From NCBI RefSeq assembly GCF_900009265.2, contig NZ_LR735014.1:11716-55291 (forward strand): a stretch of 43,576 nt of DNA, given 5' to 3'. The DNA is from Planktothrix paucivesiculata PCC 9631. GTDB taxonomy: Bacteria; Cyanobacteriota; Cyanobacteriia; Cyanobacteriales; Microcoleaceae. Numbering within the stretch: position 1 is the first letter of the stretch; every line of letters starts with the position of its first letter. Both the position numbers and the translations under genes were made by a program. The notes beneath the pieces are model-generated. The model was not told where the DNA came from and did not search any database. It was given only the letters and a program-made list of their open reading frames with translations. Shown here in pieces: positions 1-43,576 of the stretch.

Positions 1-2
1 GA

Positions 3-182
3 GTCGCCAAGAATAGAAAGGTAATCCTCAAAAAAGGGGAAGATGAAACAGAGGAAACTCGATTAGATAATTTAGCTAAATCGTTGCCCCAGGGAGCTTT
101 TAGTGAAATTCAACTCCCAGTAGAAAAACCCAAAACTGTATGGGTAGCCACCGAGATACGTGCAAAATGGTACACGTTGTAA
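3..182 (+). pseudogene. IS4/IS701-like transposase fragment, truncated by the Tn3 end
   Basis: An open frame enters from the left edge and runs without a stop until just inside the transposon. It reads VAKNRKVILKKGEDETEETR and continues through SLPQGAFSEIQLPVEKPKTV and WVAT. This resembles from memory the middle of the catalytic domain of cyanobacterial IS701/IS4-type DDE transposases (an ETRLDxLAxSLP stretch and a P-K-T-V-W-V-A-T strand). At position 142 the frame crosses into the Tn3 inverted repeat, gains about a dozen foreign residues and stops at 180-182. The rest of the gene is not found on the right side of the transposon. The family call rests on remembered resemblance, so it is moderate; the truncation itself is directly visible. 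Confidence 0.5.
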
Positions 183-194
183 AGTTTTGTTAAG
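142..194 (+). repeat. Left terminal inverted repeat of the Tn3 element
   Basis: The repeat begins GGGTAGCCACCGAGATACGT and ends GTTTTGTTAAG. Compared with the reverse complement of 4128-4180 it differs at only two places (A/G at base 9 and T/G at base 30). It is longer than the usual 38-bp Tn3 repeat, although long repeats occur in the family. Confidence 0.92.
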
Positions 195-223
195 AAATCA
201 GGTTGAAAGCATTGATTTTAGGT

Positions 224-808
224 TCAGTCGAGCCAGAAATTTTTGAAGCGCTCGCTCGATAGTTCTGTATAGCGAATAGTGTGTTGAATATTCTTGTGTC
301 CCAGATAAGCCTGAATAGCTCTAGTGTCATGACCATGAGATGCCAGATAAAACCCGCAGGCATGACGTAACATATGGGGATGTACTGATAAAGCTAAACC
401 AGCACGAGTGCCAGCACGACGAATAATATTAAAAGCTGTGGCAGCAGCCATCGGAGTACCACGCTCAGAAACAAACAAGTAAGGAGAGTTAGGAGATTCT
501 CGTTGTAGTTGTCGTAGCCACCTTAACTCTCTGGCACGTAAAGGATGCGTTGAACTGATACCATGCTTGAGTCGATTGATATAGATCGTGCCACTAGAAA
601 AATCTATCTGCTCCCATCGCAGGGCTACCAATTCTGATACACGTAGACCGTGACGATAAGCCAGTAAAATTAAAGTCGAATCTCTGTGACCATGCCTCCC
701 TGTTGACGAGGCTGCTTTAATCAGGGCTTCAACTTCATTGGGTAGCAGATGTTCTCGTGTTCGCTTCTCTAGATTTGTGACTTTTTTGGGTGGAGCAGTA
801 TGAGTCAT
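224..808 (-). CDS. Tyrosine recombinase, TnpI-like resolvase of the Tn3 element
   Basis: Site-specific recombinase of the phage integrase family, which most likely resolves the cointegrates produced by the neighbouring transposase. The catalytic set is visible: Arg in GLRVSELVALRW, the His-x-x-Arg box in HPHMLRHACGF, the following His in YLGHKN and the nucleophilic Tyr in HTIRYTELSS. From the ATG at 808 the protein is about 194 aa, so it has essentially only the catalytic domain plus a short N-terminal arm, as in FimB-like and small transposon recombinases. An upstream ATG at 865 would add 19 residues, but that stretch overlaps the direct repeats of the intergenic region, so the ATG at 806-808 (MTHTAPPKK) was preferred. 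It is divergent from tnpA and both lie inside the inverted repeats. Start confidence is moderate; family confidence is high. Confidence 0.85.
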   Translation of the reverse strand: MTHTAPPKKVTNLEKRTREHLLPNEVEALIKAASSTGRHGHRDSTLILLAYRHGLRVSELVALRWEQIDFSSGTIYINRLKHGISSTHPLRARELRWLRQLQRESPNSPYLFVSERGTPMAAATAFNIIRRAGTRAGLALSVHPHMLRHACGFYLASHGHDTRAIQAYLGHKNIQHTIRYTELSSERFKNFWLD

Positions 809-1005
809 AAAAACCAACTTGCCCATAAAAGATAATTGGGTGCTATGGCATTGAGTACGACACAATCAACTCCCCACACATTCCATTTTAAAAACTTGCC
901 CATAAACAGTTCTTTTTGGTAATGTTTCTTTACATAAACTCCTGACGTAGTGGCTGATTGGTGATATATATCTTTTGAAGTCTTAAATCGCACAAACACA
1001 TACTG
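809..1005. promoter_or_regulatory. Divergent tnpI/tnpA region with candidate resolution site
   Basis: The 197-bp gap between the two transposon genes contains two exact 14-bp direct repeats, AACTTGCCCATAAA, at 816-829 and 893-906, spaced 77 bp. Related half-matches (CAACTCCCCACACA near 868 and AAACTCCTGACGT near 938) lie nearby. In TnpI-type Tn3 elements the recombination site and both promoters sit between the two divergent genes and include repeated recombinase-binding motifs. The assignment as the resolution site is by position and repeats; the crossover core was not identified. Confidence 0.5.
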
Positions 1006-4000
1006 ATGGTGACATCGATAGAACGTACCGCTTACCCTCGATTTAAGCGTCAATTGACAGCCCAAGAACTCACGGAGATTTACACACCCAAAAAGAGCGA
1101 AATTGCTTTAGCTTATGCTACAACTCAAGGTGAAAGTAATATTCTGAACTTATTATGCCTATTAAAATCATTTCAGCGACTCGGTTACTTTCCTTCTCTA
1201 GTAGATATTCCTCTGAAAATAGTTGCTCATATTCGCAGCAGTTTAAAATTTTCAGTTGAGACTGTTTTGGGTTATGAAAATCGTAAAACCCTGTATCGGC
1301 ACCGGACTGCTATCCGCGAATATCTTCAGGTCAATCAATTTAATCAAACTGGGCTACATCTAGCTATAAAAGCAGTGAATGAATCAGCAACTATCATGGA
1401 TAACCCGGCTGATTTGATGAATGTAGCCATTGCTGAATTAGTTAAAAATAGATATGAATTACCCGGATTCAACACATTAAATAGATTAGTCCGGCGAGTG
1501 AGAAATGTAGTAAACCAAAGATTATTTTCCCAGGTACTGAGTCGCATCTCGTCAGATTATCAAGAACGCTTGCTGGACTTGTTAGAGCGTCATCCGCTTG
1601 AGTATAAAACCGCCTTTAATAGCCTGAAACAACTACCTAAAAGCCCTACTCGTAACAATATTAATGACTTTATTGTACATTTAATCTGGCTAGATTCTGT
1701 GGGTGATGTTCAGCCAATTCTCAAGGATCTTACCACTGCCAAAATTCACCATTTTGCTGCCGAAGCACGGGTGTTAGATGCCCATGAAATCAAAGATTTC
1801 AGTTTATCCAAACGGATGACTTTGATTTTATGTTTAATTTATGCGTCGCAAGTGACAGCACGAGATAGTTTGGTTGAGATGTTTTTAAAGCAAATGCGCT
1901 CAATCAATAACGACGCGACTAAAGAATTAGAACTCATCAAAAAAAGAATTCAAGAAACACAAGAGAAATTAGTTGAAGTGTTGACTAATGTTCTTCATGT
2001 ATTTATAGATGAAAATCAATTAACTCATGAACAAGTAGATTCTCACCTAGAGCGGGAAGTATCCGATAGTTATTTATCTAATTCGCTAGAACAGATACAA
2101 GAATTGAATCTCTCTACCAAGCTCCTAAAAAATCAGGAAATATCTCTATTTCATAAACTCAATAATATCTTCACTCAAGACGGAGGAGCAGAACAACTAC
2201 TTTCGGAATGTGAGGCGATGAATGCTTATAGAGGTAATAATCATCTTCCTCTAATTTGGAAATTCTATAAAAATCATCGTCAGACCTTCTTCCGCTTAGT
2301 AAAAGCCTTAGAGTTCAAATCAACGACTACCGAACAAAGTGTTATCGAAGCATTACAATTTGTCCTCGATAATTCTCATCGTCGAGGAGAATTTCTCACT
2401 TCAAGTATTGAACTAGATTTTATTTCAGAACAGTGGCGAAAATTAATTGTAGTCAAGCAGGGAGAGAAAACCAAATTCGTTCGGCGACACTTCGAGGCTT
2501 GTATTTTTTACTACCTAGCAGCCGAATTAAGGTCAGGAGATATCTGCGTCGTTGGTAGTGAAGATTACGCCGACTATCGAGAACAATTACTGCCTTGGTC
2601 AGAGTGTTTGCCTTTAGTTGACCAATACTGTGAGAATGTAGGCTTTCCTAATAACGCTTCTGAGTTTACTAAGACATTGAAATCCTGGTTGACGGACACG
2701 GCGGCATCTGTCGATGCAGGTTATCCCAATAACCATCAATTTATTATTAATGATCAAGGCTCACCCATACTCAAAAAGTATCAGCGTAACGAGTTGAGTG
2801 TTGCTGCCAAAGCCTTAATAGAGAAAATCGAAGAACTATTTCCAGAAAGAAATTTAATCGATATCCTCAGAAATGTTGACTACTGGACAAATTTTACCCG
2901 TCACTTTGGGCCATTATCCGGTTCAGATCCTAAAATTGAACGGGCAACGGAACGTTATCTTTTAACGACGTTTACTTACGGTTGCAATTTGGGGCCGGCT
3001 CAAGCAGCGAGACATATGCGAGGTATCGTCACCGCCAAGGAACTGGCATTTGTCAACCGTCGCCATGTGACCGTGGATAAGCTCAATGCCGCATTGGTGG
3101 ATATTATTAACCGTTACAATGCTTTAAATCTGCCCAAGGTTTGGGGTGATGGTAAGAGTGCGGCGGCAGATGGAACGAAGTATGAACTCTACGAAGAGAA
3201 TTTACTGTCTGAGTATCATATTCGCTATGGGGGTTACGGAGGAATAGCTTACCACCATGTCTCTGATACCTATGTAGCGTTATTTAGCCAGTTTATTTCC
3301 TGTGGCACTTGGGAAGCTGTTCATATCATCGAGGGGTTATTAAAAAACTCTTCCGATATTCAACCCGATACAATTCATGCTGATACCCACGGTCAATCAA
3401 CACCTGTGTTTGCATTGGCACATATGCTGGGAATTAAGTTAATGCCTCGAATTCGGAATTGGAAAGATTTAAATTTTTATCGTCCTGACAAAGATACTGT
3501 TTATCAACATATTGATTCTTTGTTCTCTGAAACGGTGAATTGGAAGCGGATAGAAACTCATTGGCAAGATATTTTACAGGTAGTTTTATCAATTCAAACA
3601 GGTAAGGTATCGAGTGCAATTTTATTGCGTAAATTGGGGAATTATAGCCGTAAAAACAGGTTATATCAAGCTTTTCAGTCATTAGGACAAGTCGTAAGAA
3701 CTGTTTTCTTGCTGCAATACATATCGGATATGCAACTGAGAAAAGAAATTACTGCTGTGACCAATATTGTGGAGGCTTATCATAAATTCTCGAAGTGGTT
3801 TTTCTTTGGTGGCTTTGGAGTTGTGATGAAAAATGACCCCATTGAACAGGAAAAGGTAATTAAGTATAAGGATTTGGTAGCCAATGCTGTTTTGTTCCAA
3901 AATGTTGTTGATTTAACTGATATATTGCGGGATTTACAGAAGCAGGGATATTTGATTAGCCGTGAGGATGTGGCGGTTGTGAGTCCTTATATTACGGCTC

Positions 4001-4086
4001 ATGTTAAGCGGTTTGGTGATTACCTGATTGATCTGGAGACTGTGCCACCTTCGTTGGATGAGGTCGAAAGTTTAGTGCTGGCTTAA
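1006..4086 (+). CDS. tnpA: Tn3-family transposase TnpA
   Basis: DDE transposase of 1026 aa, the usual size for Tn3-family TnpA, which cuts and joins the element ends during replicative transposition. The N-terminal third has the helical DNA-binding organisation of the family; a charged helical middle region (about 290-380) may be coiled. The catalytic C-terminal domain is recognisable: first Asp at residue 722 (KSAAADGTKYE), second Asp at 793 (ADTHGQSTPVF) and the Glu at about 923 (NIVEAYHKFSKW). The highly conserved RNWKDLNFYRP-type segment follows the second Asp. The frame is intact from ATG 1006 to TAA 4086 and ends 41 bp before the right inverted repeat. There is no clear ribosome-binding site before the ATG. 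The preserved triad and full length suggest an active or recently active element. Confidence 0.95.
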   Translation: MVTSIERTAYPRFKRQLTAQELTEIYTPKKSEIALAYATTQGESNILNLLCLLKSFQRLGYFPSLVDIPLKIVAHIRSSLKFSVETVLGYENRKTLYRHRTAIREYLQVNQFNQTGLHLAIKAVNESATIMDNPADLMNVAIAELVKNRYELPGFNTLNRLVRRVRNVVNQRLFSQVLSRISSDYQERLLDLLERHPLEYKTAFNSLKQLPKSPTRNNINDFIVHLIWLDSVGDVQPILKDLTTAKIHHFAAEARVLDAHEIKDFSLSKRMTLILCLIYASQVTARDSLVEMFLKQMRSINNDATKELELIKKRIQETQEKLVEVLTNVLHVFIDENQLTHEQVDSHLEREVSDSYLSNSLEQIQELNLSTKLLKNQEISLFHKLNNIFTQDGGAEQLLSECEAMNAYRGNNHLPLIWKFYKNHRQTFFRLVKALEFKSTTTEQSVIEALQFVLDNSHRRGEFLTSSIELDFISEQWRKLIVVKQGEKTKFVRRHFEACIFYYLAAELRSGDICVVGSEDYADYREQLLPWSECLPLVDQYCENVGFPNNASEFTKTLKSWLTDTAASVDAGYPNNHQFIINDQGSPILKKYQRNELSVAAKALIEKIEELFPERNLIDILRNVDYWTNFTRHFGPLSGSDPKIERATERYLLTTFTYGCNLGPAQAARHMRGIVTAKELAFVNRRHVTVDKLNAALVDIINRYNALNLPKVWGDGKSAAADGTKYELYEENLLSEYHIRYGGYGGIAYHHVSDTYVALFSQFISCGTWEAVHIIEGLLKNSSDIQPDTIHADTHGQSTPVFALAHMLGIKLMPRIRNWKDLNFYRPDKDTVYQHIDSLFSETVNWKRIETHWQDILQVVLSIQTGKVSSAILLRKLGNYSRKNRLYQAFQSLGQVVRTVFLLQYISDMQLRKEITAVTNIVEAYHKFSKWFFFGGFGVVMKNDPIEQEKVIKYKDLVANAVLFQNVVDLTDILRDLQKQGYLISREDVAVVSPYITAHVKRFGDYLIDLETVPPSLDEVESLVLA

Positions 4087-4127
4087 CCATTTGGAATCCT
4101 TGAAAATCGCTGGTTTTGGGTTGGCTC

Positions 4128-4180
4128 CTTAACAAAACTTTACAACGTGTCCCATTTTGCACGTATCTCGGCGGCTACCC
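4128..4180 (-). repeat. Right terminal inverted repeat of the Tn3 element
   Basis: Reverse complement begins GGGTAGCCGCCGAGATACGT and is 51/53 identical to 142-194. It marks the right boundary; the sequence immediately outside (TAAAC) does not repeat the TGTAT found outside the left end. Confidence 0.92.
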
Positions 4181-4181
4181 T

Positions 4182-4415
4182 AAACTGCGAGTGGGAAAAC
4201 TCTACGATAAACCTTTACAGCTTGTAGCTTATGGTGGTGCAATTAATCGATGCTATGGTGAAAGTTTGTTTGGCACTAAAGTTGTTAATGGTTTAATTGT
4301 TGTGGCTCTTCCAGGTGAAGATGCCGAAATATTTACGTTCAAACGGGAAGAATTGCTCAACTACTGGCAGGAATGGTTAAAACGGCTAAAGTCTTTTGGA
4401 GAAAAAGCAGCTTGA
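4182..4415 (+). pseudogene. C-terminal remnant of an MGME1-like PD-(D/E)XK exonuclease
   Basis: The 77 codons after the transposon read KLRVGKLYDKPLQLVAYGGA, then GLIVVALPGEDAEIF and NYWQEWLKRLKSF. From memory this lines up well with the end of the MGME1 exonuclease family: D-x-P-L-Q-x-V-A-Y-x-G-A-x-N, G-L-I-V-V-A and Y-W-x-x-W-L-x-R-L. The catalytic Asp and Asp-x-Lys of that nuclease core would lie upstream and are missing, so the remnant cannot be active. An open frame starting inside the transposon at 4116 (ATG, with the inverted repeat read as protein) could express it as a 99-aa chimera, but no ribosome-binding site supports this. The missing N-terminal part is not on the other side of the transposon. 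Confidence 0.7.
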
Positions 4416-4476
4416 TAATCTTGACAATATTGATCGATCACCGAAACTGTTGTTAAATTAAGTTTCTGGTGTGTGT

Positions 4477-4541
4477 AGAAACCGGGTTTCTTTGTCAGAT
4501 TATCAGTAATCAACATGGAATTCTATAGAAACCCGGTTTCT
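4477..4541. repeat. Two copies of the AGAAACC(C/G)GGTTTCT palindrome downstream of ackA
   Basis: The 15-bp palindrome occurs at 4477-4491 and again at 4527-4541, the second only two bases from the ackA stop codon. It belongs to the same dispersed family as the copies at 9231-9387 and 27213. Lying immediately downstream of ackA, it could form an RNA hairpin and stabilise or end the transcript. Confidence 0.75.
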
Positions 4542-4543
4542 GA

Positions 4544-5770
4544 TTATTGTTGTGTATATGAATTAAATATATGCCAACATTCAGAAGCGATCGCCCAATC
4601 TTCCTCCGTATGAACTACTAATACTTTCACTTGTGAATCTGCTGTTGAAATCTCTTGATCAATAGGGTGAGAGGCATTTTTTTCTAAATCTAATTTTAAG
4701 CCTAAAAACTCCCATCCCTGACAAGCTGTTTCTCGAACTTTTTCGGCGTGTTCTCCGACTCCGGCGGTAAAAACTAACGCATCTAAACCGCCTAAATTAG
4801 CTAACATTTGTCCTATTCCCATTTTTAAGTGATGAATATACATCTCAAAAGCCAGTTTAGCTTGAGCATTTCCAGCGTTCATTTCTGTTAACACATATCG
4901 CAGATCGCCCGACTCCCCACTAATACCTTTTAACCCCGATTCTTTATTTAAAATTTGATTAATTTGCTGAATATCGTATTTATATTGACTGATTAAATAT
5001 AATACAATGGATGGATCAATAGAACCGCTTCTGGTTCCCATCATTAATCCTTCTAGGGGAGTAAATCCCATCGTTGTATTAATACTAATCCCATCTTTAA
5101 TAGCGGCTAAGGAACATCCATTCCCTAAATGACAAGTAATTAATTTTAAAAATTCTAAGGGTTTTCCTAGAATTTTTGCAGTTTTTTGAGCGCAATATTT
5201 ATGGCTAGTCCCATGAAATCCATAGCGTTTGATTCCATCTTGAAAATATTGATAGGGAATGGGATAAACCGTGGCATAATCGGGCATGGTTCGATGGAAT
5301 GCGGTATCAAAAACCGCTACTTGGGGAACATTTCCTAATAGGGTTTCTACGGCTTCAATTCCTTCTAAATGGGCGGGGTTATGACTGGGAGCGAGGGGAA
5401 TTAAATCCCGAATGGTTGCCTTTACTTTTTGATCAATTAATGTTGCTTCTGAATAGTCTGAACCTCCATGGACAACGCGATGACCAACTATTGTAATTTC
5501 TGAAAGATCATTTAAAACTTGGGTTTCTCCAGTAATTAGGGTATTAAATAACTGCGCGATCGCATCTTGTTTAGACTTTAAATCTAAGGGATATTCTTGT
5601 TTCACCCCTGGAGTTTTGACGGTCATTAAACCTAATTCTTTTGAAGCTGTCCAATCAATATTGGCTTCCCAAATCGGGTGTAAGGGATAGTCGGGTAATG
5701 CTGGTTCTTTAATTTCATACAGACAGCTTTTTTGAGAACTGGAACCCGCATTTAATACTAAGATTTTCAT
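4544..5770 (-). CDS. ackA: Acetate kinase
   Basis: Converts acetyl phosphate and ADP to acetate and ATP in the cytoplasm. At 408 aa it has normal length. Family motifs are present in order: the N-terminal phosphate motif NAGSSSQK, the substrate Arg in GHRVVHGG, the catalytic His in CHLGNGCS, the GFTPLEGLMMGTRSG signature with its Arg, and the C-terminal TAGVGEH and HTEEDWAIAS segments. It reads in the same direction as the histidine-phosphatase gene 73 bp upstream, so the two may be one transcript. Phosphoketolase, whose product is acetyl phosphate, lies just beyond on the opposite strand. That makes a phosphoketolase-AckA route for substrate-level ATP formation likely. No phosphotransacetylase is in the window. 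Confidence 0.96.
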   Translation of the reverse strand: MKILVLNAGSSSQKSCLYEIKEPALPDYPLHPIWEANIDWTASKELGLMTVKTPGVKQEYPLDLKSKQDAIAQLFNTLITGETQVLNDLSEITIVGHRVVHGGSDYSEATLIDQKVKATIRDLIPLAPSHNPAHLEGIEAVETLLGNVPQVAVFDTAFHRTMPDYATVYPIPYQYFQDGIKRYGFHGTSHKYCAQKTAKILGKPLEFLKLITCHLGNGCSLAAIKDGISINTTMGFTPLEGLMMGTRSGSIDPSIVLYLISQYKYDIQQINQILNKESGLKGISGESGDLRYVLTEMNAGNAQAKLAFEMYIHHLKMGIGQMLANLGGLDALVFTAGVGEHAEKVRETACQGWEFLGLKLDLEKNASHPIDQEISTADSQVKVLVVHTEEDWAIASECWHIFNSYTQQ

Positions 5771-5843
5771 AGGATAAATTAAGTAAAATTGTGATTAGAA
5801 CTTAACCTGTTGCGTCATTAAATTAATCCTTTAAATCCCTATT

Positions 5844-6482
5844 TTAAGTTCCAATAGAAGATCGTAAAGTTTCATCTAAATGACAACGATCCGCTAAAGT
5901 ATGTAATAACGGCCCGCGAGAAGATAATTCTACTATACTAACGGCTGCCGTCGGCATAGCAATGCGATCGCGGAATCTACCAATATCAATTCCCAATAAT
6001 CCACATAACATAATTCTAATCGTGGCTTTATGAGACACAATTAAAATATTACCCGAGGGATAACGTTCTTCAATTTCTTGAATTATCTGGGAAGAACGGC
6101 GAGCAATATCAATTCCTTTCTCCCCTCCGGTCGGTGCATTCCAACCTGGATCTGTTAACCATCTAACATAATCATCGTGGTAATTTTCATTAACAGTTTC
6201 GGGAAGTTTTCCTTCCCATTCTCCATAGGCAATTTCTTTTAAACCTTCTCGAAATTGCATTTCTAAACCCACTAGATCAGACAAGGGTTTGGCTGTGGCA
6301 ATAGTTCGTTTCATCGGACTGACAAAGGCGGCTGTCCAAGTGAAATTCTGATAAGATTGGGCAAATTGCTCCGCCATTTTTAAGCCATTTTCGGTTAATT
6401 CCGGATCTAAATTTCCACAATAACCCCCTTGTTGACTATAGGTGGTTTCTCCGTGTCGTAAAAAATACAATTTAACAGTCAT
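5844..6482 (-). CDS. Histidine phosphatase family protein (phosphoglycerate mutase-like)
   Basis: A 212-aa member of the histidine phosphatase superfamily. The phosphohistidine motif LRHGET is at the N-terminus, the second conserved Arg is in SPMKRTIATA, the catalytic Glu is in KEIAYGEWEG, and the second His is in LIVSHKATIR. The family includes cofactor-dependent phosphoglycerate mutases, phosphosugar phosphatases and cobalamin-pathway alpha-ribazole phosphatases; the length and broad-type sequence do not separate these. It lies 73 bp upstream of ackA on the same strand and divergent from phosphoketolase, which favours a sugar-phosphate substrate, but that is context inference only. Confidence 0.85.
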   Translation of the reverse strand: MTVKLYFLRHGETTYSQQGGYCGNLDPELTENGLKMAEQFAQSYQNFTWTAAFVSPMKRTIATAKPLSDLVGLEMQFREGLKEIAYGEWEGKLPETVNENYHDDYVRWLTDPGWNAPTGGEKGIDIARRSSQIIQEIEERYPSGNILIVSHKATIRIMLCGLLGIDIGRFRDRIAMPTAAVSIVELSSRGPLLHTLADRCHLDETLRSSIGT

Positions 6483-6815
6483 AATTTTGATAAAATAATA
6501 GGATTGATCTGCTCCTCCTAAATCCCATTAAAAAGGGGGTACTTTGATTTTCAGTTAGCTTAACATATCAGATTCTCCGACAATCCTTAAATTTTTAGGA
6601 TTTAATCTTAATCTTCTATTAACATTTCTCGCCTACCAGCAAATCTTAAAAAAATAGGAAGAATAAAAATAGGATACCTCTAAACTCAAAAACCCGTGCT
6701 ACCATTTAAAGCAATTTTGACGTGATGGTATCGCTCAAACAGCAAACAGCCGTTTAAGGATATCTGATGATCTCAAGCGTTGAAAAACCAAAACCCTTTA
6801 TAATGGCCAGGAGTT
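6483..6815. promoter_or_regulatory. Divergent intergenic region between the phosphatase gene and phosphoketolase
   Basis: This 333-bp AT-rich gap must hold promoters in both directions. It contains a small inverted repeat with arms AATCCT and AGGATT at 6582-6602. A TATAAT lies at 6799-6804, only 12 bp before the phosphoketolase ATG, but no -35 is placed 16-18 bp ahead of it. An AGGAG lies almost against the ATG at 6816. No NtcA-type GTA-N8-TAC site was seen. Confidence 0.35.
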
Positions 6816-9224
6816 ATGGTATCTGCACCAGATAGACCCATGGAGACGAGTCACCCTCTGGGTGAGGACGAACTGCGTAAGATTGATGCCTACTGGCGAG
6901 CTTGTAATTATCTAGCCGTGGGCATGATTTATTTACGAGAAAATCCTCTGTTAAAAGAATCCCTCCAGCCCTCAGATGTCAAACATCGGTTGTTAGGACA
7001 TTGGGGTTCCAGTCCCGGGTTGAGCTTTATCTACATTCACCTCAACCGACTGATTAAAAAATACGACCTGGATATGATTTATCTAGCCGGCCCAGGTCAC
7101 GGCGCCCCCGGAGTCCTGGCTCCAGTTTACCTCGAAGCAACCTATTCGGAAATTTACCCCAATATCAGCGAAGACGCCGAGGGGATGCAAAAATTCTTTA
7201 AACAATTCTCTTTCCCCGGCGGAATTGGGAGCCACTGCACCCCGGAAACCCCCGGTTCCATCCATGAAGGGGGAGAGTTAGGCTATAGTTTATCTCACGC
7301 CTATGGTTCTGTATTTGATAACCCCGATTTAATCTCCGTTTGTGTGGTGGGAGACGGAGAAGCCGAAACCGGAGCCTTAGCCACCGCTTGGCATTCTAAC
7401 AAATTTCTCAACCCGATTCGGGATGGGGCAGTGTTACCCATTCTGCATTTGAATGGCTACAAAATCGCTAACCCAACTATTTTATCGCGGATTAGCCATG
7501 AGGAATTAGAAGCCCTGTTTAAAGGTTATGGCTATAAACCCTATTTTGTGGAAGGGTCAGACCCCGCCTTGATGCACCAAAAAATGGCAGCTATCCTAGA
7601 AACAGCCATTTCTGAAATTAAAGCCATTCAAGCCGAAGCTCGGTCAACGGGAGTGGCTAAACGTCCCCTGTGGCCGATGATTGTATTGCGGAGTCCGAAA
7701 GGCTGGACTGGCCCAATGGAGGTCAATGGCCATAAAGTTGAAGGTTTTTGGCGGGCGCACCAAGTCCCCATGGCCGATGTCACCACCAACCCCACCCATC
7801 TCAAGTTATTAGAAGATTGGATGCGGAGTTATAAGCCCGAAGAACTGTTTGATGCTAACGGCCGTTTAATTCCCGAACTGAAAACTTTAGCCCCCCAAGG
7901 TACAAAACGAATGAGTGCCAGTCCCCATGCGAACGGGGGTGTGCTGCGTAAAGACCTGCGATTGCCGGATTTTCGGGACTATGGTGTTCCGGTGGAATAC
8001 CCCGGTAAGTCCGAGGTGGAAAATACCAACCCCCTAGGAAAATTCCTCCGGGATGTGATGCGGAATAATCTGCAAAATTTCCGGGTATTTGGCCCCGACG
8101 AAACTGCTTCTAATCGTTTAAATGCGATATATGAGGTCAGTAAAAAAACCTGGATGGGGGACTTTTTACCAGAGGATTTAGATGGGAGTGAACTGGCGAC
8201 CGATGGCCGGGTGATGGAAATGCTGAGTGAGCATACCTTAGAAGGATGGTTAGAAGGCTATTTACTCACCGGACGCCATGGATTTTTCCATACTTATGAA
8301 GCCTTTGCTCATGTGATTGATTCGATGTTTAATCAACACGCGAAATGGTTGGATATTTGCCGAAATGAGGTGTCTTGGCGATCGCCAATTTCTTCTTTGA
8401 ATATTCTCTTATCTTCAACGGTTTGGCGTCAAGATCATAACGGGTTTAGTCATCAAGACCCGGGCTTTTTAGATGTGGTTACGAATAAAAGTGCCAGTGT
8501 CACCCGGATTTATTTACCCCCCGATGCTAACTGTTTATTATCCGTTGCGGATCATTGTTTAAAGAGTACCAATTATATCAATGTGATTGTGGCAGATAAA
8601 CAGAAACATCTGCAATTTTTGACAATGGATGAGGCGATTAAACATTGCACAAAAGGGATTGGAATTTGGGAATGGGCCAGTAGTGATGATTGTGGAAAAG
8701 ACCCGGATATTCCTGATGTAATTATGGCGGGTTGCGGGGATGTGGCGACGATGGAATCTCTCGCAGCTACGGCAATTTTACGGGAAGAAATTCCCGATCT
8801 AAAAGTTCGATTTGTCAACGTGGTGGATTTATTTAAGTTACAACCGGATACGGAACATCCCCACGGGTTATCAGACCGAGATTTTGATAGTTTGTTTACC
8901 ACGGATAAACCGATTATCTTTAATTTCCACGGCTATCCTTGGTTAATTCATAAGTTAGCTTATCGTCGCAAAAATCACGCTAATCTGCACGTTCGTGGGT
9001 ATAAAGAGAAGGGGAATATTAATACGCCTTTAGAGTTGGCAATTAATAACCAAGTTGACCGTTTTAATTTAGTCATGGATGTAATTGACCGGGTTCCTAA
9101 ATTGGGTTCGGCGGCGGCTTATGTCCGAGAAAGAATGAAAAATGCGATCATCGAAAATGTCAATTATGCCCATGAGCATGGCATTGACAAAGATGAAATT
9201 GTCAACTGGAAATGGCCGTTTTAA
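6816..9224 (+). CDS. xfp: Phosphoketolase (xylulose-5-P/fructose-6-P)
   Basis: Thiamine-diphosphate enzyme that splits xylulose 5-phosphate or fructose 6-phosphate with phosphate, giving acetyl phosphate plus glyceraldehyde 3-phosphate or erythrose 4-phosphate. The 802-aa length is typical. Seen motifs: [20 protein letters not shown], the GPGHGAPG box, the ThDP/Mg motif [16 protein letters not shown] followed by [12 protein letters not shown], and the conserved [10 protein letters not shown] and [10 protein letters not shown] segments near the C-terminus. Start ATG 6816 follows an AGGAG but with unusually short spacing; ATG 6840 is an alternative. Acetate kinase is divergent upstream and transaldolase lies downstream, so the cluster can send Calvin-cycle or pentose-phosphate sugars to acetate and ATP without decarboxylation. 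Confidence in family is very high; substrate preference cannot be read. Confidence 0.97.
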
Positions 9225-9230
9225 ATTCCT

Positions 9231-9414
9231 AGAAACCTGGTTTCCGTGTTAAATTGCTTGTGAGAAATCAAGATAACTTCAGAAACCGGGTTTCTGTATA
9301 CCCGCACTAAGTGTCTAATCTTAGAAACTGGGTTTCTGTGTTGGATTTGTTTTGAGAAATCAAGATAAGTTGAGAAACTCGGTTTCTGTGAGAAAGATAT
9401 TAAATTAATATTTT
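9231..9414. repeat. 92-bp tandem duplication carrying four palindromes, downstream of phosphoketolase
   Basis: Four AGAAAC-centred palindromes sit at 9231-9245, 9281-9295, 9323-9337 and 9373-9387. The first and third, and the second and fourth, are each exactly 92 bp apart. The shared stretch GAGAAATCAAGATAA (9262 and 9354) is also 92 bp apart. The block is therefore a diverged tandem duplication of a two-palindrome unit. It lies six bases after the phosphoketolase stop and could act as a 3' end structure. Confidence 0.75.
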
Positions 9415-9479
9415 TTATTACGAACAAAAAAAAGATTTTGTGCTAAACTGTTGATGACAAATTTTATAATTCATTTACC

Positions 9480-9977
9480 ATGAGTGACTTAATTGCGATC
9501 GCCTACGATGACGAATATAAAGCCGAAGAAGTCCGTCTGACTTTGATTAAATTACAAAAAGAACATTTAATCGAATTAGAAGACGCGGCGGTGATCGTCA
9601 AAAATGCCGAAGGAAAAATCAAACTCAAGCAAGCCGTTGATTTAACCACTGCGGGTGCAGTCAGTGGCGGGTTTTGGGGTCTATTAGTTGGAACCTTATT
9701 CCTGAGCCCCCTGTTAGGTGCCGCCGTGGGAGCCGCTGCTGGAGCCGCCAGTGGTGCCTTAAGTGATATTGGGGTGGATGATAAATTCATGAAATCCCTA
9801 GGGGAAAGCTTACAACCGAAAACCTCTGCCCTCTTTGTATTAGTGCGGAAAGTCACCCCCGATAAAGTTTTAGAAGAAATCGCGCCCTATGGGGGAACCG
9901 TGTTAAGAACTTCTTTAACTAAAGACGAAGAAGCTCAATTACAAGAGGTTTTGAGTACCCGAGGCGTGACCGTTTAA
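9480..9977 (+). CDS. DUF1269 family membrane-associated protein
   Basis: A 165-aa protein opening MSDLIAIAYDDEYKAEEVRL, the typical start of DUF1269 proteins, followed by a beta/alpha segment (LEDAAVIVKNAEGKIKL). A glycine/alanine-rich hydrophobic hairpin comes next (about residues 55-95, GGFWGLLVGTLFLSPLLGAA then AAGAASGALSD). The C-terminal half (SALFVLVRKVTPDKVLEEI) is soluble-looking. The biochemical role of the family is unknown. The glycine-zipper hairpin suggests membrane insertion. It lies between phosphoketolase and transaldolase on the same strand, with its own probable terminator downstream. Family call is from memory of the N-terminal pattern and glycine zipper. Confidence 0.75.
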   Translation: MSDLIAIAYDDEYKAEEVRLTLIKLQKEHLIELEDAAVIVKNAEGKIKLKQAVDLTTAGAVSGGFWGLLVGTLFLSPLLGAAVGAAAGAASGALSDIGVDDKFMKSLGESLQPKTSALFVLVRKVTPDKVLEEIAPYGGTVLRTSLTKDEEAQLQEVLSTRGVTV

Positions 9978-10048
9978 TTCAATTTTTTAATCCCATTTGA
10001 TCGGATTAAATTCAACGGTTAATAGGTAGAATTATCAAAAAAATTTTG

Positions 10049-10085
10049 ATGGGTGTGTGGCCGATGGGTGACGCACCCATTTTTC
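10049..10085 (+). terminator. Rho-independent terminator after the DUF1269 gene
   Basis: A 10-bp stem, ATGGGTGTGT (10049-10058) with ACGCACCCAT (10071-10080) and one G-U pair, encloses a 12-base loop and is followed directly by TTTTT. It lies 72 bp after the stop codon and before the transaldolase leader. Confidence 0.75.
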
Positions 10086-10181
10086 AGTCATCAGTAATTA
10101 GTCAATATTTAGACCGTTGATTAATTAAATTATTTGTTATACTTTGTTGTGATTAGCGACCTAAATAGAGGACGGAAAATA

Positions 10182-11360
10182 ATGGCACAAACTCTACTCG
10201 AACAACTACGGGAAATCACCGTTGTCGTGGCGGATACTGGAGATATCCAAGCCATTGAGATGTACACCCCTAGAGATGCAACTACCAACCCCTCCTTAAT
10301 TACTGCCGCTGCCCAAATGCCGCAATATGAAAGTATTGTGGATGATACCCTCAAAAAAGCGCGTCACGAATTAGGGGGAAGTGCTTCGCCTACTGAAGTG
10401 GCAACTTTAGCTTTTGAAAGATTGGCTATTGCTTTTGGACTAAAAATATTAGCCATTATTCCTGGGCGCGTCTCCACGGAAGTCGATGCTCGGTTATCCT
10501 ACGATACGGAAACCACCATTGCTAAAGGTCGTTATATTATCGAGCAATACGAAGCGGCTGGAATTTCCCGCGATCGCATTTTAATTAAAATTGCCTCCAC
10601 TTGGGAAGGAATTAAAGCCGCCGAAGTCCTAGAAAAAGAAGGAATTCATTGTAATTTAACCCTATTATTTGGCATTCATCAAGCGATCGCCTGTGCTGAA
10701 GCTGGAGCGACCTTAATTTCTCCCTTTGTCGGTCGGATTTTAGATTGGTATAAAAAAGACACTGGACGAGATTCCTACCCCCCCGAAGAAGACCCCGGCG
10801 TTTTATCCGTCACCCAAATTTATAACTATTATAAAAAATTTGGCTATCAAACAGAAGTGATGGGGGCAAGTTTCCGTAATATTGGAGAAATTACTGAGTT
10901 AGCCGGATGTGATTTATTAACAATTTCTCCCGCCCTCCTAGAAGAATTACAATCAACCATTGGCGACCTTCCCCGCAAACTCAATCCCGAAACCGCCGCC
11001 AGTTTAGACCTAGAAAAAATCTCCATTGATCAAGATACCTTTAACCGAATGCACGCCGAAGATCCGATGGCTTCGGAAAAATTAGAAGAAGGAATTAAAG
11101 GGTTTTCCAAGGCCTTAGAAGCCCTAGAAAAATTCTTAGCTGAACGTCTAGCTCGTTTGGAAGGAGAAGAAGTAATTAGCCATGCGGCTGAAGATATTTT
11201 CCGCGCCTATGATTTAGATGGCGATGGCTATATTACCCGGGAAGAATGGTCAGGAACAGACGCCGTATTTGATGCCCTCGATCAAGATAATGATGGTCAA
11301 ATTACCGTCGAAGAAATGGCCGCTGGACTGGGTGCATCCTTCCATTTAGCCACGGTTTAA
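10182..11360 (+). CDS. tal: Transaldolase with C-terminal EF-hand pair
   Basis: Transfers a dihydroxyacetone unit between sugar phosphates in the pentose-phosphate pathway. The protein opens [20 protein letters not shown] and carries the Asp/Asn signature ATTNPSLI, the Schiff-base Lys in [13 protein letters not shown] and the NLTLLF strand. The start chosen is ATG 10182, preceded by AGAGGA; an upstream in-frame ATG at 10134 lacks such a signal. The enzyme domain covers about residues 1-325. A roughly 60-residue tail then holds two canonical calcium loops, [12 protein letters not shown] and [12 protein letters not shown], each with acidic residues at positions 1, 3, 5 and 12. From memory, long EF-hand transaldolases occur in other cyanobacteria. 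The tail suggests calcium binding; whether it regulates activity is unknown. Confidence 0.95.
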
Positions 11361-11386
11361 ACACCCAAAACTTGAGGAAAAACCGT

Positions 11387-11410
11387 AGAGACGTGCCACG
11401 GCGCGTCTCT
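11387..11410. repeat. Palindromic hairpin after tal
   Basis: AGAGACGTGC and GCGCGTCTCT pair over ten bases with one G-U, around a short loop. It resembles a dispersed cyanobacterial palindrome (GTAGAGACGTGCC type). It lies 26 bp after the transaldolase stop; the following sequence is only weakly T-rich, so termination is possible but not clear. Confidence 0.55.
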
Positions 11411-11505
11411 CTATCTATCCCTACTCTGTTGCCCACGGCAATCTCTGATATATTGTTCTTATTAATTAAACAATCTTCACCCTCACGGGTAATAATTTTA
11501 CTAAT

Positions 11506-13989
11506 ATGAGTCCATCAATTCCTAATTCTATTTTCAACGATCTAATGGCCGATGATTCCGAAACGGCACCCTCTTTAGACTATTTACAACGAGAATTTGC
11601 AACTAACCTTCTGTATCTTCAAGGTCAATTACCCACAACCGCAACCCCCCAAGAGTTATATCAAGCGTTAGCCTATACTATTCGACAATTTTTAATGCCC
11701 TCCTGGGTGAAAACAACTCAAACCTATTCCCAAAATAAAGTTAAACAGGTTTGCTATTTTTCCACTGAATATTCTTTAGGTTCCCATCTGGGAAATCATT
11801 TAGTCAATTGCAATTTGTGGGAACCTTTGAAACAATGCCTCGAAGCCTTTAACTTAAACTTACAAGACTTAGTTGATCAAGAAATAGAACCCAGTTTAGG
11901 ATATGGAAATGTTGCCCAATTACCCATCGATCAATTAGATTCTCTTTCTACATTAAATCTTCCAGCTATTGCCTATGGAATTCGTTATGAATTTGGTAGT
12001 TTTGATCAAGAAATTCATCACGGTTGGCAAGTAGAAAGGATTGATAAATGGTTGCGTTATGGAAATCCCTGGGAAATTCTTCGTCCCGAGGCTACGGTAA
12101 ATGTGCAGTTAGGGGGTCATACCGAGGCCTATTATGACCAAAAAGAACGCTATCGGGTGCGTTGGATTCCCCAGCGTTGCATCAAAGGAGTACCCTATGA
12201 TACACCGATTTCCGGTTATCATAGTCATACCGTTAATACGTTAAGATTATGGAAAGCAGAACCCATTGTTTCCTATAATTCTCAAGATTTTAATATTGGC
12301 GATTATTACGGCAGAGTTCAGGGAAAACCTTTTGTTGAATTACTCACAAAAGTATTATATCCCCATGATGAAAGGATTCAACAAAAACAACTACGTTTAG
12401 AACAACAATTCTTTTTTGTCTCCTGTTCTCTCCAGGATATGATTCGCAATCATCTCGCAACGGGAGAAAATTTAGAGACCTTTGATCAGCACTATTCTAT
12501 TCAACTGCATGATACTTCCAGTGCGCTCGCTATTGCCGAATTGATGCGATTATTTGTTGATGAATATGGCTTAGAATGGGAAAAATCCTGGTCTATTACC
12601 CGCAAAACTTTTACCTATCTTAACCCCACACTGTTACCCGAAGTTGAAGAAAAATGGGCGATGGGATTATTAGGGAGTTTATTACCCCGTCACTTAGAAA
12701 TTATCTATGAAATTAATAATCGATTTTTGATTGGAGTTCGCAATCAATATCCGGGGGATTTTAGTAAGTTATCCCGACTATCTTTAGTTGATGAAACCGG
12801 GGAAAGATATGTGCGGATGACTCATTTAGCTTGTATTGGAAGTTATGCGATTAATGGAATTTCTCTATGGCAAACCGAAAGGTTAAAGCAATCGGTTATT
12901 CCTGATTTTTATGAATTAACACCGGAAAAATTTAGAACAATTAGCAGTGGTATTACCCCTCGGCGTTGGTTAGTTTTAGCTAATCCCCGTTTAACGGAAT
13001 TAATTACCCATAAAATTGGTAATAGCTGGATTAAAAATTTTGCAGATCTACATCGCTTAGAATCGGAATTGGATCAGGTAGAATTTCGTTTGGCTTGGCG
13101 AAATATTAAGCAAGAAAATAAACGAAACCTGGCTAGTTATATTCAGCAGAATTGCGGGATCACGGTAAATATTGATTCTATTTTTGATATTCAAATTGAA
13201 CGAATTCAGGAATATAAACGTCAACATTTGAATATTTTAAAAATTATTACCCTCTATAATCGGATTCGGAAAAATCCCGATCAAGATTATGTTCCCCAAA
13301 CCTTTATTTTTGCAGGAAAAACCGCCCCAGGTTATGTGATGGGGAAATTGATGATTAAATTAATTCATGCGGTAGGTCAAGTGATTAATTCTGATCCTAT
13401 TATTGGCGATCGCTTGAAAGTCGTATTTATTCCGAATGTTAATGAGACCCTAAGTCAACATATTTATCCGGCCGCTGATGTCTCGGAACATTTAGCAATG
13501 GCTGGGAAAAAAGCCGGCGGAATTGCAATTTTGAAACCTGCTTTTAATGCAGCATTAACCCTGGGAATTGTAGATGGAGCCAGTGAAGAATTACGCCATG
13601 TGATCGGAGCAGAAAATTTCTTTGACTTCGGATTAAGTTTACCTGAAATTGAAGTTTTAAAAGCCAAGGGTTATAATCCTTGGAGTTATTATCATGAAAA
13701 TGAAAGCCTGCGAGAAAGTATTGATCAAATTGCATCCGGTTATTTTTCCCAAGGCGATCCGAATCTGTTTAAAACCTTGATTGATGCCCTATTATATCAC
13801 GATGAATATATGGTTTTTGCCGACTATCAATCCTATATGGATTGTCAAGATAAAATCAGCCAAACCTACAGAGATTGGGAAACCTGGACGAGAATGTCTA
13901 TTTTAACTGTAGCCCGTTTAGGTAGTTTTTCTTCCGATGGAATTGTCCAGGCTTATTCTGAGAATGTTTGGCGGATTCATCCAGTTTAG
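11506..13989 (+). CDS. Glycogen phosphorylase homologue with degenerate active site
   Basis: The 827-aa chain follows the GT35 glycogen phosphorylase fold end to end: YGIRYEFGSFDQEI, GWQVERIDKWLRYGNPWEI, RHLEIIYEINNRFL, GITPRRWLVLANPRL and EYKRQHLNIL align with true phosphorylases. The PLP lysine position is kept (K677 in GGIAILKPAF). Most other catalytic positions are changed, using rabbit muscle numbering from memory: H377 is P374, N484 is S481, E672 is K669, T676-G677 are I673-A674, K568 is E565, H571 is Q568, N284 is E289, H341 is S338, and the NGGLGRL loop has become YGNVAQL. The chain is thus probably catalytically inactive, or has changed chemistry. The frame is intact and the fold residues are retained, arguing for a selected non-enzymatic role such as glucan binding or regulation. 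It lies between transaldolase and a channel gene on the same strand. Confidence 0.85.
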   Translation: MSPSIPNSIFNDLMADDSETAPSLDYLQREFATNLLYLQGQLPTTATPQELYQALAYTIRQFLMPSWVKTTQTYSQNKVKQVCYFSTEYSLGSHLGNHLVNCNLWEPLKQCLEAFNLNLQDLVDQEIEPSLGYGNVAQLPIDQLDSLSTLNLPAIAYGIRYEFGSFDQEIHHGWQVERIDKWLRYGNPWEILRPEATVNVQLGGHTEAYYDQKERYRVRWIPQRCIKGVPYDTPISGYHSHTVNTLRLWKAEPIVSYNSQDFNIGDYYGRVQGKPFVELLTKVLYPHDERIQQKQLRLEQQFFFVSCSLQDMIRNHLATGENLETFDQHYSIQLHDTSSALAIAELMRLFVDEYGLEWEKSWSITRKTFTYLNPTLLPEVEEKWAMGLLGSLLPRHLEIIYEINNRFLIGVRNQYPGDFSKLSRLSLVDETGERYVRMTHLACIGSYAINGISLWQTERLKQSVIPDFYELTPEKFRTISSGITPRRWLVLANPRLTELITHKIGNSWIKNFADLHRLESELDQVEFRLAWRNIKQENKRNLASYIQQNCGITVNIDSIFDIQIERIQEYKRQHLNILKIITLYNRIRKNPDQDYVPQTFIFAGKTAPGYVMGKLMIKLIHAVGQVINSDPIIGDRLKVVFIPNVNETLSQHIYPAADVSEHLAMAGKKAGGIAILKPAFNAALTLGIVDGASEELRHVIGAENFFDFGLSLPEIEVLKAKGYNPWSYYHENESLRESIDQIASGYFSQGDPNLFKTLIDALLYHDEYMVFADYQSYMDCQDKISQTYRDWETWTRMSILTVARLGSFSSDGIVQAYSENVWRIHPV

Positions 13990-14033
13990 AATAGTATAAA
14001 GTTTAAGATTTTTGCACCCTTTAACCCGCTAAA

Positions 14034-15932
14034 ATGAGTAAGATTACTTTTGCAGAGCAATTCCGCTACAGATTTGATAATTTCATGTCAAAAGGCACTA
14101 TTGCCTTGGTCAGTGGTTTAGCACTGCTCTCCTTCGCCTTTATTCTGATTATGGGATTTTTAGTTAGTCTCGCCAGGGTTGCACCCCCGGGGGATGGCGC
14201 ACTGAATCCCTTTGAGGCAATGTGGGCTGTTTTAATGCGTACCCTGGATGCGGGAACCATGGGAGGCGACCAGGGATGGTCATTTCGTCTGGCGATGTTA
14301 TTGGTTACCTTTGGCGGAATATTTATTATTAGTACCCTGATTGGTTTGCTCAGTAGTGGCATTGATACCAAGTTAGAAGACCTGCGAAAAGGACGTTCAC
14401 GGGTGATTGAAACCGATCATATTGTGATCCTGGGTTGGTCATTACAAATCATCACTTTAATTAATCAACTGATTTTAGCCAATGCTAACCGTTCAGATAC
14501 TTGCATTGTTATTCTAAGTCCTGAAGATAAAGTTCAGATGGAAGATCGGCTCTATAATGAGTTGGGGAAACTGCGTCAAGTTCGCCTCGTTTGTCGTACA
14601 GGAAACCCCAGTAATTTAGTGGATTTAGGCATGGTAAATATTCAGGCAGCCCGCTCAGTTATTATTTTAAATGAATCTCTAAGCAAATCTGATAATCATT
14701 TAATTAAGACTCTTTTAGCAATTAAAAATTTACCCCGTTTAGAATCCAAACCCTATCATATTGTCGCTCAAGTTCAGGATATTAACACCCTCGATATTAT
14801 TCAACTCATCGGACAGGATGAAATTGAAGGATTACTGACTCAGGATTTAATTTCCCGGATGATTGTTCAAACTTGCCGTCAATCTGGTTTATCGATTGTT
14901 TATATGGAATTATTGGATTTTAGCGGGAATGAAATCTATATTCACGAAGAATCTGCTTTACAAAATCAATCCTATGGAGATATTCTCCTAGCCTATCTTG
15001 ATTCTGCGGTGATCGGAATACAATCAACCGATGGCACAATTCAACTCAATCCCACCCTAGATAGACTCTTGCAACCGGGAGAAAAATTAGTTGTTTTAAG
15101 TGAGGATGATAGCACGATTCGCTTATCCGGTGTTTCAGAATTTGCGATTAATCGGAGTGTGATCCAACTAACAAAAGAAACAGCCATCTCGACCCCCGAA
15201 CATACGTTAATTTTAGGGTGGAATGATCACACTCCTCGGATTCTATCTCAACTGGATCAATATGTTGCCAGTAACTCCAGTGTTACCCTGGTTTCGCCTT
15301 TCCCAGAAACCGAGATTATTAATGCCTTAAATACCTTAAATTTACAACAACAAACCCTGGATTATTATCAAGGATTAACGACCGAAAGAAATGTTTTAGA
15401 GTCTCTGAATTTAGAGAAATATCACCATGTTATTGTCTTGTCTAATTCTGAGTTAGATCCAGAAGAAGCCGATGCTCAAACCTTAATTACCTTGATCTAT
15501 CTTCGAGATATTGCCGACCGCAAAAATCCTAATATACAGATTGTCACTGAAATGTTAGATACCCGCAATCAAGCCTTAGCTCAGGTGGCGCGTCCCGATG
15601 ATTTTGTGATTACTGAACAAATTATTAGTCGGATGTTAGCCCAAGTTTCAGAACAGAAAAACTTAAATGCTGTATTTGCCGAATTATTTAGTCCTCAAGG
15701 GTCAGAAATTTACCTCAAACCCGTCAGTAATTATGTCACTATTAACGAACCGATTAATTTTTATACCGTTGTTGAAGCGGCTAAACAACGGGGCGAATCA
15801 GCAATTGGTTATCGGTGTTTGAAGGATGCTAAAAATTTAGCCCGAGGTTATGGGATTGTGATCAATCCGAAAAAAGATGAAGTGATAAAATTTTCTTCTA
15901 AAGATCGGATTATCGTTTTAGCGGAGTCCTAA
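14034..15932 (+). CDS. CASTOR/POLLUX-like ion channel with RCK domains
   Basis: A 632-aa membrane protein. Hydrophobic helices lie at about residues 22-48 and 82-110. Between them is a pore-like segment with AVLMRTLDAGTMGGDQGW, in which D-A-G matches the filter region of plant CASTOR/POLLUX channels (ADAG). The amphipathic ISTLIGLLSSGIDTKLEDLR after the second helix is typical of the family. Two cytoplasmic TrkA-N/RCK-like nucleotide-binding folds follow (about 125-360, starting HIVILGWS, and about 385-630, starting HTLILGWN). The plant relatives are cation channels gated by ligand at RCK domains. It starts 44 bp after the phosphorylase homologue on the same strand and may share its transcript. 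Ion and ligand cannot be deduced. Confidence 0.85.
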   Translation: MSKITFAEQFRYRFDNFMSKGTIALVSGLALLSFAFILIMGFLVSLARVAPPGDGALNPFEAMWAVLMRTLDAGTMGGDQGWSFRLAMLLVTFGGIFIISTLIGLLSSGIDTKLEDLRKGRSRVIETDHIVILGWSLQIITLINQLILANANRSDTCIVILSPEDKVQMEDRLYNELGKLRQVRLVCRTGNPSNLVDLGMVNIQAARSVIILNESLSKSDNHLIKTLLAIKNLPRLESKPYHIVAQVQDINTLDIIQLIGQDEIEGLLTQDLISRMIVQTCRQSGLSIVYMELLDFSGNEIYIHEESALQNQSYGDILLAYLDSAVIGIQSTDGTIQLNPTLDRLLQPGEKLVVLSEDDSTIRLSGVSEFAINRSVIQLTKETAISTPEHTLILGWNDHTPRILSQLDQYVASNSSVTLVSPFPETEIINALNTLNLQQQTLDYYQGLTTERNVLESLNLEKYHHVIVLSNSELDPEEADAQTLITLIYLRDIADRKNPNIQIVTEMLDTRNQALAQVARPDDFVITEQIISRMLAQVSEQKNLNAVFAELFSPQGSEIYLKPVSNYVTINEPINFYTVVEAAKQRGESAIGYRCLKDAKNLARGYGIVINPKKDEVIKFSSKDRIIVLAES

Positions 15933-16272
15933 CATCAACCCGGGCGCGCTCGCTATTCGTTGAAATTTAATCAGGGGTGTCTCTATGATGCTAAAAAAAC
16001 AATTATTTGTCATAAATCCCAAGTCATTTTGGGTTAAAAATTATTGCGAAAACTTGACTTTATCACCTAGGAAAAACTACTATAGCACTACGCATTACAG
16101 TTAGAACGCTTCTAAATCCAGAACTCATTCCCTATTCCCTATTCCCTATTCCCTATTCCCTATTCCCTATTCCCTATTCCCTATTCCCTATTCCCTATTC
16201 CCTATTCCCTGTTCCCTATTCCCTGTTCCCTGTTCCCTAGCACTATAATATCCCTAGTATTAGGATGGAAAA
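15933..16272. other. Intergenic region with heptamer array
   Basis: After the channel gene there are about 190 bp with no recognisable gene, then the ATTCCCT array, then a short leader to the first Uma2 gene. No terminator was identified with confidence. Confidence 0.6.
16127..16238. repeat. Heptanucleotide tandem repeat, 16 units of (A/G)TTCCCT
   Basis: Sixteen contiguous 7-bp units: 13 ATTCCCT and 3 GTTCCCT, the variants confined to the last five units. Such short tandem heptamers are well known in filamentous cyanobacteria and usually vary in copy number between strains. It lies 35 bp before the Uma2 start codon. Confidence 0.95.
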
Positions 16273-16851
16273 ATGATTACTTCAGAACCGATCATTTTAA
16301 GTTTTAAAAATGTCACCTTCAGCGACGAGCAATTTTATCAACTTTGCCAAGATAATGAAAATTGGCAACTCGAACGAACTGTCCAAGGAGAATTAGTAAT
16401 TATGCCCCCCGTTGGTGGAGTCAGTGGTAATCGAGAATCAGATTTAAACGGTGAACTTTGGTTTTGGAATCGTCAAACTCAACTGGGAAAAGTTTTTAGT
16501 TCTTCTACTATATTTCGCTTACCAAATGGTGGCGATCGCTCTCCCGATGTCGCTTGGGTTGCTAAGGAACGTTGGGAATCACTAACACCAGAAGAACAAG
16601 AAAAATTTCCCCCAATATGTCCTGATTTTGTGATTGAATTACGTTCTCGCACTGACTCCCTAACCCAACTTCAAGCAAAAATGCAGGAATATCTTAACAG
16701 TGGTTTGCGCTTAGGTTGGTTAATTAATCCCCAAGAACAACAAGTAGAAATATATCGTCTTAATCAAGCTCTTGAAATTGTCAAATTACCCACAACTTTA
16801 TCAGGGGAAAATGTCTTGCCAGAATTTATTTTAAACTTACCTATTTTTTAA
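16273..16851 (+). CDS. Uma2 family (DUF820) putative endonuclease
   Basis: A 192-aa Uma2/DUF820 protein, a family with a PD-(D/E)XK restriction-endonuclease-like core that is strongly expanded in cyanobacteria. Typical blocks are present: N-terminal ENWQLERTVQGELVIMPPVG, DRSPDVAWVAKERW with the first acidic residue, and PDFVIELRSRTDSLTQLQAK with the E-x-R-S segment, then MQEYLNSGLRLGWLINPQEQ. Biological role is not established; transposon or housekeeping roles have been proposed. A second Uma2 gene of a different subtype follows after 58 bp. Confidence 0.88.
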   Translation: MITSEPIILSFKNVTFSDEQFYQLCQDNENWQLERTVQGELVIMPPVGGVSGNRESDLNGELWFWNRQTQLGKVFSSSTIFRLPNGGDRSPDVAWVAKERWESLTPEEQEKFPPICPDFVIELRSRTDSLTQLQAKMQEYLNSGLRLGWLINPQEQQVEIYRLNQALEIVKLPTTLSGENVLPEFILNLPIF

Positions 16852-16909
16852 TTATTTTGCTTATTAACTACTAAATTCAGCTTGAAATAATCCTAGAAGT
16901 CTATTAAAA

Positions 16910-17476
16910 ATGGTTCAATTACTAACTAAAACCTATTCCTTTGAAGAATATTTAGCTTATGACGATGGCACGGATAACAAATATGAATTAGTTAATGGAG
17001 AATTAAAACTTCTGCCTATTGCCAGTGGTTTTCATGCTTTGATCTTACATTTTATCTTTAAGATTTTAGAACAAGAAATTGACAACCTTAAACAGCAGTG
17101 GAAAGTAATGCCTGGTACAGTAGGAGTAAGAACAGCTAAAAAGAAATCAAGGATTCCTGATTTAGTCATTTTGTCAGAAAGTCAATGCCAAGAACTCCGA
17201 AAAATGTCCGCCGCCGTTTTAGAAGCACCTCCCCTTTTAGCGGTAGAAATTGTTAGTCCGGGTAATTCTGATGATGATTACCGTTATAAGCGTTCTGAAT
17301 ATGCGGTTAGAGAAATTCCTGAATATTGGATTATTGACCCAGAAACAGAAAAAACCTCGGTTTTATTATTAGTTTCTGGTTTTTATGAAGTTACCGAATT
17401 TACCGGTGAACAGGAAATGAAGTCTTTACTTTTTCCTGAATTAAAGTTGACATCTAAACAGGTTTTTCAGGTATAA
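16910..17476 (+). CDS. Uma2 family (DUF820) putative endonuclease, second copy
   Basis: A 188-aa member with FEEYLAYDDGTDNKYELVNG at the N-terminus, RIPDLVILSE and LAVEIVSPGNSDDDYRYKRS in the nuclease core, and EIPEYWIIDPETEKTSVLLL as the closing strand. It is the 'EIVSPGN' subtype, clearly different from its neighbour (E-L-R-S subtype), so the pair is not a recent duplication. Probably the same transcript as the first gene. Confidence 0.88.
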   Translation: MVQLLTKTYSFEEYLAYDDGTDNKYELVNGELKLLPIASGFHALILHFIFKILEQEIDNLKQQWKVMPGTVGVRTAKKKSRIPDLVILSESQCQELRKMSAAVLEAPPLLAVEIVSPGNSDDDYRYKRSEYAVREIPEYWIIDPETEKTSVLLLVSGFYEVTEFTGEQEMKSLLFPELKLTSKQVFQV

Positions 17477-17611
17477 ATTTTGTTATTTATAGCAGTTGGC
17501 GCATTTGTTGGGACATTCACCGAAAGCTAAAACCTACTAATAAACTATACCAGCATCTCAATTAGCTATTTCGGAATTTACTTTTGGAAAACACCCAGAT
17601 AGTATTGCCAA

Positions 17612-17866
17612 TTAACCCTGATTTGGAGTCTCATCGGAGGGTTTGCTAATTCCTAGGCTTTTTTTGGATGACCGTAATTTTTTCCAAAGTTGTTTGATTT
17701 GTTGATAGGCTTCCTCTGAACTTACTTTACCATTGGTTTCCAATCCACAAATATAGTTAACTCGCTGGGCAAATTCCTGCAAGTTAGAATTGAAAATCAG
17801 TTTTTCTGGGGTAAACTCTCCCTGGTAGCGACTGCGAGGGTAGAGAAAATCATCGCGTTCTGACAT
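17612..17866 (-). CDS. Small conserved cyanobacterial protein (DUF7219-like)
   Basis: An 84-aa soluble protein beginning MSERDDFLYPRSRYQGEFTP, then NLQEFAQRVNYICGLETNGK and EEAYQQIKQLWKKLRSSKKS. This pattern is, from memory, that of a small cyanobacterial family sometimes listed as DUF7219; function is unknown. The ATG at 17866 was chosen because a GGGAG lies six bases upstream; the longer open frame to 17923 would place translation far from any such signal. No operon partner. Confidence 0.65.
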   Translation of the reverse strand: MSERDDFLYPRSRYQGEFTPEKLIFNSNLQEFAQRVNYICGLETNGKVSSEEAYQQIKQLWKKLRSSKKSLGISKPSDETPNQG

Positions 17867-18480
17867 AGCCATCTCCCTAATAATTAGGACTGTGGGGTTC
17901 CGAGTCGGACGGAAAACGAACAATTAGCCACAACCGTGATCATAAAAGCAGTTAAGGGCTAATTGAGGGGCAATTGAGTTCAATCGGTGATCCTATCCAG
18001 CTTGACACTCCCTGTGCCTAAAGGCGTGGGGATTCTTGGTTCAGCGAAACCACTTAATCAAAGTACCTTGCAGTGCTTTAACCAGAGGTGGGATTCTCTC
18101 CAAGCGTAAATTCGGGTATGCCCTACCCTATTCGCATTCCTGCGAGTTCTTTTTTACTTGAAACTAATTTGTTTTGTTTCAAAAAAACTGGTTGCCTAGC
18201 TCCCACGAATCTTTTACCCACTGCTGGGGGGAAACTAGAACTGTGCAGTAGAACCCTATAGATTCACTTGTCAAGGTTCAGCGTTTTGCCGTTAGGCATA
18301 CTAGGTTTTTAGACAGGTTGTTTACCTTTTCCTGTTACTGGAAATGGTAGCACAATCAGACAACCTAATATAAAGCCGTCGTAGAACGACGGGGTTTTAA
18401 ACCCATTTTTTCGATAACCTATCTGCTGGATTAATTCCATTGGCAATTCCTCCGGTGGAAATTGTGAGGAAACCCCCCGA
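17867..18480. other. Long intergenic region, mostly an IS200/IS605-type remnant
   Basis: The 614-bp gap between two leftward genes holds no gene. About 400 bp are an insertion-like segment with hairpins at both ends (see the mobile element entry). The remaining 130 bp at 17867-18000 and 75 bp at 18405-18480 show nothing recognisable. Confidence 0.6.
18003..18400 (-). mobile_element. Non-autonomous IS200/IS605-type element lacking tnpA and tnpB
   Basis: Read on the minus strand, the segment begins with the hairpin CCGTCGTTCTACGACGG (18376-18392) after AAACCCC, as in the left ends of many cyanobacterial IS200/IS605 elements. It ends with GAATCCCCACGCC-TTTA-GGCACAGGGAGTGTCAA-type sequence (18001-18034), the usual right end with a hairpin just before GTGTCAA. 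No transposase or TnpB reading frame remains in the roughly 400 bp between. This is the structure of a MITE mobilised in trans by a related TnpA. The right-end part might retain an omega-RNA-like sequence of a former TnpB. The call is from remembered end structure, not from a database. Confidence 0.6.
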
Positions 18481-19581
18481 CTAGGTTCCCCGTCTGATTT
18501 TTTCCCACAACTGTTGATACTGTTTCACAGAAGTCGCTGAAAGCGGTTCCAAGAAATCACTATTATCTAAAATCGCTGGATCAGGAAATAATAGGGGATT
18601 TTCCCTTAAAGATGGGGGTAACTCCTGGGGGTTCATTCCCCAAATCATCGGTGATGCGGTTGCGGTTAATAATGACAGTTGAGTAGCCACTTGGGGCAAC
18701 CAACAAAAATCAATCCAATTGTCTGCTAAAGTCGCGGTAGGAGAAGATTGAACCCCCACAGGTTTGACCCATAAATCTGACCATAAAGCCGTACCAGACT
18801 GAGGAACCACGGCGGCTAACCCATTCTGATATTGAACTTCTGGAGAAATATCCGTAGACCAACCCACGGCTAACCAAGTATCGCCTAAAATTAACGGTTT
18901 GAGATAACTATTAGAATCATAAAGTTTAACGTTTTGATGGAGTTTAAGCAGTTCGGATTCTAAGTTTTTAACTTTACTTAAATCGGCAGTATTATAGGAA
19001 TGACCTAATTTTTTTAAGGTTAAACCAATCACTTCCCGGGCTTGATCTGGTAAAGAAATCCGGTGACGTAATTCGGGTCGCCATAAATCACTCCAGTCTT
19101 TCGGTGTCCATCCTAACCCCTTAAACTTATCAACCCGATAAATAATTACTGTACTACCCGAACGATAGGGGGCCGCCCAAATTTGACCCTTGGGATCAAC
19201 TTCACCCTTAGCGTTGCGTCGGACAATATTTTGCCAACGGGACGGCAGTTTTGACCAACTAGGCCATAATTTTGGGTCAAGGGGTTGAATGAGTTCTTGT
19301 TGAATGGCTGAATGCAACCAAAAATCTCCGATCATGACTAAATCAGCTTGAGATGAAGGCTGAGATTGCCATTTTTTTAAGAGTCCAAATAAATCTTTGA
19401 GTTGGGGTTGGGGAACAAAACTCACCGGCCCTTGATCGGTTTGTTCTCGAAATTTGTTCGCCATTTGCATGGGAACAGAACCCTTGAGGACTTCAACCGT
19501 CAGTGCCGCAGCTTGTTTACATCCAGCTACGACGCTTAAGGTTAAAACACTAATTCCCTGTAGAAAAAACCTTCGCTTCAC
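18481..19581 (-). CDS. Extracellular solute-binding lipoprotein (ABC type, spermidine/iron-like)
   Basis: A 366-aa periplasmic-binding-protein-like lipoprotein. The N-terminus MKRRFFLQGISVLTLSVVAGC has basic residues, a hydrophobic stretch and a lipobox ending in Cys. The mature part has the two-lobed family II features: VEVLKGSVPMQMANKFREQT, WAAPYRSGSTVIIYRVDKFK and GWTPKDWSDLWRPELRHRIS. This pattern resembles polyamine- and ferric-type binding proteins (PotD/FbpA class), without enough detail to name a substrate. No permease or ATPase gene is adjacent. The downstream end of a CpcS/CpeS-type lyase gene is only 5 bp upstream, so the two are probably co-transcribed. Confidence 0.85.
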   Translation of the reverse strand: MKRRFFLQGISVLTLSVVAGCKQAAALTVEVLKGSVPMQMANKFREQTDQGPVSFVPQPQLKDLFGLLKKWQSQPSSQADLVMIGDFWLHSAIQQELIQPLDPKLWPSWSKLPSRWQNIVRRNAKGEVDPKGQIWAAPYRSGSTVIIYRVDKFKGLGWTPKDWSDLWRPELRHRISLPDQAREVIGLTLKKLGHSYNTADLSKVKNLESELLKLHQNVKLYDSNSYLKPLILGDTWLAVGWSTDISPEVQYQNGLAAVVPQSGTALWSDLWVKPVGVQSSPTATLADNWIDFCWLPQVATQLSLLTATASPMIWGMNPQELPPSLRENPLLFPDPAILDNSDFLEPLSATSVKQYQQLWEKIRRGT

Positions 19582-19586
19582 GGTCG

Positions 19587-20126
19587 CTATTCAATCCGTT
19601 TCTCTAAATACTGACCGATCATAGTTTGTTCCCCAGCCCGTGAAATAATCGTTTGCCGGGTGCGGTATCGTTGGCCAATCAGTTTAATTTCTTCTTCAAA
19701 CATAGAACCATTGTACTCGCTTCTCAGACATAACGTATTGACATCAAGCATATAAAATTCAGCCACAACGGGTTTGGGTGTCATAAACCCCCGATCTCGA
19801 TAAAGCCAGGTGTCACAAACCCCAAATCGAGTTGATCCAGTGGACATTTTTTTACCGGAGACAGAATTGCAGCTTTTCCAGGTAACTTTTGACCCACAAC
19901 TGAGGAGCATCGGGTCATCTAATTGATGTAATTGAGCAATATCGAGCAAGTCAGGACAGCCGGGCTCTAAAAACTCGACTATAATCTCGCTGGCGACTTC
20001 TTGGGTATCTCCCTCGGGAAGTGTATAGTAGCGCCGTTCTGAATGCCAATTTCCCACACTGCGGCAAAAATAGTCCGCCACTTGGGAGGCAATCTCACGG
20101 GGGTTTTGCTGGATCAGGGCTTTCAT
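19587..20126 (-). CDS. Phycobiliprotein chromophore lyase, CpcS/CpeS family
   Basis: A 179-aa single-domain protein of the CpcS/CpeS (lipocalin-like) lyase family, which attaches bilins to cysteines of phycobiliproteins. Visible features: an N-terminal helix ending VADYFCRSVGNWHSERRYYT (the F-F/C-x-S-x-G-x-W-x-S-x-R-R-Y-Y block typical of the family), the STRFGVCDTWLYRDRGF strand pair, then VAEFYMLDVNTLCLRSEYNG and RYRTRQTIISRAGEQTMIGQ. Whether it is CpcS, CpcU or CpeS cannot be decided here. It lies directly upstream of the solute-binding lipoprotein gene (5-bp gap), an association without obvious functional logic. Confidence 0.88.
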   Translation of the reverse strand: MKALIQQNPREIASQVADYFCRSVGNWHSERRYYTLPEGDTQEVASEIIVEFLEPGCPDLLDIAQLHQLDDPMLLSCGSKVTWKSCNSVSGKKMSTGSTRFGVCDTWLYRDRGFMTPKPVVAEFYMLDVNTLCLRSEYNGSMFEEEIKLIGQRYRTRQTIISRAGEQTMIGQYLEKRIE

Positions 20127-20835
20127 TGATGGCTGCTCCTAAACACGATATGAACGGGTGGAATTCTTCCTTCGCAGGAGAGAGAAAAGTCAAATGTTTG
20201 TCACAATTCTTAATCTAATCATAACAAACTCCAACTGGCAATTATTTTCTGGTGATGGACAAGAAAAGTCTAATTTAGACCATTCGTAATATCTACTAGG
20301 CAGTAGAGTTAGGCTATAAGTACACTAATTGTTTCAATTTTTCAAGGTCTCTGTGATCAAAAATCTAAATTTCATGACAAAAATTTAAAATTGAGTGATT
20401 TTTCTCGCTTTGGGGAATAAGGAAAACTTAACTATTATTGAGAAATGGGTTTTTTTTTTCCAGAATAGGGGAATTTTAAATTAATTTTATAAATCGAGAT
20501 TATTTAAAATAATAATTAGCTGTGAATAAATTATTGATATTTATTGATTTAACGACCAATATAATATTAATTATTTTTTACCTAAAAATCAATTATTGTT
20601 TGAGGGATTTATTTTTACTATCTTCTGGGATAATAGATACCCGATTCTCGGTAGAACTACACTTGATAGCCTAGAGTCAGTTAAAGGTTCTGATTTTGAG
20701 AGTAACCGCTTATTCCCTATTCTTTGCCATAAAGCTTAAGCAAAAGGTTAAATAATTTAGTAAATAATTGGGTCTTCGCTCCTCTAATGTCTAGGATCAG
20801 CTTAGAAAATTTTTTACCTAAACAGGAGTATTTCA
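20127..20835. other. AT-rich 709-bp intergenic region
   Basis: No coding region, RNA gene or mobile element was recognised. It holds a ten-base T run near 20450, long AT stretches (20465-20600) and, at its right edge, a good ribosome-binding site (ACAGGAG) seven bases before the ATG at 20836. The length for a divergent promoter region is unusual, so a small RNA or long leader is possible but unsupported. Confidence 0.4.
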
Positions 20836-21204
20836 ATGGATGGACTGACCCAAAAAGTTGTGACTTTGACCCATAAAGTAGATGCCTTATACGAGATCAT
20901 CACACAGCTTACGAATCAAGTCTCTGAGCATTTGTCTTCAGAAGAAACCCCGAACTCATCTGATCAAACCATAGCTTTTTCCCCGTCCCTCCCCGATGTT
21001 TCCCAAACTCGCAAAGGTCTATCCCAACAGGAACACAAAGACATCTTAATCGATGATGAATATATGGAAACCATTTACTACAGCCAAGAATCCTCCCTCA
21101 CCGCCGATATTCAAATTCAACGACTCACGGCCCAACTCACCGCCGCTTATAACCGAATTGCGGCTTTAGAAGAAAAATTATTGTCACAAAGAGTACATTT
21201 TTAA
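20836..21204 (+). CDS. Small coiled-coil protein of unknown function
   Basis: A 122-aa acidic protein. N-terminal residues 1-35 (LTQKVVTLTHKVDALYEIIT) and C-terminal residues 90-117 (DIQIQRLTAQLTAAYNRIAA then LEEKLL) have hydrophobic heptads typical of coiled coils. The middle is polar and proline/serine-rich and so likely disordered (PNSSDQTIAFSPSLPDVSQT). There is no signal peptide or membrane segment. A good AGGAG precedes the ATG, so it is likely a real gene. I do not recognise the family. Confidence 0.65.
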   Translation: MDGLTQKVVTLTHKVDALYEIITQLTNQVSEHLSSEETPNSSDQTIAFSPSLPDVSQTRKGLSQQEHKDILIDDEYMETIYYSQESSLTADIQIQRLTAQLTAAYNRIAALEEKLLSQRVHF

Positions 21205-21390
21205 GGCGCGGAGAAAGGGTGTTAACACCTCAACAGTAAACTGTCAATCGTCAACACCCAGCCCGCATCGGTTAGATGTAATATTGACCCATCTCTATTT
21301 GGGTACAAACCAAGAACGAACTTGCCCTAACGTAACTGGAATCATATAACTCACATCTGAAAAGCGTTAGTTGCTGCGAAATTTAACGCC

Positions 21391-21900
21391 CTATCTTTTA
21401 AAATTAAACCGACCATTCACTTTTTCACCCTGAATATCAGTTAAAACCGCAACTTTATATTCTCCTGGGGTTTCTCCAGGCAGAAGAACGGCATAATGTT
21501 TACCTTCAGCATCATAAATTAAATCTAAGGTTTGTTGTTCACCATTGGGAACTTCAATTTGGGCTGTAACTTTTGCATCTGCAACCGCTTCATGATTATC
21601 CCCAGTTAGGAGATAAAAATCTAAATGGGTTCCGGTTGCTTCGGGTAACGCTACTAATTCTAAATGATACTTACCTACTTCCACCACTTGCCCCCCTTTA
21701 TTCGGTGCAGAATGGTCTTTTGTTGCGGTTTCTAGGGCGGGTTTTTCAGCAGTTGTTGCCGGAGTTGTAGGCATAGGAGAACTGGTCGTTTGGGCTGTGG
21801 GTTCAGGGGAATTTGTTGTTGAAGTTTGACTACAAGCCACAATTAATAATAATCCCAAACCGATGAAAATATAAAATTTGGATTGACAAAACTTAACCAT
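21391..21900 (-). CDS. Lipoprotein of the metal-efflux operon (YtkA-like domain)
   Basis: A 169-aa lipoprotein: signal FYIFIGLGLLLIVACS with lipobox Cys, a Thr/Pro/Ser-rich linker (about 25-60), then a beta-sandwich-like domain (KYHLELVALPEATGTHLDFY, VADAKVTAQIEVPNGEQQTL, HYAVLLPGETPGEYKVAVL). The pattern of the domain resembles YtkA/FixH-like periplasmic domains. It lies 27 bp downstream of the RND pump gene on the same strand, the third gene of the efflux operon. A role as periplasmic metal-binding or pump-accessory protein is inferred from position. Confidence 0.75.
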   Translation of the reverse strand: MVKFCQSKFYIFIGLGLLLIVACSQTSTTNSPEPTAQTTSSPMPTTPATTAEKPALETATKDHSAPNKGGQVVEVGKYHLELVALPEATGTHLDFYLLTGDNHEAVADAKVTAQIEVPNGEQQTLDLIYDAEGKHYAVLLPGETPGEYKVAVLTDIQGEKVNGRFNFKR

Positions 21901-21927
21901 TTTTAGTTCTCCTTTAATTTAAAGTTT

Positions 21928-24900
21928 TTAAGACATAGATTCCGGATAAAATGTTCCGGCTTTTTGAGATTGTCCAGCCCCATTTTTATCCTCTTTAGGT
22001 TGGGGAAATAAGACTTTACCAAATTGAGCATAAAGCGCTGGAATTACCACTAAGGTTAATACCGTTGATGTAAATAATCCTCCTAAAACAACAATGGCTA
22101 AGGGTTGTAAAATTTCCTTTCCTGCCCCAGTTCCTATAACTAACGGCCCTAACCCTAATGCCGAAGTAAAAGCGGTCATTAAAATCGCGTTTAAGCGTTC
22201 CATTGACCCTTGAATAATTACCTCTTGAATGGGTAATCCTTCAGCAAATTTAGTATTGTAATTATCAACTAATAATAACCCATTTCTAGCGGCAACTCCA
22301 AATAAAGTAATAAATCCCACCAGAGAAGCAACGGAAATAATGCCACTGGTAAAGGCGACGGAAATCACACCGCCAATTAACCCTAAAGGTAAATTAATCA
22401 TAATCATGGCAGTAGAAGGAATAGATTTAACCGATAAATACATCAAAAAGCTAATAATTATAAAAGCAATTAAGGTAAAAATAATTAAATTTTGAGTTGC
22501 CCGTTGTTCCGATTCAAATTGTCCGCCATATTCGATAAAATACCCCGTAGGAAGTTGCACTTGTTGTTTAACTTGGCTTTGAATTTCATTAACAATAGAC
22601 CGTAAATCTCGACCGGAGGCATTAGCAGAAACCACAATTAAACGGGAGACATTTTCACGGTTAATGGTATTGGGGCCAGTGCTATAATCAATTTTGGCGA
22701 CCTGTGCTAAGGGAATTTTTTGACCTGCGGGAGTATCAATTAATAAATTACCCAAGGTTTCTAAATTATTTCGAGAATTTTCGGGAAGCCAAACTAATAA
22801 ATCAAAGGTTTGTTGTTGTTCTAAAACTTGCGAGACGACTCGACCATTTAAAGCGGTTTCTATCATATTAGAAATTGCCCCCACGGTTAACCCATAGCGT
22901 CCCGCTTGTTGACGGTCAAATTGAATATTAATTTGTGGAATTGGGACTTGAGGTTCAAGTTGTAAATCAACAATGCCATTCACGGTTTTCATTAAATCTT
23001 CAATCTGTTTTCCTAACCGTCTTAATTCTTCTAAATCTGGGCCAAATATTTTAACAGCAATGGCACTTCTGACCCCCGATAAAACTTCATCCATCCGGTG
23101 AGAAATAAATCCCCCAATATTAGGAGCAACTCCGGGTAATTTGGCAAATTCTTCTCGGATTTTCTCAATACTTCCTTTTCGATCTTTAATCCCTTTTTCA
23201 CTTAATTCTACATCTAAATGGGCTTGATTCACACCCGCCGCATCCGCATCTCCTGGGGCTCGTCCTGAACGCAATTGAATGTAATCAAATCTAGGGTCAT
23301 CTTTCAGGGCTTCTTGCATGGCAAAACCTGCCCGATTTGTAGCTTCTAAAGATACCCCAGGATAGAGGGTTAAGGTATTAACTAAAGAGCGTTCTTGAAA
23401 TTCTGGTAAAAATATTCGTCCCAAGGAGGGAACAATAATAATTGTAGCAATTAAACTGGCAAAAGCGATCGCTAAAATAATTTTAGCAGATGACATGGAA
23501 AATTTTAAAATAAAAGTATAAATTCGTTTGAAAAATCGAGCAATAGCCGTTTCTTCCTGCGGTAATTTTCCTTTGGGTAATAAAATCGCACAGAGGGCAG
23601 GAGTAACGGTTAAAGCTGTTATTCCTGATGTTAAAACCACTACTAAATAGGCAATTCCCATAGGCGCAAAAATTCGACCTTCTACTCCTTCTAAAGCAAA
23701 CACGGGAGAAAATATTACTCCTGTAATTAATGTGGCTCCAAATAGAGAATCACGGACTTCTTGGCAGCCTTCAAACACGATTTCTAAAGCGGGTCTAGGA
23801 TGGGGAGATAATCGATTTTCGCGTAAACATCTATAGACATTTTCCACATCGACAATGGCATCATCAACGGCATTACCAATGGCAACGGCTAACCCTCCTA
23901 ATGTCATGGTATTGAGTCCCTGACCTAAGAAATTTAAGCCTAATAATCCTAATAATAAAGATAGCGGTAAAGCCGTTAAACTAACCACGAGCGCTCGCCC
24001 ATTCATCAAAAAAGGAATTAAAATCAGAGCCACAATAATACTTCCTTCAATTAAAGCTGCTCGGACATTTTCAATAGAAGCCTCAATAAAATCTTCCTGT
24101 CTAAAGGTATTATCAATTTCAATTCCTTCGGGTAAACTGGCTTTAATTTCTGCCATTGCTGCTTCAATATTTCGCGTTACCGTCGGCGTATCAGCTTGAG
24201 GTTGTTTATTAATTAAAATCACAACGGCAGGTTTTCCATTCAACCAGCCATCACCCCGTTTTAACGCTGCACCGATTCTAACTTCAGCGACATCTTTTAA
24301 TCGAATTGGAATACCATTACGAGAGATAATTACAGATTCTTTTAAATCTTCAATCGAGGTAATTCGCCCCACACCTCTAATTAAAAATTCTTGGTCAGGA
24401 TTAGTTAAAAATCCTCCGGGTGCGTTAGTATTAGCTTGTTCTGCGGCTTCAGTAACCGCCTGTAAGGAAATATCAAAGGCTTTAAGTTTTGATGGGTTAA
24501 CTAATACCTGATATTGACGAATATCTCCCCCATAAACTACCACTTGAGATACCCCCGGAACTGCTAATAAACGGTTAGTAATTTGCCAATCTACCAGTCT
24601 TCTAACTTCCATTAAATTCATTTTTGAGGTGGAAATTGGGTTAGCAGAAGCAGGAGGAGTAATAGAATCCCTATATTTTTCGTCTTCAGTTAAAGTTAAA
24701 GCATATTGAACAACGGTACTAATGGGCGAAGTAATTGGAGAAATCTGGGGAGAGTTAACACCATTAGGTAGTTTTTCTTGAGCTTGTTGTAATCTTTCTG
24801 TTACTAATTGTCTGGCTTGATAAATCTCAGTATTCCAGTTAAAAATTACCTTAACAACTGATAATCCAATGCCGGAAGCAGAACGTACTGTTGTTACTCC

Positions 24901-25131
24901 TGGCGTGCCATTAATCGCACTTTCAATAGGTAAAGTTACCAAAGATTCGACTTCTTCCGGTGCCAGTCCTGGTGCTTCTGTTTGAATTTCCACTTGAGGC
25001 GGTGCAAAGGCGGGAAACACATCAACAGGCATTTGAGAAACGACGCTAATAATCCAAATTGTAATCACCGCCGCCAGTAAAATTACCAGATATCTTTGTC
25101 GAATTGACCAACGAATTAATGTACTTAACAT
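21928..25131 (-). CDS. Heavy-metal efflux RND permease (CzcA/CusA family)
   Basis: A 1067-aa inner-membrane proton-driven exporter of the heavy-metal RND type. The N-terminus SLIRW/IRQRYLVILLAAVIT helix, the periplasmic porter DVFPAFAPPQVEIQTEAPGL segment, and two sets of transmembrane helices are visible. The proton-relay helix near residues 410-430 reads AIGNAVDDAIVDVENVYRCL, the D-D-A-x-x-D-x-E-N form seen in divalent-metal (for example nickel/cobalt-like) HME subgroups rather than the M-V-D-A-A form of Cu/Ag pumps. The substrate subgroup is from memory and uncertain. It follows the adaptor gene after about 90 bp and precedes a lipoprotein gene. No outer-membrane TolC-like gene is present in the window. 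Confidence 0.93.
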   Translation of the reverse strand: MLSTLIRWSIRQRYLVILLAAVITIWIISVVSQMPVDVFPAFAPPQVEIQTEAPGLAPEEVESLVTLPIESAINGTPGVTTVRSASGIGLSVVKVIFNWNTEIYQARQLVTERLQQAQEKLPNGVNSPQISPITSPISTVVQYALTLTEDEKYRDSITPPASANPISTSKMNLMEVRRLVDWQITNRLLAVPGVSQVVVYGGDIRQYQVLVNPSKLKAFDISLQAVTEAAEQANTNAPGGFLTNPDQEFLIRGVGRITSIEDLKESVIISRNGIPIRLKDVAEVRIGAALKRGDGWLNGKPAVVILINKQPQADTPTVTRNIEAAMAEIKASLPEGIEIDNTFRQEDFIEASIENVRAALIEGSIIVALILIPFLMNGRALVVSLTALPLSLLLGLLGLNFLGQGLNTMTLGGLAVAIGNAVDDAIVDVENVYRCLRENRLSPHPRPALEIVFEGCQEVRDSLFGATLITGVIFSPVFALEGVEGRIFAPMGIAYLVVVLTSGITALTVTPALCAILLPKGKLPQEETAIARFFKRIYTFILKFSMSSAKIILAIAFASLIATIIIVPSLGRIFLPEFQERSLVNTLTLYPGVSLEATNRAGFAMQEALKDDPRFDYIQLRSGRAPGDADAAGVNQAHLDVELSEKGIKDRKGSIEKIREEFAKLPGVAPNIGGFISHRMDEVLSGVRSAIAVKIFGPDLEELRRLGKQIEDLMKTVNGIVDLQLEPQVPIPQINIQFDRQQAGRYGLTVGAISNMIETALNGRVVSQVLEQQQTFDLLVWLPENSRNNLETLGNLLIDTPAGQKIPLAQVAKIDYSTGPNTINRENVSRLIVVSANASGRDLRSIVNEIQSQVKQQVQLPTGYFIEYGGQFESEQRATQNLIIFTLIAFIIISFLMYLSVKSIPSTAMIMINLPLGLIGGVISVAFTSGIISVASLVGFITLFGVAARNGLLLVDNYNTKFAEGLPIQEVIIQGSMERLNAILMTAFTSALGLGPLVIGTGAGKEILQPLAIVVLGGLFTSTVLTLVVIPALYAQFGKVLFPQPKEDKNGAGQSQKAGTFYPESMS

Positions 25132-25159
25132 GGTAACTCATAAAAAATAAACAAATCCC

Positions 25160-25211
25160 CTTGTTGTTGAGCTTTAGCCCATTCTTTTTAGGCTAAACCC
25201 CAACAACAAAG
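25160..25211. repeat. Large hairpin between adaptor and pump genes
   Basis: CTTGTTGTTGAGCTTTAGCC (25160-25179) is complementary, with a few mismatches, to GGCTAAACCCCAACAACAAAG (25191-25211), around an 11-base loop. Within the operon it would form a strong hairpin in the mRNA, 29 bp before the pump start. It could be a processing or stability element, or a mobile palindromic repeat. Confidence 0.7.
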
Positions 25212-25221
25212 TTAATTTTTC

Positions 25222-27114
25222 CTATGGACGATGATGGTTGTTACTGGGTAATTCACAATATTGACCGATAGATTCTTGAGGCAAATCCTTTAATTCTGCA
25301 AGAGTCAATTGATGAGGATAAATAGGTTTTTTCTGTTGGGTGCGACGACCTAACCAAAATGCCCCAATTGCGATTATCCCCCCCACAGGTAAAACCATTA
25401 AATCAGGTGAAAATCGAGAAAATTCAGTTAAATTTTTAGACGGTTCTTGGGCTTTTTCTTCTGCTTTTTTAGTTCCTCCTCGTAAGGATTGAGCATAGAG
25501 TTGTAACGCGCCTTGAATAACAATTTGATCTCCTTCAAATAATCCTTTTTTAATTTCTATTTTTTGATTAAATTTCTCCCCTAAAGTTACTTCAACCGCA
25601 GCAAAACTATCACCGTTTTGGACATAAACTAAATTTTTACTATTCATATTAACTACAGCATTTGAGGGAATTGATAATACCGGATTAACCGTTTGAGAGG
25701 TAATTAATTCTAATTCGGCAAACATCCCGGGTTTTAATTTCCCCTCTGAATTGTCTAATTCTGCCCAAACTGGAATTACCCGACTTTCACCTTCAAAAGT
25801 GGGTGATATTTTAGTAATTTTTCCTGAAAAAACTTGATTTTCTAATCCTGATACTTTTACTTGTACTTGTTGACCTACTTTAATATCTTTTAAATCTTTT
25901 TCATAAATATTTGCCGTTGCTAATACTGTAGTATTATCCTGAATTGTCATAATTGCTAAACCAGCATCATCCACCGATTGACCTAATGTAATATCTCGAT
26001 GACTAACAATTCCTGAAATCGGAGAAGTAATTGTTACAGTTCCATCTTGGTCTGCCCCGGTTCCTAACTGTCTTAACCGGGTTTCATAAGCTGTTTGACT
26101 TAAATTAAATCGCGATTTTGTGGCTTCTAATTCGGCTTTAGAGCGTTTTAATTCTGCTTCAGCTTCTAAAACCTCTCGCCGTTGTTTGGCTTTGACTAAT
26201 TCGGCTGTGGCTGTGGCTAATAAGGTTTCTGATTCTCGTAAATCTCGCACAGGTAAATCAATTTCTGACTGTCTAACGGTGGTTTCGGCTGCTAATACCT
26301 CACGCTGACTTTTTGCTTTGGTTAAATCTGCTTTTGCTTGGGCTAAATGGGCTTGAGATTCTAAAAAAGTCCGTCGCGGTATTGCCCCTGTTTCTACTAA
26401 ATTTTTATCTTGGTCATATTGTTCTTGAGCAACGGCTAATTCTGTTTCTGCTTGGGCGATTTCTGCTTCAGCAATTTTAATTTGTCGTTGATAATTTTCC
26501 TTCGCTACACTAACAATTGCCCCCTGATTTACAATAGAATTATCCCGTTGATAACGGCTTTGGGCTGCTACTAATTGATTTTGGGCTTGTTCAATCTCGG
26601 AATTAGCAATATTAACTTGACGTTGATAGTTTTCTTGTGCTAATATAAAGTTAGCTTCTGCCTGCTTAACTTCTGATTCTGTAGTTGCTGAATTTTGCAA
26701 AGATTCTACTCGTAATGAAACTAATTCAGGACTGGATAAAACCGCAATTGCTTCTCCTTTTTGAACCCTATCTCCTGGTTCTACGAATAACTGCACAATT
26801 TTACCAGCAGTAGGAGAGGTAATTTCTACTTTTTTATCGGGTAAACTTTCAATCTGTCCGGTGGCTTTAATTCCCCCATCCATGAATTGTTTTTTAACAG
26901 GTTCTACACGAATTCCCATGCGTTGAACGGTCTGGGAATCTACTTTAATTCCGGTGGCGGGTGTCGCCTCCATATTCCCTTCAAATTCATGTCCACCATG
27001 TCCAGCATGGGCTAATACAATATTGGGAGTTGTGAGTAATAAAATAGCGAGAAGGGTTCCTGACCCATAGGTGAGTCGAGAAACCCATAAACGGAAACTT
27101 AAGCAGTTCATCAT
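25222..27114 (-). CDS. RND efflux periplasmic adaptor (CzcB-like) with long coiled-coil hairpin
   Basis: Membrane-fusion protein linking the RND pump to an outer-membrane channel. From ATG 27114 it is about 630 aa, longer than most (roughly 400-500). Order: signal peptide (LTYGSGTLLAILLLTTPNIV), a His-rich start HAGHGGHEFEGN that could bind metal, the lipoyl half-motif KVEITSPTAGKIVQLFVEPG, a very long alpha-hairpin with internally repeated segments (about 135-350), the second lipoyl half (DGTVTITSPISGIVSHRDIT), beta-barrel domains, and a C-terminal membrane segment (LMVLPVGGIIAIGAFW). A longer open frame from a TTG at 27156 exists, but the double ATG at 27109-27114 fits the signal peptide better. 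First gene of the operon with the pump and the lipoprotein. Confidence 0.9.
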   Translation of the reverse strand: MMNCLSFRLWVSRLTYGSGTLLAILLLTTPNIVLAHAGHGGHEFEGNMEATPATGIKVDSQTVQRMGIRVEPVKKQFMDGGIKATGQIESLPDKKVEITSPTAGKIVQLFVEPGDRVQKGEAIAVLSSPELVSLRVESLQNSATTESEVKQAEANFILAQENYQRQVNIANSEIEQAQNQLVAAQSRYQRDNSIVNQGAIVSVAKENYQRQIKIAEAEIAQAETELAVAQEQYDQDKNLVETGAIPRRTFLESQAHLAQAKADLTKAKSQREVLAAETTVRQSEIDLPVRDLRESETLLATATAELVKAKQRREVLEAEAELKRSKAELEATKSRFNLSQTAYETRLRQLGTGADQDGTVTITSPISGIVSHRDITLGQSVDDAGLAIMTIQDNTTVLATANIYEKDLKDIKVGQQVQVKVSGLENQVFSGKITKISPTFEGESRVIPVWAELDNSEGKLKPGMFAELELITSQTVNPVLSIPSNAVVNMNSKNLVYVQNGDSFAAVEVTLGEKFNQKIEIKKGLFEGDQIVIQGALQLYAQSLRGGTKKAEEKAQEPSKNLTEFSRFSPDLMVLPVGGIIAIGAFWLGRRTQQKKPIYPHQLTLAELKDLPQESIGQYCELPSNNHHRP

Positions 27115-27277
27115 CAAGGGGGGTGTTGCTATGGGTTCTGTCTTTATAGTTTCCAATATAAATATGAAATTAGGATGAAATCAGAAGTTTTAGGACTTAC
27201 GCATAAGACCCAAGAAACCGGGTTTATCAACAGAAAATCTGGATTTTATCCGCAAAATCTGAACCAGAAATCTAAAA

Positions 27278-27460
27278 TTAGGGTTTAAATTCAGAAGATT
27301 GAGGCAGTTTCCCAAATAACGATTTTTGCCAGATAAAAATTCTAATTGCACTTAAACAAAACAACCCCATCACTCCCGCTAAAGGGTTTTTATCAATTCC
27401 AGTAATAGCCTCAGAAACGGTTTCAGAATAATTAATTAACTGCCCAACATTAATGATATC
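27278..27460 (-). pseudogene. Truncated duplicate of the CPBP protease gene (C-terminal part)
   Basis: About 145 bp at 27314-27460 are a close copy of 27829-27975, the 3' end of the neighbouring CPBP gene. Read leftward it encodes INVGQLINYSETVSEAITGI, then DKNPLAGVMGLFCLSAIRIF and IWQKSLFGKLPQSSEFKP with a stop at 27278-27280. The intact gene ends with SLFKRLS instead, so the tails have diverged. The copy stops exactly where the AGGACTTACGCA element begins, so the rest of the paralogue was lost or never duplicated. It lacks the catalytic motifs and is surely non-functional. Confidence 0.85.
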
Positions 27461-27546
27461 AGGACTTACGCAAGCAGGCTATATATAGCGTGTCAAAAGT
27501 AGGCGATCGCATATCAATGATAATAGCAATCGCCCTAAAAAGTCCT
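27461..27546. mobile_element. Small MITE-like inverted-repeat element
   Basis: The 86-bp segment starts AGGACTTACGCA and ends AAAAAGTCCT, giving 7-bp terminal inverted repeats (AGGACTT/AAGTCCT), with a second internal pair GGCGATCGC/GCAATCGCC around a short loop. The AGGACTTACGCA motif is, as I recall, a frequent end of small mobile repeats in cyanobacteria. Boundaries are approximate. Confidence 0.4.
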
Positions 27547-27559
27547 AATTATTTATTTT

Positions 27560-27666
27560 CCCCCCAATGTTGGGGGCTAGGGGGCTAGATGGCTTGAAAT
27601 GTATAGTGTTTAGACAGATTTCTCAAGCAGCAATATTTGCCCCCTAAATCCTCCAAAATTGGGGGA
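27560..27666. repeat. Inverted repeat pair (CCCCCTA...GGGGGA type)
   Basis: The arm at 27560-27584 read in reverse complement (CCCCCTAGCCCCCAACATTG then GGGGG) resembles the arm at 27640-27666 (CCCCCTAAATCCTCCAAAAT then TGGGGGA). The 107-bp unit looks like a small palindromic mobile repeat. Confidence 0.5.
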
Positions 27667-27813
27667 CTTTAAGAGGTTGTCCTGTTAAAGTGATCTCGTT
27701 TGAGTTAGCTCTTTGTCAATGGTTTAATCATTACAAATTACAACATCACTATAAATGGTTGAATTATTTATAACAATCCGTTTCAGTTTTTGAAAAATTC
27801 TGTCTAACCCGAA

Positions 27814-28689
27814 TTAACTCAATCTTTTAAATAACGATTTTTGCCAGATAAAAATTGCGATCGCACTCAAACACAATAACCCCATCACCCCCGCTAACGG
27901 GTTTTTATCAATTCCGGTAATAGCTTCAGAAACGGTTCCAGAATAATTAATTAACTGCCCAACATTAATTATATAATAACCCCAAACCAAACCCCCATGT
28001 AATCCCATAGGTAAACCCAACCAACCGGAGGGACTTAGGCGTAAAGTATTAGAAGAAGCCGGAAAAAAAGCTAATTTGGAGATAATTAATATTAATCCTA
28101 ATAACACTAATCCGGGAAATTGTAAAGCAGTTCTTTGAATTTCTGCTAAAGGTTTAATAAAATGTAACCCCGCAAAAATTATACTATTAATTCCTAAAGC
28201 AATTTTAGGGTGATAATCCCGGTTTAGTTCATCGAGTAACCATCCCCGAAAAAATAATTCTTCAGCAAACCCAATTCCCAGGGCAACTAAAAACCCTTCT
28301 AAAATAATTCTTAAAAAATTAGGGTTTGCAGGTTGCCATATTACCCAACCGAATAGAGATTCTATGATAAATAATCCCATTAAACTGAATAATCCTAATA
28401 ATAATCCTTTAATATAATTTTGATAATTTTTAGGATTAAAAACTAAACCATAGCGAGTTAGGGGGTGAGATTCACGATAAATTAATTTTGCCCAGAAATG
28501 AATTAAAATAATAAACTCGATATAAAGGAAAATTAACGTAATAATACTAACAAAATTGCGATCGCTAACAAACAAATAAAAAGGTGCCGCCAGGGGAAGC
28601 CAAAGCAACACCAAAACTAGGAGAAAAATAACAATTCTCAGAAAAGCAGGATATTCTCTTAGAAATTCAAGATCGTATTTCAAACCCAT
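27814..28689 (-). CDS. CPBP family intramembrane metalloprotease
   Basis: A 291-aa polytopic membrane protein of the CPBP (Abi/CAAX protease) family. The signature E-E-x-x-x-R motif is in AEELFFRGWLLDEL, and the second motif F-x-x-x-H is in FAGLHFIKP. At least six hydrophobic segments are visible (for example IVIFLLVLVLLWLPLAAPFY and GLLLGLFSLMGLFIIESLF). Eukaryotic relatives process prenylated proteins; bacterial roles are diverse and often unknown. clpS lies 20 bp upstream on the same strand, so the two probably share a transcript. A partial duplicate of this gene's end lies downstream. Confidence 0.9.
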   Translation of the reverse strand: MGLKYDLEFLREYPAFLRIVIFLLVLVLLWLPLAAPFYLFVSDRNFVSIITLIFLYIEFIILIHFWAKLIYRESHPLTRYGLVFNPKNYQNYIKGLLLGLFSLMGLFIIESLFGWVIWQPANPNFLRIILEGFLVALGIGFAEELFFRGWLLDELNRDYHPKIALGINSIIFAGLHFIKPLAEIQRTALQFPGLVLLGLILIISKLAFFPASSNTLRLSPSGWLGLPMGLHGGLVWGYYIINVGQLINYSGTVSEAITGIDKNPLAGVMGLLCLSAIAIFIWQKSLFKRLS

Positions 28690-28709
28690 TATCCTATAGT
28701 TGAGATGGT

Positions 28710-28991
28710 TTATTCATCGGGTTCAATAGTGCTAATGAGTCCATGATTTTTTAAGGTTTCGCAGTAAAATTCCGCGTGTTCTTGAGCGCAAGTAATCACC
28801 AAGGCAAGATTATTAGTATGGGCTTCCATCATAATACTCACCGCTTGGGGTTGAGTTAAACTGGGAACCGTTGTCATCAACACTTGGACAACATACTCCA
28901 TGGAATTATAATCATCGTTATGTAGTAAAACCCGATAACGGGGGGCAATTTTTCTAACGGTGGCACTCTTTTGTACTGTCTCAACAGACAC
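28710..28991 (-). CDS. clpS: ATP-dependent Clp protease adaptor ClpS
   Basis: A 93-aa ClpS adaptor, which delivers N-degron substrates to the ClpC/ClpA chaperone. The conserved LLHNDDYNSMEYVVQVL block with the substrate-binding N-D-D, then SIMMEAHTNNLALVITCAQE and HAEFYCETLKNHGL, give a full-length protein. Cyanobacteria usually have two ClpS forms; this short one corresponds to the canonical type, but which paralogue it is cannot be told. It is upstream of the CPBP protease gene with a 20-bp gap and divergent from the Roco gene. Confidence 0.93.
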   Translation of the reverse strand: MSVETVQKSATVRKIAPRYRVLLHNDDYNSMEYVVQVLMTTVPSLTQPQAVSIMMEAHTNNLALVITCAQEHAEFYCETLKNHGLISTIEPDE

Positions 28992-29165
28992 GGCTTTTTC
29001 TCCTTTTTGAAAAATTGAAAGGGTTGAGGGTAAATAGACTCTATGAATAATCAGACTTTATACAGTTTAATCAATCATTGCGATGGCGACAAGGTTGTTG
29101 AGGGTTGATGCTTGTTCAGTCGCAATCGGAGTTAAAGTATTGAACAGTAGTATCCGTGATGGCTG

Positions 29166-32093
29166 ATGACAGAGGAAGAACTGCAACAACTAATCGAACA
29201 AGCAGCTAGGGAAAATTGGACAGAACTGGATGTGTCTGGCAATGAGTTAAGGGTTTTGCCCCCGGAAATTGGGAAACTGCATCAACTCAAAAAACTGTTC
29301 CTGGGCAAATATATTGAAGACAAAGACGGTTATACCTCAGTTATTGGCAACCCGTTAACAGCCTTACCAGGAGAAATTGGCCAACTTACGAATCTTGAGG
29401 AACTGCACATTGTTAAAAATCGTTTAACTGGTCTACCTGTAGAAATCACTCAACTCACCAATCTGCAAACCCTCGACCTGAGTAGCAATCAACTCAGCAG
29501 TCTACCTGTAGAAATCACTCAACTCACGAATCTGCAAACCCTCGACCTGTGGAACAATCAACTCAGCAGTCTGCCTGTAGAAATCACTCAACTCACGAAT
29601 CTGCAAACCCTCAACCTGGGTAACAATCAACTCAGCAGTCTGCCTGTAGAAATCACTCAACTCACGAATCTGCAAACCCTCAACCTGTGGAACAATCAAC
29701 TCAGCAGTCTGCCTGTAGAAATCACTCAACTCACGAATCTGCAAACCCTCAACCTGGGTAACAATCAACTCAGCAGTCTGCCTGTAGAAATCACTCAACT
29801 CACGAATCTGCAAACCCTCGACCTGTGGAACAATCAACTCAGCAGTCTGCCTGTAGAAATCACTCAACTCACGAATCTGCAAACCCTCGACCTGAGTAGC
29901 AATCAACTCAGCAGTCTACCTGTAGAAATCACTCAACTCACGAATCTGCAAACCCTCGACCTGTGGAACAATCAACTCAGCAGTCTGCCTGTAGAAATCA
30001 CTCAACTCACGAATCTGCAAACCCTCAACCTGGGTAACAATCAACTCAGCAGTCTGCCTGTAGAAATCACTCAACTCACGAATCTTAAAAAGTTGGACTT
30101 GCGGGGAAATCCAGTCCCCATTCCCCCTGAAATTTTAGGCTCCAAAAATCTATGGGAAAATCCGGGTGATGTGCAAGAGATTCTAAATTTCTATTTTCAA
30201 GTTCAAAATCCCCAGGAAACTGAACCACTTTATGAAGCAAAATTCTTGATTATTGGTGAAGGGGGAGCAGGTAAAACCTCCCTCGCAAAAAAAATAGAAA
30301 ATGAAGCCTATAAACTGCAAACCGATGAGAACTCTACCCAAGGCATTGATGTGATTCAGTGGCAGTTTATCGGCTCAGAGGGACAGAAAGTTCGAGTCAA
30401 TATTTGGGATTTTGGCGGACAAGAAATTTACCACCATACCCACCAGTTTTTCCTAACTGAGCGCTCTCTGTATGGATTAGTGGCCGATACACGGGAGGAA
30501 AATACCGACTTTTTCTATTGGCTGAAAGTTGTTGAACTTTTGAGTGATAATAGTCCAGTTTTGATTATTAAAAATGAAAAACAAGAGCGTCAGTGCCAAA
30601 TTAACGAGCGCCACTTGCGTTCAGAATTTACCAAGTTAAAGGATATTCTCTCAACAAATTTAGCGACCGATCGCGGATTATCGGAAATAAAAAAAGCCAT
30701 TCAATACCAAATTAGTCAACTTCCCCATATTGGCACTCCCCTCCCTAAACTTTGGGTGAGAATTCGTTCTGCTTTAGAGAACGATTCTCGCAACTATATT
30801 AGTGAGGAAGAATATTATCGCCTGTGTCAAATTAATGGCTTAACAAATCGCCCCGAAATGCGACAAATCAGCCGTTATCTTCATGACCTGGGAGTCTGTC
30901 TGCACTTCCAAAATGATTCCCTCTTAAAAAAGACAGTAATTCTAAAACCGGAATGGGGAACAAAGGCAGTTTATAAAGTTTTAGTAGATAATCCAACAGT
31001 TCAGAAAAATTTAGGCTGTTTTACCCAAGCCGATCTCGCCGATATTTGGAAAGATATTCAATATGCCCAAATGAGGGATGAACTATTACAGTTAATGATG
31101 CGGTTTAAACTCTGTTATGAAATTCCGTGTCGTCCCCAAACCTATATTGCTCCTCAATTGCTTTCTGCAAATCAACCGGAATATGATTGGAATGATCAAC
31201 AAAATCTGATTCTGCGCTATGAATATGAATTTATGCCAAAAGGGATTCTCACTCGCTTTATTGTGGAAATGCACCGCTTAATTGAGGAACAAAAACAGGT
31301 TTGGAAACATGGTGTGATTCTTAATAATAATAATCGAGCTAAGGCGGAAGTGATTGAATGCTACCGCTATCATAAAGGGGAAATTAAAATTCGGGTTTCT
31401 GGGTTCCATAAAAAAGAGCTTCTCTCTATCATTAATAATAAGTTCGACGAGATTCATCAATCCTTTGAACGCTTGCAATATAAAACTTTAATTCCCTGTA
31501 ATTGCTTTAAATGCAAGGACAACCCCGATCCCGAAAACTACCCCTTGGATCGCCTTTATAAATATCTTCAAGATAACCGACCCACAATTGAGTGCAGCAG
31601 CAGCTATGACAGGGTAAATATTCGAGGTTTGATTGATGATGTGATAGAACCTATATATAGAGAAAGGGATTCTTTTGATTCCTTTCCCCCGTCGTCCAAT
31701 AAACGACAACAACACATTAACATTAATATTGGTCAGGAGAATCCAACCATGTCTACTAATTATCTAACGCATTATGGTTCTGGCGATAATGTCGGAAACG
31801 TCGCAGGGGATAAGGTGACACACAACATCTATAATAATCAGGAGATTCAGCAAACAAGCCAAGAAATTAACGTTTTGCTGAGTACCATTTCCCAAAACTA
31901 TGAACCGAATACACCCGCCGGACAAATGATGATTGGTGCGAAAGCCATTGAGATCGTTGACCAAGATCCGACCCTCAAAAAAAGGGTAATGGGTGCTTTG
32001 AAAAGTGCAGGGGAAGAAGCACTAGAACAAATGATTGAACATCCCGCCGCTAAAGTGTTTATAGCAGGTGCAAAAGGCTTTATAGACCCATAA
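29166..32093 (+). CDS. Leucine-rich-repeat Roc-COR (Roco) protein with extra C-terminal domain
   Basis: A 975-aa signalling-type GTPase. Residues about 1-330 are leucine-rich repeats of 23 aa (QLSSLPVEITQLTNLQTLDL-type units), ten of them almost identical. The Roc GTPase follows: P-loop GEGGAGKTS at 364-372, G3 motif DFGGQE at about 415, and a N-E-K at the G4 position instead of N-K-x-D. The COR region extends to roughly 830 and contains WVRIRSALENDS and LHDLGVCLHFQND. The last 130 residues are an unusual tail: a linker with GSGDNVGNVAGDKVTHNIYN, then a helical domain (AGQMMIGAKAIEIVDQDPTL). Roco proteins act as dimeric GTP-dependent scaffolds, often with another effector domain; here no kinase is present. 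It stands alone, divergent from clpS. The target is unknown. Confidence 0.93.
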   Translation: MTEEELQQLIEQAARENWTELDVSGNELRVLPPEIGKLHQLKKLFLGKYIEDKDGYTSVIGNPLTALPGEIGQLTNLEELHIVKNRLTGLPVEITQLTNLQTLDLSSNQLSSLPVEITQLTNLQTLDLWNNQLSSLPVEITQLTNLQTLNLGNNQLSSLPVEITQLTNLQTLNLWNNQLSSLPVEITQLTNLQTLNLGNNQLSSLPVEITQLTNLQTLDLWNNQLSSLPVEITQLTNLQTLDLSSNQLSSLPVEITQLTNLQTLDLWNNQLSSLPVEITQLTNLQTLNLGNNQLSSLPVEITQLTNLKKLDLRGNPVPIPPEILGSKNLWENPGDVQEILNFYFQVQNPQETEPLYEAKFLIIGEGGAGKTSLAKKIENEAYKLQTDENSTQGIDVIQWQFIGSEGQKVRVNIWDFGGQEIYHHTHQFFLTERSLYGLVADTREENTDFFYWLKVVELLSDNSPVLIIKNEKQERQCQINERHLRSEFTKLKDILSTNLATDRGLSEIKKAIQYQISQLPHIGTPLPKLWVRIRSALENDSRNYISEEEYYRLCQINGLTNRPEMRQISRYLHDLGVCLHFQNDSLLKKTVILKPEWGTKAVYKVLVDNPTVQKNLGCFTQADLADIWKDIQYAQMRDELLQLMMRFKLCYEIPCRPQTYIAPQLLSANQPEYDWNDQQNLILRYEYEFMPKGILTRFIVEMHRLIEEQKQVWKHGVILNNNNRAKAEVIECYRYHKGEIKIRVSGFHKKELLSIINNKFDEIHQSFERLQYKTLIPCNCFKCKDNPDPENYPLDRLYKYLQDNRPTIECSSSYDRVNIRGLIDDVIEPIYRERDSFDSFPPSSNKRQQHININIGQENPTMSTNYLTHYGSGDNVGNVAGDKVTHNIYNNQEIQQTSQEINVLLSTISQNYEPNTPAGQMMIGAKAIEIVDQDPTLKKRVMGALKSAGEEALEQMIEHPAAKVFIAGAKGFIDP
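29421..30110 (+). repeat. Ten 69-bp LRR DNA repeats, nearly identical
   Basis: Units start at 29421 and then every 69 bp from 29490 to 30042. The middle units differ only in the last codons (encoding DLWNN, NLGNN, NLWNN or DLSSN) and one base in the Leu-Pro codons (CTACCT or CTGCCT). The order of variants repeats: the block SSN, WNN, GNN at 29421-29627 recurs at 29835-30041, exactly six units (414 bp) later, including the rare CTACCT. This shows array growth by unequal exchange of multi-unit blocks. Confidence 0.95.
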
Positions 32094-32309
32094 AAATAAT
32101 TTGATCTTGTGTTGATCTGCTTGTTTGTGGCGGTTCTGATTCGCTAAAGTAATCATGGGGTGAGCGATCGCCATCCCTAGACAGACAATATTAACAGTTG
32201 AGCGTTCTCTGCTGAGTGTCAAGCCCCACACCGGACATCTAAACGCGATAACATATTAGAAGGAATATACTCTACTCTAGTTTGAGTGTTTCAACCCGGT
32301 TGAGTTAAT

Positions 32310-32828
32310 ATGAGACGTAGAAACAAAATGGCACCTGCTAAACCTTCACTCTTTAATTACACAGCTTTAGCAGTAATTGGCGGGGTACTGATTTTAGGAA
32401 TTGGGATTGGAATTGCGATCAGTTCCACCACCACCTTAAATCCATCCAACGTAGCCTCTAGCCAATTTATTGACCAAAATGCACCGAATACCGAAACCTG
32501 TATTAAATTCGGTGCCAGTGCAATGGTCACCGATCTGCGTGTCTTTGTCACCCTAAACCCCTTCAATGTCTATGTCACACAGCCCAAACTCCAGCCGGGA
32601 TGTGTTCTGCGTACCAGTAACTGGGCAATTTTAAAACAACGGAATCTGTTAAATAATGAACAAGAGCGAGATTGTAGACAACGCATGAATACCTTTGGAT
32701 TTACCGGGGAATTGGAAACTAATCCCACCATTAATTGTATTTATCAAAATGATGGTGCCGCTAACCTGTTTATTAACCAACCCGGAAGCATTCAACCGCC
32801 CACTCGGTCAGAAACAGAGCGATTTTAA
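32310..32828 (+). CDS. DUF3172 family protein, membrane-anchored
   Basis: A 172-aa protein with one N-terminal membrane segment (YTALAVIGGVLILGIGIGIA, residues about 18-40) and a soluble domain with four cysteines: ETCIKFGASAMVTDLRVFVT, QPKLQPGCVLRTSNWAILKQ, RDCRQRMNTFGFTGELETNP and NCIYQND. From memory this matches DUF3172, a small family found across cyanobacteria; the cysteine spacing would allow disulfides outside the cytoplasm. Function is unknown. The start at 32310 was kept; an ATG at 32328 would only remove six residues. Confidence 0.8.
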   Translation: MRRRNKMAPAKPSLFNYTALAVIGGVLILGIGIGIAISSTTTLNPSNVASSQFIDQNAPNTETCIKFGASAMVTDLRVFVTLNPFNVYVTQPKLQPGCVLRTSNWAILKQRNLLNNEQERDCRQRMNTFGFTGELETNPTINCIYQNDGAANLFINQPGSIQPPTRSETERF

Positions 32829-32852
32829 ATTGCAACAGGGAACAGGGAATGG

Positions 32853-33006
32853 GGAATGGGTAATGGGTAATGGGTAATGGGTAATGGGTAATTACGAATT
32901 ACGAATTACGAATTACGAATTACGAATGGGTGATGGGGAATAGAAAGAGTTTACCTCCCCTGCTTCCCCTGCTTCCCCTGCTCCCCCTGCTTCCCCTGCT
33001 CCCCAT
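32853..33006. repeat. Cluster of three short tandem repeats
   Basis: Four TAATGGG heptamers (32861-32888), five TACGAAT heptamers (32893-32927) and six imperfect 9-mers of C-(T)-T/C-CCCCTG type (32954-33006) lie one after another in the gap between two convergent genes. The TAATGGG units also occur at 35736-35804, and the GC-rich 9-mer recurs at the right edge of the window. Confidence 0.9.
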
Positions 33007-33022
33007 TCAACTGAATGCAATA

Positions 33023-33520
33023 TTAAAGACCAATTACATACTTTTGCCACTCTTTATTCATACCGCTTTTAACGTGCCGAGTCACCTCAAAATAGAGGCT
33101 ACTATGGGGTTTGCGCGGTGGGGTACGCAAGGTCATTCCCGCCTCTTTGGGGGTGCGACTGCCCTTTCTGACATTACAGCAAACACAGGCGGAAACCAAG
33201 TTTTCCCAGGTATCCCCGCCCCCACGAGATCGGGGAATCACGTGATCTAGGGTTAAATCCTCTCCGGTGTGACCACAGTATTGACAAGAGTGGCTATCTC
33301 GGTGCAATATATTTCTTCGGGTAAGGGGAATATCTTTATAGGGAACTCGAACATAGTGGCGCAGCCTAATCACGGTGGGCAATGGAAAATCGGGGAGAAG
33401 GAATTTTCCATTATGCTCAACCTGCTCGGCTTTTTCTTTGAGTAATAAGACAACCGCCCGTCGCCAAGTCGTAATATTGAGTGGCTCATAGGAGGCGTTC
33501 AATACCAAAACACTACCCAT
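33023..33520 (-). CDS. HNH endonuclease
   Basis: A 165-aa HNH nuclease of the common cyanobacterial stand-alone type. N-terminal MGSVLVLNASYEPLNITTWR and AVVLLLKEKAEQVEHNGKFL precede a zinc-stabilised HNH core: CQYCGHTGEDLTLDHVIPRS with the D-H pair, RGGGDTWENLVSACVCCN with the Asn and second Cys pair, and KGSRTPKEAGM. Proteins of this form are near-universal in cyanobacteria, suggesting a housekeeping role, but the substrate is not known. It is divergent from alanine racemase (73 bp). Confidence 0.92.
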   Translation of the reverse strand: MGSVLVLNASYEPLNITTWRRAVVLLLKEKAEQVEHNGKFLLPDFPLPTVIRLRHYVRVPYKDIPLTRRNILHRDSHSCQYCGHTGEDLTLDHVIPRSRGGGDTWENLVSACVCCNVRKGSRTPKEAGMTLRTPPRKPHSSLYFEVTRHVKSGMNKEWQKYVIGL

Positions 33521-33562
33521 TGGCTAGATTTTGCGATAAGATTTGACCGATATTAACACAGC

Positions 33563-33582
33563 TTAACCCCTTCAGGGGTTAA
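33563..33582. promoter_or_regulatory. Perfect palindrome upstream of alr
   Basis: TTAACCCC-TTCA-GGGGTTAA, an 8-bp perfect inverted repeat with a 4-base loop, 11 bp before the alr ATG and within the 73-bp divergent region between the HNH and alr genes. It could be an operator, or an RNA hairpin that lowers alr translation, since no separate ribosome-binding site lies between it and the ATG. Confidence 0.45.
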
Positions 33583-33593
33583 ACGACAAAAAT

Positions 33594-34799
33594 ATGCTGA
33601 GTGGAAAATCTATTTCTATTAAAAACACGACTTTGCTCAATTCGGAAATAGAAGTTGGGATTCGTCAACGGGCGTGGGTGGAAGTGGATTTAGATGCGAT
33701 CGCAGAAAATATCCGCCAGATTAAGGGTTTATTATCTCCCCAAACAAAATTAATGGCGGTGGTCAAAGCCGACGCCTACGGACATGGGGCGGTTTCCGTG
33801 GCGAAAACCGTTTGTCAGGCGGGGGCGGAGTGGTTAGCCGTTGCCACCCTCCCAGAAGGGATAGAATTGCGGGAAGCGGGTATTAAGCAACCGATATTAC
33901 TCTTGGGGGCGATCCATACGGCCGAAGAAGTGCAAGCGATCGCCCATTGGCAACTTCAACCCACTTTATGCACACCGCAACAGGCATTATTATTCTCAGA
34001 AACTTTAAATCAATTAAATCAATCTTTAGCAGTTCAAATTAAGATTGATACGGGAATGTCACGGTTAGGAACTCCTTGGCAACAAGGGTTAGAATTTTTT
34101 AAATTAGTTCAACGATTACCTAATTTAGAATTAGCCGGAATTTATTCCCACTTTGCCACGGCCGATAGTCCCGATCCCACGGTGATGCGACAACAACATT
34201 ATCGGTATGAAAATGTAATTAATGAAATACGAGATCATTGGCAATCTGATTCTGATCTCCAATTTCCCTTATTACATATTGCCAACTCGGCGGCAACATT
34301 AGCAGATAGGAATTTACATTATGATATGGTGCGAATTGGATTAAGTCTTTATGGTCTTTATCCCGCAACTCATTTAGCATCTGTAGTTAGTTTAAAACCC
34401 GGGATGCAAATTAAAGCCCGGGTCACACAAGTTAAAACCATTGAAGCCGGAACAGGAGTCAGTTATGGCTATCAATTTATTGCCAAAAAACAAACCAAAA
34501 TTGCCGTGATTGGAATTGGTTATGCCGACGGCATTCCTCGTAATCTTTCTAATAAAATTAAAGTCTTAATTCGAGGTCAATGGGTGAATCAAATTGGCAC
34601 AATTACCATGGATCAAATCATGTTAGATGTGAGTAATATTCCAGATTTACAAGTCGGGGAAGTCGTTACATTATTAGGTAAAGATGGAGAATATTCGATT
34701 TCTGCCGATGATTGGGCGAATACCATTGGTACAATTTCATGGGAAATTTTATGTGGATTTAAACATCGACTTCCCAGAGTTAATATTATGAATAAATAG
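33594..34799 (+). CDS. alr: Alanine racemase
   Basis: Interconverts L- and D-alanine with PLP, supplying D-Ala for peptidoglycan. At 401 aa it has normal length with a slightly extended N-terminus. Motifs: AWVEVDLDAIAENIRQIKGL, the PLP lysine in VVKADAYGHGA, SRLGTPWQQG, YSHFATADSPD, MVRIGLSLYGLYP, the catalytic Tyr in AGTGVSYGYQF and IAVIGIGYADGIPRNLSNK. The gene precedes a cation efflux gene with 18 bp between, so they are likely co-transcribed though functionally unrelated. Confidence 0.96.
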   Translation: MLSGKSISIKNTTLLNSEIEVGIRQRAWVEVDLDAIAENIRQIKGLLSPQTKLMAVVKADAYGHGAVSVAKTVCQAGAEWLAVATLPEGIELREAGIKQPILLLGAIHTAEEVQAIAHWQLQPTLCTPQQALLFSETLNQLNQSLAVQIKIDTGMSRLGTPWQQGLEFFKLVQRLPNLELAGIYSHFATADSPDPTVMRQQHYRYENVINEIRDHWQSDSDLQFPLLHIANSAATLADRNLHYDMVRIGLSLYGLYPATHLASVVSLKPGMQIKARVTQVKTIEAGTGVSYGYQFIAKKQTKIAVIGIGYADGIPRNLSNKIKVLIRGQWVNQIGTITMDQIMLDVSNIPDLQVGEVVTLLGKDGEYSISADDWANTIGTISWEILCGFKHRLPRVNIMNK

Positions 34800-34817
34800 T
34801 TATTTAGGATATCCGTT

Positions 34818-35738
34818 GTGGTTCATCATCACTCCCATAATCATTCCCATAGTCATGCCCCAAAAACCTATACCCGGGCCTTTCAGATCGGTATCGGTTT
34901 AAATATTGGCTTTGTTTTGATTGAGGTAGCCTTTGGATTAATTACCCAATCCCTGGCACTACTAGCCGATGCCGGACACAACCTGAGTGATGTTTTGGGG
35001 CTGTTACTGGCCTGGGGTGCTAGTTACCTGGGGCAGCGTCCGCCCAATCAAACCTATACCTATGGTTGGCGGCGATCATCAATTTTAGCCGCCCTACTCA
35101 ATGGAATTCTGCTCCTGCTGGCAATGGGAGGCATTACCTGGGAAGCCTTGCGCCGACTCCAAGAACCCACTCCCGTGCCGGGCATGACCTTGATTTGGAT
35201 CGCTGGGGTGGGAGTCGTGATCAATACCCTGACCGCCCTCTTATTTTTCTCCGGGGGTAAGAAAGACATTAATATTCGGGGTGCGTTTCTGCACATGGCG
35301 GCCGATGCCTTGGTTTCTCTGGGGGTGGTGTTCGCGGGCATAGCCATTCTGTTAACGGGGTGGCTATGGTTTGATCCTGCTATCAGTTTAGTGATTGTGG
35401 TAGTAATTGTGGTAGGGACTTGGAACCTACTGCGGGATGCCCTAGGATTAATTTTAGATCGAGTACCCAAGCACATCGAACCCCTGGCAGTAAGGACTTT
35501 TCTGCAAGAGTTACCTGGGGTGGCACAAGTCCATGATCTTCATATTTGGGGCATGAGTACCACAGAAACGGCCCTGACAGCCCATTTGGTGATGCCCGAA
35601 GGCTGCCCAGGAGATGGCTTTTTAACCCATATCAGCGAGGAATTGCATCATCACTTTGACATCGACCATCCCACCCTACAAATTGAAACTGGGGATCAGC
35701 ATTATCCTTGTCTCCTAGAGCCTGATCATATTGTGTAA
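34818..35738 (+). CDS. Cation diffusion facilitator, zinc-type exporter
   Basis: A 306-aa CDF transporter (CzcD/ZitB group) of the inner membrane with six predicted helices. The N-terminus is His-rich (VHHHSHNHSHSHAPK), as in zinc exporters. The transport site has HxxxD in helix 2 (ADAGHNLSDVLGLLLAWGA) and HxxxD in helix 5 (HMAADALVSLGVV), the pairing expected for zinc selectivity. The C-terminal cytoplasmic domain holds GVAQVHDLHIWGMSTTETAL. Translation starts at GTG 34818. The stop codon TAA is also the first unit of a TAATGGG tandem repeat. It lies 18 bp after alr. Confidence 0.93.
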   Translation: MVHHHSHNHSHSHAPKTYTRAFQIGIGLNIGFVLIEVAFGLITQSLALLADAGHNLSDVLGLLLAWGASYLGQRPPNQTYTYGWRRSSILAALLNGILLLLAMGGITWEALRRLQEPTPVPGMTLIWIAGVGVVINTLTALLFFSGGKKDINIRGAFLHMAADALVSLGVVFAGIAILLTGWLWFDPAISLVIVVVIVVGTWNLLRDALGLILDRVPKHIEPLAVRTFLQELPGVAQVHDLHIWGMSTTETALTAHLVMPEGCPGDGFLTHISEELHHHFDIDHPTLQIETGDQHYPCLLEPDHIV

Positions 35739-35804
35739 TGGGTAATGGGTAATGGGTAATGGGTAATGGGTAATGGGTAATGGGTAATGGGTAATGGGTA
35801 ATGG
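35736..35804. repeat. TAATGGG heptamer tandem array
   Basis: Nine complete TAATGGG units followed by a partial one. The first unit contributes the TAA stop codon of the CDF transporter, so the array abuts the gene. It is the reverse-complement-independent cousin of the units at 32861. Confidence 0.95.
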
Positions 35805-35854
35805 TCAAGACTAGAGTTATAGCAGTTGCGGCATCTGTCTATATTTTTACCGTT

Positions 35855-36916
35855 TTAAATAGGTTGATTTTGTAACCAATTTGCGGTATCTATTCCCGAT
35901 TTTAACGCTCCTTCAATTTGATTTCCGCCACACCAGTCCCCCGCACAAACTAGGGGTAATGGAGTCATATTTGTTAAACAGGAAACGCTTAAAGGTGTTC
36001 GACAAAAGGCATAACGCCAGCGATGAATTTGTATCCATTCAGGGGTATCTAACCAGGGTAATAAAGTATTTGCAGCTTGATTAATTAATTTTTTTCCAAC
36101 GGCGTTTAAATCAGTTGCTTCTAAATATTGTTGAGCAAAAATACTATTACTTTGAATTACAAAAATAGGCTGGGTAGAATTTAATCGTTTACTGTTATCT
36201 ATTCCTACCCAAGCTAATAGGGGATCATCCGAGAAAGTTACCGCTTTCCAATCTGGAATATCTGGATTATGTTCTTGAGAATAACCTGCTATTACCGTAA
36301 TACAAGGATCGTATTCAACGGATTTGATCTGATTTAAAAAAATAGATTCAAACTCAATATTAGACGATTCTAATAACATCAAGGCTTGGGGGGCAGGAAT
36401 GGCAATAACCAGAGATTTTGCTGTCACTATTTCAGGTAATTCTGGATTATTTTTATCAGTTAATTCTATATGACATTGCCAATTAATTTCGGTTGTAATT
36501 GTTACAGATTCAACTCGACTATTAACCTGAATATTTAAGCCCTCAGCCATAATTTTTCCCACGGTATTCATACCAGAAGGCATAATATAATAGGGTTGAT
36601 AAATAGTTTGAGGTTGGAGTTGATTTTGTTTAAACTCATAGAGGGTATTTGTCCAAAGTTGTAATTTATTTTCTAAGGGTTCCTGAGTTTGTAAATCTTG
36701 AATTAACTGTTGTAATAGTTCCCCCTTCGGTTCTAAATAACGCACACCATGATCTGCACGAGTTCCTGATACTCGTCGAGTCGCCATCCGTCCTCCCACA
36801 CCCCTTGATTTATCTAAAACAATAACGTTATATCCGGCTTTTTGTAACTGTTGAGCGCAGGTTAAACCCGAAACTCCTGCACCAATGACCGCGACATCAA
36901 ATATGATTGAATTCAT
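35855..36916 (-). CDS. FAD-dependent oxidoreductase, renalase-like
   Basis: A 353-aa flavoprotein. The dinucleotide-binding motif VAVIGAGVSGLTCAQQLQKA opens the protein, followed by VLDKSRGVGGRMATRR and RADHGVRYLEPKG, the pattern of the renalase / NAD(P)-binding amine-oxidase-like family. The C-terminal flavin motif is PLVCAGDWCGGNQIEGALKS. Bacterial renalases oxidise off-path isomers of NAD(P)H; whether this is the substrate here is unknown. It is convergent with the CDF gene and divergent from the toxin gene. Confidence 0.88.
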   Translation of the reverse strand: MNSIIFDVAVIGAGVSGLTCAQQLQKAGYNVIVLDKSRGVGGRMATRRVSGTRADHGVRYLEPKGELLQQLIQDLQTQEPLENKLQLWTNTLYEFKQNQLQPQTIYQPYYIMPSGMNTVGKIMAEGLNIQVNSRVESVTITTEINWQCHIELTDKNNPELPEIVTAKSLVIAIPAPQALMLLESSNIEFESIFLNQIKSVEYDPCITVIAGYSQEHNPDIPDWKAVTFSDDPLLAWVGIDNSKRLNSTQPIFVIQSNSIFAQQYLEATDLNAVGKKLINQAANTLLPWLDTPEWIQIHRWRYAFCRTPLSVSCLTNMTPLPLVCAGDWCGGNQIEGALKSGIDTANWLQNQPI

Positions 36917-36983
36917 GGGTATTGTTGAACTTCAGTTTCTTAGATTATAAGTGTATATTGCTAATTCCTGATATTCTAAATGA

Positions 36984-37250
36984 ATGAAAGTTTTAAGAGG
37001 AGTATCTCTAATTAAGAAACGACTAAGGCGAGTTGAACTTGGAAATTTAGGAGATTATCGCCCAGTAGGAGAAGGAGTATATGAATTTAGGATTGATTAT
37101 GGATCGGGTTATCGCATTTATTTTGGACAAATTGGTTTAACTGTTGTATTACTTCTCTGTGGTGGTGATAAAAGTTCTCAAAAAGAAGATATTAAAAAAG
37201 CCAAGAAATACTGGAGAAATTATGAACAAACTGAAAGTTACCACAAGTAA
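36984..37250 (+). CDS. RelE/HigB-type toxin (HI1419-like), N-terminally short
   Basis: An 88-aa putative ribonuclease toxin of the type II RelE/ParE superfamily, HI1419 subgroup. The core RRVELGNLGDYRPVGEGVYE, FRIDYGSGYRIYFGQIG and LLLCGGDKSSQKEDIKKAKK is strongly conserved. Compared with usual members (about 95-110 aa) the first 20-25 residues (a beta strand and helix before the KRLRRVELG block) are missing, replaced by VLRGVSLIK. A TGA precedes the ATG directly and there is no room for more in the 67 bp before the neighbouring gene. The C-terminus overlaps the antitoxin gene by 29 bp. It may be impaired. Confidence 0.85.
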   Translation: MKVLRGVSLIKKRLRRVELGNLGDYRPVGEGVYEFRIDYGSGYRIYFGQIGLTVVLLLCGGDKSSQKEDIKKAKKYWRNYEQTESYHK

Positions 37251-37557
37251 AAACTATCATGAATATTTGATTTCTTCTCTCAAAGATCCCATTAGTGCTG
37301 CGAGCTATTTAGAAGTAATCTTAGAGATTGAAGATAATCAACCTGAACCCGAATTACTTCAGGCTGCATTTAAAGATATTGTTGATGCGTATTTACAAAA
37401 TCATCAGTTAACCGAAGAAGCTCATCAACTTTATAAAAAGCTAGATCAGATGTTATCTCAAAGTAAAGGTGAAGAAATTTATACATTTATTTCCTGGCTT
37501 AATGCAATGGGTTTACAATTAAATGTAACAGTTAAACCCGTTGAGCAAAAAGAATAA
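37222..37557 (+). CDS. HI1420-like antitoxin with degenerate HTH
   Basis: A 111-aa partner of the upstream toxin, starting at ATG 37222 inside the toxin gene. The N-terminus YHEYLISSLKDPISAASYLE then VILEIEDNQPEPELLQAAFK and DIVDAY matches the antitoxin family that carries a HTH, and the closing LNAMGLQLNVTVKP matches its final strand. The segment where the HTH normally lies reads LTEEAHQLYKKLDQMLSQSK without a recognisable recognition helix (no L-S-R-x-x-L-Y pattern). Neutralisation could be intact while DNA-binding autoregulation may be lost. Confidence 0.75.
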   Translation: MNKLKVTTSKNYHEYLISSLKDPISAASYLEVILEIEDNQPEPELLQAAFKDIVDAYLQNHQLTEEAHQLYKKLDQMLSQSKGEEIYTFISWLNAMGLQLNVTVKPVEQKE

Positions 37558-37664
37558 TGATCAATTGTTAATAAAACAGGATTTACTGCTCACGGATAAG
37601 AGATTTTCCCAAAAAGTAGTAAAATAGTAAAGGGAAAAACTCCCAATTGAGGAGGATATCAACA

Positions 37665-38504
37665 TTGGACGAACTTAGATCTGGATTAGAACTAGCAACA
37701 GAAGATGAGTTAGAACAGTTAACAAAACTCTTGTTTAGTCGGGGTTTGAACCCTTTAGACTATGTAAAAACTCCCACGCCTATCGACGTTCAAAGTCAAG
37801 ACCGAGAAGCCTGGTTAGACGCCTTAGAACAGCGTTTTCGCTATCTCGCCGCCGATGGGGTAACGGTTTTGCGGGGAAAAACTCAACAGGTGACTTACCG
37901 CCAAACGTTAATTCAAGTTTGTCGTTATTTGAAAATTCCCTATGCAAAAAACCTGTCAACGGCTGACTTAGAAGCGGAAGTTTTTTTACATCTTTTAGGT
38001 CAAGCTTGGAAACGTTTACCCCAGTCAGAACAAACCAACCTCACCCAAAAAGTTCAAAAAGCATTAACCGAAACAAAACCTTTACAACCCTTACCAATTT
38101 CTGCCCAAAAAGATCCGTTAGGATGGTTATTTAAAGCGGGAAGTTTGGTAGCAGTTAATTCTGTTATCCGACCGATAATTTTAGGACAAATAGCCAGTCA
38201 ATTTGCTTTACATTTTGCTAAATATCAAGTAGCAAAAGAAGCCTTAATTAAAGGAGGTGCAACTGTCGCTACTCAATTTCAAAATTATGTTGCTATTCAG
38301 ACTGCAAACCGAGGAATGGCGGTTACAGCAACCAAATATGGGTTAACTCGCAGTGTATTTTCTTTCCTGGGGCCGTTATTATGGACGTGGTTAGTAGCTG
38401 ACTTAGGATGGCGAGCAATTTCTACTAATTATGCTCGGATTATTCCTACCATATTTACTTTAGCACAAATTCGTTTAACCCGTTCCGATTGGGCTTATTC
38501 TTAA
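37665..38504 (+). CDS. YaaW-like (UPF0174) protein
   Basis: A 279-aa protein. N-terminal LDELRSGLELATEDELEQLT and KLLFSRGLNPLDYV resemble the DUF3944/YaaW start; the middle has VTYRQTLIQVCRYLKIPYAK; the C-terminal half is hydrophobic (WLFKAGSLVAVNSVIRPIIL, GLTRSVFSFLGPLLWTWLVA) with Ala/Gly-rich helices. This layout matches E. coli YaaW from memory; function unknown. The start TTG at 37665 was chosen because GAGGAGG lies nine bases upstream, while the longer frame from TTG 37647 overlaps that site. Confidence 0.75.
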   Translation: MDELRSGLELATEDELEQLTKLLFSRGLNPLDYVKTPTPIDVQSQDREAWLDALEQRFRYLAADGVTVLRGKTQQVTYRQTLIQVCRYLKIPYAKNLSTADLEAEVFLHLLGQAWKRLPQSEQTNLTQKVQKALTETKPLQPLPISAQKDPLGWLFKAGSLVAVNSVIRPIILGQIASQFALHFAKYQVAKEALIKGGATVATQFQNYVAIQTANRGMAVTATKYGLTRSVFSFLGPLLWTWLVADLGWRAISTNYARIIPTIFTLAQIRLTRSDWAYS

Positions 38505-38538
38505 TACTAATTCAAGGTTTTTTGACCGATTTTAACCC

Positions 38539-39858
38539 ATGCAATCAATACTTTTACCCCACCCAGAACGACGGTTACAATTACCTTGGAATTGTTTACA
38601 ATGGGGGGTATTTTTATTACCTATTTTACCAATATTGGGCAGCATTTCTATTTTTTTAGGAATGATTTTTAGTTATCAACGTCAGTTTAAATTAATTTGG
38701 AAAAATCCCCTTAACCAAGGATTAGCCATTTTAAGTATTTTATTAGTTATTATTTCTATTTTAGCAGAGCATTCCCTTGAATCTTTCCTGGGTTTAAATA
38801 ATTTTATTCCCTATTTTATTATGTTTGCGGGGTTAAGTCAAATTATCCAAACCCCTAGTCAATTGCGACAGTTATCATGGTTAATGATATTTGGTGCTAT
38901 TCCCGTGACAATTTTGGGACTCGGACAACAATATTTAAGCTGGTCGGGAATTGATAGTTTACAGGGAATTTTAGGTTGGAGTTTACAACTCAATGGCAAC
39001 CCGGTGGGTCGAATGTCATCGGTATTTATGTATGCTAATATTTTCGCGGCATATCTAGTGATTATTTTCACATTAACCCTAGGATTATTAATTCAAGAAT
39101 GGCAAAATAAATCCCAGAATTATGATATTTATATTTTCAATAAAAACCAGAAAATAACAATATTAATTATAACTCTATTGTTAACCACAATTGACTTGAT
39201 TTTAACTAACTCTCGTAATGCTTGGGGGTTAGCGGTTTTATCAATTTTAGCTTATGCTTTATATTTAGGATATTGGTGGTTAATTTTATTAGTAACAACA
39301 GCAGTAACGGCCGTTTTCGGGTCAGCTTTTGCACCCTCTCCAATTAAAGAAGGGTTAAGAATGATTATCCCCGCTTATTTTTGGCAAAGACTGACCGATG
39401 AAAATTTTGTCCGTCCGGTAGAAACCCTCAGAATTACCCAATGGAAATTTGCCTTAAATTTAGCCCAAACTCGCCCCTTAACCGGATGGGGATTAAGAAA
39501 TTTTACCCCACTCTATGAAGCTAAAATGAACGTTTGGTTAGGTCATCCCCATAATTTATTTTTAATGCTATTGGCTGAAATAGGAATTGCAGCAACATTG
39601 CTATTTATGGGGATAATAGGTTGGATTTTAAGTCAAGGATTTTTAGTCTTAAAAAATAGCTTAACTAATCCTTCAGAGCGATTAATTTATTATAGCTATT
39701 TAATTACCTTTTTAGCGTTAATTTTGTTTAACTGTTTTGATGTCAGTTTATTTGATTTTAGAGTAAATACCTTGAGTTGGATCATTTTATCGGGAATTTG
39801 GGGGGTTATTTGTCATGGGCAAAAATCTGATTATAACACCGAATATCCGTTGGAATAG
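38539..39858 (+). CDS. O-antigen ligase-like polytopic membrane protein
   Basis: A 439-aa protein with about ten to twelve hydrophobic segments (for example GVFLLPILPILGSISIFLGM and LVIIFTLTLGLLIQEW). The family signature is the periplasmic loop with PLTGWGLRNFTPLYEAKMNV and the GHPHNLFLMLLAEIGIAATL segment (His-x-x-N-x-x-L-x-x-L-x-E-x-G), characteristic of the Wzy/WaaL (O-antigen ligase) superfamily. In cyanobacteria such proteins act in polysaccharide assembly. It lies 34 bp after the YaaW-like gene and its 3' end overlaps the convergent ABM gene by 53 bp. Confidence 0.85.
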   Translation: MQSILLPHPERRLQLPWNCLQWGVFLLPILPILGSISIFLGMIFSYQRQFKLIWKNPLNQGLAILSILLVIISILAEHSLESFLGLNNFIPYFIMFAGLSQIIQTPSQLRQLSWLMIFGAIPVTILGLGQQYLSWSGIDSLQGILGWSLQLNGNPVGRMSSVFMYANIFAAYLVIIFTLTLGLLIQEWQNKSQNYDIYIFNKNQKITILIITLLLTTIDLILTNSRNAWGLAVLSILAYALYLGYWWLILLVTTAVTAVFGSAFAPSPIKEGLRMIIPAYFWQRLTDENFVRPVETLRITQWKFALNLAQTRPLTGWGLRNFTPLYEAKMNVWLGHPHNLFLMLLAEIGIAATLLFMGIIGWILSQGFLVLKNSLTNPSERLIYYSYLITFLALILFNCFDVSLFDFRVNTLSWIILSGIWGVICHGQKSDYNTEYPLE

Positions 39859-40114
39859 CGACTAAATTCTTGATTTGAATTGTAGCAGTTTGCAGATGAA
39901 CACTCGCCAAATGGGTTTGTAAATGCTCGGAACTTTCCCAGGTTTCTACAAAGGTGAAATCCGTTGGATCTGCTTGATTTTGTAATAAATCATATTCTAA
40001 ACAACCTGGTTCCTGGCGAGTGGGTTCAACTAACCCTAGTAATACCATTTTTAAGGCTTCTATCTTATCCGGTAACGCCACAACCCGAGCAACAACACGC
40101 AATTTTTGAGTCAT
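39806..40114 (-). CDS. ABM-domain putative quinol monooxygenase
   Basis: A 102-aa antibiotic-biosynthesis-monooxygenase fold protein (YgiN-like), typically a dimeric cofactor-free oxygenase of quinols. Features: KLRVVARVVALPDKIEALKM, the REPGCLEYDLLQNQADPTDF strand and FVETWESSEHLQTHLAS. ATG 40114 is chosen because GAGGA lies seven bases upstream; an upstream frame to 40162 is not supported. Its last 53 bp overlap the end of the O-antigen ligase-like gene on the opposite strand. Confidence 0.88.
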   Translation of the reverse strand: MTQKLRVVARVVALPDKIEALKMVLLGLVEPTRQEPGCLEYDLLQNQADPTDFTFVETWESSEHLQTHLASVHLQTATIQIKNLVAIPTDIRCYNQIFAHDK

Positions 40115-40280
40115 TTTAAAGTCCTCGTAAAATTTGGTCAATCTATGATTTAATAATATCAAAAGAATGTTATGATTAAGCTAAAATCCTGCAAGTTATG
40201 AACATAATTTTAACTAATTAATTAGATCTAAAAGAATTTTAAGATCGGGATTTAATCCAAAGTTTTCCAACAAAACTGTC

Positions 40281-40700
40281 TTAATTCCTGACTTCCTCGT
40301 TGATAAATATATCCTTAAAAAAAGACACAGAAATAATCACCGTTTTTCCAATTTCTTTGACCTGATCAAAGTCCTTATCTCCAGTTATTAAAAAATCGGC
40401 TTGACTCGCCATTGCTAAGGCCAAAAACTTAGCATCTTTAGGATCTCGAGGAAAATTAATTTTCACCTTAACTTCAACTAATTGGGGAATCGTTTCCAGT
40501 TTATTAAGCCATTGATTTCTAGTGTCATTTGGTATTTTAAACTTAGGTCGCTTTAGAACTTCCCGATATTCCTCTAAAATTTCTTGAGAAACTATCCAAT
40601 CAAAGTTAGATTGGTCAATAATGAATTGAATCACATCCCTGGCATTTTTCCCTTTTAAAACAGCAGAGATTAAAACGTTGGTATCAACAATGATTTTCAT
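40281..40700 (-). CDS. PIN-domain toxin (COG1569 type)
   Basis: A 139-aa PIN-domain ribonuclease toxin. The acidic residues of the metal site are visible: D6 in IIVDTNVLISAVLKG, E44 region in QEILEEYREVLKRPKF, and D in DPKDAKFLALAMASQADFLI followed by TGDKDF. The sequence pattern is that of the 'putative toxin-antitoxin system toxin component, PIN family'. It follows the ribbon-helix-helix antitoxin gene with a 4-bp ATGA overlap, the normal order of such pairs. Confidence 0.92.
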   Translation of the reverse strand: MKIIVDTNVLISAVLKGKNARDVIQFIIDQSNFDWIVSQEILEEYREVLKRPKFKIPNDTRNQWLNKLETIPQLVEVKVKINFPRDPKDAKFLALAMASQADFLITGDKDFDQVKEIGKTVIISVSFFKDIFINEEVRN

Positions 40701-41062
40701 TCCCCTCCCCTATAGGCTTCTATTTCGGCGGCTATTTCCTCCTCGGTTATATCTCCAATCCCAGGGATAGATTGAGTTTTATCAAATAGCTCTTTTAGTT
40801 CTCGACTCAATTTTTGTTCTTCGGGGTTTAGAAATTGGTTTTGATTGTTTTCTAGGTTATCGCTAAACTCTTTAATCTTTTCTGTCAGGAGCTTTTTAGC
40901 TGATGCGCTGCCTGGAATATTGGCAAGCAATTCGCTTTCCTCCTCTTTTTCTAACAGCTTAAAGGCTTTAGAAATTACCTCTTGCGGGTTATTGTATTTT
41001 CCGGTTTGGAGTTGGGCTTGTAAAAATGCTTCTTGTTCGGAGGTTAAGGTAATTTTGAGCAT
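40697..41062 (-). CDS. Ribbon-helix-helix antitoxin with long acidic tail
   Basis: A 121-aa antitoxin. The first 40 residues (LKITLTSEQEAFLQAQLQTG then KYNNPQEVISKAFKLLEKEE) form a ParD/CopG-like ribbon-helix-helix DNA-binding domain. The remaining 80 residues are charged and helical, probably toxin-binding, longer than in standard ParD (about 80 aa total). It overlaps the PIN toxin start by 4 bp; translational coupling is expected. Confidence 0.82.
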   Translation of the reverse strand: MLKITLTSEQEAFLQAQLQTGKYNNPQEVISKAFKLLEKEEESELLANIPGSASAKKLLTEKIKEFSDNLENNQNQFLNPEEQKLSRELKELFDKTQSIPGIGDITEEEIAAEIEAYRGGE

Positions 41063-41101
41063 AATTTATTCTCCTTGGTCTTGAATTGATTAATATTTGC
41101 C

Positions 41102-41731
41102 CTATAAACTCCTCAATAATTCCACCGCCACCCGTCGATAATCCGAAGCCGCTTCTCGGGAATTATGACTTTTAGATTGAATAATCGGCACTCCTTCCAA
41201 GGGACAACGCTCATGGGCTTTATAGGCCCGAATAATGTTTTTAAAGACCGGAATACCCGCCTCTTGTAAGGATTTTTGGGCATCAAAAGCATCCCCTAAA
41301 CTGCGAGGATCTACTTTGGTCATTAACACTTTATGGGGAACTTTTGACGGGGTAATAGTCGATCGCACCGTTTCAATTAATGCTACTAAATCCATCGGCG
41401 CCACCTGGGTCGGTAACACCAAATAATCGGCTACTTGCACAACAGCTAATAACGCATCGGATTTTAAAGCCGGAGGCGTATCTACGACTACCAATTCATA
41501 GTCCTGTACCTGTTTCAATCGAGATAGTAAACTCGGGTCAGTCTCAGAAGAATGCTCAAAGGGCATTTCTCCCCCTTGGCCCTGTTCAGCCCACCAACAA
41601 GCCGAACCCTGGGGGTCTGTATCCACTAAAAGGGTGCTAAAGTTATTAGCGAGAATTGCAGCTAGGTTAATGGCGGTTGTGGTTTTGCCCACTCCCCCTT
41701 TTCCGTTGGCGATCGCTAGAATTTTGGCCAT
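41102..41731 (-). CDS. ParA family ATPase, orphan
   Basis: A 209-aa Walker-type ATPase. The deviant Walker A is complete ([16 protein letters not shown]), Walker A' is in [14 protein letters not shown], and Walker B is in [17 protein letters not shown]. The start at ATG 41731 is the usual position before [11 protein letters not shown]; an upstream frame adds eight unlikely residues. No ParB or centromere-like repeats are adjacent. Orphan chromosomal ParA-like proteins in cyanobacteria position cargo such as carboxysomes (McdA) or other complexes, but nothing here defines the cargo. The gene is divergent from pgi. Confidence 0.88.
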
Positions 41732-41790
41732 AGTTATAGATCCGGTGGCAAGCAAATTTCAGTTTAACTGATCAAGAGCCAGCCTTAACC

Positions 41791-41803
41791 GTTAATTATT
41801 AAC
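41791..41803. promoter_or_regulatory. Palindrome GTTAATTATTAAC in the parA/pgi divergent region
   Basis: A perfect 6+1+6 inverted repeat, with a further GTTAAT half-site at 41813-41818. It lies about 60 bp upstream of the ParA start and 67 bp upstream of the pgi start and could be a regulator site shared by both. No known regulator consensus is assigned. Confidence 0.35.
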
Positions 41804-41869
41804 CGAAAAAAAGTTAATCTAAACCTGTTATCCTTTAAGCTAAAAATTAATATAGCGGAATTTAAGATT

Positions 41870-43459
41870 ATGGATGCCACTGCACTCTGGCAACGCTACC
41901 AAGATTGGCTATACTACCATGACAGCTTAGGACTGTACCTGGATATTAGTCGGATGGGATTTGACGATGATTTTGTTGCATCCTTATTGCCCAAGTTTGA
42001 TCAAGCTTTTCAAGCTATGGACGCCTTGGAAAAAGGGGCGATCGCTAACCCCGACGAAAACCGCATGGTCGGCCATTATTGGTTGCGTGACCCTGATCTG
42101 GCCCCAACCCCGGATCTCAAGCAAGAAATTGTTCAGACCTTAGAAAAAATAGAAGATTTTACTAGAAAGATTCATCAAGGTGAAATTAAACCCCCTAATA
42201 CTGCCAAATTCACTGATATTTTATCAATTGGTATCGGCGGATCGGCTTTGGGGCCGGAATTTGTGGCGGAAGCCCTAGCCCCCGATCTTCCCCCTCTGAA
42301 TATCCATTTTATTGATAACACTGATCCTAGAGGGATTGATCGGGTTTTGGCTAGAATGGGCGATCGCCTGGATAGTACCCTGGTGCTGGTGATTTCCAAG
42401 TCCGGTGGCACTCCAGAACCCCGTAACGGCATGATTGAGGTGAAAAATGCCTTTTCTGTCAAAAACCTAAACTTTGCCCAACAAGCCGTGGCTGTGACCG
42501 GAATTGGGAGCAAACTAGATCAACAAGCCCATGCTGAAGGCTGGTTAACCACCTTTCCCATGGCCGATTGGGTGGGGGGACGAACTTCTGAATTATCGGC
42601 CGTGGGGCTATTACCTGCGGCTCTACAGGGGATTAATATTCGGGGGATGTTAGCCGGGGCTAGGGCCATGGACATCGCTACCCGCAAACCGGAATTTAAA
42701 ACCAATCCGGCGGCCTTATTAGCCTTGGCCTGGTATTATGGCGGAAATGGCAGGGGCGAAAAAGATATGGTGGTTTTACCCTATAAAGATAGTTTGCTGT
42801 TGTTTAGTCGTTATTTACAACAGTTAGTCATGGAATCCTTGGGGAAAGAAAAAGACCTAGATGGCAATATTGTCTATCAAGGAATTGCCGTTTATGGGAA
42901 TAAAGGATCAACCGATCAACACGCTTATGTTCAACAATTACGCGACGGAGTGCCTAACTTTTTTGCTACATTTATTGAAGTTTTAAAGGATCGATCTTTA
43001 CCTTCTATTGAAATAGAACCCGGGGTAACAGCAGGAGATTATTTATCAGGATTTTTACTCGGAACTCGACAAGCATTGTATGAAAATCAGCGAGATTCGA
43101 TTACCATTACAGTTCCAGAAGTTAACCCCGAAATTGTCGGTGCGTTAATTGCTTTGTATGAACGGGCGGTGGGTTTATATGCGTCTTTAGTGAATATTAA
43201 CGCTTACCATCAACCGGGTGTTGAAGCCGGGAAAAAAGCAGCAGCAGAAGTTCTGGACTTACAACATAAAATTATTCAAGTCCTTCAAGATGCAGGTCAA
43301 CCTCTATCTCTGGAAATCTTAGCTAAACAGGCAGGAGTTCCTGATCAAATTGAAGCAATTTATAAAATTCTGCGACATTTAGCCACCAATAAACGCGGCA
43401 TCCTATTAGCAGGAAATCCCGCAAAACCAGCCAGCTTAATAGCAAGTATTCACTGGTAA
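41870..43459 (+). CDS. pgi: Glucose-6-phosphate isomerase
   Basis: Interconverts glucose 6-phosphate and fructose 6-phosphate, linking glycogen and pentose-phosphate metabolism. The 529-aa length is that of the cyanobacterial form. Motifs: [40 protein letters not shown] with the phosphate-binding serines, [20 protein letters not shown] and [20 protein letters not shown]. The frame is complete. It shares a divergent promoter region with the ParA gene. Confidence 0.97.
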
Positions 43460-43540
43460 GTGTGGATTTTTAATTATTAATTGTTAATTGTTGAGGTGTT
43501 GATGTATTAATTATTAGCCAGCGAAGATACTCGCCCTACT

Positions 43541-43576
43541 TACCCCCCCTACCTCCCCTGCTCCCCCTGCTCCCCC
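43541..43576. repeat. GC-rich 9-mer tandem repeat at the right edge
   Basis: CTCCCCTG and CTCCCCCTG units run to the end of the window, the same repeat type as at 32954-33006. The array continues beyond the sequence. Confidence 0.7.

Follow-up and report, generated by a model that had tools for sequence, protein, structure and literature searches.

Our analysis revealed that Planktothrix genomes encode an intact phosphorylase whose active site has been rewritten, in addition to a canonical glycogen phosphorylase. This confirms the central observation of an initial annotation, which was made from the DNA letters. Judged by its residues and its conservation, the variant protein can be regarded as a pseudoenzyme of the GT35 family, which has lost canonical catalytic residues while the gene has been retained under selection. 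Its placement in the tree and its gene neighbourhood identify it as a member of a further cyanobacterial paralogue that is otherwise canonical and is termed GlgP-B here; the canonical phosphorylase of the same genomes is GlgP-A.

Gene, family and genomic neighbourhood

The window, by which we mean the whole stretch of 43,576 nucleotides analysed from Planktothrix paucivesiculata PCC 9631, contains the variant in a cluster of carbon genes. The following features were assigned by Pfam and NCBIfam unless stated otherwise:

4544-5770 (-): acetate kinase
5844-6482 (-): histidine-phosphatase (phosphoglycerate-mutase-like) protein
6816-9224 (+): phosphoketolase (xfp)
9480-9977 (+): DUF1269 protein (Pfam)
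10134-11360 (+): transaldolase with C-terminal EF-hands
11506-13989 (+): putative pseudo-glycogen phosphorylase of GT35, a GlgP-B paralogue with a rewritten active site (ORF, Pfam/NCBIfam, alignment and tree)
14034-15932 (+): Castor/Pollux-like RCK-domain protein (Pfam)

The variant frame encodes 827 aa from an ATG and is free of internal stops, in agreement with the initial description of an undamaged open frame. The alignment with glycogen phosphorylase over its length, also proposed at that stage, is borne out by the matches to PF00343 (residues 113-824, 884 bits, cut-off 27) and, over the whole length, to TIGR02093 (940 bits versus a cut-off of 552.9). With full-length homology above a curated cut-off, the variant belongs to the GT35 sequence family. 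The top solved structure by sequence is PDB 9wvu, an ‘Alpha-1,4 glucan phosphorylase’ (1033 bits). The closest named genomes are those of P. rubescens PCC7821 (93%) and Planktothrix sp. PCC 11201 (92%), and an Oscillatoriales MAG matches at 94%; identity to the full-length canonical cyanobacterial phosphorylases that we fetched is about 50-59%. The phosphorylase fold is probably kept in the variant, as we infer from the full-length homology; an AlphaFold2 model from 12 input sequences (the window protein and 11 relatives) was of low confidence (mean pLDDT 43.8, pTM 0.36). Searches of Pfam and NCBIfam at E <= 0.001 returned neither a DNA-binding domain nor any other added domain.

In PMC12892837, the GlgPs of cyanobacteria are described as PLP-dependent homodimers distinguished by a regulatory peptide at the C-terminus, and both Synechocystis isoforms as tailed and alike in catalytic capacity. 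The variant resembles the cyanobacterial GlgP1 and GlgP2 (for example, of Synechocystis PCC 6803) in family and approximate length, and it arose from the GlgP-B paralogue, but its active site is rewritten and the tail described in that text is absent: all ten copies end five residues past the last tryptophan. Canonical cyanobacterial rows that are not cut by the fetched regions extend further, in L038, L039 and L057 by only a few residues.

Phosphoketolase, acetate kinase and transaldolase genes are clustered with the variant, and its original placement inside a phosphoketolase cluster holds. As in the window, a transaldolase gene adjoins canonical GlgP-B in two other genera of the family (G011 and G013). 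In more distant genomes, GlgP-B adjoins phosphoketolase in G040, and has a phosphoglycerate-mutase-like gene, acetate kinase and transaldolase as neighbours in G052; none of these carbon-cluster neighbours was seen at several other GlgP-B loci that we examined. Since such neighbours occur at GlgP-B genes that are still canonical, parts of the carbon cluster probably predate the loss of the active site. The RCK-domain gene lies directly downstream of the variant in some, not all, of the Planktothrix loci examined. The EF-hand repeats of the window transaldolase may point to calcium control within this cluster, and in G009 the transaldolase beside the variant (L080:6208-7436, +) is divided into two overlapping frames. 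The window further contains a Tn3-family transposase gene beside the carbon cluster (1006-4086, +), a gene for a leucine-rich-repeat protein with Roc, COR-A and COR-B domains (29166-32093, +) and, about 28 kb from the variant, a phosphoglucose isomerase gene (PF00342; 41870-43459, +).

The rewritten active site

Residues were mapped by a phmmer alignment with rabbit muscle phosphorylase, with K680 as an anchor (residue 677 of the variant); the rabbit numbering of the initial annotation proved correct. We inspected 40 positions which, with their roles, we take to form the active site of the rabbit enzyme. Among them, K568, T676, G677, G135 and the glycine loop presumably contact the PLP phosphate, and we assume that H377, E672, N484, R569 and K574 contact substrate or phosphate. 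In the rabbit alignment, the most prominent changes map to these codons of the window:

11902-11919 (+): glycine loop (rabbit 133-138, residues 133-138), NGGLGR changed to YGNVAQ
12625-12627 (+): catalytic-site H377 changed to P (residue 374)
13198-13218 (+): 568-574 motif (residues 565-571), KRIHEYK changed to ERIQEYK, with R569, Y573 and K574 kept
13510-13539 (+): 672-681 motif (residues 669-678), EASGTGNMKF changed to KAGGIAILKP, with the PLP lysine K680 kept

Every replacement named in the initial annotation is present, namely H377P, N484S, E672K, T676I, G677A, K568E, H571Q, N284E and that of the glycine loop, and the PLP lysine is retained in all ten copies, as had been noted. N284E does occur, but it does not count as a loss: the nine otherwise canonical GlgP-B copies have E (eight) or D (one) at this position, and the change therefore predates the loss and is not part of it. 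Further changes in the window copy are N282H, N338H, H341S, V455I, S674G, N678I, M679L and F681P. In total, the window copy differs from the canonical GlgP of the same genome at 23 of the 40 inspected positions, and the ten copies of the genus carry 22-25 changes relative to the canonical copy; the GlgP-A copies of these ten genomes carry none. The presumed PLP-phosphate contacts (K568, T676, G677, G135 and the glycine loop) are replaced throughout the genus, as are H377 and E672, and N484 is lost from eight copies (G005 and G006 still have N). The substrate and phosphate contacts R569 and K574 are retained in all ten copies, and G134, D283, D339, T340, N376, T378, G485, W491, Y573, K671 and G675 are likewise unchanged. 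Across 812 residues, the variant and the canonical copy share about 52% identity, and no gap falls within the motifs in the rabbit alignment, which rules out a misalignment.

The losses concentrate at the active site. From 64 rows in total, we compared ten variants with 47 canonical rows, among which are ten closely related GlgP-A sequences from the genus and four sequences from gammaproteobacteria; five rows shorter than 700 aa and two rows from genus g10 were excluded. Positions conserved in at least 97% of the canonical rows were considered invariant. Such invariants were lost from all ten variants at 19 of 35 active-site positions versus 36 of 216 elsewhere (Fisher p = 5e-6), a comparison whose active-site list overlaps with what the original finding pointed at. 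At 35 of these 55 lost invariants, all ten copies share one identical replacement.

Origin and distribution

All ten sampled Planktothrix genomes carry both the variant as an open frame and a canonical GlgP, which in the source genome lies at G000:C160:59251-61386; the second, canonical glgP that the initial annotation had suggested looking for thus exists. A sequencing artefact is ruled out by the occurrence of the variant in ten genomes.

Two trees were calculated, one from 60 of the 64 rows (at least 500 aa) and a more careful one from 52 rows without 37 active-site columns, for which 12 rows were removed by hand (six fragments or split pieces and six near-duplicates), and the two agree. 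In the 52-row tree, GlgP-B together with the variants is split from all other rows with 100/100 support, and the ten variants form a single clade (100/100) nested within GlgP-B. The separate cyanobacterial clade with shared substitutions, for which a phylogeny had been proposed, therefore exists and has one origin. The sister of the variants is G011+G013 (91/86, not starred), and the variant stem measures 0.83 changes per site versus 0.16-0.19 on the sister end branches. The exact sister may reflect long-branch effects, but the transaldolase gene adjoining GlgP-B in both G011 and G013 speaks for it. A recent duplication of the Planktothrix GlgP-A was rejected as the source (grouping of the variants with GlgP-A, p-AU 5e-5). 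Together, tree, residues and gene content show that GlgP-B lost its canonical site a single time, ahead of the divergence of the sampled Planktothrix species, and that GlgP-A kept its site.

The spread of the variant was judged by identity over a C-terminal segment of 141 aa, a comparison which is blind to changes in the N-terminal half or of a few residues, such as those of genus g10 (76%); the residue table covers the fetched copies. Among 61 genomes of the family, copies covering most of this segment are 74-100% identical to canonical GlgP-B, with the exception of the ten variants (59-65%). Other matches are remnants of 31 aa (two genomes) and 65 aa (G242) and distant sequences (28-34%), and four of the 61 genomes have no match to the segment. 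The order was sampled with 85 genomes, partly overlapping with the family set; 59 of them have a match at E <= 1e-12, and among these matches only the two sampled Planktothrix variants (59-60%) and a single G105 copy (44%) fall below 73%. Thus, in this survey of the 141-aa segment, the full-length variant is present in all ten sampled genomes of one genus and in no other sampled genome. Genus g11 of family f1 (for example, G019 and G024) shows no close GlgP-A or GlgP-B match but distant matches of 28-30% or none.

Two further groups of altered phosphorylases were detected outside Planktothrix:

L114:2246-3475 (+), also L116-L121: degenerate phosphorylase of half length, with the C-terminal part only, in genus g61 of the order
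L019:1501-3954 (+) and L022:1501-3942 (+): GlgP-B of genus g10 (G018 and G023, same family), open frames

The half-length phosphorylase is a second, separate case. In G105, it comprises the C-terminal half (409 aa from an ATG), in which KRIHEYK has become QPIVEHQ and the 672-681 motif is mostly unrecognisable. Eight of nine g61 genomes have a match, consisting of seven full open copies (405-441 aa) and, where a contig ends, a single fragment of 92 aa; the six other full copies are 56-81% identical to that of G105 (blastp). The fetched flanks of the seven full copies contain no trace of an N-terminal domain. G121 also encodes a full-length phosphorylase with canonical motifs. Like the Planktothrix variant, the g61 proteins are degenerate, have both the 568-574 and 672-681 motifs replaced and are open in several genomes of their genus. 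They differ in comprising only the C-terminal half and in having also lost R569 and K574 (7/7), both of which the full-length variant keeps.

The GlgP-B of genus g10 carries R569P, G135S and A673V in both genomes, and in G023 additionally H341Y and more glycine-loop changes; most other catalytic residues, among them E672 and K568, are retained. Based on these residues, it is possibly an incipient pseudoenzyme. The canonical GlgP-A of G023 (L077:6593-9210, -) is split into two frames that join near codon 290, which is either a sequencing error or a real break. In G013 and G044 (L018/L068 and L076), GlgP-B is divided into two overlapping frames at about codon 90, and its inspected active-site residues are nearly canonical.

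Selection and possible roles of the variant

Across 45 genome pairs with dS up to 0.73, the median dN/dS is 0.141 for the variants versus 0.061 for GlgP-A, and the variant value is higher in every pair, one of which has almost no synonymous change in GlgP-A and carries little weight. The variant gene is thus constrained by purifying selection, but less so than the GlgP-A enzyme. Variation among the ten copies affects 6 of 37 positions of the former active site, compared with 246 of 827 positions overall and 37 of 216 other canonical invariants. Constraint on the rewritten pocket is thus similar to that on the remaining conserved core, which argues for either a function that needs the pocket or packing; since the ten species are close relatives, this constraint is modest evidence. 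We assume the borders of the dimer-contact, tower and glycogen-storage-site segments. Within these borders, no invariant was lost from the 160-197 segment (0 of 17) or the 397-437 (storage-site) segment (0 of 10), and the tower segment lost one (1 of 10); the tower segment matches the canonical consensus at 13 of 30 positions and the 108-121 segment at 4 of 14. Taken as so delimited, the dimer-contact and glycogen-storage segments kept most canonical invariants. The storage-site and 160-197 segments would fit a role in glucan binding or pairing, and the tower and 108-121 segments fit less well.

The initial proposal of a retained non-catalytic phosphorylase is well supported: the gene is intact in ten of ten genomes, accompanied by a canonical second copy and of one origin, and the proposed dN/dS analysis gave a low median. 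The explanation that we favour, to which we give about an even chance, is that phosphorolysis was lost once and that the variant persisted as a non-catalytic partner, binding glucan or forming dimers, that would steer glycogen flow. GlgP-B, situated in the phosphoketolase, acetate kinase and transaldolase cluster, lost the canonical active site while GlgP-A remained canonical. The loss of phosphorolysis is itself predicted from the residues. The variant would then bind glucan, pair with GlgP-A or with itself, or do both, and could in this way set the site or rate of glycogen degradation and the feed into the phosphoketolase route. A dN/dS above that of GlgP-A, the missing C-terminal tail and the four retained pocket residues (R569, Y573, K574 and K680) weigh against this reading.

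A neofunctionalised enzyme or small-molecule sensor is a possible though distinctly less probable alternative. Here, a remodelled pocket would bind or convert another anionic ligand, such as a sugar phosphate or PLP, by means of R569, K574, K680 and the new K672. The main point for such a pocket is the identity of R569, Y573, K574 and K680 in all copies, which a purely structural role would leave unexplained, and the uniform change of E672 to K, the low variability of the former site relative to the whole protein and the long stem followed by short branches point in the same direction. However, the presumed PLP-phosphate contacts are replaced throughout, the sequence names no ligand or substrate, and the former active site is no quieter than other invariants. 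It is improbable that the variant remains a phosphorylase which tolerates the replacements and has a weak, altered or different activity on alpha-glucans. Such an enzyme would agree with the retained K680, R569, K574 and D339 and with the TIGR02093 score, but H377, E672, K568, T676, G677 and the glycine loop, all invariant in the canonical set, are replaced in every copy, and single changes at such sites reportedly cost E. coli maltodextrin phosphorylase most of its activity.

About as improbable is a PLP- or glucan-sensing regulator of the adjoining carbon genes, as originally proposed. Its placement in the xfp/tal/ackA cluster and the retained K680 speak for it, but a DNA-binding or other effector domain was not found at the threshold given above, and PLP sensing looks weak because the presumed PLP-phosphate contacts are replaced in all ten copies, even though K680 stays. 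Least probable of all is a slowly decaying pseudogene without function that was retained by chance: a dN/dS above that of GlgP-A in all pairs and the loss of the C-terminal tail would be expected of decay, but all ten frames have remained open at the divergence sampled, with a median dN/dS of 0.14, and the losses concentrate at the active site, where few positions have varied since.

For a partner or scaffold without catalysis, the nearest functional analogy is provided by plant BAM4 and BAM9, which PMC12892837 describes as inactive paralogues of a storage-glucan-degrading enzyme beside active ones, with proposed regulatory roles. As is probable for Planktothrix, an inactive paralogue there accompanies an active copy, but a single catalytic glutamate is absent from the plant proteins, compared with about half of the inspected site replaced in the variant. 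BAM4 and BAM9 differ from phosphorylase in fold and chemistry. Judged by titles and the beginnings of abstracts, searches of the open-licence literature, including that on Planktothrix, yielded no paper on a pseudo-phosphorylase or an inactive glycogen phosphorylase, and they brought up no genetics for the variant. The variant appears to be a genuine pseudoenzyme from a known family, one that these searches did not encounter in print.

Since the variant passes the NCBIfam glycogen phosphorylase model, automatic annotation would probably label it as an active enzyme, and models of Planktothrix metabolism would include a phosphorylase activity that is likely absent from this protein. The question is directly testable, as the cells also contain a canonical paralogue, an outgroup copy is canonical and ten species can be compared. 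By analogy among the full-length protein of Planktothrix, the C-terminal half of genus g61 and the possibly incipient case of genus g10, we tentatively suggest, as a possibility well short of an even chance, that cyanobacteria have repeatedly turned a phosphorylase into a non-catalytic regulator or scaffold with a shared role in the control of glycogen mobilisation, comparable to that proposed for the plant pseudo-amylases. If the variant is regulatory, it would represent a bacterial counterpart of the plant pseudo-amylases in a bloom-forming genus.
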